Part shown: in pieces, positions 1-62,005 of the stretch | Layout of the letters: each line of letters starts with the position of its first letter | Position numbering within the stretch: position 1 is the first letter of the stretch | IMG/VR virus record: IMGVR_UViG_3300025379_000010 | Location: 1 to 62,005 of that record | DNA from: a virus | Strand: one strand, 5' to 3' | DNA: 62,005 nucleotides | Position numbers and translations under genes: made by a program | Notes under the pieces: model-generated | Seen by the model: only the letters and a program-made list of their open reading frames with translations | Database searches by the model: none | What the model was told of the DNA's origin: nothing

Positions 1-360
1 CAAGTTGCTGGTTATCGCAACTACGACTCTTCAGAGTTTGAAGCTGCTGGTCCTCTGTCAAAGGATGACAATAAGCTTGAACAGATTTGGAAGTCAGAGC
101 ATTCTCTACAAGAGTTTGTTGATCCAAAGAACTTCAAGGACTATGATACATTGAAGCGTAAGTTGCACGCGGTTCTTGGCTTGAATGAAGCGGCTGCGGC
201 TCGTCGTGAAGTCTTCGAAGATCCTATCGCTCGTGCTGAAGCACCGGTGCAGAGTCAAGCTGCTGCACCAAAGATTGCAGCCGCACAAGATGATGTGCCA
301 TGGGCAACAGATGATGAAGACGATGATCTAGCTTATTTCAAGAAGCTGATATCAGACTAA
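1..360 (+). CDS. 32: ssDNA-binding protein gp32, C-terminal part (5' end outside window)
   Basis: The open frame runs in from the left edge and stops at TAA 358-360. The visible 119 residues include a segment resembling the end of the T4 gp32 core (VAGYRNYDSSEFEAAG, then EFVDPKNFKDYDTLKRKL). An Ala-rich linker follows, then a strongly acidic tail (DDEDDDLAYFKKLISD). gp32 coats single-stranded DNA during replication and recombination, and its acidic tail recruits partner proteins. The core and its zinc site lie upstream and cannot be checked. An internal ATG at 151 is not the start, because the frame is open from base 1. A tRNA gene and a terminator follow. Confidence 0.8.
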   Translation, partial: QVAGYRNYDSSEFEAAGPLSKDDNKLEQIWKSEHSLQEFVDPKNFKDYDTLKRKLHAVLGLNEAAAARREVFEDPIARAEAPVQSQAAAPKIAAAQDDVPWATDDEDDDLAYFKKLISD

Positions 361-370
361 ATAGAATACT

Positions 371-462
371 GGAGCAATGGCAGAGTCTGGCTTATTGCAC
401 TCGCCTTGAAAGCGAGAGAACCCGAAAGTCTACCGTGGGTTCGAATCCCACTTCTTCCTCCA
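371..462 (+). tRNA. tRNA-Ser (anticodon UGA)
   Basis: A 92-nt class II cloverleaf. The anticodon stem is CTCGC/GCGAG with loop CTTGAAA, giving anticodon TGA. The variable arm is long, and the T arm is canonical (GTGGG-TTCGAAT-CCCAC). CCA is encoded at 460-462. The acceptor stem has one C-C mismatch and a G-U pair, and the discriminator base appears to be T. It lies 10 nt after the gp32 stop and just before a terminator, so it is probably co-transcribed with gene 32. Confidence 0.88.
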
Positions 463-472
463 GAGTAACTTA

Positions 473-498
473 GGGGTAGCTTCGGCTACCCCTTTTTT
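473..498 (+). terminator. Rho-independent terminator after gp32/tRNA-Ser
   Basis: A perfect 8-bp stem GGGGTAGC/GCTACCCC closes a TTCG tetraloop and is followed by six T. The minus-strand operon's last stop codon (497-499) sits in the T tract, so the hairpin separates two convergent units. On the minus strand it lacks a following T run and would end transcription less well. Confidence 0.93.
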
Positions 499-778
499 AT
501 TGTGATGATGAATCGTCTGGTGTTGGATCGTTTGGTCTACTAGTGAACTTCTCAGCGCCAGCAAAACCAATACCAGCAATCGCGATGTCACGAAACGACT
601 CAAAGATAAACTGTTCAACATGAAGATTGAAGAACGTATTGGAAATACCTAAACCCATCATAAAGAATGTTGATATGAATGCCAAAACACGCTTTGATGA
701 TGGATAACCATCGATGTCTTTAAGTAGTTCTGCTATCCATGGAAAAAACTGTGATAGCCATGCGAATAGTTTTATCAT
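497..778 (-). CDS. Small membrane protein, holin-like
   Basis: A 93-residue protein with an amphipathic aromatic N-terminus (MIKLFAWLSQFFPWIAELL) and two hydrophobic stretches at about residues 32-48 and 60-75. A hydrophilic Pro/Asp/Ser tail follows. An AAGGA ribosome site lies just upstream. It is the last gene of the minus-strand tail operon, directly after two proteins with wall-hydrolase domains, so a holin or a membrane-contact tail component is plausible. Size and topology fit holins, but no family was recognised with certainty. It is followed directly by the shared hairpin at 473-498. Confidence 0.55.
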   Translation of the reverse strand: MIKLFAWLSQFFPWIAELLKDIDGYPSSKRVLAFISTFFMMGLGISNTFFNLHVEQFIFESFRDIAIAGIGFAGAEKFTSRPNDPTPDDSSSQ

Positions 779-787
779 AATGATTCC

Positions 788-2218
788 TTATGTTCCTGCG
801 TGATGTTTATTGCCCTGTGCTGGTTCTTCTGCACCAAAATAAGATTCTACTGATTGCCACCAACTACTTGAAGACGAACTTTTGTTGCCCTTAGAACCAC
901 CTGGTGGTGTTGGTGAAATAGGCGAAATATCTGGCATCTTACCTGCATAAGAGTCTGATAAGATTTTCTGCTGCTCTTGGTCGAACGTTCCCCAATGGTT
1001 CCTAAGTTTAGGTTGTTTCAACTTGATCGCTGCTATATCTATATGCATGTGATCGCGTTCAAATCCTATACCAGTGATACCTTCTTTTAGTGCTGCTTTG
1101 AGAACTAGCGTTCTACCCGCATTTGATTGTAGAATAGGATTTCTAGAGTAACCTATGTCTAATGCTGTACCAGAATCGTGTCTTGTGTCAGGTCCTACAG
1201 CGCGACGGTGATCGTCTCTCGCGCCTGTAATGATGAACTTGGTGCCGACATCTTTTTCTATTCTTTTGAATGCACCAATGATATCTGGATCAATGCCGTG
1301 AAGTGTGACGGGATTAGAAGGATCGGTTTTGAGATTAACTCCCTCAACTTCTTGTGCAGTTAATGGCCTTACTTTTGGTAAAGGCATATTAGGCAAATCA
1401 GAACGACTGTTAGGATTTCTTCTTGGACCAGATGCTGGCTTACCTGAAAGACTTATTTTTGTCGTTTCTTCATTTTTAGACACAGACACAGTAGAACCAT
1501 ATTCATCTCCTTCAGTATAGTCTATCTGTTCACCTGCTCCCATAGGAACTGATGTAACGTCTAGTCTTTTAATGTCAGATTCTTTTTGTTGTGAAACTAA
1601 TGTGGGAGCAGATTTCTTTTGATTCGTTTGCCCAGCGGTGCCTGATATATTCGAAGCAGCTTCTTTTACCTTGCGTTCGTCATCTTTTCTTTCATCTTCA
1701 ACTGTATAAGGCTTACTCTTATCGCCTTGATCTACATTTGATGTCTGTTCATATTGTGACACATTCGCAGCTTTTGTTTGTCCTCTATCACTCACTCCGA
1801 TATTAACAATAGACATCAAAATGTCATATACATTGTCCATAACTGTTGATAGTGTAGTCTCTACCGTAACGAACATCTTCTTTAACATTTTGAAAATGTT
1901 TTCGCCGAATCCTGCAATCAATACAGATGCAGCAACAACAATGCCAGCAATCATGCCTCCCATGTCACCATCATCATTCTGTTCTTTGGTTACAGCAAGT
2001 TCTTCTGGGTTTGTTTCCATTTTTGGCTGCAACTTAACAGCATCTATTTTCTTTGTTATAGAAAATATTCCAACGGCAGACAGAATAGCAACACCCAAAT
2101 CATGCGTAAGCGCACTAATGCGGTTCTCTTCAGTGAGAACTTTAGTTACGACCTCTACTTCTTCTTTAGGCTTTTTGGATTTAGACCAAAAAGAGTTGAT
2201 GGTTACATTCGGTATCAT
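788..2218 (-). CDS. Tail-associated protein with C-terminal M15-type (D-Ala-D-Ala) peptidase domain
   Basis: 476 residues. The N-terminal part has hydrophobic segments near residues 40-55 and 86-105. A long polar linker covers about 145-290. The C-terminal domain, about 300-420, carries the M15 zinc signature: H347 and D354 (HDSGTALD) and H390-x-H392 (DHMHID). M15 enzymes cut peptidoglycan peptide cross-links. The start overlaps the stop of the 807-residue gene by one base (TAATG), which suggests translational coupling. Its place in a tail-interior operon points to a virion-borne hydrolase that opens the wall during DNA entry; a role in lysis together with the small membrane protein downstream is also possible. 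Confidence 0.7.
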   Translation of the reverse strand: MIPNVTINSFWSKSKKPKEEVEVVTKVLTEENRISALTHDLGVAILSAVGIFSITKKIDAVKLQPKMETNPEELAVTKEQNDDGDMGGMIAGIVVAASVLIAGFGENIFKMLKKMFVTVETTLSTVMDNVYDILMSIVNIGVSDRGQTKAANVSQYEQTSNVDQGDKSKPYTVEDERKDDERKVKEAASNISGTAGQTNQKKSAPTLVSQQKESDIKRLDVTSVPMGAGEQIDYTEGDEYGSTVSVSKNEETTKISLSGKPASGPRRNPNSRSDLPNMPLPKVRPLTAQEVEGVNLKTDPSNPVTLHGIDPDIIGAFKRIEKDVGTKFIITGARDDHRRAVGPDTRHDSGTALDIGYSRNPILQSNAGRTLVLKAALKEGITGIGFERDHMHIDIAAIKLKQPKLRNHWGTFDQEQQKILSDSYAGKMPDISPISPTPPGGSKGNKSSSSSSWWQSVESYFGAEEPAQGNKHHAGT

Positions 2219-4641
2219 TAGCCCATACCGACGCCCATAGCAGGCTCATTTGCATTGAAGAATACTGAGACACGATCTTCATACGATGTTGAAGCAAATG
2301 GAGAAGGAATACCGTATTGCTGTGATTGGTTCAACTTAACACCTCTCATAGGCATTGTACTTCTCATTGATCCTGAACTGGATTCCATAGTTTTAGAAGA
2401 ATAAGGTGGTGAAGATCCCTTTTCAGATTTATCTGGTCGAACATTTCTATCTGTTCCTTCAGCATGTACGATAGAAGATTTCGCTTGTTCGAATGACATA
2501 CCAGAAGCATCTGGATGCTTTCTAAAGAAGTTCCAGGTGTTCTGTAGTTTGTGATTCTTCTGATTGTGTTCGTATAACCATTTAGCTGCTTTGTCTTGTG
2601 TAGTCTTATCAAAAGTATCATTAGGAGAAATGATACCATTGTCCATAATAGTTTGTAGTGTAACACTGTTTATAGAATATGCACCTAATCCACTATCAGC
2701 ACCATGTGGCAACTTACCTCTAGAGTTAGGTATCAAAACGTTTTTTTGGAAATCGAATACTTCTGATACTTTTAGTTGAGTTAACTTCTTACCTGGGAAC
2801 TTATCTTGGATTTTACCAAACTTTCCATATCCCAATACAATATCATATGAAGAATCGGCGATTTCTGTCTGTCCACCGCCGCCACCGACTGTATTTTTTT
2901 TGTCTCCAGCAGTTGCAGGATTGAATCCTCCAGCAGTTGCAATGTTGCCAGCAGTTACTGGTGTTGTACCTGTGATTAGACCAGCAGCTATTTTTGCTTG
3001 GTTCAATGCATCAGAAGCCATATCAGATGCTACATCAACTACTGTCTTTTCGCCAGTGATGATCTGCCAAATCTTTGTTGCAAGATACTCACCTACACTA
3101 GCACCGCCAAAGCCTCCGATAAGTCCACCCACCACGCTGCCTACTGCGGCACCAACTAGATTGCCCACACCTGGTATGACAGTACCCAAAGCACCAAAGA
3201 GCGCACCACCTGCCGCAGCACCACCAATGGCACCTAACTCTGCTCCAATGAATGCACCTAATGCTCTCACGAAAGCCTTTTCGACTTCATTCCATGATCC
3301 TGTACCAATACCAACTTTTAACAAAGCAATCAATGGATCTAAGAACATCAGAAACTTAGCATACTTTGCTATTCCCTGAAGTATTCCTCTAATAGGGACA
3401 AGATAGCTGAGTGCCTTTGCCGCTTTACTTGACATTTTCATTGCGCCACGACCGGCACCTTTTGCAAGCATTTTGCCTAATGAGTCCGCTTCTCTGGTAA
3501 CAACTTCATCTTGTGCCATCGCGATTGGTTTGCCAGACTCATAAGCTTGTTTATCTGAAAACATATTCTTGAAAGATTCGTTGAACTTTTTAGGATCTTT
3601 CAATACTACGTTTCTTAGCAATGCTCTTTGTGCAGACTTCAATGATTGTTTTGTGCCTTGCCCAAACTCACCGCGACTTTGCTTATAATATGTGTCAAAC
3701 ATGCTGCGAAGATACTTCTCTTCTGCACCAACTTGTGATATCTTAGTTACACTGCCTTCAAATGGCTGCAACTTTGCTAACAGTGTACTTCCTGTTCTGG
3801 AAGCCCATTGAGACAAACCCTCTAAAGATCGTGTCAGAGTTTTAGATGCAACTAGTAATCCAGCAGCTAATCTTTGTGTACCATCCCATGTCCATTTTGC
3901 GAACTTGTTATACCAATCAAGTATCGTCGGCATCAAAGCAACGGTTAGAAATGGAAGAATAGAACCGCCAGACTTATCGTTTAGTCCTTTGGCTTTGGCT
4001 AGCCATGGATAAGAATCTTTAGTAGAATATTTTAGAGTTTCTTCCTGGCTCGATATCTCTTGCTCTGCTATGCGATCACGTTCTAGTGTGAGGTGATCGC
4101 TCAAAACTTTCTTGATGCCGAGCATATGGTTGTCTAGTCGTGACAACTTGTTATCAATAAGCGTAAGTCTAGAAACGATCAACGCCATAGTGTTGCGTTG
4201 CATCGCTTGTTCAACATCACGAGGATCTGGCTTTTGATTTCTGCCGAACCAGAATCCTTTTGTCAAAAGAGATTCTTGTTTTGAGATGTTTCGATTTACA
4301 TCATCAAAGTTTTCTGAAGCAGAGGTGCTAGTTGAGCCAGCATATGTGCCCGATGATGTTTCTTTTTCTACCGATTCTGTGCTATCTGCTTTATCGTCTT
4401 TGTTTTTACCAAAGATCGACCTAACTGTCTTCCCAATCTCACCTATCTCTTCAGCACCAATCAACTTGTTAATGATGCCACCGCCTCTTTTAGCAGCGAC
4501 ACCAGCTTCTGCTGCTTCACCTGCAATAGCGCCACCTTCAGCGGCCATGGCGCCACCTTCTGCTGCAATCCCACCAACTTCAGCGGCACCAGCAATCATC
4601 TCGCCAGCTTCGATAGCACCTATGATTAGAGGAAGAACCAT
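2218..4641 (-). CDS. Large tail-interior protein (tape-measure position) with muramidase-like domain
   Basis: 807 residues. The N-terminus is Ala/Gly/Glu-rich. A long helical region follows. At about 455-525 there is a Gly/Ala-zipper hydrophobic block with many GG repeats, typical of membrane-penetrating tail proteins. Near residues 600-720 is a lysozyme-like domain (SYDIVLGYGKFGK, GLGAYSINSVTLQ, TQDKAAKWLYE), resembling phage transglycosylase/lambda-R-type muramidases. It lies directly after the frameshifted gp26-family gene, the position of a tape measure behind its chaperone pair. It may determine tail length and be ejected to cross the envelope. The gp5 homologue at 11534 lacks the T4 lysozyme insert, so this protein may supply that activity. 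The tape-measure role is inferred from position. Confidence 0.6.
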   Translation of the reverse strand: MVLPLIIGAIEAGEMIAGAAEVGGIAAEGGAMAAEGGAIAGEAAEAGVAAKRGGGIINKLIGAEEIGEIGKTVRSIFGKNKDDKADSTESVEKETSSGTYAGSTSTSASENFDDVNRNISKQESLLTKGFWFGRNQKPDPRDVEQAMQRNTMALIVSRLTLIDNKLSRLDNHMLGIKKVLSDHLTLERDRIAEQEISSQEETLKYSTKDSYPWLAKAKGLNDKSGGSILPFLTVALMPTILDWYNKFAKWTWDGTQRLAAGLLVASKTLTRSLEGLSQWASRTGSTLLAKLQPFEGSVTKISQVGAEEKYLRSMFDTYYKQSRGEFGQGTKQSLKSAQRALLRNVVLKDPKKFNESFKNMFSDKQAYESGKPIAMAQDEVVTREADSLGKMLAKGAGRGAMKMSSKAAKALSYLVPIRGILQGIAKYAKFLMFLDPLIALLKVGIGTGSWNEVEKAFVRALGAFIGAELGAIGGAAAGGALFGALGTVIPGVGNLVGAAVGSVVGGLIGGFGGASVGEYLATKIWQIITGEKTVVDVASDMASDALNQAKIAAGLITGTTPVTAGNIATAGGFNPATAGDKKNTVGGGGGQTEIADSSYDIVLGYGKFGKIQDKFPGKKLTQLKVSEVFDFQKNVLIPNSRGKLPHGADSGLGAYSINSVTLQTIMDNGIISPNDTFDKTTQDKAAKWLYEHNQKNHKLQNTWNFFRKHPDASGMSFEQAKSSIVHAEGTDRNVRPDKSEKGSSPPYSSKTMESSSGSMRSTMPMRGVKLNQSQQYGIPSPFASTSYEDRVSVFFNANEPAMGVGMG

Positions 4642-4656
4642 TCTTACTTGCTTTCT

Positions 4657-4815
4657 TTACTGACTGTTCTTTTCGGCTTCTATTTCCTCTTTGATCATAT
4701 TAACGTAGATATCACGCTCAAAGGGTATTAGACTTTCTATTTCATCAATAGTGTAATTATGATATTTTTTCATAGAAAATATCAAAGAATAGTAACCACC
4801 CAGATCATTGTGCAT
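4657..4815 (-). CDS. 52-residue frame, probable -1 frameshift extension of the gp26/gp51-family protein
   Basis: This small frame is absent from a 60-residue cut-off list. Its ATG overlaps the upstream TGA stop by one base (TGATG). The encoded sequence (KYHNYTIDEIESLIPFERD) looks like a genuine helical protein segment. The frame stays open upstream of the ATG as far as a T7 run, so a -1 slip there would join it directly to the upstream protein, adding YLGL before the Met. This copies the lambda G/GT arrangement, in which a frameshifted tail-assembly chaperone precedes the tape measure. Independent translation by coupled restart at the ATG is the alternative. Confidence 0.7.
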   Translation of the reverse strand: MHNDLGGYYSLIFSMKKYHNYTIDEIESLIPFERDIYVNMIKEEIEAEKNSQ

Positions 4816-5537
4816 CAAACCAAGGTAAAAAAATCATCTAGCGAAGACAGTTCGATTTCTCGTTCTGTTCCCATGCTGTTTGTATATTCGATCTTGTAAT
4901 ATAACTTAGGCATAGTATCAAAGAACTTCTGAATATCGGTAAAGGCAGACACACTTAAAGATTCCACAAATGTCTGTAGTTCTTCTGGCGTTTCATCTTT
5001 CGCTGGATAAACGTTCTCGGCATCATAGACGTAATCAATACATGAAGATATCATGAACAATGCAGCATCTTCTTCCGCGATGTCCAGTTCTTCCATTTTG
5101 AGAATCATAGTTGCAGTTGGATACTTTAGAACAACGCCGACTTCTTTGTCTACTTTGATCTTGTTCTTGTGTTCTGGTGTATGAACGATTTCGATTTGAT
5201 CTAGAGGAACTTCGAAGTCATAATGCTTTTGGTCTTCATGATCCATATATCTCAGCTTCACCATGTTGTCCACAGATTTGGCTCTGATTTTGATGAAAAG
5301 GTATTCTAGATCAAATGTGGTGAGGTTATCCACATCGACAGATGAACCGTCAGATAACACCACACAGTTGTTGATGATCTGCTTAAGCGCGTTGACGATT
5401 TCTTTCTTTGTTCCGCCTGCTTGTGCCATGAGAAGAATCTTCTCTTCTTTGACAAGAAACGGGCGAAACTTGGCATTCTTGTTTGTTGAAGGAATAGTCA
5501 CATCAAACAAAGGCACTTTGAGTTTTGGTAAAGCCAT
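4815..5537 (-). CDS. Baseplate hub/tail assembly protein, T4 gp26/gp51 family
   Basis: 240 residues, MALPKLKVPLFDVTIPSTNK at the N-terminus. The layout FRPFLVKEEKILLMA, then an acidic mid-region and a C-terminal FFDTMPKLYYKIEYTN block, fits the T4 baseplate protein family that includes gp26 and gp51 (hub assembly). Phage tail chaperones that bind the tape measure occupy the same place. An AAGGAG ribosome site lies 8 nt upstream. The gene ends in a slippery T7, so two products are likely: this 240-residue form and a longer fusion with the 4657-4815 frame. Confidence 0.72.
   Translation of the reverse strand: MALPKLKVPLFDVTIPSTNKNAKFRPFLVKEEKILLMAQAGGTKKEIVNALKQIINNCVVLSDGSSVDVDNLTTFDLEYLFIKIRAKSVDNMVKLRYMDHEDQKHYDFEVPLDQIEIVHTPEHKNKIKVDKEVGVVLKYPTATMILKMEELDIAEEDAALFMISSCIDYVYDAENVYPAKDETPEELQTFVESLSVSAFTDIQKFFDTMPKLYYKIEYTNSMGTEREIELSSLDDFFTLV
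4827..4833 (-). promoter_or_regulatory. Slippery heptamer T-TTT-TTT for -1 frameshift
   Basis: On the minus strand the zero-frame codons read GAT TTT TTT ACC TTG GTT TGA. The heptamer T TTT TTT therefore fits X XXY YYZ exactly, four codons before the stop. Slipping back one base continues into the 52-residue frame at 4657-4815. Confidence 0.68.
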
Positions 5538-5552
5538 AATAATCTCCTTGTA

Positions 5553-6245
5553 TTATGATAGATAAAAGTCAGTGTAACTTATAGTCATGTCTACTTTGAC
5601 GTATTGATCTGTTGCACTCCACGATAAATCGATAGGTGACATTGATCTAAGAAAACATTTATTGAAGTTGTATGTAATCAACTCCTTGGCACCAGCAGTA
5701 TAAACAATAACTTTTGTTGTAAAAACAATATCATCTTTATACGCAACTTCATAAGGAGATGCTGTATTTGAGAATAATCCGCTGCCACGACTTACATTCA
5801 GATCGGTGTTGGCCATAGAATATGATTTATTAAATGCTGCTGTCCCTGAAAGTGTGTTAACAAGATCAACGATACCTATTGGCCGACTTTCTGGAGCAAT
5901 GATAGTCACACGTAATGGCTGAAATACTGGTCGATAAGGAACATCTTCTAATGGACCATATCCATAACGTCTGATCTTTTCGGTGTCTAGAGAAACATCT
6001 GGAAGTTCAACTCTTTCTGCCAAGAACTTATACACCTCATTGTCTAATTTAGAACCAGTAAAAACGACTCTATATAAAGTCGATCTTAAAGTTCCTCCTG
6101 CGCCAGATAGCTCTGTTTTGAACCTTTCGATAGAAAACTCTTGAGGATCTACAGGCGGTGGCGCGCGGCGGGCAGTTACCACAATATCCGGATCTACGGG
6201 CGAGTCTGGACCTGTTGGTGTATTAGTAGGTGGATTAGATGCCAT
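5553..6245 (-). CDS. 54: Baseplate tail-tube initiator, gp54-like
   Basis: 230 residues. After a Pro-rich N-terminal arm of about 35 residues comes a tube-like fold: STLYRVVFTGSKL, AERVELPDVSLDTEKIRRYG, then a C-terminal SPIDLSWSATDQYVKVDM. The last segment parallels the C-terminal block of the tube protein gp19 at 50677 (DWNTTDQIEEFRVTFMYD). T4 gp54 sits on the hub and starts polymerisation of the gp19 tube. The start overlaps the previous stop (TAATG). Among T4 homologues gp54 fits best; another tube-family baseplate protein cannot be excluded. Confidence 0.62.
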   Translation of the reverse strand: MASNPPTNTPTGPDSPVDPDIVVTARRAPPPVDPQEFSIERFKTELSGAGGTLRSTLYRVVFTGSKLDNEVYKFLAERVELPDVSLDTEKIRRYGYGPLEDVPYRPVFQPLRVTIIAPESRPIGIVDLVNTLSGTAAFNKSYSMANTDLNVSRGSGLFSNTASPYEVAYKDDIVFTTKVIVYTAGAKELITYNFNKCFLRSMSPIDLSWSATDQYVKVDMTISYTDFYLS

Positions 6246-6907
6246 TATCTTGAACCTCTATTGATAATCTGCTTAGAATCTTTCCAGACTTGATCTTTGC
6301 TTGCTTTCGCGAAGTTCTCAACAGGTAGAAACAATGCGATGTCCCATTCTGCTGGAACAATATAGATAAACTTCGATCTTAGATGACCTGTTAGATACTG
6401 CTTGATGCAAGGCTTGATGTACTTATTCGTAGCCGCAGCATTCAATATGTTATAACTGATATTCAACTTAGCGTTATCACTCAGATTTGCATCATTAACA
6501 TACGGATAGAGCATGTCCATCAACTTCGCTCTCAGAACTGGTGGTAGATAGTGTAGATTGATGCCGATGAAGCCGTCTGGAGTCTTCTTCAGAGGGAAAA
6601 TCAATGGGAACATATCGTAGTAGGGCAAAGTCTTTTTGTACTTTGGATCGTATTGGAACATGTACATACGACCAACCTGAATCTGATTGGTGATTGCAGT
6701 CTTGTTCGCTAGTAGTCGCGTCTCGGTAATACTGGAAAGCTTCTTGGCGGTGTTTCGAAACCAGTTACGTGCCTCTGTTGTTCGCCCAGGAACTTGCCCC
6801 TGTCGAATGCCTTGTGCTAATGTCTGATCGAATAAACCTATTGCGATGTCGAATATCCTAAAACTATAAATAATAATGTAGATCGCGGTGCCCGCCAAGA
6901 AACCCAT
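6245..6907 (-). CDS. Conserved T4-like virion-region protein of unknown role
   Basis: 220 residues. The conserved part starts near residue 80 (VGRMYMFQYDPKYKKTLPYY) and includes GINLHYLPPVLRAKLMDMLY and a late VPAEWDIALFLPVE. This protein type is common in T4-like genomes, but I cannot name its function. It is first in the minus-strand tail operon. The N-terminus (MGFLAGTAIYIIIY) is shared, at both DNA and protein level, with the start of gp15 at 44842. At both sites this sequence lies in a cassette next to a homing endonuclease start, so the first residues may have been acquired. A late promoter lies at 6943-6950. Confidence 0.6.
   Translation of the reverse strand: MGFLAGTAIYIIIYSFRIFDIAIGLFDQTLAQGIRQGQVPGRTTEARNWFRNTAKKLSSITETRLLANKTAITNQIQVGRMYMFQYDPKYKKTLPYYDMFPLIFPLKKTPDGFIGINLHYLPPVLRAKLMDMLYPYVNDANLSDNAKLNISYNILNAAATNKYIKPCIKQYLTGHLRSKFIYIVPAEWDIALFLPVENFAKASKDQVWKDSKQIINRGSR
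6865..6872 (+). promoter_or_regulatory. Late promoter for the zinc-finger/gp4 gene
   Basis: A perfect TATAAATA, 65 nt upstream of the ATG at 6938. It lies inside the 5' end of the opposing minus-strand gene. Confidence 0.75.
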
Positions 6908-6936
6908 CTACTCTAACGCTTACAAGGAGCATCAGC
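6878..6936. repeat. Homing-endonuclease leader cassette, copy A
   Basis: This segment holds, in order, GTAGATCGCGGTG, AAACCCATCTACTCT, an AAGGAG ribosome site and CAGC just before the endonuclease-type ATG. The same elements occur in inverted orientation at 44814-44871. The stretch CTCTAACGCT...AGGAGCATCAGC also recurs at 46406-46430. On the minus strand the segment encodes the first residues of the 6245-6907 gene. Confidence 0.8.
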
Positions 6937-6937
6937 T

Positions 6938-7876
6938 ATGTCTATTTATACATCTGATATGGAATGTCGAATATGTTTTCGAGATTTCAAGTCTACTTTA
7001 TCTCTAGCTAGACACATATCACAAAAACACAATATACCATCAGAGACATATTATCTTACTTACATCGGCGACAACAAATGTGCGCTCTGTTCGTCTGCTA
7101 CCAAGTTCAAACGACTAGGAGTTGGATTTTCATCCACATGTGGACACAAATGCGGCGCAAAGTTTTTTAGAGAAAATCTAAAAAATGATGATATACGCTA
7201 TGATAAGTTTATCGATAAAGTCAAAACAAATCAAACTAAAATATGGAAAGAACGTTATGCGGACGGCAGTATTGTCGAACTAAAAGAAAAGATGAGAGAA
7301 AGCAATACTGCCTCTCATCTTTCTCCGCAAGAACGAAAAGAGCAATACAGTAGATACTACACCTGTGATGAAGAAACTATCGCTAGACTAAATAAAACAG
7401 GCGCAGAACAATGTATTAATAATATAACAACAGGAAAAGCTGGATACGTATCCATGTCAAAAGGTAAGTTCACTCCCAAAAATCCAAGTAAGTATATGGG
7501 AGATCCCACAAACATAATATACAGAAGTTCTTGGGAACTACACTTCTTTATGTATTGTGACAAGCATCCAGAGATATCAGGATGGGCATCAGAAGAAATG
7601 ACAATACCTTATGTCTCTCCTATAGACGGTAGATATCACCGATACTTTCCAGACGTACTAATAAAGAAAAAAGACGGCAAAGTCATATTGGTTGAAATCA
7701 AACCATATACGCAAACACAGGAACCAAAAAGACCTAAAACACAAACAAAGCGATACATTGAAGAAGTAAAGACGTATGTTGTTAACCAAGCCAAATGGAA
7801 AGCAGCGAAAGAACACGCGGATGACAAAGGATGGGAGTTTGTTGTGATGACGGAAAGAGAACTTTACTCAAAATAG
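6938..7876 (+). CDS. 4: Fusion: zinc-finger homing-endonuclease-type module + head-completion protein gp4
   Basis: 312 residues. The first ~170 look like the DNA-binding part of a phage homing endonuclease: a C2H2 finger (C10, C13, H26, H31), then a second Cys set (C48, C51, C68, C72). From M173 (ATG at 7454) the sequence matches T4 gp4: SKGKFTPKNPSKYMGDP, RSSWELHF, then a PD-(D/E)xK nuclease-like core (P238 D239, E253, K255). The gp4 part is 140 residues, close to the 150 of T4 gp4. gp4 acts in head completion. No separate gp4 is present here. It may be a genuine fusion, an endonuclease that recruited a gp4 fold, or gp4 may also be made from the internal ATG, which lacks a strong ribosome site. 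Confidence 0.78.
   Translation: MSIYTSDMECRICFRDFKSTLSLARHISQKHNIPSETYYLTYIGDNKCALCSSATKFKRLGVGFSSTCGHKCGAKFFRENLKNDDIRYDKFIDKVKTNQTKIWKERYADGSIVELKEKMRESNTASHLSPQERKEQYSRYYTCDEETIARLNKTGAEQCINNITTGKAGYVSMSKGKFTPKNPSKYMGDPTNIIYRSSWELHFFMYCDKHPEISGWASEEMTIPYVSPIDGRYHRYFPDVLIKKKDGKVILVEIKPYTQTQEPKRPKTQTKRYIEEVKTYVVNQAKWKAAKEHADDKGWEFVVMTERELYSK
6943..6950 (-). promoter_or_regulatory. Minus-strand late promoter for the tail-interior operon
   Basis: TATAAATA on the minus strand, 36 nt upstream of the ATG at 6907. It is built from codons 2-5 of the plus-strand gene that starts at 6938. The two promoters face each other, so their transcripts overlap by roughly 70 nt. Confidence 0.7.
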
Positions 7877-7906
7877 AGAAGATGAACTTGCCTTTCATTT
7901 TTTCTC

Positions 7907-7914
7907 TATAAATA
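7907..7914 (+). promoter_or_regulatory. Late promoter for the baseplate operon
   Basis: A perfect TATAAATA 30 nt upstream of the gp48-like ATG at 7944. Confidence 0.82.
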
Positions 7915-7926
7915 GTTTGTGCATCG

Positions 7927-7934
7927 TATTTATA
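7927..7934 (-). promoter_or_regulatory. Orphan minus-strand late promoter
   Basis: TATAAATA on the minus strand, facing the gp48 promoter. No minus-strand gene starts nearby; the next is 1 kb away, behind the zinc-finger/gp4 gene. It could be the older promoter of the minus operon, displaced by insertion, or produce antisense RNA. Confidence 0.45.
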
Positions 7935-7943
7935 GGGAACGAA

Positions 7944-9272
7944 ATGGCCGATACATCAAACTATCAATCATTTGCAAACATTACGGCAGTTCCACAAGGT
8001 CTTGTTCCAAGTGCAGGCAATGGCATCAGCCCAGGCGGTGTTCCTAGTACAACTCAGTATTCGATGGCGGCTGCTGGTGTTGTTATGAATAGTGTCAGCA
8101 ATATATCTTCTCCTATTTCAGATGCGGCTTTATCTGGAAGTGCTACATTCAACCCATCTACAAACCCATTAGATACGGGCGACAATAGCAACTCTAATCC
8201 TGCACAAAAAACAGCAACTACACAACAAGCTACTTCTGGTGCTTATGCGATTTCTTATCCTGGAGATTTGCCAAAATATTATATGACACTTGGCGTCTAT
8301 GATTATGTTCGACAAAAACCTTTAGAATCTACATTGGTAACTCCAAAGTACACTATTGCTTTGCCTCTTCCTGATGGTGAAGGACTAACAGACAATACAA
8401 GTACACAGTGGAATGATAGTTCTTTGGGTCATTGGGGTAATGCTCTAGAAAACTCAAACGCAATACAAAGTGTTTTAAGGAACTTTCTTGGCAACAAAAA
8501 CGCTTCTGCGCCAGATAATGACTCAGCAAAAACCATGATATCCGATTTAGGAGGTGATGCTCTATTATACATCGCAGATAGTTTTGCTAAAAATGCTTCT
8601 GCTGAAATGGCTGGCACAATAGAATCTGCAACTGGTTTGGCACCAAACCCAGCACTTGCTATGACGTTCAAGCAAGTTGATTTCAGAAAGTTTCAGTTTT
8701 CTTGGCTACTGTCTGCTAGAAATAATGCAGAAACAGATATTATCAAAAATATTGTTGTTGCCCTAAAACAAGCACAGTTGCCAAACTTTACTAAAGGGTC
8801 AAGTCTGATCTTTCAGTATCCAAATATCGTTCAGCCTGCCTTTTTTCCTAAAAATGCACAGAACTATATGACAGACTTCAAGCCTTGTGTTATCACTGCG
8901 GTTAATGTTAGATATTCGCCTGCCTCCAAATCACCTTCATTTTATAGCACTACAGGAGCACCTGTGTTTGTGGAGTTGTCTATCGCATTAGAAGAAATGC
9001 AGATCAGATTGCCAGGCGATTACCAGCTGGTAAACCAGTCTAACACAAGTCCAGTAACAGCTAAAGCAAGTCAAGGTGCGCAGACAGGGCTTGAAATACT
9101 AGGCATATCAGCAAGAGGCATTACGCCACCAACATCGGGCAATAAAAACACAAAACCAACAGATCCTGGTGCATCTGACGCGCAACAGCCAGGAATGACT
9201 TCTGCACATCAAGCGGCAGAGGCTGCCCGCGCCAAAGGACAGAGTGGTTATGAACCTGTACATGGTGGTTAA
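7944..9272 (+). CDS. 48: Baseplate tail-tube cap, gp48-like
   Basis: 442 residues from ATG 7944 (MADTSNYQSF), which has an AGGGAAC ribosome site. A GTG 27 nt earlier would start almost at the promoter's transcription start and is rejected. A low-complexity N-terminal third is followed by YYMTLGVYDYVRQKPLES, IALPLPDGEGLTD and a C-terminal FKQVDFRKFQFSWLLSARN...LIFQYPNIVQPAFFP domain. These resemble the gp48/gp54 tube-cap families. gp48 sits on the hub as an adaptor at the base of the tail tube. The Pro/Gln/Gly tail is probably disordered. It is the first gene of the plus-strand baseplate run. Confidence 0.66.
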   Translation: MADTSNYQSFANITAVPQGLVPSAGNGISPGGVPSTTQYSMAAAGVVMNSVSNISSPISDAALSGSATFNPSTNPLDTGDNSNSNPAQKTATTQQATSGAYAISYPGDLPKYYMTLGVYDYVRQKPLESTLVTPKYTIALPLPDGEGLTDNTSTQWNDSSLGHWGNALENSNAIQSVLRNFLGNKNASAPDNDSAKTMISDLGGDALLYIADSFAKNASAEMAGTIESATGLAPNPALAMTFKQVDFRKFQFSWLLSARNNAETDIIKNIVVALKQAQLPNFTKGSSLIFQYPNIVQPAFFPKNAQNYMTDFKPCVITAVNVRYSPASKSPSFYSTTGAPVFVELSIALEEMQIRLPGDYQLVNQSNTSPVTAKASQGAQTGLEILGISARGITPPTSGNKNTKPTDPGASDAQQPGMTSAHQAAEAARAKGQSGYEPVHGG

Positions 9273-9330
9273 ATGACAAAAATGAAAACGATTAATAAAA
9301 TAACAAGCAAACGCATTTTAAGAGCCAAAC

Positions 9331-10278
9331 ATGACACAATACTTTAAGAAGTTTCCCGTAATCAACTACAATGGTAGCCCAGCTATCAACTTGATGTCGC
9401 GTGTCAACATGTCCAAGCTAGCCTTAGACAACCTACAGTCATATTATGATTATACCATTCCAGACAACACAAGACCAGACAATCTATCTTATGATTACTA
9501 TGGCGATCCAGATTATGTATGGCTAATCTCTTTAGCAAATCAGATCACAGATCCATATTATGACTTTCCTCTCACTGATACAAACTTAAATCAGTTTATC
9601 ATTCAAAAATATGGTTCGGTCAGCTTCGCGCAAAGTTACATTCAATACTTCCAGACAAACTGGGCAACAGATAGTTCTATCATATCACCCACAGAGTTTA
9701 ACTTGTTGTCGACAAGTTTTCAGAAATACTGGTCACCAAACTTAGATTATAACAACAACATCTACGAGTATGTGCGCAAACAAGAAGATTGGATTGTATC
9801 AACAAACATGATCCAACAGCTTCAGGTTTCTTATTCAAATGAAATAACCACAGAAGGTGGATTGGTCATTGACACAGAGAGTGGATATGACATGACAGGA
9901 CCAGAAGGCGTTAACACTATTTCATTCAACGTGGGTGAGACTGTTCAGCAGAATGGTTACACAATAGGTACCGTTGTATATGCCAATACTTCAGAGATGA
10001 CAATCCAACACATCTCTGGTCAAGTAGTGGGCAACACTTCTATCTATGGTGCAACAACTGGACCAATCACAGGGTTCTACTCAAACGCATCTGCAACTGT
10101 TTCTTCAGTTACAACAGTTGCAACAAATATTCCAACAAATGAATGGTATTATTGGACACCAGTAACCGCATATGATGTTGAGACTTCGAAGAACACATCA
10201 AACAAGAGCATCAATCTTCTAGACAATAGATATGCAATCCAAGCAACACAACAACTTAAAGACCTATTGCTGACATAA
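9331..10278 (+). CDS. 53: Baseplate wedge protein gp53
   Basis: 315 residues. The N-terminal ~165 residues match the gp53 family: FKKFPVINYNG, then RPDNLSYDYYGDPDYVWLI and ITDPYYDFPL. gp53 links baseplate wedges around the hub. T4 gp53 is 196 residues. The extra part, about residues 190-250, is a beta-rich insert (VGETVQQNGYTIGTVVYANT, VVGNTSIYGATTGPITGF) of the same kind found in gp7 and gp8 here. The last residues (NKSINLLDNRYAIQATQQLK) return to a gp53-like end. The stop overlaps the next start by one base (TAATG). Confidence 0.82.
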   Translation: MTQYFKKFPVINYNGSPAINLMSRVNMSKLALDNLQSYYDYTIPDNTRPDNLSYDYYGDPDYVWLISLANQITDPYYDFPLTDTNLNQFIIQKYGSVSFAQSYIQYFQTNWATDSSIISPTEFNLLSTSFQKYWSPNLDYNNNIYEYVRKQEDWIVSTNMIQQLQVSYSNEITTEGGLVIDTESGYDMTGPEGVNTISFNVGETVQQNGYTIGTVVYANTSEMTIQHISGQVVGNTSIYGATTGPITGFYSNASATVSSVTTVATNIPTNEWYYWTPVTAYDVETSKNTSNKSINLLDNRYAIQATQQLKDLLLT

Positions 10279-11534
10279 TGACACAACAATATACAAAACC
10301 AGATTCGGTACAAATCAATAAAGTCATGCTCTCATCGGTGAGTGGGAGCAAGCAGTCTATTGATATTACACAGTATGTTGTTTCTATTGACATCTATGAA
10401 GATATGATGTTTCCATGTATGCGCGCTGATATTCTATTCATCGATTCGGTGGACATCATTACATCTTATCCGATCATTGGTGAAGAACTCATTGAAGTAT
10501 CATTTCAAAACCCTGGAGTTGATACAATATTCGACCACACCTTTCAAGTTGTAAGACAAGGTGGTCATATGTTCAATCAGACAGGTACTTCAAGAACGTA
10601 TGCTGTTCATTGTATTAGCCCAGAGTTTGTCACAAACACTTCACAATATATTAGTGAAAAGCAAACGGGCACGATTGATTCTATTATCGATAATATTCTG
10701 AAGAAACATCTGAATACCAAAAAGAAGTTCACCACAGAGCCTACTAAGGGTTCTCAGACAAATCTAATCAGCCGACTAAGGCCATTCCAAGCGATTGACT
10801 TTCACAGAAAGCGTGCAGTCTCACAGCAGTACGCTTCGTCTTCATATTGTTTTTTTGAAAATCAAGATGGGTTCAATCTACTGTCCATGGAATATTGCTT
10901 AGATCGTGGTCAAAACAACATTAGAGCATCGTTCATCTATGACAAGACACAGACCACAGATTCGTTAAAGAACAACTATCGCAGTCTTCTGGATATTCAG
11001 CAAGTGACATTGGTAGACAATACCAAGAAGCACACTCAAGGTTCATTGAATAACACAGTTCGCAGGTTTGATTTACTTACAGGTAAAGTGCAGACAACAA
11101 ACTATGTAAATATTCAGCAACAAAACAAGTTCAAATTTGCTTCCAAAAAGCCTATTGCATTGAACACTTCTACATATGAACAGAAGTATGGTAACACGGC
11201 TGCGACCACATTACTTGTACCACATAGCAGTGAATATGCAGAAAACTATATTGATACATCAATAGGTCCAAAGCATTCATTTGTTACCAAAATGGGGCAG
11301 AATATATATCAGATGTATATCAATGGTGATGTGACAATCAGAGCAGGTGATGTTATTACGGTGAATGTGCCAAATACAACTGGCGATACTTCACCAACAT
11401 CAGACAATAGATTATATGCAGGCAACTATCTTGTAAAGAGCCTTAGACATATTATTTTGAATACACCATTATCTGGCCAATCGTATACCATGTCAATGGA
11501 ACTTGTGAAGGGGTTTTACGAAGATTATGCATAA
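10278..11534 (+). CDS. 27: Baseplate hub protein, gp27-like
   Basis: 418 residues. The N-terminal half has the beta-rich pattern of tail hub proteins (INKVMLSSVSGSKQSIDITQ, VVSIDIYEDMMFPCMRADIL, IIGEELIEVSFQNPG). Then comes IDSIIDNILKKHLNTKK and a mid-domain with RLRPFQAIDFHRKRAVSQ and CFFENQDGFNLLSMEYC, typical of gp27/gpD hub folds. The C-terminal half carries the DVTIRAGDVITVNVP barrel. gp27 trimerises as the hub and holds the gp5 spike, which is the next gene. The assignment rests on fold-like pattern and position. Confidence 0.66.
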   Translation: MTQQYTKPDSVQINKVMLSSVSGSKQSIDITQYVVSIDIYEDMMFPCMRADILFIDSVDIITSYPIIGEELIEVSFQNPGVDTIFDHTFQVVRQGGHMFNQTGTSRTYAVHCISPEFVTNTSQYISEKQTGTIDSIIDNILKKHLNTKKKFTTEPTKGSQTNLISRLRPFQAIDFHRKRAVSQQYASSSYCFFENQDGFNLLSMEYCLDRGQNNIRASFIYDKTQTTDSLKNNYRSLLDIQQVTLVDNTKKHTQGSLNNTVRRFDLLTGKVQTTNYVNIQQQNKFKFASKKPIALNTSTYEQKYGNTAATTLLVPHSSEYAENYIDTSIGPKHSFVTKMGQNIYQMYINGDVTIRAGDVITVNVPNTTGDTSPTSDNRLYAGNYLVKSLRHIILNTPLSGQSYTMSMELVKGFYEDYA

Positions 11535-12367
11535 TGACCACAACTAGAATGGGCGAGAATGGAATGCGTTGGTGGCATGGCGTCGTTGAAGATATCAACG
11601 ATCCAAAGCAACTTGGGCGCGTTCGTGTTCGTATTACCAATGAGCATGATGATCCCAAGATCAAAACAGCAGACTTGCTTTGGGCTACTCCTATTCAGTC
11701 TCCCACTTCAGCCGCGAATGCTGGTGTCGGTCAAGCACCTGTTGGTATGGTCAATGGTACACACGTATTTGGTTTTCATTTAGACGGCAATGAAAAGCAG
11801 CTTCCGATGATCTGGGGCACATATGCTAAACTACCAGACGGCACACAAGCGACAAATGACGTGCCTGGTCTTGCTCGTGGTATCAACACACTTAACATAC
11901 ATAAGTTTGGCACAGAACCAGGCTCAGCATATGCAGCAAAGTATCCGTACAATCAAGTGACAGTCACACGATCTGGTCATGTTATAGAATATGACGATAC
12001 TCCTGGTCACGAAAGAATCCGCGTATTTCATAAATCAGGCACATACACTGAAATAAATAGTGCAGGACAAAGTGTTTCCAAGATTGTTGATGATGGATGG
12101 GAAATCATAGTCAAGAATAAACATGTTTTTGTTGGAGGCGACACTACAGTTATTGTAACTGGAAACTGCAACATGATTGCTAATAGTATTACAATGACAT
12201 CTGCAACAGACATTTCAATGTATGCTCCAGGTGGATTGCATGTTCTAGGTTCTGGTATAACTACAAGCGGCGCCATTGTTTCTGATTTATACCCATCAGG
12301 AACATTCACAACACCGACAGGCGATAACGTATATTTTGATAGTGGTATTATTACAGGAATAGATTAA
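11534..12367 (+). CDS. 5: Baseplate spike gp5 (OB-fold and beta-helix, no lysozyme domain)
   Basis: 277 residues. An OB domain covers about 10-100 (MRWWHGVVEDINDPKQLGRV, LWATPIQSP, MVNGTHVFGFHLDGNEKQLP, WGTYAKLPDG). A repeat-rich C-terminal part follows that fits a beta-helix (FHKSGTYTEINSAG, VFVGGDTTVIVTGNC, GLHVLGSG). In T4, gp5 is the membrane-piercing spike and has a lysozyme domain between these two parts. Here the middle is short, so the lysozyme is missing. The 807-residue minus-strand protein carries a muramidase-like domain instead. The start overlaps the gp27-like stop (TAATG). Confidence 0.85.
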   Translation: MTTTRMGENGMRWWHGVVEDINDPKQLGRVRVRITNEHDDPKIKTADLLWATPIQSPTSAANAGVGQAPVGMVNGTHVFGFHLDGNEKQLPMIWGTYAKLPDGTQATNDVPGLARGINTLNIHKFGTEPGSAYAAKYPYNQVTVTRSGHVIEYDDTPGHERIRVFHKSGTYTEINSAGQSVSKIVDDGWEIIVKNKHVFVGGDTTVIVTGNCNMIANSITMTSATDISMYAPGGLHVLGSGITTSGAIVSDLYPSGTFTTPTGDNVYFDSGIITGID

Positions 12368-12369
12368 TC

Positions 12370-13830
12370 ATGGCATCAACTCCACCAGTAACTACATCAA
12401 ATCTTACGGATTCGATAACAGCACTAAATGCTGCTGCTCCTTTGGCTATTAATATTCCTCCATTTAGTCAAAGCGAAATTGACTTGATTAATGCATCTGT
12501 GAAGACTTCTTTACAGATTGCCAAGATCAATAGTGACATTCAAGACATCGATGTTAATATTGAACATATCAACAAACTCACTGCACAGATTCAATATACA
12601 ACGAATTGTGATAACTTACAGAAGATTGTAAAGCGTAATCTGGCAGGCATTGAATCAAAAGCTAAAAAAGCAATACAACATGAACTGGATCTTGTAAAGC
12701 AATATCTTCCCATTTCTAGTTTACCTTCACCTAATCCTGTATCTATTGTTAACTGGTTGGGAAAATTGATATTTGGTACAATATCACCACAACTTGAAGC
12801 ACAGATCAAGTATACACTTGCTATTGGCAAACTTGGATTTGCAGTAGAGAAACTAGTAGTTGCCGTTGAGGCGGCAGCGCCTAGACTTGAAGCATGTGCT
12901 ATTCAGACTTTACAGCAACTACAGAACGAGATTCTAAATCTAGAAAATCAAGCAATATCTGCCGCAACTAAACCAATCAATACAGTTATAAATAACATTG
13001 ATACGGCGGTATCTCAGTTGCAAAATGCTGCTATTAGCACAGTTACAGGTGCTTTAGGCAATAATAATATTGTGACAAATACACTTGTCAGTCAAATCAA
13101 TGCAGTATCAAAAGCAGTTGATATTACAACAGGTACTGCTGCATTAAGTGTTGTTAATGGCATACAATCAACAGTTTCATCTGCCGCTGCTCCTGCTCTA
13201 CAAAGAGTAAGCCAGATGCAACAACAAGTCACAACATTATTAGGATCATCTGGCTCAAATGGATATCCTATATACGACACTTCAAACACTGCGAACTTCT
13301 TAACTAGCGCGATTGCTATTGGAAACACACACGCAGAGTTTTTGCAAAATTACGTATCAAACGTGACAATAACATCTTCTCCATTTACTGGCACCGTGAC
13401 TTCTGGCAATAATCAGATTATACACTATGATGTAAACACGGCCGTATCAATCGGTCAAGTGTTGGTTGCAGCCGATGGATCTATTCCAGCAAATACAACA
13501 GCAGTGTCTATAAGTAATACGCCTGGTTCATTCTCTGCAACTATCAGTACATCACAGTCCTCTGTCTTAACGATGTCGCCTATAGATAGTAATGTTGTGA
13601 TTGGTTTGGCATTGACATCAACTGATCCCGCATTTGCTAATGGTTGTACAGTTACGAACGTATATAACAATCTAGTTACTGTTTCTGCTCCTTATTTAGG
13701 AACAACACCAAACACGATTACTTTAAACTATATTGTAAATGCTATTATTATGTCTAATAATGCTACATCATCAAATACAAGTGCAAGTATTACATTCAAT
13801 CAAATACCAATTCCCGTAGCAGGAACATAA
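12370..13830 (+). CDS. Baseplate-region structural protein, unknown, with helical N-part and beta-module C-part
   Basis: 486 residues, not recognised as a T4 protein. Residues ~30-300 are Ala/Ile/Asn-rich and mostly helical (ISSPQLEAQIKYTLAIGKLG-like segments, QTLQQLQNEILNLENQ), with coiled-coil character. Residues ~335-470 are beta-rich and contain the recurrent module (TVTSGNNQIIHYDVNTAVSI, GQVLVAADGSIPANTTAVSI) followed by a second related unit. The gene lies between gp5 and gp25, 2 nt from each neighbour, so it is translated with baseplate proteins. It may be a peripheral baseplate component; no function is claimed. Confidence 0.6.
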   Translation: MASTPPVTTSNLTDSITALNAAAPLAINIPPFSQSEIDLINASVKTSLQIAKINSDIQDIDVNIEHINKLTAQIQYTTNCDNLQKIVKRNLAGIESKAKKAIQHELDLVKQYLPISSLPSPNPVSIVNWLGKLIFGTISPQLEAQIKYTLAIGKLGFAVEKLVVAVEAAAPRLEACAIQTLQQLQNEILNLENQAISAATKPINTVINNIDTAVSQLQNAAISTVTGALGNNNIVTNTLVSQINAVSKAVDITTGTAALSVVNGIQSTVSSAAAPALQRVSQMQQQVTTLLGSSGSNGYPIYDTSNTANFLTSAIAIGNTHAEFLQNYVSNVTITSSPFTGTVTSGNNQIIHYDVNTAVSIGQVLVAADGSIPANTTAVSISNTPGSFSATISTSQSSVLTMSPIDSNVVIGLALTSTDPAFANGCTVTNVYNNLVTVSAPYLGTTPNTITLNYIVNAIIMSNNATSSNTSASITFNQIPIPVAGT

Positions 13831-13831
13831 T

Positions 13832-14263
13832 ATGGCACAGTCATCGTTTAACCAAGACAAGTTCACACCGACTACCAAGCAATCACTTCTCTTTAGTGAC
13901 ATGTTTGATAGCTTTCTGGTACATCCAGAGTTGCACGATCTTGTGTTAAGAAAAAACGAAGACTCTGTAAAACAATCTGTGATGAACATCATCTTGACTA
14001 ACAAATATGAAAGACCGTTCAATCAACACTTTGGTTCGAACATTCAGAACTTTCTATTTGAGCCAATGACATCATTTACCCAGAATAACATTCAAACAGA
14101 AATCATGAATGCTATTAACAACTTCGAACCTAGAGCGCAACAAGTCAGTGTCGATGTTACACCAGATGAAGAGAACAATGCGTATAACATTAGCGTCTCA
14201 TTTTACATGATAAATAGTTCAGCACCCGTTTATCTTTCGACCATATTATACAGAGTACGCTAA
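13832..14263 (+). CDS. 25: Baseplate wedge protein gp25
   Basis: 143 residues with the gp25 layout: FSDMFDSFLVHPELHDLVLR, then VKQSVMNIILTNKYERPFNQ, HFGSNIQNFLFEP and a C-terminal beta region ending ILYRVR. The conserved sequence around NKYERPFNQHFG is diagnostic. gp25 forms the wedge core together with gp6 and gp53 and anchors the sheath. Its length is normal and it has no insert. The stop overlaps the gp6 start by one base (TAATG). Confidence 0.9.
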   Translation: MAQSSFNQDKFTPTTKQSLLFSDMFDSFLVHPELHDLVLRKNEDSVKQSVMNIILTNKYERPFNQHFGSNIQNFLFEPMTSFTQNNIQTEIMNAINNFEPRAQQVSVDVTPDEENNAYNISVSFYMINSSAPVYLSTILYRVR

Positions 14264-16050
14264 TGGCAAATACCAATATCACGTTGACATCTCTGGACTT
14301 TGCGGACTACAAGAATAGTCTCAAAACTTTTCTACAGTCTCAGTCTCAGTTCCAAGATTATAACTTTGATGGTTCAAATCTCAGCGCAATCTTAGACCTA
14401 TTGTCATACAACACATATATGAATGCGTTCTATATGAACATGGTCGCATCTGAAATGTTTCTGGACACAGCACAGCAACGCGACTCGGTCGTTCTTCGTG
14501 CAAAAGAACTCAACTACGTACCACGTTCTTTCAGATCATCATATGCTCTGGTTGATCTAGTTGTTGCAAATGTTAATCCATCTATTGTTTTGCTAACTAT
14601 TCCATCAGGCACATCGTTTACTGGCAGAGCAGGCACAAACAACTACACATTCTCGACTAATCAAACAATCGTAGTGCAAGCCAATACAGATGGCAATTTC
14701 TATGCATCAAACGTTGCGATCTATGAAGGCACTTCGGTAACAGATACATTTACTGTACAGCCTGCATCCAATACAGATGTTCAACAGTTCACACTATCAA
14801 ACCCAACTATTGATACCACATCACTATCTGTTGTGAGTATTGAGAATGGTGGTGCTAATGTTATTCCATATATACTTTCAACGACATTGCTTGATTTGAC
14901 AACGAACTCAAATGTTTACTTTCTACAAGGTGCAGACAATAGTCAATATCAAATCATCTTTGGAGACAATGTTGTTGGGCGCAGACCAGCAGACCAAGCG
15001 ATTGTTGCGGCCACATATCTCGTCACAAATGGTCAGTTACCAAATGGCATTGCATCATTTACTCCAAACGGCACACTAGGCAGTTCATCGAATATCACGG
15101 TGAACACAGTATCGCCAGCACAAGGCGGTGACATTGGCGAAGACATCAACTCGATTCGTTTCAATGCTCCACGCTACTTTGCAACACAAGATCGCGCAGT
15201 TACGACATCTGATTATGAAACTCTTCTCACTGTAACTTATCCAGAGATTCAAGCAATCTCAGTATATGGTGGAGAGACAACATCACCACCACAATACGGC
15301 AAAGTGTTCATCTCATTGAAGCTATATAACTTTGATAATATTCCACAAGATAAAGTCACAGAATATTCACAGTTCCTTGCAACTCGTGCGCCATTGACTA
15401 TTGTTCCTGTGTTCGTTGAACCAGACTACACGTATGCTTCTGTTGCTACCACTGTCAAGTACAATATCAATCAGACAACACTACAGCCAGCAGATATCTC
15501 TACATTCGTTACATCTGCTATTCAGACTTACAATCTACAGTACCTTGACAACTTTGCATCAACTCTACTATATTCGCGTCTGGTAGAAGCAATCGATTCT
15601 GCACATCCAAGCATCATTTCAAATCAGACAGAATATTCTGTTATGAAGAAACTATTGCCAACATCTGCAACACAGAACTATACATTAACGTATAACATGC
15701 CATTCAACACTGAAGGTCAATCAGGAACTACTGTAACCACCACACAGTATATTGTTGATGGTGTTTATTATACCATTGAAGACACAGGCGCTTCATTTAA
15801 TACCATTACACAAACATACACAGGCAATCTGATCGTATCTGGTCAGCCATCGAATGTTGTTGGTACTGTTGACTTCACTAACGGTGTCATTACACTAACC
15901 AACTTCTTTGTTGACTCATATGTAGGTGATGCTATTCGTTTCTATTGTCAGTTGCCAGAAAATGTCAAAGATGTTTCAACATCACAGAATGTTATCTTTG
16001 AGATTCCAAATGACGAAATCATTGTCAACGTCCAAATCGTAAGGCAGTAA
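14263..16050 (+). CDS. 6: Baseplate wedge protein gp6
   Basis: 595 residues. The N-terminus (SLDFADYKNSLKTFLQSQSQ, DYNFDGSNLSAILDLLSYNT, ASEMFLDTAQQRDSVVLRAK, ELNYVPRSFRSSYA) is the typical gp6/gpJ signature. The middle has GDNVVGRRPADQAIV and RFNAPRYFATQDRAVTTSDY, as in other gp6 proteins. gp6 dimers form the inner baseplate ring, and baseplate expansion is transmitted through them. T4 gp6 is 660 residues, so this copy is near normal length. The gene lies between gp25 and gp7, as in T4-like phages generally. Confidence 0.9.
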   Translation: MANTNITLTSLDFADYKNSLKTFLQSQSQFQDYNFDGSNLSAILDLLSYNTYMNAFYMNMVASEMFLDTAQQRDSVVLRAKELNYVPRSFRSSYALVDLVVANVNPSIVLLTIPSGTSFTGRAGTNNYTFSTNQTIVVQANTDGNFYASNVAIYEGTSVTDTFTVQPASNTDVQQFTLSNPTIDTTSLSVVSIENGGANVIPYILSTTLLDLTTNSNVYFLQGADNSQYQIIFGDNVVGRRPADQAIVAATYLVTNGQLPNGIASFTPNGTLGSSSNITVNTVSPAQGGDIGEDINSIRFNAPRYFATQDRAVTTSDYETLLTVTYPEIQAISVYGGETTSPPQYGKVFISLKLYNFDNIPQDKVTEYSQFLATRAPLTIVPVFVEPDYTYASVATTVKYNINQTTLQPADISTFVTSAIQTYNLQYLDNFASTLLYSRLVEAIDSAHPSIISNQTEYSVMKKLLPTSATQNYTLTYNMPFNTEGQSGTTVTTTQYIVDGVYYTIEDTGASFNTITQTYTGNLIVSGQPSNVVGTVDFTNGVITLTNFFVDSYVGDAIRFYCQLPENVKDVSTSQNVIFEIPNDEIIVNVQIVRQ

Positions 16051-16051
16051 G

Positions 16052-19000
16052 TTGAGCCAAGTCGAACAAACTATATCGAATCTGATTCCTAGTCAGTTCC
16101 CTTCATTCTATAATGAACAGGGACCTAATCTGATTGCATTCATTCAAGCATATTATGAATGGATGGAACAGTCATATGATGTGGTACAACTAACTGTCAT
16201 TGATTCGACCACACAGTTTGCTAATAACGAAGTTGTATACCAATCAGACTCAACAAGTAATATCATATCATCTGGCACAGTTGTGAGTATATCAGGTTCC
16301 ACTATCACTGTCAAGAACATTTCTGGTACTTTTTTATCTAATACACAAATATATGGTGCAGCGTCAGGTGCTGTTGGTTCTGTAGCTGTCGCTGGTGCGC
16401 CTGTGCTGCTTGGTAATCCTATCTATATGGCTAGACAGCTAATGTCTTATGCTGACGTGGACACCACTCTGGATGACTTCCTGGTGTATTTTACCGACAC
16501 ATATCTAAGTGGCATCCAGTACACATCACTGGCAGACAAAAGACTTACCGTAAAGAAAGTCCTTGATCTATACAGAGCAAAGGGTAACATTCGCGGGCTA
16601 AAGCTTTTGTTCAATCTGGTGTTTGGTGAAGATATCACTGTTTATCTACCAGGAGAAGATATTTTCACAACATCTTCTGGCACATGGATTGTTCCACAGT
16701 ATCTAGAAGTCACTGCATCACCACGTAACGCAAGCTTTGTTGGCAAGACTGTAACTGGTGTTTCGTCTGGTGCAACTGCATTCGTTGATCATATTGTCAA
16801 ACGCAAGATCGGCGCACAGCTAATCAATCTATTTTATATCACAAATGTTTCTGAAAAGAACTTTCAGACTGGTGAACTACTCAGTTATGATAACGATCTA
16901 ACCAACGTTCCTTTTGTCCTTGGTTCACTCAGCGAACTTATCGTGCAAGAAGGCGGATATGGTTTCAATGTTGGTGATATTGTTCCACTTAATGGCCAGT
17001 TCGGGGCACAGGGCACAGGTCGTGTTACTGGTATTTCAGACGTAACTGGTATCGTTAGTTTCATAAGAAATAATGGTGGCTGGGGATATGCAAATAATGC
17101 AAATATTTTAATATCAAACACTGTCATTGGTCTGTCGAACGTTCACACAACACTACCTACAAGTCAGGCGCCATTTGAAAAGTTTTCTAACGTAACTTTT
17201 GTTAATCCATCAAATCTGTCTGCAAATCTATATGCAAACTCTTTTGCTTATGGTGCAAATGCTGCTGTTGCTGTTTATGGTGTTACTGGATCATTTACAA
17301 CAGGCGAGAAAGTTACTACATCAGATGACATTACAGCGAATGTAATCACATATTCATCAAATACTCTTGTTGTTACTGGATTATCAAATAGCTATTTTGG
17401 TACTGGTGTTACAGTAACAGGTCAAACATCTGGCGCCACTGCTACAGTAAACAACTTCACCACAGAGATTGGTGTTATTGGATTGACTGGCGCGCTCACA
17501 AACGCATACACATATGTTGTAGCGAACTATCCACGATACTTGACAGTTACAAGCAACACTGCTGCATTTGTTCCTGGTGAACTAATCTATCAAAGTAATG
17601 GTAGCGCGAACGTTGCCACAGGTATTCTATTAGCAGCAAACTCCTCGCAGTTGACATTGAACGTATCAAACGGTGCGTTCGTCACTACGTATCAAGTAGA
17701 AGGCAATGTGTCTAGCGCAAATGCTGTTATTTCTGCTGTCTCTGCTGCACAGAACGTTTCGGCCAATATCATCAGCATTTCAACTGGCACTTATGCGAAC
17801 ATGGTGTTGGGAGTAATCAACTCATCTGAAACGATCTTTGATTACGCTGATATGATTGATGGATATAATAGTAACGGTCAGTTATATCTTTCATTATCAT
17901 TAAATGCTATTAGTTATGGATTCCCTAAGTTTCCATCGGCAAACTTGACTGTTGGTTATTTAAATGATATTCTATCGTTCAGCGTTCTACAAGTTGGCGA
18001 GATTGAATCTATTTTACAGACAAATCCTGGTGAAAACTATAATCATTCACCATATGTCGAAATCTATCAGCCATATGTGGCGGCACTCAACAAACAAGAT
18101 TATGTAATCACTATTGCAAACCCTAACGGTTCTTTTCTCTTAAATGAAGAAGTCACGCAGAATGTTGCAACAAATAATGCCATAACTGTAAATCTCACCA
18201 CAAAGCCTTCATTTACTGCTGGTGAGTCTGTATATCAAGTAAACAGTACACCTGCTGGCACATATCTTGCAAATAGCGTTAGTTCTATTCTGTTGGCCAA
18301 TACAGGTGCACCAAACTTTACTTCTACCTTTGCTGCGAATAACTATATTCTAATCGGCGGTAAAGACTTACGATTTGTCACTAGTGTTATCAACTCAACG
18401 GCATTACAACTAGCATCAGCACCAAGCACCGAGAATGTCGCATCTTCTGTGTCTATTCTATCTTCTATTGGTGTGGTATCGAATATTCCACAAGCGAATA
18501 TTCTTTATGTCTCTAGCCCTATTAATACCGCCAACGTTTCGAATACAACAACATTTGTGGCTTCACAGAATGTTTTCGGATTAACGTCACTCGCAACATC
18601 AAATGTAAGTTCAGTCGGTCTTACATCATATGGCACAGCGATTGGTAAAGTTCTATCTGTAAATAATAATGTGATGAGTGTTCGTCGTTGGTCTGTCAAT
18701 CAAGATTTTAGTGTAACTGGAAACAATATTGTTGGTGTACAGAGTGGTACTTCCGCAAATGTTGTTTATGTCGCCGCAAACACAATATCAAGCTATGCAG
18801 GCGATAATGCAAATGTAACGGCAAACGTTGTTACAGAAACAGGTACTGTCACATCACTTGCCGTTCAAACATCTGGTATTGGTTATGTCAACGCTGAAAC
18901 TGTTACATTCTCTTCAAATGATGGAACAAGAACTGGTACAGCTATTGTCAATCTAGGCAAACAAGGTGTTGGCGTTGGGTTCTACACATCGACAAAGGGC

Positions 19001-19216
19001 TTTTTGTCTGCTGATAAGTATCTACAAGACGGTGAATATTATCAGACATTTTCTTATGAGATTAAATCATCACTCGACTCAAGTCATTATGAACAAATGG
19101 TAGAAGATGTTGTTCACATGGCAGGAACTAAGTTGTTTGGTGCTGTTGTGAAATCAAGTACAATATCCAAGCAAGTGGAAATATCTAACGCTAACACTGG
19201 TCCGACTACACATTAG
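16052..19216 (+). CDS. 7: Baseplate wedge protein gp7, expanded
   Basis: 1054 residues from a TTG start one base after the gp6 stop. The N-terminal part corresponds to the C-terminal half of T4 gp7: LIPSQFPSFYNEQGPNLIAF, AYYEWMEQ, LADKRLTVKKVLDLYRAKGN, IRGLKLLFNLVFGEDITVYL. The rest is a chain of beta units with GETVTQ/GTVVS and SGATATV patterns, for example GTVVSISGSTITVKNISGTF near residue 75 and VTVTGQTSGATATVNNF near 455. The end (SSLDSSHYEQMVEDVVHMAG, TKLFGAVVK) is again gp7-like. gp7 is the clamp that starts wedge assembly. Confidence 0.8.
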   Translation: MSQVEQTISNLIPSQFPSFYNEQGPNLIAFIQAYYEWMEQSYDVVQLTVIDSTTQFANNEVVYQSDSTSNIISSGTVVSISGSTITVKNISGTFLSNTQIYGAASGAVGSVAVAGAPVLLGNPIYMARQLMSYADVDTTLDDFLVYFTDTYLSGIQYTSLADKRLTVKKVLDLYRAKGNIRGLKLLFNLVFGEDITVYLPGEDIFTTSSGTWIVPQYLEVTASPRNASFVGKTVTGVSSGATAFVDHIVKRKIGAQLINLFYITNVSEKNFQTGELLSYDNDLTNVPFVLGSLSELIVQEGGYGFNVGDIVPLNGQFGAQGTGRVTGISDVTGIVSFIRNNGGWGYANNANILISNTVIGLSNVHTTLPTSQAPFEKFSNVTFVNPSNLSANLYANSFAYGANAAVAVYGVTGSFTTGEKVTTSDDITANVITYSSNTLVVTGLSNSYFGTGVTVTGQTSGATATVNNFTTEIGVIGLTGALTNAYTYVVANYPRYLTVTSNTAAFVPGELIYQSNGSANVATGILLAANSSQLTLNVSNGAFVTTYQVEGNVSSANAVISAVSAAQNVSANIISISTGTYANMVLGVINSSETIFDYADMIDGYNSNGQLYLSLSLNAISYGFPKFPSANLTVGYLNDILSFSVLQVGEIESILQTNPGENYNHSPYVEIYQPYVAALNKQDYVITIANPNGSFLLNEEVTQNVATNNAITVNLTTKPSFTAGESVYQVNSTPAGTYLANSVSSILLANTGAPNFTSTFAANNYILIGGKDLRFVTSVINSTALQLASAPSTENVASSVSILSSIGVVSNIPQANILYVSSPINTANVSNTTTFVASQNVFGLTSLATSNVSSVGLTSYGTAIGKVLSVNNNVMSVRRWSVNQDFSVTGNNIVGVQSGTSANVVYVAANTISSYAGDNANVTANVVTETGTVTSLAVQTSGIGYVNAETVTFSSNDGTRTGTAIVNLGKQGVGVGFYTSTKGFLSADKYLQDGEYYQTFSYEIKSSLDSSHYEQMVEDVVHMAGTKLFGAVVKSSTISKQVEISNANTGPTTH

Positions 19217-19224
19217 GATTAATA

Positions 19225-21093
19225 ATGGGAACTACTACTCAACTACTCACAAACAAATATAGACTTCAGAATGCTCAGGCGTTTGTTAACTCTGTGTCTT
19301 CTGGATATTATGTATTTGCGGGTCAAGCTGGCACATGGACAAATGGTGTTCCTACACTATACGATAATCCAAACACGACCGAGTTTACTGCATACAACAC
19401 AATGCTGTTTGGTAAAGCATTGAACTCCTCAGATGCTTCATTGATGATTAGTGGTGTTGCATGGGGCCATGGCTCAGTTTATGCAATGTATGATGACCAG
19501 AATACAAATCTTATTAATGAAAACTTTTATGTATACACATCAATAGGCACACCAGCGACTTATTATTATGTCTGGAAGTGTCTATACAACAATAACGGTG
19601 CAGCATCTACAGCACAGCCACTATACAGCGATACGATTGCTGGTGATCCATATTATGAAACATCTGATGGATATCAGTGGAAATATATGTACAAGTTCCC
19701 CGCTTCGTTGTATAATACTTTTGCTACTGGCGGATATATTCCAGTTTTACCTGATGCCAACGTAACAAGCAATGCAGTTTCTGGTGCAATCGACGTTATT
19801 GTTCCTGTTGATGGAAATAATAATATCACAGCAACAACTGGCTCTGGATACAACAACTATTACAACAACACTTTCTCTGCATCATCAATCACGAATACCA
19901 CATATCCTTTAGTTGTTCTTCCACCAGACGCATCAAGTATAAATGAATATTATGATGGTTGCTATCTATATGTGACTTCTGGTGTTGGTGCAGGGCAATA
20001 TAAGCAGATCACCAGTCACTACTCAAACACAAGTGGCACATATTTAACTTTGGCGTCACAGTTTGCGAACACACCAACCAATGGTTCTCAGTATCTTATT
20101 GCACCTGCTGTCACGATTCTGAATAGCAGCGATGCAAATACGGCTGCGGCTGCAATCGCGCTTGTCAATGCTGCGGCTGGTAATAGCATTTATCAGATCC
20201 AAGTCCTAAATCGTGGTACTGGTGTATATGCGGCTGGAGCTTATGTGAATGTCTCTCCTGCTGTTGGTGTGTCAAACACTGCAACCATTCGCGTTATCGC
20301 TGGTCCTGAAGGTGGGCACGGTGCTAATGTAGCAGCCGAGTTGTTTTGCAATACAGTTGGCCTAAGCATCACTTTTGCAAACTCAGAAAGTAATACAATC
20401 CCAACGGTAAGCGATTATCAGTCTATTGGTATTATTCGCAATCCACTATTCTCTAATGTTACGTTTACTGTTTCTGGAAATACAGGATTATTTACTGTAG
20501 GTGAGACAGTCACACAAACAATCGGTAATACCGTTTCCACTGGTATTGTCACAGATGCTTCGCCATTAGAAATCACCAATGCAAGTTCTACATGGGCAGT
20601 GTCAACAAATAGTTCTTCTGGTCTGATCCACGGCACAACTTCAAATACATATGCTCAGATTACAGCATTTACTATTAGTGGCAAAACAAAACCATTTACC
20701 ACATTCACACAGTTCTATCAATATAGTGGATATTATACCACAAGCACTTTTAGTTCTGGTCAATCTGTTTATCAGGGCAATCCAACGGTAAACTCTATTG
20801 CTAACTCGACAAGTCAACTTGTGGCAAATGCGATCTATTACGCAGGTAATACAACATTAGTATATGTTACAGATAAGTTTGGTCCAATCTATTCGAGCAA
20901 TACGATCAACTCATTCTCTGTGGCCGCTAATGGCACTGTCACATCACAAGACACTCAATCATTCACTATAAATACAGTAACACCACCAGATTTGGTACCA
21001 GAAAGCGGCGATGTTCTTTATATTGAAAACTTTACGGCGATCAATAGAGCAAATACACAATCTGAGACCATTCAGTTGCTTCTAAACTACTGA
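19225..21093 (+). CDS. 8: Baseplate wedge protein gp8, expanded
   Basis: 622 residues against 334 in T4. The N-terminal third carries gp8 signatures: TQLLTNKYRLQNAQAFVNSV, WKCLYNNNGAASTAQPLYSD and YYETSDGYQWKYMYKFPASL. gp8 forms dimers that couple wedge parts during baseplate rearrangement. The C-terminal part contains added beta units (FTVSGNTGLFTVGETVTQTI, STGIVTDASPLEITNAS) of the type seen in gp7 and gp53. The end (DLVPESGDVLYIENFTAINR, ANTQSETIQLLLNY) matches the usual gp8 C-terminus, so the extra material sits inside the protein. Confidence 0.85.
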   Translation: MGTTTQLLTNKYRLQNAQAFVNSVSSGYYVFAGQAGTWTNGVPTLYDNPNTTEFTAYNTMLFGKALNSSDASLMISGVAWGHGSVYAMYDDQNTNLINENFYVYTSIGTPATYYYVWKCLYNNNGAASTAQPLYSDTIAGDPYYETSDGYQWKYMYKFPASLYNTFATGGYIPVLPDANVTSNAVSGAIDVIVPVDGNNNITATTGSGYNNYYNNTFSASSITNTTYPLVVLPPDASSINEYYDGCYLYVTSGVGAGQYKQITSHYSNTSGTYLTLASQFANTPTNGSQYLIAPAVTILNSSDANTAAAAIALVNAAAGNSIYQIQVLNRGTGVYAAGAYVNVSPAVGVSNTATIRVIAGPEGGHGANVAAELFCNTVGLSITFANSESNTIPTVSDYQSIGIIRNPLFSNVTFTVSGNTGLFTVGETVTQTIGNTVSTGIVTDASPLEITNASSTWAVSTNSSSGLIHGTTSNTYAQITAFTISGKTKPFTTFTQFYQYSGYYTTSTFSSGQSVYQGNPTVNSIANSTSQLVANAIYYAGNTTLVYVTDKFGPIYSSNTINSFSVAANGTVTSQDTQSFTINTVTPPDLVPESGDVLYIENFTAINRANTQSETIQLLLNY

Positions 21094-21101
21094 GGATTAT
21101 A

Positions 21102-24100
21102 ATGCCAATCAATACTGATCTTTCCGTATCACCATATTTTGACGATTATGTCGCAAACGAACAGAACTATTATCAGGTTCTATTCAAGCCAAGTGTGGCG
21201 GTACAAACTCGTGAACTTAACGTTCTTCAGAGTATTGTTCAGAATCAGATTGAACAGTTTGGTGACAACATCTTTGATAGAGGTACTATCGTCAAGGGAT
21301 GTAACTTCCAATACTTTACCAGTTATCCTTATGTAAAGATCAATGACATTACTGTCGCTGGTGGAAAAGCTTTAGTTAATAACTATGTTGGTTTATTCGC
21401 CACCAGTTCTTCGACTAATCTAACGTCATATATCGTCGGTTCAAATACTGGTTATCTATCACAAGCACCATTTCTTAATACGTTGTTTGTCAACTATACG
21501 AACTCTGGTGCAAATAACAACCAGACTGCATATTTGCAGAATGATATTCTAACACTCACAGACGCAAACGTTTCGATCTTCGCGGTCAATGTTCCTGTTG
21601 GTGGTGTCGCTGCTGGTATTTCTAACTCAGATTCTGTTGTGTTCTTGTCAGCTATTGCCGTACAGAACTCAGCATCACTTGGTAGTGGCCAAGCACTTGT
21701 TGGTAATACTGTTTACACAGGAACTTATCCAGGTACAGTTCGCGCAACTGTTGTTGGCGTAAATACAACTGCGATTGCAAATACGATTGTCCTCAATCTT
21801 GCACCATTCTCAAACAGTTCATCATACGATATCTCAAATACTTCTGTAACTGCAAGTGCATGGACATTCGCAAATAGTGCAGCGATCAAGATTGGTAACT
21901 CATCAGTAACAGTTGATCCTTCTGCCACGATTACTGGTATTATTGGTTCTGGTGCAAATGCCGTTGTATCTACTTCGGCTACAGGTCAAATCCTTTCTGC
22001 TTCGGTGGTAACTCAAGGTAAGGGATATGTCATTCCTCCTTATGTTACAGTCAAGACTGCAAATGGTACTGCTACTGTCGCGCAGATCGCAGGCAACACA
22101 TCGCTTCTTACTGCACAGAACTATGCCGCGCAGGTTACTGTTGCAAACACTGCAACATCTGGTAGCACTGGACCAGTTGGCTTTGGATATGCGTTCTCCG
22201 TCTCTGGTGGCGTGATCTATCAGAAAGGGTACTTCGTTAACGTTGCACCGCAATCTGTTGTGGTATCAAGCTACAGTCAATATCCTGATCAAGTTGTTGT
22301 CGGATTTAATACAGCCGAAACAATCATCAATAGTAATATTGATGAAACTCTGCTTGATAATGCAACAGGTCAACCAAACTTCGCTGCACCAGGTGCTGAT
22401 CGTCTTCAGTTAACACCAACACTCGTTGTCATCAATGCGGCTTCTGCTTCAGCGAACACACTATTCTTCCCAATCACTGCATTCTCGAATGGTCAGCCAT
22501 ATCTACAGAATCAGCAAACAATCTACAGCGCCATTGGTGACAATATTGCATCTAGATCGTTTGACACAAATGGCAACTTCTTGATTGATCCATTTACATT
22601 TGCTTCAACTGTAACTGCACTAGACAGTTCAACGAACTCAACTTCACAATCACAGAAATTCAATCTTGTTGTTGATCCAGGCGAAGCATACATTTCTGGT
22701 TATAAAGTCCAGACGTATTCAAGCTTCTTTCTACAAGCCAACCAAGGTACAAATACTGTAACATCGAACGCACTATTCACCACATTGAACTATGGCAACT
22801 ACATCAATATTCAACAGATTGGTGGTATGTTTGCATTCAATACTGGTGACTACGTAACACTATACGATACTGCAAAGACATTCCTTTCAAACAATGCTGC
22901 TTATTCATCAGGTAATACAACACCAGTTGGTAACGCAATCGGTACAGCGCGTATTCGTTCGCTAGTGCCACAGTCTGGAACACCAGGCAGCCCAAGCTAT
23001 GTTGCTTCGCTATATCTTTATGATATCGATCTATATCCTGGCAAGAACATTCTAAACGCACAATCTGTTTATTATAACAATGGTATCAACCAGGGTATTG
23101 CTGATATTGTTCTCGTAAGCAATCCAACAATAAGTTCAACGAACGTTGCGATTCTTTCATCAGCCACTAACTCGACAATGCTATTCCCAGTTGGCGCAAA
23201 TAACGTTTTAAGCACTGCGAACCACTCGTTCAACTATCAAGGCTTGTTCTCAACAGGAATATCTAACGTTGCTGTTAACGCTGCTTCGGGTGTTATCACG
23301 CTTCAGCTTGGTGCTGGAGAAATCTTCCCATACGGTAATGGTGCAACACTATCAAACAATCAGATGCTAGAACTAAGTCTAGTATTCACTGGTTCGAATG
23401 CACAGGCAAATGCTAACGTAAGTTCATTGACTTTGATTACCAGCACATCTAACACAATCGTTACGGTAAATGCTGGATCTACATCATCACTTTATGCTGG
23501 CGAGTATCTCAAAATCTACTCAAATACTGGTGGAGAAATCAAGAGAGTTGCAACCGCTAATGCTAGTGGTGGTGCAATCACTGTTGATACATTCCCAGCA
23601 AATGCAAACACTTCTGCAAACGTTGTGGTGTTCTATCCAAAGAACGTACCAGTGGCTTTGCCTACTGGTTCAGTCACAGTATCAGCGAATGGTTCAAAAC
23701 TCTCCATCAACCTTGGAGCAGCGATTAACACCACATCATCAAACGTATCTATTGTTACACCAGTATATGCCACTGGCCAGTCAGTCACACAAAAGACACC
23801 AAATCGTGATACCACTGTAGCAATCAACGTTGCAAATGCTGTCAACTCAAATACTGGTCCATGGGCACTAGGCTTCCCAGACATCTTCCGTATGAAGAAA
23901 GTCTATAAAGCACCTGCTTCGAGTGTTATTTCTGGTAGCACAGTTGTTACAGCAAACGTAGCAAACTCTGCATCTATTCCTTCAACTTGGATTGATGTCA
24001 CAACAAACTTCTATGTTGACCACAAACAAAATCCAGACTTCTACGATATGGGGTATCTACATTTAACTCCAACGTCACAGCTTGCAATCAATACAACAGA

Positions 24101-25853
24101 TGCATTGGTAGTACAGTTTGACCACTTCACTGAAACTGGTGGTGGCTTCTATACACGTAGTTCATATCCCGTAAATGATGCTCAACCATATGCAAACATT
24201 ACAGCAACTTCAAGTGGTTATATCAACACTCTTGAAATCTCTGAGATGTATGACAGTCAGGGCAACTACTACGATCTAATCGATTATGTTGACTTCCGTC
24301 CAAGTATTGCAAATACTGCTAGTATTACAGTAGCTAATACTGCCAAGTCAACAATCAATCCTATCGACTACGGTGCATTGACTACACAGATTCTAACTGG
24401 TACATTGACAAGCGGCAACGTAACAGTCAATGCTATCTCAAATACATCTGTAATCACCGTCGGTACTTCAGTATTCGCAACCAACTTTGGCATTCCAGTT
24501 GATGCGACTGTTGTATCTATTGTCAACTCTACTGCGATTAATATTTCTTCAGCCGCGACTTCAAGTGGTTCAGCAAATCTAATCTTCAGTGGTGAAGTTG
24601 TCAAGTTCGGTACAGAACCACTTAGCACTTCGTATCAGTTCCCAACACCAGGTACCGCACACTCTGCAAACCTTGTGAACTATCAGGGTCGCGTTGATCG
24701 TCTAGTAGTTGATACAAAGGCAAATATCGTTTCTATTCCTGGCACACCTGGTTCAACTAAGTTGGTACCACCTGCTGAGCCAGCGAATACGATGACAATC
24801 AATCTAGTATTCGTTCCACCATATCCTTCTGTACCACAGAAGCTAGATCAGAACTATACAAATATTATTGATAAGCATGTTGCTAACGAAATCTATTCAT
24901 TTGCTCGTGTTGCAAATCACACGATTTCTGTGCCAACATCTTCTACAACAAATACACAAATCAGTCAGCCACTTGTTTATACTATGTCTGATATCAATAG
25001 CCTTGCGAATCGTATTGCTGCACTAGAACAGCAAGCAAGTCTATCTGCACTAGAACAGAGCGTAAGCGGTCTAGCGATTCCATCATCAATCAATGGTGCT
25101 ATCAATCGCTTCAAGTATGGCTTCTTCGCTGATACATTCCAGAGCAACAACTACACCGATGTGAACAATCCACAGAACACAACAATGATTGTTAACAACG
25201 AAGTAGTTGCAACTGTATCTTCTTACAATGTAGGCTTTAACTTTGATACTGCCGATGACACACAATCTGGTGTTACTGGTTCACTATTGACGCTTCCATA
25301 TAGTTCTGTGCCACTATTTCAACAGTTGGTTGCAACTAACTCTACTGCATATGTTCCACCACCAGTGACATATACAGGCACAATGTCAGTATCACCAGCA
25401 ACATTTACCATTCTAACAAACGTACAGTCAACACTAGGCACGACATATTCTTCACTAGGATATCCATCAACTGGTTGGTACTTGTGTAGTGCAAGTGGTA
25501 TGGATCTAAGTGACTGGGGTTCATTCTTGCGTTCATATGCAATCTGGATCGGTTCTGGTTATGATATTACAACAAATGTTTTCGAAACTGTTGTGAACTT
25601 CCCAACAACTGGTACATATTCATTCCAGTTTGCGGCAGATGATACGGGCAGCGTTACACTCGACTCAACTGTTCTGATATCAGGCGTTTCGTATAACACT
25701 ATACAAACCGCATCACATTCAGTTTCCGCTGGTCAGCATACTATCATTATGTCAATCACAAATACTCTTCCAGATGCTGCTGGTGGTGCATTGGTAATAT
25801 ATAATCCAAACGGCACAATCTTGTGGTCATCAGCACAAGCAGTAGGAACATAA
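21102..25853 (+). CDS. Very large virion protein with DUF4815-type N-terminus and lectin-like C-terminus
   Basis: 1583 residues, the largest protein in the window. The N-terminus (SPYFDDYVANEQNYYQVLFK, VQTRELNVLQSIVQNQIEQF, GDNIFDRGTIVKGCNFQYF) matches the DUF4815 type found in T4-like marine phages. A central part has FRMKKVYKAP and YDLIDYVDFRPS. Near residues 1095-1165 is a copy of the recurrent module (LTSGNVTVNAISNTSVITVG, IPVDATVVSIVNSTAINISS). The last ~130 residues resemble a PA14-like carbohydrate-binding fold (TYSFQFAADDTGSVTLDSTV, GGALVIYNPNGTILWSS). It is probably a baseplate-periphery or fibre-base protein; a receptor role for the C-terminus is inferred. Confidence 0.7.
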   Translation: MPINTDLSVSPYFDDYVANEQNYYQVLFKPSVAVQTRELNVLQSIVQNQIEQFGDNIFDRGTIVKGCNFQYFTSYPYVKINDITVAGGKALVNNYVGLFATSSSTNLTSYIVGSNTGYLSQAPFLNTLFVNYTNSGANNNQTAYLQNDILTLTDANVSIFAVNVPVGGVAAGISNSDSVVFLSAIAVQNSASLGSGQALVGNTVYTGTYPGTVRATVVGVNTTAIANTIVLNLAPFSNSSSYDISNTSVTASAWTFANSAAIKIGNSSVTVDPSATITGIIGSGANAVVSTSATGQILSASVVTQGKGYVIPPYVTVKTANGTATVAQIAGNTSLLTAQNYAAQVTVANTATSGSTGPVGFGYAFSVSGGVIYQKGYFVNVAPQSVVVSSYSQYPDQVVVGFNTAETIINSNIDETLLDNATGQPNFAAPGADRLQLTPTLVVINAASASANTLFFPITAFSNGQPYLQNQQTIYSAIGDNIASRSFDTNGNFLIDPFTFASTVTALDSSTNSTSQSQKFNLVVDPGEAYISGYKVQTYSSFFLQANQGTNTVTSNALFTTLNYGNYINIQQIGGMFAFNTGDYVTLYDTAKTFLSNNAAYSSGNTTPVGNAIGTARIRSLVPQSGTPGSPSYVASLYLYDIDLYPGKNILNAQSVYYNNGINQGIADIVLVSNPTISSTNVAILSSATNSTMLFPVGANNVLSTANHSFNYQGLFSTGISNVAVNAASGVITLQLGAGEIFPYGNGATLSNNQMLELSLVFTGSNAQANANVSSLTLITSTSNTIVTVNAGSTSSLYAGEYLKIYSNTGGEIKRVATANASGGAITVDTFPANANTSANVVVFYPKNVPVALPTGSVTVSANGSKLSINLGAAINTTSSNVSIVTPVYATGQSVTQKTPNRDTTVAINVANAVNSNTGPWALGFPDIFRMKKVYKAPASSVISGSTVVTANVANSASIPSTWIDVTTNFYVDHKQNPDFYDMGYLHLTPTSQLAINTTDALVVQFDHFTETGGGFYTRSSYPVNDAQPYANITATSSGYINTLEISEMYDSQGNYYDLIDYVDFRPSIANTASITVANTAKSTINPIDYGALTTQILTGTLTSGNVTVNAISNTSVITVGTSVFATNFGIPVDATVVSIVNSTAINISSAATSSGSANLIFSGEVVKFGTEPLSTSYQFPTPGTAHSANLVNYQGRVDRLVVDTKANIVSIPGTPGSTKLVPPAEPANTMTINLVFVPPYPSVPQKLDQNYTNIIDKHVANEIYSFARVANHTISVPTSSTTNTQISQPLVYTMSDINSLANRIAALEQQASLSALEQSVSGLAIPSSINGAINRFKYGFFADTFQSNNYTDVNNPQNTTMIVNNEVVATVSSYNVGFNFDTADDTQSGVTGSLLTLPYSSVPLFQQLVATNSTAYVPPPVTYTGTMSVSPATFTILTNVQSTLGTTYSSLGYPSTGWYLCSASGMDLSDWGSFLRSYAIWIGSGYDITTNVFETVVNFPTTGTYSFQFAADDTGSVTLDSTVLISGVSYNTIQTASHSVSAGQHTIIMSITNTLPDAAGGALVIYNPNGTILWSSAQAVGT

Positions 25854-25855
25854 TA

Positions 25856-26413
25856 ATGGCAGGTTCTATTTACACGATAACTAATGGTATTGTAGGTCTA
25901 CCAAACGGTTACACAAACTTGTCTGTACCACAAGGTTCTATTATAACTCCACCAACTATTGGTCCAGATACACCACTCACAACACCACTCGGTGTAACTA
26001 TTGCTGTAGAACAACTTGCTCGTGCCAGCAACTATACCGCATCAAATCAAGCATTCAATCTTTCTGCTACTGGATTGAAGCCAAACACTATTCATACATT
26101 CACATTCAACGGAACAGATGTTTCTTCTATGTGTCAGCCAACTGGTTGGGATCTGGGTGGTCAGTTAATCACAAATGCTAATGGTGCAATCTCTTTCACT
26201 TATTTCTACAACTCAGGCATTTCAACTGGGACTAACGTGACCGCCACACAATCATTGATAAATAATCTGATTGGTAATAAGATAGGATTGTTGAGTAGTG
26301 CAGATGGTACATCAACTGCTCAGGTGACAATCACTATTGCACAACCAACACCCCAAACAATACCTCTGATAATAAATTCATATTGGTATACAACTTGGGG
26401 ACTAGACCTCTGA
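25856..26413 (+). CDS. Virion protein, C-terminus altered by a 44-bp tandem duplication
   Basis: 185 residues from ATG 25856, three bases after the previous stop; a GTG-type start further upstream overlaps the previous gene and is not used. The body is Ig-like (YTASNQAFNLSATGLKPNTI, HTFTFNGTDVSSMC, GAISFTYFYNSG). The present end is TTWGLDL. Removing one copy of the 44-bp repeat at 26362-26449 would give TTWGLGYDLFA and stop 23 nt after the repeat, so the duplication shifts the frame. The gene sits between the two large virion proteins with which it is probably assembled. No specific function is recognised. Confidence 0.68.
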   Translation: MAGSIYTITNGIVGLPNGYTNLSVPQGSIITPPTIGPDTPLTTPLGVTIAVEQLARASNYTASNQAFNLSATGLKPNTIHTFTFNGTDVSSMCQPTGWDLGGQLITNANGAISFTYFYNSGISTGTNVTATQSLINNLIGNKIGLLSSADGTSTAQVTITIAQPTPQTIPLIINSYWYTTWGLDL

Positions 26414-26449
26414 TAATAAATTCATATTGGTATACAACTTGGGGACTAG
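26362..26449. repeat. Perfect 44-bp tandem duplication
   Basis: Two identical adjacent copies, 26362-26405 and 26406-26449, each starting ACCTCTGATAATAAATTC and ending GGGGACTAG. 44 is not a multiple of three, so the duplication changes the C-terminal frame of the 25856 gene. The absence of any divergence between the copies suggests a recent event. Confidence 0.95.
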
Positions 26450-26491
26450 GATATGATCTGTTCGCTTAATATTTAATCTGATAGGGCTATA

Positions 26492-28786
26492 ATGTACATT
26501 AACTCGCAAACATTTTATTTGGATCCAAACTCAGTTAATCAGAGTGCTACGGTATTTCTGACAAGCATTGATTTGTATTTCCAAGAACAACCTAGTGCTA
26601 CAAACAATGCGTCTGGGATCAATAATCCTACAGTAACGATTAGTGTTTCGCCTACAGATACAACTGGAGCGCCGCAATATACATCTATTCTTTCTGGTTC
26701 TATTGTCAATCTTCCATATGCATCTATCAATGTAGATCCTAATGCTACCACTAAAACAACATTTACTTTTGCATCTCCTCTTCAGTTAGACACAGGAAAA
26801 ACATATGCGATCAACGTTCAAGCGGATGACCCTGCATATGTTTTATGGACCGCACAAGTAGGTGATGATATCGTAGGTGCTGCACAGAATACGGGATTTA
26901 CTGGATTTGCTGGAGGTACACCAGGGCAACTATTTGATTACGGCAATAGTGGCAACATTACTCCTGTCAATAATGCACAGTTGAAGTATGGTGTTAGTGT
27001 TGCACAGTTTAGTTCAAATAACGCGACATATCAACTTGTCAATGGTGATTATGAGTTTTTTGTTATCACAAATCAAACAGGTTCATTCTTGGGTGGCGAA
27101 AGAGTTTTTCCTCTAGTCGCAAATCTTACTGGTACAGTTGCATTCAGTTCAGGTAGCAATACCGTAATCGGAACAGGAACATCATTCCAAAGCACATTCG
27201 CGACTAATACTCAGCTTATCGTGTATACAAGCGCGAACACCTACCTAGTCCGTAATGTTGTTGCGATTGCCAATAATACAACAATGACTGTCGATCAGGC
27301 TTTTCCAAGCACAAACACTTCAGCAAGTTTCTTTACTGCTCCTATTGGTGTGTCTTATTATAACAACCAATCAGCTAACGTTTTGTATCTGTCCAACTCG
27401 ACGGCATCAAACTCAAACTATCTCTTTAACAGAGGAACATACTTTACTGCTACTTTGACAAATGGCAATAACCAATATACTGGATTGTCATCAACGACAA
27501 ATCTATTTGTTGGTCAGCCAATCACTGCAAACGTTGCTGGTATTACTACGGGCACAACAATCTCGGCTATCATCAATACTTCAGCGATCAATGTCTCAAC
27601 TTCATTTACAGGCACAACTGGTACTGCTCAGGTATATTCATTGACGCCTGTTGTCGGTGAGCTCACGGGATCTACTGCATACATTTCATCTATTGTTAAC
27701 TTTCCTGTTGGATCGTTTCAGCCAGAAATCGTTATCAATACTCCACAAAGCGCAACATATGCATTAAGTTCTCAGTTTGCATATTCAAGTTCGAACACGT
27801 ATGCACTAACTCCAGTGCAAGCAGCCGTAAACTACGCAAACAATACAGTTTCTGGTTATAACGCTGTTGTGGCATCAAGATCACATGAAGTTGTGGCAGC
27901 TACTAACACACTCTACGGCGTGAGAAATAAATCTGGTGTATTGAACATCACTCTCGCTCAAAACACTAGAGGTTCTATCTATAGCAGCCCTGTTGTTACC
28001 TCAGAGGGTCTAGACGTTTATTCTAGCGCGGTGACAATCAACAATACACTAGTTGGTGAAACTGCTCCTGCTTCTGGCTTAGCCGCATCTAGACACATCA
28101 CAACCAAGATCAACTTTGATTCGACTTATCCTGCACAGGATCTTGTTGTACAAACGATTTCTTATATTCCCGCTGGCACATATGTTCAGCCTTATGCAAA
28201 GATTTACAACTCACACGATTCAGATGGATTTAATGCAAAAGAATGGACGCTTCTGTATCCAGCAAACGCATCATCTAATGCTGTCAGTTCACCAGTAACC
28301 AACAACTATATTGCTCAGAGTTGGGGTCTTCCTGCATTTCCACCAAGCGCATACACAGCAAATGGTTCTGTGACTGTTGGTGTTGCATTCTCAGCTACAG
28401 CAAACGCGGTGGTGACTGGCGCTAATACTAACTTTGGTACTGAAATCCCAGTCAATAGTGTTGTCAAGATTTGGAATCCACTTATTCCATCAAACTATGT
28501 TATTGCTGCCGTAACTTCTGTTACCAGTAATACTGTGCTAACACTTGACACCGCAGTATCAAACACAAGTATTCTCGGTCAACCTGGTTATTATATCGAT
28601 CTGATCAATGATCCATCACAGACATTTAATAATCCACAAAACCAGAATATTGCAAGATATTACAATACTTCGTTAACACCTGTTGATGGCTATGATACTC
28701 TACAAGTCAAGCTTGTATTGGTTTCAAATAGCACTTCGGTAACACCTCGTGTTGCAAGTCTAACTGCTATCGGCACAAGTTCATAA
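26492..28786 (+). CDS. Large virion protein, probably partner or former part of the DUF4815-type protein
   Basis: 764 residues. The start (SQTFYLDPNSVNQSATVFLT, SIDLYFQEQP) resembles the 'DPLAQTF.V...F.TSVDL.F' segment that lies inside the long DUF4815-type protein of other T4-like phages. This suggests that one ancestral protein is here split over three genes. Beta units follow (GTVAFSSGSNTVIGTGTSFQ) and a copy of the recurrent module near 320-385 (FTATLTNGNNQYTGLSSTTN, LFVGQPITANVAGITTGTT). The C-terminal part has KIYNSHDSDGFNAKEW and LQVKLVLVSNSTSVTPRVAS, typical of phage fibre-attachment proteins. Confidence 0.62.
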   Translation: MYINSQTFYLDPNSVNQSATVFLTSIDLYFQEQPSATNNASGINNPTVTISVSPTDTTGAPQYTSILSGSIVNLPYASINVDPNATTKTTFTFASPLQLDTGKTYAINVQADDPAYVLWTAQVGDDIVGAAQNTGFTGFAGGTPGQLFDYGNSGNITPVNNAQLKYGVSVAQFSSNNATYQLVNGDYEFFVITNQTGSFLGGERVFPLVANLTGTVAFSSGSNTVIGTGTSFQSTFATNTQLIVYTSANTYLVRNVVAIANNTTMTVDQAFPSTNTSASFFTAPIGVSYYNNQSANVLYLSNSTASNSNYLFNRGTYFTATLTNGNNQYTGLSSTTNLFVGQPITANVAGITTGTTISAIINTSAINVSTSFTGTTGTAQVYSLTPVVGELTGSTAYISSIVNFPVGSFQPEIVINTPQSATYALSSQFAYSSSNTYALTPVQAAVNYANNTVSGYNAVVASRSHEVVAATNTLYGVRNKSGVLNITLAQNTRGSIYSSPVVTSEGLDVYSSAVTINNTLVGETAPASGLAASRHITTKINFDSTYPAQDLVVQTISYIPAGTYVQPYAKIYNSHDSDGFNAKEWTLLYPANASSNAVSSPVTNNYIAQSWGLPAFPPSAYTANGSVTVGVAFSATANAVVTGANTNFGTEIPVNSVVKIWNPLIPSNYVIAAVTSVTSNTVLTLDTAVSNTSILGQPGYYIDLINDPSQTFNNPQNQNIARYYNTSLTPVDGYDTLQVKLVLVSNSTSVTPRVASLTAIGTSS

Positions 28787-29016
28787 TGCAAACGCTTATT
28801 CAGACCAATGTGCCTGGACTATGCAGAGATTCACGAACGGGTGCTATCATAAATAAAAACATTGGCGAGTTAAATCAGCATTTGACGGAACGCAATCGTT
28901 TACTTGAAAATGAAAAAACAAATAAGCGTATCGATGATCTTTCAAATGATGTTAATGAAATAAAAAATCTTCTCAAACTTTTGGTAGCAAATAAAGATGT
29001 CAATAACAACGGCTAA
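28786..29016 (+). CDS. Small virion-operon protein
   Basis: 76 residues. It begins MQTLIQTNVPGLCRDSRTGA, IINKNIGELNQHL; the pattern 'RD..TGAIIN' recurs in small proteins found beside large structural genes in T4-like phages. The second half is a predicted coiled coil (ENEKTNKRIDDLSNDVNEIK, NLLKLLV). The ATG overlaps the previous stop by one base, and the stop overlaps the next gene by 20 nt, so it is translationally coupled on both sides. The function is unknown. Confidence 0.6.
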   Translation: MQTLIQTNVPGLCRDSRTGAIINKNIGELNQHLTERNRLLENEKTNKRIDDLSNDVNEIKNLLKLLVANKDVNNNG

Positions 29017-29569
29017 CGTTAGTACAACAACAGGAACATTTTATAACTGGCTTCAAACAACGAATCAGCTATGTGCAAACCTGTCTCTAAGCATTGTAAC
29101 TGCCAATTCAACACTTGGCGTTACGACAGGCAATGCTTACGTAAATGGTCAGTTCTCAGCCAATACTTTGATCGCTATAGGTAGCATTCAAGGCGGAAAC
29201 AATACGGTATCCAACACACTCGTTGTGACAAGCAATGTCACGATGAATACTGCCACATATGTTGCTGGGCAAGCAGTTTTAACAACAAATACTGCAAATC
29301 AGATTGTTGACAAGTTTCCGCTTACTTCTTTCCGTAGTGCGAAGTATCTACTTCAAATTGACACTGGCGTTGGTCATCAATGCACAGAAATAATGCTTTT
29401 ACAAGATGGAGGTGCTAATGTTTATATCACAGAATATGCAACGCTACAGACTAATGGTGTTATGGGCACTTTCTCAGCCAATATCTCTGCTGGTTATGTC
29501 AATCTTCTAGTGTCTCCAACTCAAACAACTGGCAACGTCAATTTTGAGAGAACTTCACTATCTGTCTAA
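28997..29569 (+). CDS. Virion/fibre-associated structural protein
   Basis: 190 residues. The N-terminal part is Asn/Thr-rich and fibre-like (NAYVNGQFSANTLIAIGSIQ). The C-terminal domain, about 105-190 (FRSAKYLLQIDTGVGHQCTE, IMLLQDGGANVYITEYATLQ), is a compact beta fold seen in structural proteins of marine T4-like phages. The ATG lies within the end of the upstream gene with no gap. A late promoter for the following endonuclease starts one base after its stop. The precise location in the virion is unknown. Confidence 0.6.
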   Translation: MSITTANVSTTTGTFYNWLQTTNQLCANLSLSIVTANSTLGVTTGNAYVNGQFSANTLIAIGSIQGGNNTVSNTLVVTSNVTMNTATYVAGQAVLTTNTANQIVDKFPLTSFRSAKYLLQIDTGVGHQCTEIMLLQDGGANVYITEYATLQTNGVMGTFSANISAGYVNLLVSPTQTTGNVNFERTSLSV

Positions 29570-29577
29570 TATAAATA
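29570..29577 (+). promoter_or_regulatory. Late promoter for the homing endonuclease gene at 29600
   Basis: A perfect TATAAATA starting one base after the preceding stop codon and 30 nt before the ATG. Confidence 0.78.
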
Positions 29578-29599
29578 AAAGAAAAGATAGGGAACTACC

Positions 29600-30301
29600 A
29601 TGGTTGTTGCATATACATACTTGATAGGTTGGAAAGAACTTGATACCTGGTATTATGGTATAAGATACGCTAAAGGATGCAATGTCAGTGAGCTGTGGAA
29701 AACCTATTTCACGTCATCAAAGCATGTACTATCATTTTGTCAAAAAAATGGTGCACCAAACGTAATACAAATAAGAAAGACTTTCAGCAATATTGATTCT
29801 GCTAGGAAATGGGAAAATAAAGTATTAAAAAGAATGAATGTTATTAATCGTGACAATTTTTTAAACAAAACAGATAATATATCGATCGATCCATTATGCA
29901 GCCGACACTTTGGAAATGATAACTGGATGAGAAATCAAAATTGGAATGTTGCCGCCGGCGGCAGAAAACATCCTCGTTTAGACAAATTACATACATCCGA
30001 ATCTAAAAAAAGAATAAGCGAATCTCTAAAAGGAAGTAATAATCCTAATTTTGGCAAAAATCAATCAGAAGAGCATAAACATAAAAGATCAATTTCTATG
30101 ATTGGCAAAAATCTGGGTAAAACTAGAACAGAAGAACAAAAATTGAAATTGAAAAATAGAAAATCTGCATATAGTATGGGTTACGTTCGTCCTAAAGAAG
30201 AATGTGTATATTGTCACGTAATGGTGGATGCGCCAAATATGACTAGATGGCACGGTGACAAATGCAAACACAACTATAATAAAATATCGGTAAAAGGATA
30301 A
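29600..30301 (+). CDS. GIY-YIG homing endonuclease (Seg-like)
   Basis: 233 residues. The nuclease motif is YTYLIGWKELDTWYYGIRYA, a GIY-YIG variant close to that of the 41247 protein. RKTFSNIDSARKWENKVLKR follows, with the catalytic-type Glu. The middle has NUMOD3-like DNA-binding repeats (SESKKRISESLKGSNNPNFG, KNQSEEHKHKRS). A Cys/His cluster ends the protein (CVYCHVMVDAPNMTRWHGDK), probably a zinc finger. Such enzymes cut cognate phage genomes and spread by recombination. It has its own late promoter, and sits between two intact structural genes. Confidence 0.85.
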   Translation: MVVAYTYLIGWKELDTWYYGIRYAKGCNVSELWKTYFTSSKHVLSFCQKNGAPNVIQIRKTFSNIDSARKWENKVLKRMNVINRDNFLNKTDNISIDPLCSRHFGNDNWMRNQNWNVAAGGRKHPRLDKLHTSESKKRISESLKGSNNPNFGKNQSEEHKHKRSISMIGKNLGKTRTEEQKLKLKNRKSAYSMGYVRPKEECVYCHVMVDAPNMTRWHGDKCKHNYNKISVKG

Positions 30302-30304
30302 AAT

Positions 30305-30661
30305 ATGGCGGCCCATGCAGACATCATTTTAGATCAAGGAACAACGTTCAATACGCTATTGAACTTGACCAATGATGCTGGCCAGCCTCTTGACTTGACA
30401 GGGTTTAATGCATACGGTCAAGTCCGAAAATGGTACACTTCATCAAATACGATAAGTTTTGATGTATCGATACCAGAGCCAACTAACGGTATCATCGAAT
30501 TATCATTGACCGCAAACACAACAGCGGCTATGTGGTATGGCAGATACGTATATGATGTCGTTACTGTCGATGGAGGTGGTTCCGTTACTCGCGTAGTTGA
30601 AGGCATTCTGACTGTAACGCCTGAGGTCACACATTTGGCGGGGACAAACTATGCCGATTAA
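30305..30661 (+). CDS. Small Ig-like virion protein
   Basis: 118 residues, all beta in pattern: ADIILDQGTTFNTLLNLTND, AGQPLDLTGFNAYGQVRKWY, then MWYGRYVYDVVTVDGGGSVT. This resembles small proteins placed before fibre genes in cyanophage-like T4 relatives (N-terminal 'QG.TF...L...D..G.P.DLTG'). It is probably a fibre-base or baseplate decoration. The ATG is four bases after the endonuclease stop and has an AAAAGGA ribosome site inside that gene. Its stop overlaps the next gene by 11 nt. Confidence 0.6.
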   Translation: MAAHADIILDQGTTFNTLLNLTNDAGQPLDLTGFNAYGQVRKWYTSSNTISFDVSIPEPTNGIIELSLTANTTAAMWYGRYVYDVVTVDGGGSVTRVVEGILTVTPEVTHLAGTNYAD

Positions 30662-30896
30662 TGTCAAATTAACTAGCCCAGGCACAGTTCCAGTTCGTTT
30701 CACTACGAATGCGACTCCTATCGTAATTAGAAATGATGCTTTACTTGCTACATCGGAACTTCGTAATCTTGTGGACGTTGTCATGCAAGATCAAAGTGAT
30801 GGAAACACTCTCGTATATAATGCTGAAGAAGAGAAGTTTATTTTAGAATCACCAGATAACTTAAATATAACTAGCATCGACGGCGGGAGTTTTTAA
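30651..30896 (+). CDS. Small protein sharing its C-terminal motif with the following fibre
   Basis: 81 residues (MPINVKLTSPGTVPVRFTTN at the start). The end, ITSIDGGSF, closely resembles the last residues of the 1094-residue fibre that follows (GGIDGGTF), and the DNA ATCGACGGCGGGA is identical at both ends. The mid-section LVDVVMQDQSDGNTLVYNAE, EEKFIL is typical of small proteins beside fibres. It overlaps the genes on both sides (TAATG into the fibre). It may be a fibre cap, adaptor or assembly factor; the function is not known. Confidence 0.55.
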   Translation: MPINVKLTSPGTVPVRFTTNATPIVIRNDALLATSELRNLVDVVMQDQSDGNTLVYNAEEEKFILESPDNLNITSIDGGSF

Positions 30897-33800
30897 TGTC
30901 TAATACAATCGTTCAAATCAGACGTAGTAACACATCAGCCACACCAACCACTACGTTGAATGGCGGTGAACTTGCTTATTCGTATTCATCAAACGGATTC
31001 TTCATCGGCGCTCAGACTGGCGTTGGTACAACTGCTTTGCTCATTGGTGGCACCAAATACGGATATGTCAATAACGTAGTTACGCCTGGTAATCTTGCCG
31101 CTAATGCTACGGTAGTCGTTGACGCCAACTCATTCATTTCAAATACGCTGACTTCAGGGTTGATGATCACAACATCAGCTTTGGCTCCATCAAACGTTCT
31201 AATCACTTCTATTTCTAACTCAACATCATCATCAATACTTGGTGCAAATGCATCTGGTGGCGGTTCTGGTTCAGAACTTGTAACATCACAAGCTATTATC
31301 ACATATGTAACTGGCAAGATCGCTTCTGGTGGTGCTAACACTAGCTTTGCATATACATGGACAAATAACCAGACGTTCTCTGGAAACAACATCACATTCT
31401 CTGGTGGTAATAGTTCTGTAACTGCGATTGCGGCCAACACAGTCCAAGCAAACTCATTCAGCACAAATGGTGCGACTTTTGTTGCAAATACAACTCAGGT
31501 CACTATTTCTGGTATTCCATTAAATGCTAACGGTTCAACTGGTACTGCTGGTTATGTTCTAACAACAAATGGTGCCACAGGCGCTCCTTACTGGGCTGCT
31601 GCTTCTGCTGGTCTAACTGGTGCCCAGATCGCTGCAAACAACTGGAACTGGTCAAATACTCAGACATTCCAGAACACTATTACTTTTAGTTCTAACGTTT
31701 CTATTGGTGTATATGCCAACGTTGGTAACGTACAGATCAACACAACATCTATTTCTGTTGCTGGTAATACGACCATAGCACCATCTTTTATCATCACAAC
31801 AAACAGCACATCTTCTGTTATGTATGGTAATAGTACGATAACCGGCACACCAACATTCACTGTCCAAAACTCTGCTGGTGTTGCGACTCTAACATCTACT
31901 TCGCTTAATATTGGCAATAGCACGATCACAACCAGCGCAAATATTGTTGTGCAGTCAAACACTGGTTCTACTCTTGTTCAGGTAATCAGTGGTACGGGTG
32001 GTGCATCTATTGCGAATCTAACTCCAACTGCATTGACGATCGGCACAACAGTTGTTCAAGCCGCATCAGTCAATACTGCTACAGTAAATGCTGGTACAAT
32101 CTATGCAACTACTGGTTTCTCTGGTCCATACATCAACGTATCTGGTCAGGTGAATGCTGCTACGATCTATGCAACAACATCAGCTAATATCGCATCAGCC
32201 GTACAGCTTAATGCAACAGGCGTTTGGACCACTGGCACAGTAAATGCGACTACAGTACAGACTGGTGCCACATTTACTGCTAACTCTACACTAGTTAATG
32301 CTGCTGCCGTTAATATTACTGGTCAAACAAACACTGCAACACTTTTTGTCACTACATCAGCCAATATCGCATCCTCTAACGTAATCGCAAATACCTCTGG
32401 TGTGTTTGTCGCAAATGCTACAGGTGTTGTTAACGCATTTGCACTTAAAGCTGGTTCATACGGCACATCAAGTGGTGGATCTCTCGCCAATACTTCTGTA
32501 TTAGCTACTGGCAACAGTTATATGAATGTTGTTATTGGTTTTAATGCTGGTGATTCATCTATCGCAGAGTTTGCTGGCAATCAAAACAACTATGTCGAAA
32601 TGGTTATGTGGAATGCCAACACAGGCACACAGTCATCGACAGACTTTATTGTCTTTGATAGTAATGGACCTTCTGGCAATAACTTCGCTGACTTTGGTAT
32701 GGTCGGTGTCAACTGGTCGAACTCTTCTTGGACGATCAGCCAGCCATCAGATGCTTATCTATATTCTGCTAATACAAACTTGTCAATCGGTGTTGCATCT
32801 CTAGGTGGTGGCACAAACTACGTTAACTTCTTTACTGGTGGTCAGTTGGCTTCCAATGAAAGAATGCGTATCACAAACAGCGGCAACGTTGGTATTGGCA
32901 ATACTGCACCTAATGCTACACTTGCCGTCACTGGTACCGCAAACATCTCTGGTGCCGTTAACTTTGGATCATCACTTACTGTTGGTTCATATCTAAACGT
33001 CACAAACCAAATCAATACAGCAACACTATACGTTACGACATCAGCTAATATAGCATCATCTAACGTTATTGCTAATACTTCTGGTGTGTTCGTTGCCAAC
33101 ACTTCTGGTGTTGTCCAAGCCAATCTACACTCTTCGGTTGGTTCTGCTGTTACTCCAACGACAAACGTATCTACTGCTGGCTATGTTTCTGGTAACTCAA
33201 CAGTCACAGGTCCAACAAACATTGCGATTGCTAACACTCTTGGCAATACAACAATCAATACAACATCAGTTGCAACATCATACGGTTTCAACGTTAATAG
33301 TTCAGTTCTTCAGTTTACTGGCGGTAACGTTTCAGCTACATCAGCAAATCTTAGCGTACAGAATGCCATTATTTCTGGCAACTTATATGTCCAAGGCACA
33401 CTTGCTTCAATCAATACTACCAATCTAAACGTCAATGACAATATCATTGGTCTTGCTGATGAAAATAGCCCTAACTATGTTTCACCATCAGGTATAGCAT
33501 ATAATACCACAGCCGACGTAATAGACACTGGATTCATTTCAAGTGCGCCTATTCAGTCTGCAACCAACATTACAGCGAATACAACATTAAACTCTGCTAA
33601 CGTACAGATGACAACAACTGCTGGCTTCTATGTCGGTGAGTTGATCACTGGTACAAACATTCCTGCGAACACATTTGTCACTGTGGTCAACTCGACCAAC
33701 TTGATTATGTCTCAGGTTGCTTCTGGTACAAGTTCTGTTGGTACTGCGAATGCTTATTATACAGCATTCTATGGCTTGGCTCGTGTTGCATCTTCAAATA

Positions 33801-34180
33801 GCTTCTCACTATTTGTTTCAAACAATCAGATTTCTAACCCATCATATCCAGCGAACACAACGCCATTTGGCGCGACGATTGGTGCTACTCAGTCACCAAT
33901 GCCATTGTCATTCCTTGGTGTCACATCAACTCAGTCTGGTGTTACGATCACAGCGAATTCGACTGTCAATGTCAACATCACTGCTAACACACTATCGCTT
34001 GCCACTGCTCTTGGAGCAGGTTCTGGTGGTACTGGTCTACTGACACTAACTTCTGCTGCTGTTCTCTATGGTAACGGCTCTGGACCAGTTGGCCTAGCAT
34101 CTGCTGGTGCTAACGGCACTGTTCTACAGATTCTAAATAATATCCCAGCATTCGGAGGTATCGACGGCGGGACATTTTAG
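30896..34180 (+). CDS. Long tail fibre protein with internal repeats
   Basis: 1094 residues. The N-terminus (NTIVQIRRSNTSATPTTTLN, GGELAYSYSSNGFFIGAQTG) is the attachment-type domain of T4-like fibres. The shaft has Asn/Thr/Ser-rich repeats. One ~40-residue unit with TSANIASSNVIANTSGVFVA occurs twice (DNA 32320-32440 and 33000-33120), with many synonymous differences. A segment with ATLAVTGTANISGAVNFGSS is a common fibre motif. A recurrent-module copy lies at about 33560-33760. The C-terminus is NIPAFGGIDGGTF. No S74 chaperone is present. It probably forms a trimeric side or tail fibre. Confidence 0.72.
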   Translation: MSNTIVQIRRSNTSATPTTTLNGGELAYSYSSNGFFIGAQTGVGTTALLIGGTKYGYVNNVVTPGNLAANATVVVDANSFISNTLTSGLMITTSALAPSNVLITSISNSTSSSILGANASGGGSGSELVTSQAIITYVTGKIASGGANTSFAYTWTNNQTFSGNNITFSGGNSSVTAIAANTVQANSFSTNGATFVANTTQVTISGIPLNANGSTGTAGYVLTTNGATGAPYWAAASAGLTGAQIAANNWNWSNTQTFQNTITFSSNVSIGVYANVGNVQINTTSISVAGNTTIAPSFIITTNSTSSVMYGNSTITGTPTFTVQNSAGVATLTSTSLNIGNSTITTSANIVVQSNTGSTLVQVISGTGGASIANLTPTALTIGTTVVQAASVNTATVNAGTIYATTGFSGPYINVSGQVNAATIYATTSANIASAVQLNATGVWTTGTVNATTVQTGATFTANSTLVNAAAVNITGQTNTATLFVTTSANIASSNVIANTSGVFVANATGVVNAFALKAGSYGTSSGGSLANTSVLATGNSYMNVVIGFNAGDSSIAEFAGNQNNYVEMVMWNANTGTQSSTDFIVFDSNGPSGNNFADFGMVGVNWSNSSWTISQPSDAYLYSANTNLSIGVASLGGGTNYVNFFTGGQLASNERMRITNSGNVGIGNTAPNATLAVTGTANISGAVNFGSSLTVGSYLNVTNQINTATLYVTTSANIASSNVIANTSGVFVANTSGVVQANLHSSVGSAVTPTTNVSTAGYVSGNSTVTGPTNIAIANTLGNTTINTTSVATSYGFNVNSSVLQFTGGNVSATSANLSVQNAIISGNLYVQGTLASINTTNLNVNDNIIGLADENSPNYVSPSGIAYNTTADVIDTGFISSAPIQSATNITANTTLNSANVQMTTTAGFYVGELITGTNIPANTFVTVVNSTNLIMSQVASGTSSVGTANAYYTAFYGLARVASSNSFSLFVSNNQISNPSYPANTTPFGATIGATQSPMPLSFLGVTSTQSGVTITANSTVNVNITANTLSLATALGAGSGGTGLLTLTSAAVLYGNGSGPVGLASAGANGTVLQILNNIPAFGGIDGGTF

Positions 34181-34192
34181 ACACTCGGTTTA

Positions 34193-34230
34193 TATAAATA
34201 CTCTAGAGATAATATCAAAGGAGTATTTGT
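34193..34230 (+). promoter_or_regulatory. Late promoter and leader of the homing endonuclease at 34231 (also found at 42601)
   Basis: TATAAATA at 34193-34200 is followed by CTCTAGAGATAATATCAAAG and the ribosome site GGAG. The same promoter-leader, differing at only a few bases, precedes the endonuclease at 42638. Confidence 0.85.
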
Positions 34231-34953
34231 ATGCAGAAATATGGTTTCATTTATGTTTGGTTTGATATTAAACACAAGCGATATTATATAGGAAGACATT
34301 GGGGTTATGTTGATGATGGATATGTGTGTTCATCAAATATAATGAGAGATGCATACAGAAGAAGAAACCAAGATTTCAAACGGCGAATTGTATCTTATGT
34401 TTATACATCTAAAGAAGATTTGATTATTGAAGAGCAGAGATGGCTTGATATGATCAAAAAAGAAGAACTGGGTGTTAGATACTATAATAAAACCAAATCT
34501 GCCACAACACCATCTACGCTTGGATTCAAACATTCTGAAGAATCAAAAATAAAAAGTAGAATATCTAATATTGGCAAAAAAAGATCAGACAAGACAAGAC
34601 AAGCGAATAGATTAGCATCACTGAGACAATTTTCTGATCCAGAACAAAGAAGTAAACTGAGCACTAGTGTAAAGAAATTATGGGAAAATCCTGATTACAG
34701 ACAAAAAGTTTCAGATGCGCACAAGGGCAAACCTTCTTCTAGAAAGGGCAAAATCCACACAGAAGAAACAAAACAGAAGTTGCGCGATAAAAGAAAAATA
34801 CAAGCGCCTATGTCCGAAGAAGCACGAGAAAAAATAAGACAATACAACTCAAACGCGATTTGGATAACAAATGATAATATAAATAAAAAGATACATAAAG
34901 ATGCTGATATTCCTATGGGATTTCGCAGAGGCAAAGTTAGAGTGAATAAATAA
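34231..34953 (+). CDS. GIY-YIG homing endonuclease
   Basis: 240 residues. The nuclease domain begins YGFIYVWFDIKHKRYYIGRH (GIY-YIG type). DFKRRIVSYVYTSKEDLIIE and EEQRWLDMIKKEELGVRYYN give the conserved Arg and Glu region. NUMOD-like basic repeats follow (GFKHSEESKIKSRISNIGKK, IHTEETKQKLRDKRK). The protein ends in a basic domain with AIWITNDNINKKIHKDADIP, a helix-turn-helix-like tail common in these enzymes. The first 90 residues closely match those of the 42638 protein. It is inserted directly after a fibre gene and carries its own late promoter. Confidence 0.88.
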   Translation: MQKYGFIYVWFDIKHKRYYIGRHWGYVDDGYVCSSNIMRDAYRRRNQDFKRRIVSYVYTSKEDLIIEEQRWLDMIKKEELGVRYYNKTKSATTPSTLGFKHSEESKIKSRISNIGKKRSDKTRQANRLASLRQFSDPEQRSKLSTSVKKLWENPDYRQKVSDAHKGKPSSRKGKIHTEETKQKLRDKRKIQAPMSEEAREKIRQYNSNAIWITNDNINKKIHKDADIPMGFRRGKVRVNK

Positions 34954-34962
34954 GGATATATT

Positions 34963-35169
34963 ATGACTGAAGAGTTTATCACTGTTTATATTGAAAAGAT
35001 GAAAGCTACATTAATCGACTTGCAAACGAGAGTCTTGTTTCTAGAGACGGACTCTCATTTCAAAACAAAGGCGATTGAAGAACTAAATATTGAGAACGAA
35101 AAGCTTCGGATTGCTTTAGATAAAGCAGGAAAGAAGTCAGTAGCAAAGAAGACTGAAGAAGATTTTTAA
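34963..35169 (+). CDS. Small coiled-coil protein
   Basis: 68 residues, almost wholly helical with heptad character: VYIEKMKATLIDLQTRVLFL, then AIEELNIENEKLRIALDKAG and a basic/acidic tail ending KKTEEDF. It has an AAGGATAT ribosome site and lies between an endonuclease and the S74 fibre. Small coiled-coil proteins beside fibres may assist trimerisation, but nothing in the sequence proves this. I do not recognise the family. Confidence 0.5.
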   Translation: MTEEFITVYIEKMKATLIDLQTRVLFLETDSHFKTKAIEELNIENEKLRIALDKAGKKSVAKKTEEDF

Positions 35170-35203
35170 TACTGGTACATACCAGTTGACTTAGAGGTGC
35201 CAT

Positions 35204-36514
35204 ATGGCCAATACTGTTTTGCAAGTCTTCCGCACATCTGTTGCTGGTAGACAACCTAATACTACGGTTTCAACCAACAGTCAGTATATCAATGCTGGCG
35301 GTCTTGCGTTGAATATGCCAGATCAGATTCTCTATACGAGCAATGGCTCTACATTAATCGTGGTCGGCGCAAATGCTCCATCATATAGCGTATCTGGTGG
35401 TAACGTATCGATCAACTCAGCCGGTGTCTTTGTATCCAATACAACTGGTGTAGTAAACGCTGCTGTACATTCTGTCGGTACTTCATTTATTGCCAACTCA
35501 ACAGGTATTACTGGCACTCTGTTGACAGTATCTCAGCCAAACATTACAGCTAACAATGCCAACTACCTGGGTGGTACAGCTGCTGCTTCTTATCAGTTGA
35601 ATAGCACGCTTGCAAGCAACGTTGCAACGCTTACAGCGAATAATACAACCTACGTAAATGGTAAGACCGAAGGTAACTTGAACGTCAATAGTGCGACAAG
35701 TGCAACAAATGCCAACAACGCAGCATATTTGTCAGGGTATACATGGAGCGCACCTGCTGCTATTGGTGGCACCACTGCTAATACTGGCACATTCAGTAGC
35801 GCGACTATTAACGGCACACTAAACGTAGGCGCATCTGGTACTCTTGGTACTGGTGGTCAGTTGCAGATGGCTGGCTACAACTCAATAGGTGGTACAGGAT
35901 ATCACACTTTTCTTGCTCTTGAAAACACATATTCGTCAGCAACGAATCCATACAAGTATATTCGTCTGAACCCTGCTGGTGGGCTAGAATATATCAATAG
36001 CGCATATAACTCAGTTATTTCTCAACTGACGGATGGTGGCGGTGCATTCTTCTTGGGTGGTCTTTCTGTTGGCACATCGTCAGTAGGCGGCACTGGTACT
36101 ATTCAGGCAACTGGTAATATCACTGCATACTACTCAGATAAACGCCTAAAGAACATCATTGGTCCTATTGAAAACGCAATTGATAAGGTCAAGAGAATAT
36201 CAGGTATTCGTTACACAAACAATGAAGTAGCGAAAAAATATGGTTATGATGATGAAAAAACACAAGTAGGCGTCATTGCACAAGAACTAGAAGAAGTTCT
36301 ACCAGAAGTTGTTGTTGCTGCTCCTTTTGATATTGCTGAAGATGGCACAAGCAAATCAGGTGAGAACTACAAGACTGTTCACTATGACAAGATTGTACCT
36401 CTTCTCATTGAAGCGATCAAAGAACAGCAAGCGATTATTGACGATCAAAACAGCAAAATGAATAGAATGGAACAACAACTAAATGGCATTATGGCTAAAC
36501 TAGAAGAAAAATGA
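35204..36514 (+). CDS. Tail fibre with C-terminal S74 intramolecular chaperone
   Basis: 436 residues. The N-terminal attachment part (NTVLQVFRTSVAGRQPNTTV, QYINAGGLALNMPDQILYTS) resembles that of the 30896 fibre. The shaft has the widespread fibre motif AIGGTTANTGTFSSATINGT. From about residue 305 comes the S74 chaperone: YYSDKRLKNIIGPIENAIDK (Ser-Asp...Lys autocleavage site), then [34 protein letters not shown] and a coiled coil. The chaperone drives trimer folding and then cleaves itself off. A 45-codon remnant of a related chaperone lies at 40243-40377. Confidence 0.85.
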   Translation: MANTVLQVFRTSVAGRQPNTTVSTNSQYINAGGLALNMPDQILYTSNGSTLIVVGANAPSYSVSGGNVSINSAGVFVSNTTGVVNAAVHSVGTSFIANSTGITGTLLTVSQPNITANNANYLGGTAAASYQLNSTLASNVATLTANNTTYVNGKTEGNLNVNSATSATNANNAAYLSGYTWSAPAAIGGTTANTGTFSSATINGTLNVGASGTLGTGGQLQMAGYNSIGGTGYHTFLALENTYSSATNPYKYIRLNPAGGLEYINSAYNSVISQLTDGGGAFFLGGLSVGTSSVGGTGTIQATGNITAYYSDKRLKNIIGPIENAIDKVKRISGIRYTNNEVAKKYGYDDEKTQVGVIAQELEEVLPEVVVAAPFDIAEDGTSKSGENYKTVHYDKIVPLLIEAIKEQQAIIDDQNSKMNRMEQQLNGIMAKLEEK

Positions 36515-36515
36515 A

Positions 36516-36953
36516 ATGACTCTTTCATATAATTGGAATCTCACAGGCATCACAAAACAAAACATCGCCGATCCAATTTCGGCAAATGACGTTGTAGTTC
36601 ATGTCAGATGGGAATACACTGGAACTGATGCAGCAAACAATACAGGAACTTTCACAGGTGCAACTCCTCTTGATGTTACTGTATTGCAAGCGAACAATTT
36701 CATTCCATACGAACAATTGACCCAGAATACCGTTATCGGTTGGGTTAAAAATATTGTGACAAATGATACATTGTATATGTCACATATCAATGATCGCATT
36801 CAAGAACAGATAGATAGTATCATCAGTCCAAAGACGGAAGTTTCAGCAAATGATTTCCCTTGGATTGAAACGTCAAATACAGCAGCAAACACTGTTGTAT
36901 CTAACACCGCCGCTAACACTGTCGTGTCGGCCAAAAAACCTATCTCAAAATAA
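36516..36953 (+). CDS. Conserved small T4-like virion-region protein
   Basis: 145 residues: SYNWNLTGITKQNIADPISA, VVVHVRWEYTGTDAANNTGT, FTGATPLDVTVLQANNFIPY. Proteins with this 'V...W.LTGTD....F.GAT' layout are frequent near fibre genes in marine T4-like phages, with no known role. The C-terminus has a short direct repeat, SNTAANTVVSNTAANTVVS. The ATG follows the fibre stop by one base, so the two are coupled. Confidence 0.55.
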   Translation: MTLSYNWNLTGITKQNIADPISANDVVVHVRWEYTGTDAANNTGTFTGATPLDVTVLQANNFIPYEQLTQNTVIGWVKNIVTNDTLYMSHINDRIQEQIDSIISPKTEVSANDFPWIETSNTAANTVVSNTAANTVVSAKKPISK

Positions 36954-36967
36954 TAATGGAGTAAATT

Positions 36968-37171
36968 ATGACTACTGAAAATCATGAACTAGATCATCTT
37001 GTTGACACTGAGCAAACCGCTCTGCCAAGTGAAGATCCTGTTGTTACACTAGCACTTCCTGTAAGTGCTGTCAATATTATTTTTGGTTCATTGCAGGAAC
37101 TACCACATCGTGTTGTTGATCCTGTAATTCGCAATATCTTTGAACAATGTCAGTCGCAACTACAGAGGTAA
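36968..37171 (+). CDS. Small conserved phage protein
   Basis: 67 residues. The core, LALPVSAVNIIFGSLQELPH, RVVDPVIRNIFEQCQSQL, matches a small helical protein type found beside tail-fibre genes in many phages ('LPV..VN.I...L..LP...V...I..I..Q...QL'). The function is unknown. A GGAG ribosome site lies 6 nt upstream of the ATG. A late promoter for the next fibre begins a few bases after its stop. Confidence 0.6.
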   Translation: MTTENHELDHLVDTEQTALPSEDPVVTLALPVSAVNIIFGSLQELPHRVVDPVIRNIFEQCQSQLQR

Positions 37172-37179
37172 TTTATTTT

Positions 37180-37187
37180 TATAAATA
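37180..37187 (+). promoter_or_regulatory. Late promoter for the fibre at 37220
   Basis: A perfect TATAAATA, 40 nt upstream of the ATG; a GGGAGAGGGAACC purine-rich ribosome site follows. Confidence 0.82.
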
Positions 37188-37219
37188 AGTAGAATATCAA
37201 TCGGGGAGAGGGAACCGAA

Positions 37220-39580
37220 ATGTCTACAAGTAATTCAACATTCATCGCAAAGAATGGTATCATCGCTAATGGCAGTCTAATCTATGCTGTGGGTGGTACA
37301 TCTAACGTAGGTATTAACAACACTTCTCCCGATGCTGCTCTTACTGTTACTGGTACAGCAAATGTCCAGGGCAATGTTGTTATTACTGGAACAGCCAATA
37401 CAGGCAACATCACAGTCATCGGTTCTCTCACCAGTACAACAAATGTCAACACTGTAAACGTTTATGCGACTACCGTTACATCAAATACGGTCGGTATCCA
37501 TACAGGTAATGTGAACGCTACTGTAGTAAACGCTTCAGCTAATGTTTTCACAAATAGCGTATTTGCCACTAACGTTTCTGCAACATCAATTGTTGCTACA
37601 GCGAATGTCACAACAAATACCATGTTCGCTACAAATGTTGTAGCAACGACAATTTCTGCTACCACAGTAACCGCAAATGTTGTTGCTGTAGTGGTTAACA
37701 CTGCTCAGGTAAATGCTACTGCTAATGTCACAGTCGGTGGTCTATTGAACGTCACAGGCAACTCTACGTTTTCTGCTAACGTAACTGTAACGGGCAATCT
37801 ATACGTAACAGGTGCGGTCACATATTCAAATACCGTTATTGCCAACGGTAGTTTTATTCCTGGCGCAAATAATGCATATACATTAGGAAACACAACATAT
37901 GTGTGGGCAAATGCTTATGTTACAAATGTATTGGCAACAACTGTTACTGGCAATCTAAACGCTGGATTTGTCAATGCATCATCAAATGTTTATGTTGGCA
38001 CATCAGCGAATAGTGTTGCCATAAACACAAACACTATTGTTATCGGCAATGCATCAGTTAATGCTACGATCAACTCTACCACGTTTACTGGCACATCAAA
38101 CAACACAAGTTTTGTAGGTTCTGTATCAGCCGCTAATGTTGTCTCCAACGCACAACTATCAGCAAATCTAGGAAACTATCAAACAACTGCTGGTCTATCT
38201 ACAAACGTAGCAACACTTACTGCAAACAACTCAACCAACTTCAATGGTCAGCCAGCTAGTTATTATACCAATGCATCAAACATGTCATCTGGTACTTTGC
38301 CATATGCACAGCTTCCAACAAACATCGTAAACACAACAGCCGCTTTCACGATTGCAGGCAATACAACATTCACAGGCAATACCATTGCAAATGGATTTGT
38401 ATTCAGCACAACATCAATCGTACTAGCAAACGGTGCATTGTCTGGTGCTTCTGGCAAAGTTCTAATGTCAAACGCGACTAGCGGTGTTTATTGGGGTACA
38501 GTCACTACCAGTCCAGGATCAGTCACATCTATTGCTTTTGCCAATGGATTGAATGGCGGTACTATCACATCATCGGGCACAGTTTATGTCGCGAATGCAG
38601 ATAACAGTATAGCGGTTTCTGCTACAGGCGTTTCAGTTAACACAGCATACATTTCAACAATAAATCCTGGATCATGGGCAAACTCGACAAATGGTTTCAC
38701 GCTCAATAGTGCTGCTTGGGCTGCTCCAGGTTCTATTGGTGGTACTACCGCAAACTCTGGTATATTCACTACTGTTACGGCAACAGATCCCGGCTTTGCT
38801 ACAGCTGGTGCGTTTGTCCTTAGAACAAATACTTCAAATACTGCTATTATTCAAGTTGTTAATAATAACAACCAAACGCAGTATTCATTCATGCAAGCCA
38901 ACTCTTCTGGTTGGTGGAACTGGTCTGCAAACGCTTCATTCACAGGAAACGTTTCTGTATCTGGATCTTTTGTTGGTTCTGGTTCAGGGCTAACTGGTAC
39001 AGGACTATCATTTACTGCTGGTACTGCAAACAATGCAACAAATCTCGGTGGTGTCTCAGCAGCTTCTTATCAACTAAACTCAACACTTGCTGCGAATGTA
39101 GCTACGTTGACATCAAACAATGCAACAAATCTCGGTGGTGTTGCAGCGGCGAACTATGTCAACACATCAGGCAACTACACAATCTCTGGTAACCACGCAT
39201 TCACTGGTACAGGCACAACAATTAACTATGGTGCTGGTGCATATGCAGTTGGCTACAGAGATATTCCACAGAATACTCAGAATACAAGCTATACAACCGC
39301 AGCATCAGATTCTGGTGGTCATATCTTCAATGCAGCCAATACAGGAACTTTGACATACACTATTGCCAATAACGCCACAGTTGCTTGGGCAAATGGGGCT
39401 GCGATCAGCATAATCAATGGCAATACTGCCACACTTACGATTGCTGGTGCTGGTAACGTTACAATCCAGTTGGCGGGAACTACAACAACAGGAAGCAGAA
39501 CTCTAGTTGCTGGCGCAACTGCAACTTGTATTCGTGTTGCTGTTGATAGATGGTTTGTTGGTGGAGCAGGAGTATCATAA
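37220..39580 (+). CDS. Tail fibre carrying the adhesin-proximal end
   Basis: 786 residues. The N-terminus (STFIAKNGIIANGSLIYAVG, ALTVTGTANVQGNVVITGTA) and shaft consist of Val/Thr/Asn repeats (NVNATVVNASANVFTNSVFA). Three LNSTLAANVATLTSNN-type units occur, together with the motif SIGGTTANSGIFTTVTATDP. The C-terminal ~110 residues (GYRDIPQNTQNTSYTTAASD, SGGHIFNAANTGTLTYTIAN) are a known fibre-tip domain type. A glycine-rich adhesin gene starts one base after its stop, so the pair probably corresponds to a gp37/gp38-type distal fibre plus tip adhesin. Confidence 0.75.
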   Translation: MSTSNSTFIAKNGIIANGSLIYAVGGTSNVGINNTSPDAALTVTGTANVQGNVVITGTANTGNITVIGSLTSTTNVNTVNVYATTVTSNTVGIHTGNVNATVVNASANVFTNSVFATNVSATSIVATANVTTNTMFATNVVATTISATTVTANVVAVVVNTAQVNATANVTVGGLLNVTGNSTFSANVTVTGNLYVTGAVTYSNTVIANGSFIPGANNAYTLGNTTYVWANAYVTNVLATTVTGNLNAGFVNASSNVYVGTSANSVAINTNTIVIGNASVNATINSTTFTGTSNNTSFVGSVSAANVVSNAQLSANLGNYQTTAGLSTNVATLTANNSTNFNGQPASYYTNASNMSSGTLPYAQLPTNIVNTTAAFTIAGNTTFTGNTIANGFVFSTTSIVLANGALSGASGKVLMSNATSGVYWGTVTTSPGSVTSIAFANGLNGGTITSSGTVYVANADNSIAVSATGVSVNTAYISTINPGSWANSTNGFTLNSAAWAAPGSIGGTTANSGIFTTVTATDPGFATAGAFVLRTNTSNTAIIQVVNNNNQTQYSFMQANSSGWWNWSANASFTGNVSVSGSFVGSGSGLTGTGLSFTAGTANNATNLGGVSAASYQLNSTLAANVATLTSNNATNLGGVAAANYVNTSGNYTISGNHAFTGTGTTINYGAGAYAVGYRDIPQNTQNTSYTTAASDSGGHIFNAANTGTLTYTIANNATVAWANGAAISIINGNTATLTIAGAGNVTIQLAGTTTTGSRTLVAGATATCIRVAVDRWFVGGAGVS

Positions 39581-39581
39581 T

Positions 39582-40187
39582 ATGAGTGGTATTCAGATGG
39601 CTTTGTTAGGATCACAAACTTTTATTCCTGTGTTGCGAGTATATTCAACACTTGGATCTGGTACAGAAACTATACCAGTCGGGGCTAAAACTTTAGTAAT
39701 TGAAGTTTGGGGAGGCGGCGGCGGCGCTGGTATTGGTACAAAAATAGCTGCTTCTTCTGCCGGCGGTGGTGCTGGTGGTTACTCTAGATCATCGTATAAC
39801 GTGATAGGATATTCGGGACAAACCATAAATTATACTGTCGGGGCAGGCGGCACCGGAATAACCGATGGTCTAGCATCTAACGTATCATCCAATTCTTATA
39901 CATTAACAACTATGCAAGGATATGGTGGTAAACATTCTCCCAACAGCGCGACCGCGTCGACGTATGGTGCTGGAGGAAATGGTGGTTCAGCTACGGGTGG
40001 CAATCAAGCAAACTATAATGGTATGTTAGGTGATGACGCACAGGGCGCAGGTGGCTTGGGCGGCGTGGGTACAACAGGAACAGTTAGTGGAGATGGTTCT
40101 CCATATGGTGGAGGTGCAGATGGAAGCACATATCCAAGTCCAGCAACTTCTGGCTACAATGGGGCAGTCGTGTTTTACTATACATAA
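39582..40187 (+). CDS. Glycine-rich receptor-binding adhesin A
   Basis: 201 residues from ATG 39582; an upstream in-frame ATG lies inside the fibre gene and is not used. The core starts VYSTLGSGTETIPVGAKTLV, IEVWGGGGGAGIG. Gly-rich motifs follow with variable stretches between them (SAGGGAGGYSRSSYN, NGGSATGGNQANYNG) and a conserved end (GTVSGDGSPYGGGADGS). This design resembles the polyglycine sandwich of T-even gp38 tip adhesins, where the variable loops set receptor choice. Adhesin B at 40377 shares both ends but differs in the middle. Confidence 0.75.
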   Translation: MSGIQMALLGSQTFIPVLRVYSTLGSGTETIPVGAKTLVIEVWGGGGGAGIGTKIAASSAGGGAGGYSRSSYNVIGYSGQTINYTVGAGGTGITDGLASNVSSNSYTLTTMQGYGGKHSPNSATASTYGAGGNGGSATGGNQANYNGMLGDDAQGAGGLGGVGTTGTVSGDGSPYGGGADGSTYPSPATSGYNGAVVFYYT

Positions 40188-40243
40188 ATAACAATAAACA
40201 ACAGGGAAAAAATAATGGCAGTTCCAAATTCAAGAGAAAGTTT
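40178..40243. repeat. Direct repeat after adhesin A: leader plus start of a neck gene (copy 1)
   Basis: This copy holds a CATAAATA late-promoter-like box (40183-40190), a GGGAAAAA ribosome region and the first 29 bases of a gp13-type gene (40215-40243). The same arrangement recurs at 41144-41207 after adhesin B; the 29 coding bases are identical. Confidence 0.85.
40215..40243 (+). pseudogene. 13: 5' fragment of a neck (gp13-type) gene, copy 1
   Basis: Only the first ten codons remain ([10 protein letters not shown]). They run directly into sequence from another gene, giving a dead frame that stops at 40277. The intact neck gene begins at 41848; a longer fragment of the same start lies at 41179-41250. 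It marks one edge of a recombination junction. Confidence 0.8.
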
Positions 40244-40377
40244 TACCAGAAATAGTTTTTCCTGCGCCGATAGATAATCAATATCTTACTGTTCAATATG
40301 ATCGTTTGGTTCCTTTATTGATTGAAGCGATTAAAGAACTAAAAGCAGAAATTGATGAATTAAAAGGTTACAAATAA
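40243..40377 (+). pseudogene. 3' remnant of a tail-fibre S74 chaperone
   Basis: The frame reads [20 protein letters not shown], then [20 protein letters not shown] and GYK-stop. This matches the end of the S74 chaperone at 36300-36500 (LPEVVVAAPF..., [18 protein letters not shown]). No start codon exists: the frame meets a stop at 40213. Its TAA overlaps the adhesin B start (TAATG), as expected if a whole fibre gene once preceded adhesin B and was deleted down to its last codons. Confidence 0.82.
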
Positions 40378-41153
40378 TGACTTTGGTAGCATCAGGAACT
40401 ATCAGTCTTGGAGGTAATGCCACTAGTGGTAGTGCAAACGTGTCTATTGAATATGAGTTAAGATCATCATATGGCAATACGACAACAGGAACATCCACAA
40501 TTTCACTGAACGATAGTGCCGTAAGATCGCTTGCGGGTATAGCATCTGGCGCCATTTCATTTTCTAGTTTATATGGCAAGTCAGCATTCACTCTTATATT
40601 ACATGTATATTCGACACCTGGATCTGGTACAGAGACTATTCCAGTCGGAGCTACAAACTTAGTGATCGAAGTTTGGGGAGGCGGTGGCGGTGGCGGTACC
40701 GGCACAAAAGCTGGTGCATACGCTGGAGGTGGTGGTGCAGGTGGATATTCGAGATCATCTTATAGCGTTTCAGGATATTCAGGCCAAACATTAAATTATA
40801 CAGTAGGTTCTGGTGGCAACGGAGGTTCTACCGGAACTCAAGGGTCAAACGGCAGTTCATCTAGTGTTTCTAGCGGTTCATTTTCAATAACAGCTATGAG
40901 TAGTACTGGTGGAACAAGATCATTAAATAGCTCCGTATCAGGTAGTACTGGAGGCGCCGGTGGTACTGCTACAGGCGGAAATCAAGCTAATGTAACTGGT
41001 CAAGCCGGCGATAGCAGCGGAATACCTGGAACAGGAACCACAGGAACAGTTAGTGGAGATGGTTCTCCATATGGTGGAGGTGGAAATGGCGGTTCTTATC
41101 CAGGTGCTGGATCTAGCGGAAATGCCGGTGTAGTTGTATTTTATTATACATAA
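40377..41153 (+). CDS. Glycine-rich receptor-binding adhesin B
   Basis: 258 residues. It has an N-terminal domain absent from adhesin A (MTLVASGTISLGGNATSGSA, STISLNDSAVRSLAGIASGA), of a type used to attach to fibre tips. Then comes the shared core VYSTPGSGTETIPVGATNLV, IEVWGGGGGGGTG, variable Gly/Ser loops, and a shared end (TGTVSGDGSPYGGGGNGG). At DNA level the two adhesins share a block of about 40 bases near the 3' end. It may be an alternative tip adhesin; its upstream fibre is reduced to a remnant. Confidence 0.73.
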   Translation: MTLVASGTISLGGNATSGSANVSIEYELRSSYGNTTTGTSTISLNDSAVRSLAGIASGAISFSSLYGKSAFTLILHVYSTPGSGTETIPVGATNLVIEVWGGGGGGGTGTKAGAYAGGGGAGGYSRSSYSVSGYSGQTLNYTVGSGGNGGSTGTQGSNGSSSSVSSGSFSITAMSSTGGTRSLNSSVSGSTGGAGGTATGGNQANVTGQAGDSSGIPGTGTTGTVSGDGSPYGGGGNGGSYPGAGSSGNAGVVVFYYT

Positions 41154-41207
41154 ATAACCAAAATATTAGGAAAAAGAAATGGCAGTTCCAAATTCAAGAG
41201 AAAGTTT
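41144..41207. repeat. Direct repeat after adhesin B: leader plus start of a neck gene (copy 2)
   Basis: This copy has a CATAAATA box at 41149-41156, an AGGAAAAA ribosome region and the neck-gene start, as in copy 1 at 40178-40243. The two copies bracket adhesin B, which points to duplication of an adhesin-plus-neck-start segment. Confidence 0.85.
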
Positions 41208-41250
41208 CAAATACTATCTACTCAGAAGACTTGGCGCTCCTGTTATATGA
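41179..41250 (+). pseudogene. 13: Truncated 5' end of neck gene gp13, interrupted by a homing endonuclease
   Basis: Twenty-three codons, [20 protein letters not shown] followed by PVI-stop. They align residue for residue with the start of the intact gp13 at 41848 (MSIPTNRDEFKYYILRRLGA, PVI). The stop TGA overlaps the endonuclease ATG at 41247 (ATGA). The old gene start was therefore cut at Gly-Ala-Pro-Val-Ile, and a new, synonymously different start lies on the far side of the endonuclease. Confidence 0.88.
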
Positions 41251-41864
41251 CAACACCATATACATACTTACTACATCATATACCGACAAACATGTTTTAT
41301 TATGGCGTAAGATATAAAGAAGGATGTCATCCTGAAGATTTCTGGAAAAATTACTTCACATCTTCTAATGTCGTTAAATCACTAAGAAAAGAATATGGCG
41401 ACGATTCTTTTGAGTTCGAGATAAGAAAAACGTTCAAAGATGCTAAAGATTCTATAGAATGGGAACATAAAGTTTTAAGAAGATTGAAAATTAGAGAAAC
41501 CAATAATGTGTGGTTAAACAAACACGACGGTCGTGCTGTCATCTTTACAGAAGAAGTTAAAAGCAATATAAGTAAAACCAGAACAGGACAACACGTAGGT
41601 GAAAAGAATCCTATGTATGGAAGAAAAAGACCAGATACTGTAGAGTTCAATAAAAGACCGGACATAATAGAAAAAAGAAGACAAAAAGCACTGACCAACA
41701 ATCCTATGAAAGGAACAAAATGGTCAGAGGAAAGAAAACGTAAAATGTCTGAAAGAATGTCTGGCGTTAATAATCCTATGCACGGAAAGATTAGACCAGA
41801 AGTTGGTGAAAACAACAAGAAGTATAAGACAAAGAGGAATATAGAAAATGTCAATACCTACTAA
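41247..41864 (+). CDS. GIY-YIG homing endonuclease inserted in gp13
   Basis: 205 residues. The nuclease domain is YTYLLHHIPTNMFYYGVRYK, then FWKNYFTSSNVVKSLRKEYG, FEIRKTFKDAKDSIEWEHKV. It is related to the 29600 enzyme. NUMOD3-type repeats follow (NISKTRTGQHVGEKNPMYGR, MSERMSGVNNPMHGK). The start is coupled (ATGA) to the truncated gp13 start, and the 3' end overlaps the ATG of intact gp13 by 17 nt. The enzyme thus sits between the broken and the restored copy of the gp13 5' end, and its likely target is the Gly-Ala-Pro-Val coding sequence. Confidence 0.87.
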   Translation: MTTPYTYLLHHIPTNMFYYGVRYKEGCHPEDFWKNYFTSSNVVKSLRKEYGDDSFEFEIRKTFKDAKDSIEWEHKVLRRLKIRETNNVWLNKHDGRAVIFTEEVKSNISKTRTGQHVGEKNPMYGRKRPDTVEFNKRPDIIEKRRQKALTNNPMKGTKWSEERKRKMSERMSGVNNPMHGKIRPEVGENNKKYKTKRNIENVNTY

Positions 41865-42588
41865 TAGGGATGAATTTAAATACTACATTCTTCGTCGTTT
41901 AGGAGCTCCTGTAATCAATATCGATGTTGACGATGATCAAGTTTCTGATCGTATTGATGAAGCTTTGACATTCTTCTGGGACTATCACTTCGAAGGTTCA
42001 GAAAAGACATATTACAAGTATCAGGTAACTCCAACTGATATTGAAAATCAGTATATCACTCTACCATCGAACATCATTGGTGCAGTCAATCTATTCCCTG
42101 TTGGTGAATCATTGTCATCAAATAATCTGTTCAACATTCGTTATCAGATCACATTGAACGATCTATATGACTTGACTGCTACAACGATGGTACCATACTA
42201 TCTTGCTATGCAGCATATTCAGTTTCTTGAACAGCTTCTAGTTGGTCAACAGCCACTTCGCTTCAATCGTTACAACAACATTCTATATCTAGATATGGCT
42301 TGGGACATTGTACAACCAGGAAGCTTCTTAATCGTTGAAGCATATCAGATCATTGATCCAAACGTATATGGTGGAGTATGGTCAGATCGTTGGTTGACAC
42401 AATATGCTGCTGCACTAGTCAAGCGTCAATGGGGCGACAACTTAACGAAGTATACAGGTATCAATCTACCAGGTGGAAACAAGTTTAACGGTGATAAGAT
42501 CAGAGATGATGCACAAAAAGAGATTGATAGGCTAGAACAAGAGATGTATACCACTTGGAGTCTTCCTGTTGGAGACATGATCGGTTAG
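41848..42588 (+). CDS. 13: Neck protein gp13
   Basis: 246 residues: FKYYILRRLGAPVINIDVDD, QVSDRIDEALTFFWDYHFEG, then LYLDMAWDIVQPGSFLIVEA. These match the T4-like gp13 neck protein, which forms the connector ring under the portal after DNA packaging. T4 gp13 is 309 residues, so this copy is shorter. The first 23 residues duplicate the truncated frame at 41179. The start lies inside the endonuclease 3' end, with an AAGAGG-type ribosome site there. A late promoter for the next endonuclease follows its stop. Confidence 0.83.
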   Translation: MSIPTNRDEFKYYILRRLGAPVINIDVDDDQVSDRIDEALTFFWDYHFEGSEKTYYKYQVTPTDIENQYITLPSNIIGAVNLFPVGESLSSNNLFNIRYQITLNDLYDLTATTMVPYYLAMQHIQFLEQLLVGQQPLRFNRYNNILYLDMAWDIVQPGSFLIVEAYQIIDPNVYGGVWSDRWLTQYAAALVKRQWGDNLTKYTGINLPGGNKFNGDKIRDDAQKEIDRLEQEMYTTWSLPVGDMIG

Positions 42589-42600
42589 AAAATACACTTT

Positions 42601-42637
42601 TATAAATACTCTAGAGATAGCATCAAAGGAGTATTTT
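42601..42637 (+). promoter_or_regulatory. Late promoter and leader of the homing endonuclease at 42638
   Basis: TATAAATA at 42601-42608, then CTCTAGAGATAGCATCAAAG and GGAG. It is almost identical to the leader at 34193-34230. Confidence 0.85.
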
Positions 42638-43297
42638 ATGAAGTATGGTTTCGTTTACATTTGGTTTGATCGTAAGCACAAAAGATATTACATTGGTTCT
42701 CATTGGGGAACCGAAGATGATGGATATATCTGTTCTTCAACTTGGATGAGAAACTCCTACAATAGGAGATACGAAGACTTCAAAAGAAGAATAATCTCAC
42801 GCATCTATACCAATAGACAAGACCTTCTAGATGAAGAATATCGTTGGCTTTCTATGATAAAGAAAGAAGAGTTGAAAACACGATATTATAACTTTTCTAA
42901 TCATAGACAAGGTCACTGGACTGAAGGCAAAACAACAACCACAAAGCAGCGCATTTCTGAAAAAACCAAAGAAGCAATGCAAAGATCAGAAGTTCGCGAA
43001 AAGTATCTGAAAGGTTTGTCTATTCGTGATAATGGATCTTCAAGACCTGAAGTGAGAGATAAAAGAAGATTGTCTATGATAGGCAAAAACAAGGGTAAAG
43101 TTCGCACCGAAGCAGAGAAAGCGCATCTTAGAGAAATAAATACTGGCAAAAAGATGTCAGAAGAAACAAAGAGTAAGATAGCAGCCAAGTCTTATTTCAA
43201 AGTTGACAAGTGTATTCATTGTGGAACAGAAGCAAATGTAGCAACTTTAGGTAGGTATCATAATGGTAGATGTAAATATATTGCAGCACATTACTGA
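42638..43297 (+). CDS. GIY-YIG homing endonuclease
   Basis: 219 residues. The nuclease start YGFVYIWFDRKHKRYYIGSH closely matches the 34231 enzyme, as do DFKRRIISRIYTNRQDLLDE and RWLSMIKKEELKTRYYNFSN. NUMOD-like repeats cover about 100-195. The end has a CIHCGTEANVATLGRYHNGR Cys/His cluster, like that of the 29600 enzyme rather than the 34231 one, so C-terminal DNA-binding parts look exchangeable. It lies between gp13 and gp14 and has its own late promoter. Confidence 0.88.
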   Translation: MKYGFVYIWFDRKHKRYYIGSHWGTEDDGYICSSTWMRNSYNRRYEDFKRRIISRIYTNRQDLLDEEYRWLSMIKKEELKTRYYNFSNHRQGHWTEGKTTTTKQRISEKTKEAMQRSEVREKYLKGLSIRDNGSSRPEVRDKRRLSMIGKNKGKVRTEAEKAHLREINTGKKMSEETKSKIAAKSYFKVDKCIHCGTEANVATLGRYHNGRCKYIAAHY

Positions 43298-43336
43298 TTA
43301 TATACAAGTTGGTGGACAAGTCAATAGATATTCTCG

Positions 43337-43344
43337 TATAAATA
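43337..43344 (+). promoter_or_regulatory. Late promoter for gp14
   Basis: TATAAATA followed by ATATCAAAGGAAAAG, which supplies the ribosome site for a TTG start at 43369. Confidence 0.82.
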
Positions 43345-43368
43345 TAGAAAATATCAAAGGAAAAGACC

Positions 43369-44088
43369 TTGCCCACCAACTTCTTCTTCAGGAACAGCGA
43401 TTACAATCCTGAGCAGAATCTGCTACAGAATCTAGCAGACGAAATGATTCAGATTTTTGGTATCGATTGCTATTATCTTCCGAGAACAACAAACTATATT
43501 GATAAGTTATTTGATGAAGCACCAACGTCTTCATTCAACGTGGCTATTCCACTTGAAATGTATATTAATGATTATGAAGGTTTCCAAGGTGAAGGCGATC
43601 TACTCAGCAAGTTCGGGCTAAACGTAGCAGACAAACTTACACTATCGGTGAGTCGTCGTAGGTTCGCACAAGACATCGGTAGCATATACAACTTGATTCG
43701 CCCACAAGAAGGTGATCTTGTTTACTTTCCATTCACAACTGGTATTTTTGAAATCAAGTTCGTTGAACATGAAAGATCCTTCTACCAGACTGGATCGCTA
43801 CAATACTTTGAGTTGCAGCTAGAGAAGTTCAACTACGATTCGGAACAGTTCAACACTGGCATCGCAAATATCGATTCGATCCAGCAGAACTATTCAGTGG
43901 CAGACAGTAACTTCTGGTATCTCACCGAAGCAAGTTACGATCTTATTACCGAAGCTGGTTATGATATTGTCAACGAAACTTTTGTTCTAGATGAAATCGA
44001 TCCGACAACACAGAATGAAGAGTTTGTAGCTTTGGCAAATACCTTCGTGGACTGGTCGGTTACTAATCCATTTGGGAACGACATTTAG
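43369..44088 (+). CDS. 14: Neck protein gp14
   Basis: 239 residues from TTG 43369; no ATG fits, and AAAGGA lies 9 nt upstream. Matches to T4 gp14 include LADEMIQIFGIDCYYLPRTT, EMYINDYEGFQGEGDLLSKF, GLNVADKLTLSVSRRRFAQD and PQEGDLVYFPFTTGIFEIKF. gp14 completes the neck with gp13 and allows tail joining. The length is close to that of T4 gp14 (256). Its TAG stop overlaps the TAA stop of the minus-strand endonuclease, so there is no spacer between them. Confidence 0.88.
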   Translation: MPTNFFFRNSDYNPEQNLLQNLADEMIQIFGIDCYYLPRTTNYIDKLFDEAPTSSFNVAIPLEMYINDYEGFQGEGDLLSKFGLNVADKLTLSVSRRRFAQDIGSIYNLIRPQEGDLVYFPFTTGIFEIKFVEHERSFYQTGSLQYFELQLEKFNYDSEQFNTGIANIDSIQQNYSVADSNFWYLTEASYDLITEAGYDIVNETFVLDEIDPTTQNEEFVALANTFVDWSVTNPFGNDI

Positions 44089-44813
44089 ATTTTGTGCTTT
44101 CTAGCAAAGTGCATAGGAAAGCCACATCTGGCCATTTCTTTTCTACACAAAACACAAGAGACTCTATGTTTGTTTCTATCTGCCGAAGCTGCTTTCCATT
44201 CGTCTGTGCATCTTGCCTTTGCTTTTTCTGACAAACGTTCGCGTAGTTCTTGATTATTCATTGCTTCTTTTGTTTCTATAGATATACTATTCTTTTCGTC
44301 ATTTGTTCTAGAAACTTTATATCTATCGTTTTCCTCTCGTGATTTGGGATTTACTCTATATTTCATAAATCTTTTTCTGCAATTTTCCTTTTCTTCTTCT
44401 GATTTATTAGACCATCTGATTGAAGCTTCGCTTGACATCTTAGACAATCTTTCCGCAGTAAAACTATTTCTTTGGTTTTGTTTTGTTTTTTCTGAAAGTT
44501 TATAACCACCAGAATTTCTCCAACGAATGTTGGATATCGCTTCATTGATATACATAGGATTTACATCTACATTGAAGTGTTTGTGTAGATAAGATTCGTG
44601 ATTTATAGCAGATTCTCTTGTATCAAATATTTTTATGATTTTGGTTTTGAAAAATGAAGGATTTCGCTTCATCTCTTCAATCCAAACTTTCTTGTGTTTT
44701 TTTGATGTAACGGTTCCATGATATCCTCTATTGATTTTGGATATCGTGCTGTAACCGATATAGAACGGAGGAAGTTTGTTGCCAATATAAATAGTAATAT
44801 ATGTACAATACAT
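44085..44813 (-). CDS. GIY-YIG-type homing endonuclease between gp14 and gp15 (minus strand)
   Basis: 242 residues from the ATG at 44813, which has a TAGGAG ribosome site; an in-frame ATG at 44861 would be almost at the transcription start and is not favoured. The start is CTYITIYIGNKLPPFYIGYS, a divergent GIY-YIG core. NUMOD-like basic repeats follow, and a C-terminal C2H2 finger (C-x2-C-x12-H-x4-H: VLCRKEMARCGFPMHFARKH). Its stop overlaps the gp14 stop, and its leader overlaps the gp15 5' end on the other strand. It is expressed from the late promoter at 44877-44884. Confidence 0.8.
   Translation of the reverse strand: MYCTYITIYIGNKLPPFYIGYSTISKINRGYHGTVTSKKHKKVWIEEMKRNPSFFKTKIIKIFDTRESAINHESYLHKHFNVDVNPMYINEAISNIRWRNSGGYKLSEKTKQNQRNSFTAERLSKMSSEASIRWSNKSEEEKENCRKRFMKYRVNPKSREENDRYKVSRTNDEKNSISIETKEAMNNQELRERLSEKAKARCTDEWKAASADRNKHRVSCVLCRKEMARCGFPMHFARKHKI
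44786..44793 (+). promoter_or_regulatory. Late promoter for gp15
   Basis: A perfect TATAAATA inside the 5' end of the minus-strand endonuclease gene, 56 nt upstream of the gp15 ATG at 44842. Confidence 0.75.
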
Positions 44814-44871
44814 GCTGGAATCTCCTAAGTTTCTAGAGTAGATGGGTTTCGGCCAAGTCACCGCGATCTAC
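44814..44871. repeat. Homing-endonuclease leader cassette, copy B (inverted relative to copy A)
   Basis: On the minus strand this reads GTAGATCGCGGTG, AAACCCATCTACTCT, AGGAG and CAGC before the endonuclease ATG, the same order as copy A at 6878-6936. On the plus strand it encodes MGF..TAIY, the first residues of gp15; in copy A the equivalent strand encodes the start of the 6245-6907 gene. Confidence 0.82.
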
Positions 44872-45921
44872 AACTATATTTATATAAACCGATTCGGGAG
44901 AAGTATTATTTTTGGCAACAACTTTTATTTTGGCAGTATCAGAAAGTATATTGTTCTGTTTGGTTCGTTGTTCAATGATATTCTCATTGATCGCGTCAAT
45001 GAAGCAGGAGATGCTGTTGATACACTGAAAGTGCCACTATCATATGGTCCAAAAGATCGTTATCTCGTTCGACTTCAAGAGAACCCAGACTTGCTACGCC
45101 AGGTCAATCAGGTTCTACCTAGAATGTCTTTTGAAATCAAAAGTGTTGAATACGATTCATCGCGTAAGTTAAACACCATTGGCAAAAATAGAAATCTGAC
45201 CAATGCTTCGAATGTTCTTGAATATCAGTACAATCCTGTTCCGTACAACTTTAACATCGATCTATCGATTCTTGCTAGAAACGCCGATGATGCTTGTCGC
45301 ATTGTTGAACAGATTTTGCCATTCTTCAAGCCAGAGTGGACAACAGCAATCAATCTCATTCCAGAAATGGGTATCGTGATGGATATTCCTGTTGTTTTAA
45401 AAAACATTCAGTATGAAGATACTTACGAAGCCAGTTTCAATGACCGGTATGCTATCATCTGGGAACTTCAGTTCGTTCTCAAAGGCTATATCTTTGGTCC
45501 AATCTCAACACAGGGCGTCATCAATACTGTTGATATCAACTTCCGTGTATCTGGTGATAACGATACTTTTGTTGGCACAATCAGTAACGGCAGTAACACA
45601 ATCTTTACAAATGCCGATATTGATGCTATCGATGTTGGTTCTAGGATTACAGCAAACGTTCAAGGATTGCCAGCAAATACAACAGTAACCGCGGTAAATA
45701 CGACATCGGTTTCACTTAGCAACATATATACTGGTTTAAACTCTAACGTAACCTTTACAACTTCTGGCAACTCTCCTATTGCAGAATATGTACAGATTAC
45801 TCCTGGTCTGGATGCGAATGGAAATCCAACAAGCAATGCTTCCATTTCTATTCCTGTATCAGAGATTGAAGCTAACAGCAACTATGGTTACATAAAAGAT
45901 TGGTTTACAAACATCGGGTGA
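44842..45921 (+). CDS. 15: Tail sheath stabiliser gp15, with foreign N-terminus and beta-module insert
   Basis: 359 residues against 272 in T4. The gp15 body starts FYFGSIRKYIVLFGSLFNDI and includes VPLSYGPKDRYLVRLQENPD, YQYNPVPYNFNIDLSILARN and IVEQILPFFKPEWTTAINLI. gp15 caps the sheath and tube and joins the neck. The first ~24 residues (MGFGQVTAIYNYIYINRFGR) are not typical and match the cassette-derived start of the 6245-6907 gene. A GGGAGAAGT site followed by ATT ATT TTT GGC just before the body may be the relic of the original ATG start. A recurrent-module copy lies at 45562-45765 (RITANVQGLPANTTVTAVNT). Confidence 0.86.
   Translation: MGFGQVTAIYNYIYINRFGRSIIFGNNFYFGSIRKYIVLFGSLFNDILIDRVNEAGDAVDTLKVPLSYGPKDRYLVRLQENPDLLRQVNQVLPRMSFEIKSVEYDSSRKLNTIGKNRNLTNASNVLEYQYNPVPYNFNIDLSILARNADDACRIVEQILPFFKPEWTTAINLIPEMGIVMDIPVVLKNIQYEDTYEASFNDRYAIIWELQFVLKGYIFGPISTQGVINTVDINFRVSGDNDTFVGTISNGSNTIFTNADIDAIDVGSRITANVQGLPANTTVTAVNTTSVSLSNIYTGLNSNVTFTTSGNSPIAEYVQITPGLDANGNPTSNASISIPVSEIEANSNYGYIKDWFTNIG
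44877..44884 (-). promoter_or_regulatory. Minus-strand late promoter for the gp14-gp15 endonuclease
   Basis: TATAAATA on the minus strand, about 64 nt upstream of the endonuclease ATG. It lies within gp15 coding sequence and faces the gp15 promoter, the same geometry as at 6865/6943. Confidence 0.72.
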
Positions 45922-45924
45922 TCT

Positions 45925-46362
45925 ATGAACATAGCGAATAATCAAATCATTTCACAAAAACTAGGCCTTAGCCCAATGAATGACTCGGTTGGGTTTCCGA
46001 CAAAGAAGTTGCCTACACAGGCTATTCTTGTTCAAGACGAAACGCAAACCAATGCAGAGAACGATTACGACTTTGCACGTAAGAATCTTTATGACATCAT
46101 CGAAGCTGGTCAGGAAGCACTCACCGACATGCTGGAGTTCGCAAAGCAGTCTCAGTCGGCATCTGCATACGAAGTTGTTGGTACGCTGGTAAACGGCTTG
46201 GTGACAGCTAACCAGAAGCTTTTGAATCTAAGCAAGCAAGTCAAAGAGATCCAGAAGATGGACAAAACACCAGAAGAAGCAGAAAAGACTACTGGTAATG
46301 TAACTAACAACCTATTTGTGGGTTCTACAGCAGAACTTCATAAGTTGCTTAGAGGAGATTAA
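45925..46362 (+). CDS. 16: Small terminase subunit gp16
   Basis: 145 residues. The core, YDFARKNLYDIIEAGQEALT, DMLEFAKQSQSASAYEVVGT, LVNGLVTANQKLLNLSKQVK, is the typical helical hairpin of T4-like gp16. gp16 rings regulate the large terminase and recognise DNA for packaging. The C-terminal part with GNVTNNLFVGSTAELHKLLR is also common in this family. Its length is near that of T4 gp16 (164). It starts four bases after gp15 and, as usual, is followed by gp17, but here after a 283-bp gap holding endonuclease remains. Confidence 0.85.
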   Translation: MNIANNQIISQKLGLSPMNDSVGFPTKKLPTQAILVQDETQTNAENDYDFARKNLYDIIEAGQEALTDMLEFAKQSQSASAYEVVGTLVNGLVTANQKLLNLSKQVKEIQKMDKTPEEAEKTTGNVTNNLFVGSTAELHKLLRGD

Positions 46363-46430
46363 AACATAAGTATTATGTGGTTCACGAGACGGCAATCTCC
46401 AACCACTCTAACGCTAATAGGAGCATCAGC

Positions 46431-46644
46431 ATGGAAATATTTAATCTACTTATAACCAAAAAACACAATCGTCATTATGTAATGAGGTATTACAGATATA
46501 TAAAGTTGTGTCGAAAGACCTAGTAAAAAATGTTACTGGGATGGATTAAACAACAAAGTGATGAAAAAATATATTGTAGGACAACAACCTGAAGGTTGGT
46601 TATTAGGCAATCCTATGAATCCAAAGAAAAAAGTTTTAAATTGA
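46431..46644 (+). pseudogene. Degraded homing endonuclease remnant between gp16 and gp17
   Basis: The segment begins with the same leader as the 6938 gene (CTCTAACGCT..AGGAGCATCAGC at 46406-46430) and an ATG at 46431. The first frame reads KKHNRHYVMRYYRYIKL and soon stops; 'Y..YY.YI..C' is a common opening of HNH-type phage homing endonucleases. A later frame reads MKKYIVGQQPEGWLLGNPMN before a stop at 46642-46644, the style of the mid-to-late part of such enzymes. The catalytic middle is missing and several stops intervene. The gp17 ATG follows two bases later. Confidence 0.7.
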
Positions 46645-46645
46645 T

Positions 46646-48262
46646 ATGTCACATTATTATAACAACAATATCAACCTCAAAGCAATAAATGTTCCTATTC
46701 AATGGGACATAGAAAAAGTCAAGGAGTTTAAAAAATGCTCCGAAGATCAAATATATTTCATTAAAACTTATTGTAAAGTTGTTCATGTTGATCACGGTCT
46801 TATGAACTTTGGTCTTTGGCCATTTCAAGAGAACATGATTAATACATTTGAACAAAATAGATTTGTAATTTCCAAAATGCCCCGTCAGGTCGGAAAAACA
46901 ACAACAGTTTGTGCTTATATATTACATAAGATGCTTTTCAATCAAAATTATCAGGTTGCGATTCTTGCCAACAAAGATGCTCAAGCCCGAGAAATATTGA
47001 GTAGAGTTAAACTTATGTTTGAACATCTTCCTGATTGGATGCAACAGGGTGTTAAACGCTGGAATGAAGGTGATATTGAATTAGAAAATGGATCGAAGGC
47101 TCTTGCGTCCGCAACTGGCGGTTCTGCTGTTCGCGGTAAAACATTCTCTCTACTCGTACTTGATGAGTTTGCATTCGTTCCTAATAATATTCAAGAAGAG
47201 TTCTTCGCCTCGGTCTATCCTACAGTAACATCTGGTAAGACAACTAAAGTTATCATCACATCAACACCAAATGGGATGAATCTGTTTTATAAGTTGTGGT
47301 CGGATTCAGAACAAGGGCGCAACACCTACGTTCGCTGCTCTGTTCATTGGAGTGATGTTCCAGGAAGAGATGAGGATTTCAAAGATGAATATATCAAAAA
47401 CACCAGTGAACGTCAGTGGCGACAGGAGTTTTGTTGTGAGTTTCTAGGTTCATCTAATACACTGATTGATGGCAACAAACTAGCACAACTTACGTATATT
47501 GATCCTATCCTAACAAACAATGATGTGGACATGTACGAAGATGTGGATGAGTCTCGTGTATATGCAACTGTGGTTGATACGTCTCGTGGTTCTGGTATTG
47601 ACTATTCTGCTTTTATTGTTTTTGATATCACAGACGTACCGTATCGAGTAGTGGCAAAATATCGTAATAATGAAATCGAATCTCTCGTTTATCCTACAAT
47701 CATCTATAACGTATCACGACATTACAATAATGCATATGTTCTAGTTGAAATCAATGACGTCGGTCAACAGGTGGTGGACATTCTACAGCACGATCTAGAA
47801 TATGAAAACGTACTGTCAACAAAGACTAAAGGTCGCGCTGGCCAGAAGATCGGCGGCACTATGGGCGGTGTTCGTTTTGCTATGGGTGTTCGAACCACAA
47901 CACAAGTCAAGCGTATTGGTTGTGCCAACTTTAAGAGTTTGGTTGAGAATGATAAACTGATAATCAATGACTATGATCTTCTTCAAGAAATGTATCGCTT
48001 TGTTGAACACAATGCTAAGTACCAAGCAGAAGAGGGAAGTCATGATGACCTCGTAATGTGTTGTGTTTTGTTTTCCTGGTTAGTACATCAAGACTATTTC
48101 AAAGAACTAAGCAACAACGATGCAAGACTTGAAGTTTTGGCCAACAACCAGAGACTTATTGAAGAAAATCTTGTGCCATTTGGTTATGTTGATGAAGCAT
48201 GGGAAGATCCCAATGCAGGTGATGATTTCGAATCGTCATTCAGACAGTGGTTGATGATGTAG
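46646..48262 (+). CDS. 17: Large terminase subunit gp17
   Basis: 538 residues. ATPase: Walker A RQVGKTT at 80-86, Walker B SLLVLDEF with D173-E174, coupling motif ITSTPNG near 210. Nuclease: VVDTSRGSGIDYSAF near 313, VLVEINDVGQQVVDIL near 369 and SHDDLVM near 473 give the acidic metal site. gp17 pumps DNA into the prohead and cuts concatemers. T4 gp17 is 610 residues; this one lacks some N-terminal residues. The first residues, MSHYYNNNINLKAINVPIQW, follow the endonuclease remnant directly, so the present start may have been reshaped by that element. Confidence 0.95.
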   Translation: MSHYYNNNINLKAINVPIQWDIEKVKEFKKCSEDQIYFIKTYCKVVHVDHGLMNFGLWPFQENMINTFEQNRFVISKMPRQVGKTTTVCAYILHKMLFNQNYQVAILANKDAQAREILSRVKLMFEHLPDWMQQGVKRWNEGDIELENGSKALASATGGSAVRGKTFSLLVLDEFAFVPNNIQEEFFASVYPTVTSGKTTKVIITSTPNGMNLFYKLWSDSEQGRNTYVRCSVHWSDVPGRDEDFKDEYIKNTSERQWRQEFCCEFLGSSNTLIDGNKLAQLTYIDPILTNNDVDMYEDVDESRVYATVVDTSRGSGIDYSAFIVFDITDVPYRVVAKYRNNEIESLVYPTIIYNVSRHYNNAYVLVEINDVGQQVVDILQHDLEYENVLSTKTKGRAGQKIGGTMGGVRFAMGVRTTTQVKRIGCANFKSLVENDKLIINDYDLLQEMYRFVEHNAKYQAEEGSHDDLVMCCVLFSWLVHQDYFKELSNNDARLEVLANNQRLIEENLVPFGYVDEAWEDPNAGDDFESSFRQWLMM

Positions 48263-48280
48263 CATCTAGTATTAGTTTTT

Positions 48281-48288
48281 TATAAATA
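48281..48288 (+). promoter_or_regulatory. Late promoter for sheath gp18
   Basis: A perfect TATAAATA after a T-rich stretch, 59 nt upstream of the gp18 ATG; AAGGGAG gives the ribosome site. Confidence 0.85.
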
Positions 48289-48339
48289 CAATCAAAGCAA
48301 TCATAATCATAACCTGTTTTTGCGATAAGGGAGATAACA

Positions 48340-50646
48340 ATGGCAATTCAAGTCAGTCCAGGCGTAAGCGTTACCGAATACGATGCAACCACAACAGTAC
48401 CTGTCGTTTCGACCACAACTGGCGCTATTGCTGGTGTGTTTCGTTGGGGTCCAATCGGTCAGCTAGTTCTAGTTGATTCAGAAGTAACTCTATGGAAGCG
48501 TTTTGGTAAACCAACCAATCTAAACGCCGAAACATTTTTCACAGCCGCAAACTTCCTTGCTTATGGTAACTCACTATACGTAAGTCGCGCTGCTAACACA
48601 ACAGATACTACAACTGACGGTTATGGTACATTTAGTGCTATCGCTGATACAAGTGGCGCTATTGTTGCTAACGTTGCTGGTAATACGTATTGGGGTTCGA
48701 ACGTTAACGCAAACTTCAATATCACAAACCAGACAGCATATAATACTGCTGCAAACAATGGTCAGTTTTCTTCAAATCCAACATACCTCTATACTGCAAA
48801 GTATCCAGGTGCAATCGGTAGCAGCCTTACAATCTCAACGGTTGATACTGCTAACGCATATTCATCAAACTTGGTGAATATCTCAAATACAACATTCACA
48901 TTCAACTCGAATACTGCTGTACTTTCATTCAACGATACTTCAGCCATCATCAATGCTGCTACTGCTGCTGCTAACCTAGCTTCATATGTTGCATATCAAG
49001 CATTAACAGTTGGTGACTGGATCACAATTGGTAATACAACAATCGGTACACAGACACTACAGGTTGCTTCAAAGGGCACTGCTCCTGCACTAGTAATCAA
49101 TGCTGGCGTAACATTCACTGCTTCGTCAAACACTGTTACTGGTCTAAGCGGAATGACAAATGCTTACATTGGTTACTCTGTAAGTGCTTCTATTGCTGGT
49201 CTTGCTAACAACACCACAATCGTTTCTGTTCCAAGTTCAACATCAGTTGTTCTATCAAGCGCATTCACAGGATCAACCGGTTCAGCAACAATCAAAGCTG
49301 CACAAGAGTTCCTAAACCTTTCATTCTATACTCCATACACAATCTCAACACCTTGGAACGTTTCAGGTAACGTTGGTCGTCTATGGCAGTATTACAGTTC
49401 TGTAACTGGTGCGCCGGCGGTTTCTTACTACGGTCAGAACTATGGCAATAGTGCTGCTGTTGATCAGATCCATGCTGTTGTCACAGATACACTAGGCAAG
49501 TTCACTGGCGTTCCAGGGCAGATCCTAGAAGTATTCCAGGGAATGTCACGCGCTACAGATTCTAAGACTGTTGATGGTGCAACCAACTACTATCTCAACA
49601 TTCTAAATCAAAACTCAAACTATGTTTGGGTAACAAATCTACCAACTGCCTCATATGCAAACACTTCAGCGAATATGACAACATTGACCGATGTTGTTCC
49701 TACATCTATCGCATTTGCTGGTGGTCAAGACGGCTTCTCAGAAAGCAACGTTGGTACAAACATCGGGGCAATCACTGCCGCTTATGACCTCTATAAGTCA
49801 ACAGAGCGTGCTTCAATCTCGCTTCTATTGACTGGTAAGTCAGACGAAACAAATAGAACGCTACTTGGCAACTATCTAATCCAGAACATTGCTCAGCCAC
49901 GTATGGACTGCGTTGTGTTCATTTCACCAAATGCTTCATCAGTTGTCAACAACGTAGGTAATGAACTTGCTTCTGTTCAAAGCTTCCGTGCTGGCTTAAC
50001 AGCATCTTCATATGGTGTCATGGATTCTGGCTACAAATATCAGTACGACAAGTACAATGACGTATACCGTTATGTTCCACTAAATGGCGACATTGCTGGT
50101 CTATGCGTCTATACTGATACGACTAAAGATCCATGGTGGTCACCTGCTGGTTTCAATCGTGGTCAGATCAAGAATATTGTCAAGCTTGCTTACAATCCAA
50201 CCAAGACAGATCGCGATGTTCTATATCCACTAGGCGTTAATCCAGTTGTGACTTTTCCAGGTCAAGGAACAATCCTATACGGCGATAAGACATTAGCAAA
50301 CCCATCAGCGTTTGATCGTATTAACGTTCGTCGTCTATTCATTATTCTTGAAAAGACAATCGCACAGGCTGCACAGAACTTGCTATTCGAGTTCAACAAC
50401 TCGTTTACACAAGCACAGTTCGTTTCGATTGTTACACCATTCTTGCAACAGGTACAAGGCCGCCAGGGCATTACTGCTTTCCAAGTTGTTTGTGACTCAA
50501 CAAATAACACACCAGCAGTTATCGATGCTAATCAGTTTGTAGGCGACATCTATATCAAACCAGCACGTTCAATCAACTTTATCCAGTTGAACTTCGTTGC
50601 GGTAAGAACAGGTGTTGACTTCAATGAGATTACGGCTGCTATCTAA
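48340..50646 (+). CDS. 18: Tail sheath protein gp18 with inserted beta-module
   Basis: 768 residues against 659 in T4. N-terminus: QVSPGVSVTEYDATTTVPVV, FRWGPIGQLVLVDSEVTLWK, RFGKPTNLNAETFFTAANFL, all typical. The C-terminal half has FISPNASSVVNNVGNELASV, YDKYNDVYRYVPLNGDIAGL and GFNRGQIKNIVKLAYNPTKT, the polymerisation core of contractile sheaths. A recurrent-module copy sits at about residues 255-320 (TASSNTVTGLSGMTNAYIGY, SVSASIAGLANNTTIVSVPS), where sheath proteins usually have their variable outer domain. The module would therefore decorate the tail surface. Confidence 0.93.
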   Translation: MAIQVSPGVSVTEYDATTTVPVVSTTTGAIAGVFRWGPIGQLVLVDSEVTLWKRFGKPTNLNAETFFTAANFLAYGNSLYVSRAANTTDTTTDGYGTFSAIADTSGAIVANVAGNTYWGSNVNANFNITNQTAYNTAANNGQFSSNPTYLYTAKYPGAIGSSLTISTVDTANAYSSNLVNISNTTFTFNSNTAVLSFNDTSAIINAATAAANLASYVAYQALTVGDWITIGNTTIGTQTLQVASKGTAPALVINAGVTFTASSNTVTGLSGMTNAYIGYSVSASIAGLANNTTIVSVPSSTSVVLSSAFTGSTGSATIKAAQEFLNLSFYTPYTISTPWNVSGNVGRLWQYYSSVTGAPAVSYYGQNYGNSAAVDQIHAVVTDTLGKFTGVPGQILEVFQGMSRATDSKTVDGATNYYLNILNQNSNYVWVTNLPTASYANTSANMTTLTDVVPTSIAFAGGQDGFSESNVGTNIGAITAAYDLYKSTERASISLLLTGKSDETNRTLLGNYLIQNIAQPRMDCVVFISPNASSVVNNVGNELASVQSFRAGLTASSYGVMDSGYKYQYDKYNDVYRYVPLNGDIAGLCVYTDTTKDPWWSPAGFNRGQIKNIVKLAYNPTKTDRDVLYPLGVNPVVTFPGQGTILYGDKTLANPSAFDRINVRRLFIILEKTIAQAAQNLLFEFNNSFTQAQFVSIVTPFLQQVQGRQGITAFQVVCDSTNNTPAVIDANQFVGDIYIKPARSINFIQLNFVAVRTGVDFNEITAAI

Positions 50647-50676
50647 AGCTAACAAGATAAAATAGGAGAATAATCA

Positions 50677-51228
50677 ATGACCTTTAGCGTTAACGATATT
50701 AAAGCACAACTGGTTGGTGGTGGCGCTCGTCAATCACTATTCAGTGTTCAGTTCAACAATCCAGCTTTGTCTATTTCGAATACTAAGGTGCCTTACATGA
50801 TAAAAGCATCTTCTATTCCGGAAGCAAGATTGGGAAACATTCAAGTTCCTTATTTTGGTCGTAAGATTAATCTTGCGGGTGACCGTACATATGCGGATTG
50901 GACAGTAACCGTAATCAATGATGAAGACTTTATTGTTCGTAATGCGATGGAACAGTGGTCAAATCAAATCAATAGCTTTCAGGGCAACCTAAGAACTATC
51001 GGTTCTTCATCACCGGCCGCATATAAATCAGATGCTACTGTGACACAATATAGCAAGACAGGCGCGGCTATTCGCCAATATACTTTTCATGGTATCTATC
51101 CTGCTGATGTTTCTGCAATCGATCTAGATTGGAACACAACAGATCAGATCGAAGAGTTCCGCGTAACATTCATGTACGATTGGTGGGAAGTAACTGGCGG
51201 CACTACAGGTATTGCTGGCGGTAACTAA
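50677..51228 (+). CDS. 19: Tail tube protein gp19
   Basis: 183 residues, near the 163 of T4. Signatures: LFSVQFNNPALSISNTKVPY, IKASSIPEARLGNIQVPYFG, RKINLAGDRTYADWTVTVIN, DEDFIVRNAMEQWSNQINSF, and the C-terminal DVSAIDLDWNTTDQIEEFRV. Hexamers stack to form the inner tube through which DNA passes. It has an AATAGGAG ribosome site and lies 30 nt after gp18, so the two are probably co-transcribed. Confidence 0.93.
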   Translation: MTFSVNDIKAQLVGGGARQSLFSVQFNNPALSISNTKVPYMIKASSIPEARLGNIQVPYFGRKINLAGDRTYADWTVTVINDEDFIVRNAMEQWSNQINSFQGNLRTIGSSSPAAYKSDATVTQYSKTGAAIRQYTFHGIYPADVSAIDLDWNTTDQIEEFRVTFMYDWWEVTGGTTGIAGGN

Positions 51229-51236
51229 TATAAGTA
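51229..51236 (+). promoter_or_regulatory. Possible weak late promoter for portal gp20
   Basis: TATAAGTA, one mismatch to TATAAATA, just at the gp19 stop and 36 nt before the gp20 ATG. Confidence 0.4.
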
Positions 51237-51264
51237 GACTGTAAAGGTTTACTAAGGGATTGTT

Positions 51265-52866
51265 ATGGTAAAGTTATTTGGTTGGGAATTCAAGAGAGAA
51301 GAAGAACAACTAGACATCCCATCATTTGCTCCTAGAGAGACGGATGATGGGGCTCTAGTTGTTTCTGCTGGTGGTACTTACGGTACGTATCTCGACTTAG
51401 AAGGTTCTGCTAGGACTGAAGCCGAAATCGTTGCCAAGTATCGCGAAATGTCTATTCAGCCAGAAGTAGAACTGGCGGTTAATGATATCGTTTCGGAAGC
51501 GATTGTCAAAGAAGACAATAAAAAGATTGTCGAAATCAATCTAGACGATATAGAATATGCCGACAATATCAAACAGCGTATCTCGGAAGAATGGGAAAAA
51601 GTTTCAGGGTTATTTGATTTTAATAACTACGGCTACGAAATCTTCAAGCGTTGGTACGTTGATGGTCGTCTATACTACCATGTGATGATCGACATCAATG
51701 ATCCTCGTTCAGGCATCAAAGAACTACGCTATATTGACCCACGTAAGATCAGAAAGATCCGTCCAGTCAAGCGTGTTCGTAAAGGTCAGATTTACACCAA
51801 CGTAACAGACTCAGAGTTCTACATGTATAATGAACGCGGCTTCAAAGGCGCTTCTGCTACGGGTATGGACAATCAGGGTCTACAGATCGCCAAGGACTCA
51901 ATCGTTCACGTCACATCTGGTGTGGTCGATAAAGATAATAAAATCGTCCTTGGCTATCTACACAAAGCAATCAAGCCACTTAACCAGCTTCGTATTCTAG
52001 AAGACGCTACCGTCATCTACCGTATCTCTCGTGCGCCAGAGCGTCGTATCTTCTCAATCGATGTTGGCAATCTACCAAAAATGAAAGCCGAGCAGTATGT
52101 TCGCGACATCATGGTCAAGCACAAAAACCGCTTGATCTACGATGCCACGACAGGCAACATTCGTGATGATCGTAAGTTCATGACGATGCTAGAAGACTTC
52201 TGGTTCCCTCGCCGTGCTGATGGTGGTGGTACTCAGGTTACTACATTGCCTTCAGGTCAGAACCTAGGCGAACTAGCCGACGTTGAATATTTTGAAAAGA
52301 AACTTTATCAGTCGTTAAACGTTCCTGTGTCTCGCATGATCAGCGACTCTGGATTCAATCTAGGGCGTTCATCTGAAATCAGCCGCGATGAGTTGAAGTT
52401 TCAGAAGTTCATTCTTCGCCTTCGTACCAAGTTTGCAGAACTATTCTACAAGACACTTGAAAAGCAGCTTATTCTAACTGGTGTTATTTCAGATGTAGAC
52501 TGGAAAGACATTCACAATAAGATTCACTTTGACTTTCAGGTTGACAACTACTTCGCAGAGTTGAAGCAAGCTGAAATCGTTACAAACAGAATCAATACAC
52601 TTGCTCTAGTTGATCCATATGTTGGTAAGTATTACTCAGAAGAGTGGGTGCAGAAGCAGATCCTACAGCTATCAGATGATGATATTGCACAGATGCAGAT
52701 TGAAATGCAAGAAGATGTAGAGAAGAACTTTGAGTTGCAGAAGCAGCAAATGGAACTTCAAGCACAACTTCCTCAGTCACAAATGCCTGATGACGGTTCT
52801 GGTGCACCAGCTGGACCTCCTGGACAACAACAAAGTGGGCCAGAAGAACCTCAGCTAAGTCAGTAA
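51265..52866 (+). CDS. 20: Portal protein gp20
   Basis: 533 residues (T4 524). Motifs: VKLFGWEFKREEEQLDIPSF, EIVAKYREMSIQPEVELAVN, DIVSEAIVKEDNKKIVEINL, LRYIDPRKIRKIRPVKRV, YRISRAPERRIFSIDVGNLP, KMKAEQYVRDIMVKHKNRLI and WFPRRADGGGTQVTTLPSGQ. All are standard for T4-like portals. The dodecamer sits at one head vertex, starts prohead assembly and is the terminase docking ring. The C-terminal ~45 residues are Gln/Pro-rich and probably flexible. Confidence 0.95.
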   Translation: MVKLFGWEFKREEEQLDIPSFAPRETDDGALVVSAGGTYGTYLDLEGSARTEAEIVAKYREMSIQPEVELAVNDIVSEAIVKEDNKKIVEINLDDIEYADNIKQRISEEWEKVSGLFDFNNYGYEIFKRWYVDGRLYYHVMIDINDPRSGIKELRYIDPRKIRKIRPVKRVRKGQIYTNVTDSEFYMYNERGFKGASATGMDNQGLQIAKDSIVHVTSGVVDKDNKIVLGYLHKAIKPLNQLRILEDATVIYRISRAPERRIFSIDVGNLPKMKAEQYVRDIMVKHKNRLIYDATTGNIRDDRKFMTMLEDFWFPRRADGGGTQVTTLPSGQNLGELADVEYFEKKLYQSLNVPVSRMISDSGFNLGRSSEISRDELKFQKFILRLRTKFAELFYKTLEKQLILTGVISDVDWKDIHNKIHFDFQVDNYFAELKQAEIVTNRINTLALVDPYVGKYYSEEWVQKQILQLSDDDIAQMQIEMQEDVEKNFELQKQQMELQAQLPQSQMPDDGSGAPAGPPGQQQSGPEEPQLSQ

Positions 52867-52869
52867 TAC

Positions 52870-52883
52870 TATAAATATAAATA
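52870..52883 (+). promoter_or_regulatory. Two overlapping late promoter boxes before the prohead genes
   Basis: TATAAATATAAATA contains TATAAATA at 52870-52877 and again at 52876-52883. Either could fire, about 30 nt upstream of the ATG at 52910. Confidence 0.82.
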
Positions 52884-52909
52884 AGAATAATCAAAAAGTG
52901 GAGAATATT

Positions 52910-53071
52910 ATGTCAGACTATGATTCATCAGATATCGTTAACTTTGCTATTGACGGTAATATCGTCGGAGTTCAAGCAGCCGTTGATTCTATTCTAAAGG
53001 ATCGCGTTGCAGAAATCCTAGACGATAAGAAGATTGAAGTAGCAAAGAAGTTTTTTAACACAGAGGACTAA
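52910..53071 (+). CDS. 67: Small prohead core protein, gp67-like
   Basis: 53 residues, short enough to be missed by length cut-offs. It reads MSDYDSSDIVNFAIDGNIVG, VQAAVDSILKDRVAEILDDK, KIEVAKKFFNTED. Small proteins with 'I..A...G.......F...I..KV...L...K...A...F' between portal and protease are the gp67-type prohead core component in T4-like phages. Gene order (gp20, this, 53073, gp21) supports it. It has a GTGGAG ribosome site and the next ATG is one base after its stop. Confidence 0.72.
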   Translation: MSDYDSSDIVNFAIDGNIVGVQAAVDSILKDRVAEILDDKKIEVAKKFFNTED

Positions 53072-53072
53072 T

Positions 53073-54332
53073 ATGGCTGACCAAGACAACAAATCAAAGA
53101 TGGCGATTCCAAATCAGCCTAAGGACTTGGCTCGTAAACTAGTCAAGGCTCCTGCTGAAGACATTGCCAACTACGTTCTTGGTGATGCAGCTAAAGCTGG
53201 CATTAAGAAGTTTGGTGCAGCACATCCAACACTTAGAAGCAATCAGCCAAATATGTCTTCAAAAGAAAATGAAGACACTTTTGATGGTGGTAGCGTAAAA
53301 GATGATACAACTCGTCGCGCCGATTATGAAACTGGCCAAGACGAAGCTGCATATCGTAACGGACATGGCGAAACAAACAAAGAAAAAATCAAAAAGAAAG
53401 TTGCCGAATCTGTAGTTGCTATGGCTGCACGTAAGGTAAAGGTAGAACCAGTCAATGCACAAAAGAAAGGTGCAATGTCTACGCATGGTTCAGAGCATGA
53501 AACCTCAGAAGTTGCTGGTGATGATACATCAGAACCGCAACAAAAGAAGCATCATGTAAAGATTCCACCACAGGTTGTTACCAGTGAATCAACTAGTCCT
53601 GATTCACATTTTGAAAAACAATCATCAAAAATGCAATCTGCAATCAATCTTCATTTACGTAATGGCAAAGACTACTGGGGTGCTGTAGAAGCTGCAAAGA
53701 AGCATGTAAAAGAAGAATATCTATCAGAACTAGGTGAGCCAATGGCTCCTGCTCCGGCAACCTCAGACAGCCCAGGTTGGTCAGGTCAATCATCTTCATC
53801 AGATCAGCCAGGAATGGGCAAAGACGGCAGCAACAAGAACACAGATTCAGATGCTGGCGACGATGACAGCGACGAAGGTTCAGACGAAACTGTAACTGCC
53901 GCTCGTGACAATCTTGAAGTGATTGCTACACAAGCCGCTGAACTATACGAAAACATTGAAGACAACGCAAAGCTTCCTGATTGGGTTCTAGAAAAACTAG
54001 AACTAGCCAAGAACTTTGTCAACTCAGTCGCAAAGCACATCTCGGACACTAAAGACGAAGATAGTGACGATGAAGACGATGACGGTTCAGAAAACAAAGA
54101 CAACACCGATACAGCAAAGCCAACTGCTTTCAAAAACAACGGTGAGCAAGCACTAGCTAAAGAAGAAGTCCTATCAGCTAAAGCTGGTCGCGCAGGCAAA
54201 GACTTGGGCAAACCAGGCAAAAGCTTTGCTATGATTGCTGCTAAAGCTGGTAAGAAATACGGTTCAAAAGAGAGCGGCGCAAAGGTTGCTGGTGCAATCC
54301 TCGCTAAGATTCGCAAAGCACACGGAGTATAA
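53073..54332 (+). CDS. Acidic, low-complexity prohead-region protein
   Basis: 419 residues, strongly polar. It begins DLARKLVKAPAEDIANYVLG. Several Asp/Glu/Ser runs follow (DSDAGDDDSDEGSDETV, DTKDEDSDDEDDDGSENKD) and a short helical part LPDWVLEKLELAKNFVNSVA. The end, IAAKAGKKYGSKESGAKVAG, AILAKIRKAHGV, is a small basic helix. It lies between the gp67-like gene and gp21, where T4 has gp68, so it may be a scaffold or internal head protein processed by gp21. Identity with gp68 is not shown by sequence. Confidence 0.6.
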   Translation: MADQDNKSKMAIPNQPKDLARKLVKAPAEDIANYVLGDAAKAGIKKFGAAHPTLRSNQPNMSSKENEDTFDGGSVKDDTTRRADYETGQDEAAYRNGHGETNKEKIKKKVAESVVAMAARKVKVEPVNAQKKGAMSTHGSEHETSEVAGDDTSEPQQKKHHVKIPPQVVTSESTSPDSHFEKQSSKMQSAINLHLRNGKDYWGAVEAAKKHVKEEYLSELGEPMAPAPATSDSPGWSGQSSSSDQPGMGKDGSNKNTDSDAGDDDSDEGSDETVTAARDNLEVIATQAAELYENIEDNAKLPDWVLEKLELAKNFVNSVAKHISDTKDEDSDDEDDDGSENKDNTDTAKPTAFKNNGEQALAKEEVLSAKAGRAGKDLGKPGKSFAMIAAKAGKKYGSKESGAKVAGAILAKIRKAHGV

Positions 54333-54336
54333 TCAG

Positions 54337-55014
54337 ATGAAACTCATTTGCGAAATGCTAGACAGCAAGATTGACGTTCTAAAAGAAGCCACTGAAGGTG
54401 GTAAGAAGCAGTATCATATCGAAGGTGTTTTCCTCATGGGTGACCGCCCTAACAAGAACGGTCGTATCTATGAGTCGAAGGTACTTGCCAAAGAAGTTGC
54501 TCGTTACACAAAAGAACTTATTGAAACAAACCGCGCTTATGGCGAACTAGGGCATCCTGCTGGTCCATCAATCAATCTAGATCGCGCTTGTATGATGATC
54601 AAGTCACTTCGTCAAGAGGGCTCAGATTTCATCGGTAAAGCAAAGATTCTTGGTACACCAATGGGTGATATTGTCAAGAACCTTTTAGATGAAGGTGCTA
54701 ATCTTGGTGTCTCATCACGCGGTATGGGAACACTGAAATCGATTGATGGTGTCATGCGCGTTCAAGATGACTTTATGCTTGCTACTGCTGCTGATATTGT
54801 TGCCGATCCTTCTGCACACAACGCATTCGTTCGTGGCGTTATGGAGAACGTTGAATGGGTTTATGACGTTGCTTCTGGTTCTTGGAGAGCCGCAGAGCAG
54901 CTAGAAGAAACCAAGAAAGAACTAAAGAGAATGTCGATGACGGAGATTTCTAATAATCAAATGCGTCTTTTCGAAAACTATCTAAGTTCTCTCGCGACGA
55001 AAACATTTTTATAA
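54337..55014 (+). CDS. 21: Prohead maturation protease gp21
   Basis: 225 residues from ATG 54337; a longer in-frame start at 54235 overlaps the previous gene and is rejected. Herpesvirus-assemblin-like serine protease: YHIEGVFLMGDRPNKNGRIY, NRAYGELGHPAGPSINLDRA with His73, and EGANLGVSSRGMGTL with the Ser126/Ser127 pair that supplies the nucleophile. gp21 cleaves scaffold, core and gp23 during head maturation. Length is normal (T4 212). The next unit's late promoter overlaps its last codons. Confidence 0.93.
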   Translation: MKLICEMLDSKIDVLKEATEGGKKQYHIEGVFLMGDRPNKNGRIYESKVLAKEVARYTKELIETNRAYGELGHPAGPSINLDRACMMIKSLRQEGSDFIGKAKILGTPMGDIVKNLLDEGANLGVSSRGMGTLKSIDGVMRVQDDFMLATAADIVADPSAHNAFVRGVMENVEWVYDVASGSWRAAEQLEETKKELKRMSMTEISNNQMRLFENYLSSLATKTFL

Positions 55015-55017
55015 ATA
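55010..55017 (+). promoter_or_regulatory. Late promoter for gp22
   Basis: TATAAATA that spans the gp21 stop codon; the gp22 ATG is 38 nt downstream with an AAAAGGAAG ribosome site. Confidence 0.83.
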
Positions 55018-55047
55018 GCACATAGTAAATAAAAGGAAGCAACAGTT

Positions 55048-56340
55048 ATGGAAAAGTCGATTCAAGATAAGGATCTTCGCGATATCGCAGAGAAAGCAGC
55101 CCGACATGCACATAAATGTGGCATGTCAAAGGAAGAAGCCCATCAGTATATCTATGATGAAGTAGAAGATGCTAATGAAGGTCATCCACACGCTGCTGCT
55201 GTTGCTCACGGAAAACGCCACTACGCAAAGGTATGTTCAATGAAAGAAGAAAATCTAAACGAGTTCGCCTCTTCTGACGGTATCAGCCACACAGCCGATC
55301 CACTAGGTAAGGATGGTCATAAAGGTCGTGATGCTGATAAGCTATCAGGTGGCCAAGAAGCAATGCCACAGTTTGCTACTAAAGCAGAAGCTATCAATGC
55401 TCTTATGGCACACGTTTCAGGTATGCCAACACAGAAGATCGGTGATATCTTCAAGGGTCTAACCGACGACAACTTCAAGCACGATGCATCAAAAGCCAAA
55501 GCTACTCGCCGTAATCCTGGTGCAATGGCCAAGGACGATATGTCAGACGGCGAAACTATCGCACAAATGCATATCTCACCAACATCAGCTAAGGGTTCAT
55601 CAGCCGCTACTATCGCTGCTGAAGACCTAGACATCATGTTTGGTGGTGAAGAACTATCAGAAGAAGTACGTGAAAAAGCACGTACCATTTTTGAAGCGGC
55701 TGTTAATGCGCGTCTATACGCTGAAGTTGCCCGCATCGAAGAAGAGTTTGAATCAAATCTAGTTGAAGCCCTAGCATACAAGATTGAACAACTATCAGAG
55801 AACGTTGACAAGTATCTCTCATATGCCGTCGAACAATGGGTTGTAGATAATGAGATTGCTATTGAATCAGGTCTAAAGGCTGAAGTCGTTGAAGGCTTCA
55901 TTCATGGTCTTAAGGATCTATTTGAACAAAACTATGTTGATATTCCAGAAGACAAAGTTGATGTTATCGAAGAACTATCACAGCAAGTGATTGATCTTGA
56001 AAGCCGCGTCAACTCAGTTGTTAAAGAAAATGTTGAGTTGAAGGATTATGTCGATTCTCTAGAAGTTGATAGAGTATTCGCAGAAGCAGTTGATACACTT
56101 CCTCTAACACAACAAGAAAAGCTTCGTTCACTTGTTGAAGGCATCGAATATTCAGACGTGACTGAGTTCACTAAGAAGCTTGGTGTAATCAAAGAGACCT
56201 ACTTCCCAACTGAAGGTGGAAAGAAAACAGTCGCTTTGACCGAAGCAACAGACTATGAAACTGATGACGATGATCATTCAGACGTATCTGGACCAATGTC
56301 AGTATACATGAGAGCAATTTCGCAATCTGCAAAAAAGTAA
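55048..56340 (+). CDS. 22: Prohead scaffold protein gp22, with N-terminal extension
   Basis: 430 residues against 269 in T4. The C-terminal ~220 residues match gp22: ELSEEVREKARTIFEAAVNA, YLSYAVEQWVVDNEIAIESG, LKAEVVEGFIHGLKDLFEQN, YVDIPEDKVDVIEELSQQVI. Scaffold forms the prohead core and is destroyed by gp21. The N-terminal part holds other elements: RDIAEKAARHAHKCGMSKEE, AHQYIYDEVEDAN, and Gly/Asp-rich linkers. Such extensions are seen in some far T4-like phages. It ends MSVYMRAISQSAKK, a typical gp22 tail. Confidence 0.88.
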   Translation: MEKSIQDKDLRDIAEKAARHAHKCGMSKEEAHQYIYDEVEDANEGHPHAAAVAHGKRHYAKVCSMKEENLNEFASSDGISHTADPLGKDGHKGRDADKLSGGQEAMPQFATKAEAINALMAHVSGMPTQKIGDIFKGLTDDNFKHDASKAKATRRNPGAMAKDDMSDGETIAQMHISPTSAKGSSAATIAAEDLDIMFGGEELSEEVREKARTIFEAAVNARLYAEVARIEEEFESNLVEALAYKIEQLSENVDKYLSYAVEQWVVDNEIAIESGLKAEVVEGFIHGLKDLFEQNYVDIPEDKVDVIEELSQQVIDLESRVNSVVKENVELKDYVDSLEVDRVFAEAVDTLPLTQQEKLRSLVEGIEYSDVTEFTKKLGVIKETYFPTEGGKKTVALTEATDYETDDDDHSDVSGPMSVYMRAISQSAKK

Positions 56341-56343
56341 AAA

Positions 56344-56351
56344 TATAAATA
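56344..56351 (+). promoter_or_regulatory. Late promoter for major capsid gene 23
   Basis: A perfect TATAAATA three bases after the gp22 stop and 44 nt upstream of the gp23 ATG; AAAAAGGGAG is a strong ribosome site. Confidence 0.85.
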
Positions 56352-56387
56352 ACTGTAACCCAAATAGAAAGAAAAAGGGAGAACACA

Positions 56388-57776
56388 ATGTTACTCAACG
56401 AACAGATCCAATCAAAGTGGGGCCCAGTGCTTGAACATCCTGATCTTCCAAAGATCCAAGATGCACACAAGCGTTCGGTTGTTGCACAGCTACTTGAAAA
56501 CACCGAAACCGCTCTACGCGAAGCTGGTGCCCAAGGCTCAATGCAGTCACTTCTAGAAACTTCAGACTCAGCCCCAACTAACGTTTCAGGTGGTTCACTC
56601 AACTACGATCCAGTGCTTATCTCACTAGTTCGTCGTGCGATGCCTAACCTAATCGCTTATGACATCTGCGGTGTTCAGCCAATGACTGGTCCAACTGGGC
56701 TAATCTTCGCTCTACGTCCACAGTATTCAAACCAGGCTGGTCAGGACGCATTCTACTACGAACCAAACACTGCGCAGTCATCATACTACGGCTCAAACGC
56801 TTCTATCACTGCTAATACGACTGTTGGTAACACACAGGTTGTCGGTGGTGCTTCAAGCGATCTTGGTGGCGTCTATGGCGTTTCAAACACTGTCATTGTT
56901 TCAGGTAACTCACAGACCTACAACTTTGAAGGTGGTATGCAGACCTCATATGCTGAACAGCTAGGTTCAACCACACTAGGCAACGATTTTGCTCAGATGG
57001 CCTTCTCAATCGATAAGGTTACTGTTACTGCAAACTCACGCGCTCTAAAGGCTGAATATTCAATCGAACTAGCCCAGGATCTAAAAGCAATCCATGGTCT
57101 AGATGCAGAAACAGAACTTTCAACCATTCTTTCTGCTGAAATCCTTGCTGAAATCAACCGTGAAGTCGTTCGTACAGTTGTTCTAACTTCAGCCCCAGGT
57201 GCTGTTGATACTACTAACCCAGGCGTATTCGACCTTGACGTTGACTCAAACGGCCGTTGGTCAGTTGAAAAGTTCAAGGGCCTAATGTTCCAGATCGAAC
57301 GTGAAGCTAACGCTATTGCCAAGGCAACTCGTCGTGGTAAAGGTAACATCCTAATCTGTTCATCAGACGTTGCTTCTGCTCTACAGATGGCCGGTGTTCT
57401 TGACTACGCTCCTGCTCTAAACAGCAACAACCTCCAGGTTGACGATACAGGCAACACCTTTGCTGGTGTCCTAAATGGTCGCATTCGCGTCTATATCGAT
57501 CCATATGCTGGTGGTAACTACGCCGTTGTCGGTTACAAGGGTTCATCAGCATTTGATGCTGGTGTGTTCTACTGCCCATACGTTCCACTACAGATGGTTC
57601 GTGCGGTTGGTCAAGATACCTTCCAGCCAAAGATCGGGTTCAAGACACGCTACGGCATGGTCTCTAACCCATTCGCTGCTGGTGCAATCAACGGTGCTGC
57701 TTCAACTACAACTGGTGCACTCGTTCAAAACCAGAACGTGTTCTATCGCCGCTTTACCGTTGCAAACATCATTTAA
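56388..57776 (+). CDS. 23: Major capsid protein gp23
   Basis: 462 residues (T4 521). HK97-like fold. Start MLLNEQIQSKWGPVLEHPDL; LISLVRRAMPNLIAYDICGV, QPMTGPTGLIFALRPQYSNQ; AEYSIELAQDLKAIHGLDAE, TELSTILSAEILAEINREVV; RGKGNILICSSDVASALQMA; PYVPLQMVRAVGQDTFQPKI, GFKTRYGMVSNPFA. The SLLETSDSAPT segment near residue 57 contains an L-x-E site suited to gp21 cleavage. No separate gp24 vertex protein is present in the window. A strong terminator follows, as expected for the most expressed late gene. Confidence 0.96.
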   Translation: MLLNEQIQSKWGPVLEHPDLPKIQDAHKRSVVAQLLENTETALREAGAQGSMQSLLETSDSAPTNVSGGSLNYDPVLISLVRRAMPNLIAYDICGVQPMTGPTGLIFALRPQYSNQAGQDAFYYEPNTAQSSYYGSNASITANTTVGNTQVVGGASSDLGGVYGVSNTVIVSGNSQTYNFEGGMQTSYAEQLGSTTLGNDFAQMAFSIDKVTVTANSRALKAEYSIELAQDLKAIHGLDAETELSTILSAEILAEINREVVRTVVLTSAPGAVDTTNPGVFDLDVDSNGRWSVEKFKGLMFQIEREANAIAKATRRGKGNILICSSDVASALQMAGVLDYAPALNSNNLQVDDTGNTFAGVLNGRIRVYIDPYAGGNYAVVGYKGSSAFDAGVFYCPYVPLQMVRAVGQDTFQPKIGFKTRYGMVSNPFAAGAINGAASTTTGALVQNQNVFYRRFTVANII

Positions 57777-57804
57777 AAAATAATAAAAGTGATGTTAAAC
57801 TGTG

Positions 57805-57837
57805 GGGGGAGAATCGAAAGGTTCTCCCCCTTTCTTT
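57805..57837 (+). terminator. Rho-independent terminator after gp23
   Basis: The stem GGGGGAGAA/TTCTCCCCC (9 bp) closes an 8-nt loop and is followed by TTTCTTT. It lies 28 nt after the gp23 stop. Confidence 0.92.
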
Positions 57838-57856
57838 ATGTCTAATGATCTGTTGA

Positions 57857-57864
57857 TATAAATA
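57857..57864 (+). promoter_or_regulatory. Late promoter for the virion protein at 57903
   Basis: A perfect TATAAATA, 46 nt before the ATG; TTAGGAG gives the ribosome site. Confidence 0.83.
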
Positions 57865-57902
57865 CAGTATCAAATGACTTATGCGTGTATTAGGAGATTT
57901 TC

Positions 57903-60116
57903 ATGACATTTAAAACACCAGCAAACAATTCTGTAATTCAGCCAGTAGGTATCTCATCTAAACCAACTTTTGGTTCGATGGACAATCTAGGTCGCGTTCG
58001 CACTTCGCGTCACCAGAATATTTACGAAGCAGACTTTGAATATGGCGCGCAGCCAATGCGCTGGGAAAACTATGTTATTAGTCCATCTAGCAACTCTTCT
58101 ATTCAGCAACTACCAGGATCTGGTGGTGTTCGTATGCGCCTTGGTACAGCAAGTGGTGATGTAACTATTCGTCAGACAAGACCATATCATCGTTATCAGC
58201 CAGGCAAGACTATGATCATGTCAACTGCTTTGAACTTTGGTACAGCACAAACAAATCAGCGCCAGCGCGTAGGTTTCTTCGATGATGGCAATGGTGTGTT
58301 CCTGGAACAAGGTGATCCTGTGTATGCAAACTCTATTACGGCATTTACCGGTAACAGTACAGCAAACTCAAATCTTATTACTGGTTTGTCAAGCACTGCT
58401 ACTATGTACATTGGTATGCCAGTAACTGGACCAAACATCAATCCAAGTGTTACTGTTAAAGATACTAATGGAACATTAAACATTCCATATACAACAGTTG
58501 TGCAAAATATCATCAATAGTACCGCAGTTGCTATCAGTTCACCAACAACTTCAACGACAACTGGTACCAGCTATCAGTTTACAACACAAGCCAATCCATT
58601 TGGTATGTTTTGTGTCGTTCGCTCAGATGTCAATCAAGCAGGTGTAGTAAATCACGGCACCAACTCAGGTGTTCCAACAGACTATCGCGTTCCTCTTCCA
58701 GCATGGAATGGTGATCAGGCTACAATCAACTCTCTTGATTGGTCACGTATTCAGATGATCTGGCAAGAATATACTTGGTATGGTGCTGGTATGGTACGCT
58801 GGGGCGTAGTCATCAATGGTGAATGGATTGTTCTACATTACATCGGTTTCGGTAATAAAGGTCCGATCAATACGACAAATCCACAAATTGGAAACATTGT
58901 TATTCCAGCACAAGAAAGCCCATGGTCACGTACTGGTAACCTTCCAGTTCGTTATGAACAGCGCAATATTGGCGTAACTGCTTCACAGAACGATATGTTC
59001 CACTATGGTGTTTCTGTTGTTATTGAAGGCGGACAAGATGACCAACGCGGATTTACTTATCCGTATGGTATGTCAAACACTTCACCTAAGAGAACGGTTT
59101 CTGGATCTACTGCTCGTTATCCTGTTCTTACTATGGCCAGTCGCCCTATGGCAACTATTGAAATGAGCGGCAACGGAACATACAATGCCATCAACTCAAC
59201 AAGCACAAACTCAACACTTTATTTTACAACAGCAAATACCTCATTTGATGGTGTTCAAACATCATCATTGATTGGTAACTATACTTCTGGTAATAATATT
59301 GTTGTTATCACTTCTGGTAGTACAGCAAACGTTTATGTTGGGCAAACTGTTACATCAAACTTAACGGGCATTCCTGCTACTACAGTAACATCTTTTGTGA
59401 ACACAACAGCATATACAATATCTGCTCCTGCTACAGTAACACAGACTGGCGCTCAGGTCAATACGTATACTAATAATACACTTACTGGTCGTCATATTTA
59501 CTTCCCTGCACAAGGAACAAGTAACACAGGGTTAACTGGACGTATCACTTCAAGTAACTCAACAGTCATTACATATGGCAATATTATCACTGGTGCACCT
59601 ATTGCAAATACTGCATCCATGACTGGTACTCCTTTCCAGATTGGTCTAATCAATCGTGGTCAGCTACTACCAAAGAAGATGTATCTATCAGCCGATGCTC
59701 AGTGTATTGTTGAGTTGATTACGTCAACAACTTCAAGCCCTATTCTATTGACTGGTGCGCAGTTCTACACACTAGCAAACACCACAACATCAAACACAAC
59801 TGCTGGTACAATCACACAGGCAAATGGTATTACATTCGCTAATGGTGCTACTGTAAACTCTATCGGTCTTGGGTCAAACTACTCGTTTGCAATGAGAGAC
59901 GTTTCGGCTACAGCGATGACAGGTGGTGAAGTTGTGTTTGCATTCACTGCTCCTGCTGGTGGTTCTGGTCTACAAGAAATCGATCTATCATATTTCTTCC
60001 CACTCTATAACACTGTTGCTGGTAACCTAACTGACCAGTTGACTGTTGCTATTACAACAGGATCTAACGCAGCAAACGTTGGTGTTCACATCATCGCACA
60101 GGAAGCGATGTCATAA
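57903..60116 (+). CDS. Virion structural protein with two recurrent beta-modules
   Basis: 737 residues. The N-terminal part (SKPTFGSMDNLGRVRTSRHQ, NIYEADFEYGAQPMRWENYV, GGVRMRLGTASGDVTIRQTR, PYHRYQPGKTMIMST) is a widespread phage virion domain in T4-like and other myoviruses. MIWQEYTWYGAGMVRWGVVI belongs to the same domain. Two recurrent-module copies lie at about 58335-58585 (TGLSSTATMYIGMPVTGPNI) and 59260-59470 (VYVGQTVTSNLTGIPATTVT). The C-terminus (LQEIDLSYFFPLYNTVAGNL) returns to the core family. Its site in the particle is unknown; head decoration or a fibre is possible. Confidence 0.7.
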   Translation: MTFKTPANNSVIQPVGISSKPTFGSMDNLGRVRTSRHQNIYEADFEYGAQPMRWENYVISPSSNSSIQQLPGSGGVRMRLGTASGDVTIRQTRPYHRYQPGKTMIMSTALNFGTAQTNQRQRVGFFDDGNGVFLEQGDPVYANSITAFTGNSTANSNLITGLSSTATMYIGMPVTGPNINPSVTVKDTNGTLNIPYTTVVQNIINSTAVAISSPTTSTTTGTSYQFTTQANPFGMFCVVRSDVNQAGVVNHGTNSGVPTDYRVPLPAWNGDQATINSLDWSRIQMIWQEYTWYGAGMVRWGVVINGEWIVLHYIGFGNKGPINTTNPQIGNIVIPAQESPWSRTGNLPVRYEQRNIGVTASQNDMFHYGVSVVIEGGQDDQRGFTYPYGMSNTSPKRTVSGSTARYPVLTMASRPMATIEMSGNGTYNAINSTSTNSTLYFTTANTSFDGVQTSSLIGNYTSGNNIVVITSGSTANVYVGQTVTSNLTGIPATTVTSFVNTTAYTISAPATVTQTGAQVNTYTNNTLTGRHIYFPAQGTSNTGLTGRITSSNSTVITYGNIITGAPIANTASMTGTPFQIGLINRGQLLPKKMYLSADAQCIVELITSTTSSPILLTGAQFYTLANTTTSNTTAGTITQANGITFANGATVNSIGLGSNYSFAMRDVSATAMTGGEVVFAFTAPAGGSGLQEIDLSYFFPLYNTVAGNLTDQLTVAITTGSNAANVGVHIIAQEAMS

Positions 60117-60130
60117 GAAAAGGAAAGCAC

Positions 60131-60910
60131 ATGCCTACCAGAAAATATGGTTACATTAAAGACCCATATGATCCTAGAGACTGGAAGTTTAGTGCGATTC
60201 ATGCTCCTAAAGCTGCACCTTTACCAGATAAGGTCAGTCTTCGAAGCAAGTTTAAAGAAAAGCCATACGATCAAGGCGAACTAGGTTCTTGTTCTGCACA
60301 AGCAGCCACAGCAGCCTTTACCTTTGTTCATGATGGTGGTCCATATTCAAGACTAGCACTTTATTATCAAGAGCGAGTTCTAGAAGGCACAGTCGAGCAT
60401 GACTCTGGTGCATTTCTTCGCGATGCAATCAAGGTTCTAAATCTACAAGGTGTTGGTCTAGAAAAAGATTGGCCATACGATATCTCAAAGTTCGCTGTTG
60501 CTCCTCCTGCAATCGAAGTTCAAGAAGCATTGGAGAACAAGATTTCTGCTTACTCATCTCTAGCAGATGGTAGTGGTATCGAATATCGTCAATGTCTATC
60601 TGATGGATTCCCATTCATTATTGGCATTCAAATCTATCAAGACTTTGAATCGCCAGAAGTTGCACAATCTGGTGTTATTTCAATGCCAGAATACTGGACA
60701 CAGTGCTTAGGTGGTCATGCTGTTACAGTCATTGGTTATGATAATAACTTTGATCCTAGTGCGAATGGTGCAGATGGTAAAGTAGAACCATACTACGAAG
60801 TACGCAACTCTTGGGGAACAGACTGGGGCGACGATGGCCACTTCTGGATTCCAGCAAGATATCTAGAAGATCCCAAGTTAGCTACAGACGCTTGGACAAT
60901 CCGTAAATAA
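60131..60910 (+). CDS. Papain-like (C1) cysteine protease
   Basis: 259 residues. All C1 active-site parts are visible: the oxyanion Gln48 and Cys54 in YDQGELGSCSAQAATAAF, His196 in CLGGHAVTVIGYD, and Asn226 in VRNSWGTDWGDDGHFWIP. No signal peptide or propeptide is apparent; the short N-terminus (YGYIKDPYDPRDWKF) resembles the start of bacterial C1 proteases. Papain-fold enzymes are unusual in T4-like phages. The gene sits 14 nt after a virion protein gene with an AAAAGGAAAG ribosome site, so it is probably a late product: a virion-processing protease or one aimed at host proteins. No inactivating change is seen. Confidence 0.88.
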   Translation: MPTRKYGYIKDPYDPRDWKFSAIHAPKAAPLPDKVSLRSKFKEKPYDQGELGSCSAQAATAAFTFVHDGGPYSRLALYYQERVLEGTVEHDSGAFLRDAIKVLNLQGVGLEKDWPYDISKFAVAPPAIEVQEALENKISAYSSLADGSGIEYRQCLSDGFPFIIGIQIYQDFESPEVAQSGVISMPEYWTQCLGGHAVTVIGYDNNFDPSANGADGKVEPYYEVRNSWGTDWGDDGHFWIPARYLEDPKLATDAWTIRK

Positions 60911-60945
60911 AAAAAGGGGGAGTAGTTTTGCTACTCCCCTTTAAA
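60908..60945. terminator. Bidirectional terminator
   Basis: The stem GGGGAGTAG/CTACTCCCC (60917-60925 and 60931-60939) has loop TTTTG. On the minus strand a long T run follows, so it strongly ends the tRNA transcript. On the plus strand only TTT follows, so it ends the protease transcript more weakly. Confidence 0.85.
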
Positions 60946-60948
60946 CTT

Positions 60949-61023
60949 TGGATTCCCGGGTTGGCCCCGCCCCAACATTAACGCCTTCAAAGGGCGTGGT
61001 CCTACTCATTAGACGACCGGGAA
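60949..61023 (-). tRNA. tRNA-Gln (anticodon UUG), atypical loops
   Basis: 75 nt. The acceptor stem TTCCCGG/CCGGGAA is perfect, and CCA is encoded after discriminator T. The anticodon stem ACGCC/GGCGT has loop CTTTGAA. The D stem GTCT/GGAC pairs. The T stem GTTGG/CCAAC pairs, but the T loop is GGCGGGG instead of TTCRANY, and the D loop AATGAGTA lacks the GG pair. Both halves of the usual D-T loop contact are thus missing. It may be functional but unusual, or decaying. Confidence 0.72.
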
Positions 61024-61053
61024 TCAAAAGAGCATTGCGCTCTACTTATTATT

Positions 61054-61139
61054 TGGTACGGCTGGTGGGACTCGAACCCACACTAACAAAGTTAACCGAA
61101 GCTTAAATCCGGCGGGTCTACCAATTCCCCCACGCCCGC
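61054..61139 (-). tRNA. tRNA-Leu (anticodon UAA)
   Basis: An 86-nt class II tRNA. The anticodon stem CCGGA/TTCGG has loop TTTAAGC, giving TAA. The variable arm pairs (TAAC-TTT-GTTA). The T arm GTGGG-TTCGAGT-CCCAC is canonical, and ACCA is encoded. The acceptor stem (GCGGGCG against CAGCCGT) has two adjacent mismatches and one G-U pair. It lies 30 nt upstream of tRNA-Gln on the same strand; a small AGAGC/GCTCT hairpin separates them. Confidence 0.85.
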
Positions 61140-61154
61140 ACAAACTCTCTAAAT

Positions 61155-61162
61155 CATAAATA
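61155..61162 (+). promoter_or_regulatory. Possible late promoter variant for the membrane protein
   Basis: CATAAATA, one mismatch to TATAAATA, 30 nt before the ATG at 61185; AAAAAGGGAG is the ribosome site. Confidence 0.5.
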
Positions 61163-61184
61163 ATAATAAAAAGGGAGTATAATC

Positions 61185-61547
61185 ATGTCTATCAAAGATA
61201 ACATCACTAAGTTCAACGACATGGTTGCAGTGAACCTTACAGATACAGTAGGAACCATGTGGTGTGCTTATGCGTTTGCTTTGTTGGCTCTAATCAGTCT
61301 ACCAGACGCTATTCACGCTGGGCTTGCAGCTACAATCTCATGGATCGCACAGACATTTCTTCAACTAGTTCTACTTAGTGTGATCATGGTAGGTCAAGAA
61401 GTTCAAGCCAGAAAGACAGAAGCTAGAAGCCAGCAAGATCACGAAACGATCTTGGCCGAGTTTGCTGAAATCAAAGCAATGCATGCCGAACTAACATCAC
61501 TCCATGAGGACAAAGAAGGATGTGGATACGTAGAACAAAAGCAGTAA
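61185..61547 (+). CDS. Small membrane protein with two transmembrane segments
   Basis: 120 residues. Two hydrophobic spans: MWCAYAFALLALISLPDAIH at about 25-44 and ISWIAQTFLQLVLLSVIMVG at about 50-69. The motif ISWIAQTFLQLVLLSVIMVG, Q-V-Q-A is shared by small membrane proteins of many unrelated phages, whose role is unknown. The C-terminal half is a charged helix (EVQARKTEARSQQDHETILA). A holin-type or superinfection-related role is possible. It overlaps the next gene by 28 nt. Confidence 0.65.
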   Translation: MSIKDNITKFNDMVAVNLTDTVGTMWCAYAFALLALISLPDAIHAGLAATISWIAQTFLQLVLLSVIMVGQEVQARKTEARSQQDHETILAEFAEIKAMHAELTSLHEDKEGCGYVEQKQ

Positions 61548-62005
61548 TAGTAGCACTAACACTTCTGTTCTCTGCTCCAGCACTCGCGGAAGATCAACAG
61601 ATCAATGCTGATAGACCAGGCGTAGGTATCGATGCTGACGTCATTCCACTTAAAACCTTTCAGGCTGAAGTAGGTGTTGATGGTTATGAGTTTAGAATGG
61701 CAATTGCAAAGGACTTAGAAGTATTCAAAGATAACACCAGCTTTGGTGCAAAGTATGCTATCATTTATAATCACAAGTTTGAATTATCAGCCAAGCTAGG
61801 ATATGATAATAACAATGGTGTTTTCATTGAAGTGCCATCAAAGTATATTTTTAACAAATACTTTTACTTGGGTACAGATGTTCAGATTGCTAAACATTCA
61901 CAGACATATGTGACTGAATACAACTTTACACCAACAGATACACTTACAATCATGCCTTCTGTCTACTATGACACAAAGGTCAAAACTGGCATCTATGTTT
62001 CATGG
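61520..62005 (+). CDS. Secreted, outer-membrane beta-barrel-like protein (3' end outside window)
   Basis: The frame starts at ATG 61520 inside the previous gene and is open to the window end (162 codons). The N-terminus is a clear signal peptide: basic MWIRRTK, hydrophobic AVIVALTLLFSAPALA, cleavage probably before EDQQ. The mature part (INADRPGVGIDADVIPLKTF, QAEVGVDGYEFRMAI) has alternating residues fitting transmembrane beta strands and resembles outer-membrane barrel proteins with a 'TDRP....P.G..Q.E.G' start. A phage-made periplasmic or outer-membrane protein might block superinfection or alter the envelope; this is inference. Confidence 0.68.
   Translation, partial: MWIRRTKAVIVALTLLFSAPALAEDQQINADRPGVGIDADVIPLKTFQAEVGVDGYEFRMAIAKDLEVFKDNTSFGAKYAIIYNHKFELSAKLGYDNNNGVFIEVPSKYIFNKYFYLGTDVQIAKHSQTYVTEYNFTPTDTLTIMPSVYYDTKVKTGIYVSW

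Follow-up and report, generated by a model that had tools for sequence, protein, structure and literature searches.

A predicted outer-membrane barrel gene overlapping a candidate holin gene in a T4-like phage genome fragment

Phage-encoded outer-membrane proteins include Lom of lambda and the Lc porin of phage PA-2, and the outer-membrane barrels known from phages are for the most part products of lysogenic-conversion or receptor genes. The COG4313 channel Pput2725 has been solved as a 12-strand barrel; it has an N-terminal plug, and the first ~14 residues of the channel fill the lumen (PMC4493636). In overlapped spanins of the Rz/Rz1 type an inner-membrane and then an outer-membrane product are encoded by an overlapping gene pair (PMC6139136). 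Here we describe an overlapping pair of a different kind at one end of a 62,005-nucleotide stretch of viral DNA, referred to as the window. We favour, at a probability of roughly 0.45, a late-expressed two-gene envelope unit in which a class-II-like holin and an outer-membrane barrel would act in lysis or release.

The window is a fragment of a T4-like genome whose gp23-like major head protein, portal, terminase, sheath and baseplate wedge match their respective PHROGs and all of whose close relatives are uncultivated viral contigs. The pair is located 3' of the head genes and of a papain-type peptidase gene (Table 1). This papain-family (C1) cysteine peptidase is encoded at 60131-60910, between the head genes and the pair, and is likewise found upstream of the pair in L098, on the other strand. 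The unit adjoins a tRNA gene, and in related phages it is embedded within tRNA arrays on the strand opposite to them. A further tRNA-like stretch was noted by eye at 60948-61025 (- strand), with a long acceptor-like stem (gattcccgg/ccgggaatc) and a possible anticodon TTG; ARAGORN made no call there. Near the window's opposite end, 500-778 on the - strand encodes a 93-residue protein that has two hydrophobic stretches and matches no Pfam or PHROG family.

Table 1. Coordinates in the window of the two-gene unit and its surroundings.
Feature	Position	Strand	Basis
tRNA-Leu(TAA), adjoining the two-gene unit	61054..61139	-	
T4-type late-promoter-like motif CATAAATA	61155..61162	+	30 nt before membrane-protein start
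Shine-Dalgarno-like AAGGGAG for membrane-protein gene	61171..61177	+	read from sequence
Two-span inner-membrane protein, 120 aa, DUF1003-like, candidate holin	61185..61547	+	PF06210 E=8.5e-6
Shine-Dalgarno-like GAGGA for barrel gene, inside upstream gene	61506..61510	+	read from sequence; 9 nt before ATG
Overlap of the two reading frames, 28 nt	61520..61547	+	ORF coordinates
Predicted outer-membrane beta-barrel gene, first 162 of 193 codons	61520..62005	+	L110 ortholog model and Foldseek matches
Predicted signal peptide, residues 1-23	61520..61588	+	sequence features; hydrophobic leader at matching place in every homolog
Conserved INADRPGVG segment directly before first strand	61601..61627	+	alignments; A-D-R-P-G-x-G invariant in family

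The reading frame of the barrel gene stays open up to the end of the window, where the gene is truncated. The full gene, which the first-pass annotation had named as a check, was obtained from near-identical viral contigs (L004, L003 and L007); it encodes 193 residues, is 94–96% identical over the shared 162, and has its remainder, outside the window, at L004:5487-5582. The N-terminus, MWIRRTKAVIVALTLLFSAPALA/EDQ, carries the textbook features of a Sec signal peptide (basic n-region, hydrophobic core and A-x-A, with no Cys), which bears out the signal peptide claimed earlier at the start of this frame. Judged from sequence, the frame is a real gene under purifying selection and more than a chance open reading frame, because comparison with the 83%-identical relative in L100 gave a dN of 0.10 against a dS of 0.47.

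Searches with growing alignments uncovered six divergent barrel lineages, that of the window (window/L004/L100) and five further ones with homologs at 39–54% identity: L098 (51%), L018/L099 (49%), L108/L109 (46%), L110 (44%) and L103 (39–40%). All share the leader, the invariant ADRPGxG segment and alternating strands. Relatives were found neither in 50,697 phage records nor in plasmids (queried with the L103 homolog) nor in two scans of 84,980 bacterial genomes, PDB sequence searches returned chance matches only, and the family is absent from PHROGs. An AlphaFold2 model of the L110 member, built on seven mature sequences, formed a 12-strand barrel (pLDDT 84, pTM 0.77) with the conserved N-terminal segment modelled at low confidence; with three sequences the window-lineage protein reached a pLDDT of 33 and was discarded, and the fold thus rests on the L110 ortholog. 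Among the top Foldseek matches of the L110 model were the designed barrel TMB10, KdgM and NanC (E 2e-6 to 1e-4). In addition, the inside/outside alternation over the 12 strands, taken as the mean of six members, was exceeded in none of 2000 shuffles. With a signal peptide followed by a closed meander of amphipathic strands, as modelled for the ortholog, the predicted outer-membrane beta-barrel identity is firm, and what had been called barrel-like can be named more precisely. The accompanying statement that such proteins are rare in T4-like genomes was too strong, as BFVD lists predicted outer-membrane barrels from Vibrio phage nt-1, which we take to be T4-like, and from several uncultured Caudovirales.

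The nearest sequence family is PF13557, presumably equivalent to COG4313, on the strength of one weak, collinear match, in L098 (E=0.22), which starts at profile position 1; no other barrel member matched, and at genome level there was no match at E≤1. Membership of PF13557, pursued via plasmid records, was not established. Together with the 12 strands, the conserved N-terminal stretch ahead of strand 1, which has a counterpart in Pput2725, and invariant charged residues within the strands of the family alignment, this match would suit a phage-borne porin or COG4313-like channel that changes the passage of small or hydrophobic molecules in the infected cell. We consider such an uptake channel unlikely, given that the match falls below significance, that no metabolic genes adjoin the barrel gene, and that the late timing suggested below would leave little time for uptake to be of benefit.

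The partner scores close to the curated cut-off of PF06210 (DUF1003), which is 27.4 bits: 26.3 in the window, 25.8 in L018 and 25.5 in L108, with the L098 ortholog above it at 27.8. Relatives numbered 82 in viral contigs, including at least 80 uncultivated phage contigs (L020-L089 among them); 0 of the 42 tested belonged to a PHROG, and the family has no sequence relation to any PHROG holin. Hydropathy, a positive-inside reading and the alignment predict a two-span hairpin with both ends in the cytoplasm, a periplasmic loop of ~10 residues and a charged cytoplasmic tail, which is the topology of class II holins. Among 112 proteins encoded within two positions of the DUF1003-like gene in non-T4 phages we found PG_binding_1 (6), Glyco_hydro_25 (4), PG_binding_3 (4), Rv2525c-like (2), Peptidase_M15_3 (1) and Glyco_hydro_108 (1), whereas 89 distant control genes of the same contigs included one Phage_lysozyme and no PG-binding family among the families listed, a contrast that is approximate as it compares the 25 commonest families of each list. 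Because several relatives adjoin cell-wall hydrolases, and neighbouring genes are richer than distant ones in cell-wall hydrolase and peptidoglycan-binding domains, the DUF1003-like family is put forward as a candidate holin family, and the position of several members beside endolysins in other phages points to the lysis stage. Counted against a lysis role are that in the window the pair has no neighbouring endolysin and that DUF1003 is also found in bacteria, where we know of no function for it. The T4 holin (PF11031) was not found in eight records, one of them a 175-kb T4-like contig carrying the DUF1003-like gene, and no literature linking DUF1003 with 'holin' or 'phage' was found. Several members, of a family that is itself unannotated, directly adjoin GH25, GH108, M15 or Rv2525c-like hydrolases.

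The 28-nt overlap reported in the first-pass annotation was exact, and its suggestion that the two proteins are made together gained support, since overlapping frames are conserved in four divergent tRNA-rich T4-like lineages: by 28 nt in window/L004, 28 nt in L108/L109, 22 nt in L098 and 4 nt in L099/L018. Coupled expression of the pair is likely. As the DUF1003-like partners in L098 and L108 are of a different subtype, the pairing has, going by these comparisons, survived considerable divergence. It is also found dissolved, which counts against a joint role in lysis: the barrel gene stands without an adjoining DUF1003-like gene in L110 and L103, and other T4-like phages (L019-L031) carry the DUF1003-like gene without the barrel, four such records giving no barrel match when searched.

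An overlapped pair whose inner-membrane product precedes the outer-membrane one, behind a late-promoter motif, might be read as an unconventional two-component spanin in which, as in Rz/Rz1, the inner-membrane protein engages its outer-membrane counterpart and disrupts the outer membrane. Where an i-spanin has a single span and a periplasmic domain, the partner has two spans joined by a very short periplasmic loop. The window-lineage signal peptide has no Cys for the lipobox of an o-spanin, and its product is a barrel, not a lipoprotein. With a short loop and a missing lipobox a spanin-type bridge is disfavoured, and we regard this explanation as very improbable. Since a loop of ~10 residues cannot span the periplasm, the coupling would most likely serve timing and stoichiometry rather than a spanin-like bridge.

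The motif upstream of the unit, CATAAATA, departs at its first position from the T4 late-promoter consensus TATAAATA, which counts against the lysis reading; the first T of T4-like late promoters is variable (PMC1524935). Counts of the consensus in the window are 17 on the + strand and 3 on the - strand; the late genes that it precedes include gp23 and the tail sheath. At 10 of 13 T4-like loci the DUF1003-like gene has NATAAATA no more than 60 nt upstream, compared to 0.18 expected from same-strand windows, although these loci are related and their upstream regions AT-rich so that the nominal probability is overstated. CATAAATA is retained in L016 despite synonymous divergence, and L018 has a perfect TATAAATA at -27. 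In L108, TATAAATA lies ahead of a GIY-YIG-like ORF (8921-9696) which precedes the two-span gene and looks like an insertion into the unit. From these upstream motifs the two-gene unit looks late-expressed. The window also has ORFs that, by visual inspection of their starts, resemble GIY-YIG homing endonucleases, at 29600-30298, 34231-34950, 41247-41861 and 42638-43294 (+) and at 44088-44813 (-); a TATAAATA motif stands 30-38 nt before three of them (29600, 34231 and 42638).

Timing bears directly on the purpose proposed in the first-pass annotation, namely that the pair may alter the envelope, for instance so as to exclude other phages. The exported barrel coupled to a two-span protein, now seen to be conserved, stood up; the exclusion purpose did not find support, as the unit looks late and the partner family adjoins endolysins in other phages. 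In superinfection exclusion or receptor masking the barrel would block adsorption or DNA entry, or prevent progeny from adhering to debris, and the membrane protein would assist from the inner membrane. The positive evidence for this is the outer-membrane barrel fold; the partner-less barrel genes in L110 (just before terminase) and L103 resemble cargo genes, and known phage porins and Lom-type proteins alter the host surface. The T4 exclusion genes imm and sp are early, whereas the present unit carries a late-promoter motif, and the partner family is associated with endolysin genes. Exclusion is consequently less likely; we hold it to be rather unlikely overall, and exclusion of the T4 type was ranked low on the promoter evidence.

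In the late envelope unit that we favour, both proteins would be produced together late in infection from one overlapping unit. The two-span protein would act as a class-II-like holin, its hairpin in the inner membrane with N and C termini inside and its charged tail in the cytoplasm. As to the exact role of the barrel, we infer that it inserts into the outer membrane late and weakens it or alters its permeability for lysis and release. An end-of-infection lysis role for the unit remains tentative, at somewhat less than even odds. That the holin-coupled 12-strand barrel constitutes an undescribed outer-membrane lysis step, permeabilising or destabilising the outer membrane instead of or beside spanins, is a good deal more doubtful. 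If true, a late, translationally coupled barrel and candidate holin would tie outer-membrane barrels to the lysis stage. The unit would then allow a straightforward test of how the outer membrane is breached by phages that lack recognised spanins, and the DUF1003-like proteins, spread over those at least 80 uncultivated phage contigs and outside any PHROG, form a testable candidate holin family.

Compared with known systems, the DUF1003-like protein and its locus resemble class II holins in the two-span hairpin with its short periplasmic loop and charged tail, in having several relatives that lie beside endolysins in other phages, and in the late-promoter motif, and differ in lacking a sequence relation to any PHROG holin, the holin function being putative. 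The pair shares with overlapped spanins (Rz/Rz1 type, PMC6139136) the overlap of an inner-membrane and an outer-membrane gene, but has a barrel in place of a lipoprotein and no long periplasmic domain. KdgM and NanC porins are, like the modelled phage barrel, 12-strand monomeric outer-membrane barrels and were among its best Foldseek matches (TM 0.5-0.55); they are, however, only 11–12% identical to the phage barrel, which has no Pfam match, and KdgM-family members are sugar uptake channels. With the COG4313/PF13557 channel Pput2725 the barrel shares 12 strands, a conserved segment before strand 1 and a weak collinear profile match that is not significant, whereas at ~170 mature residues it is smaller than those 30–34 kDa proteins and has a holin-like partner. 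Lom, the PA-2 Lc porin and the BFVD (nt-1) barrels are likewise exported outer-membrane barrels encoded by phage genes, yet no sequence relation to them was detected and they act in lysogeny. The present barrel gene, in contrast to Lom and Lc, belongs to a T4-like phage, follows a late-promoter motif and is coupled to a DUF1003-like gene.
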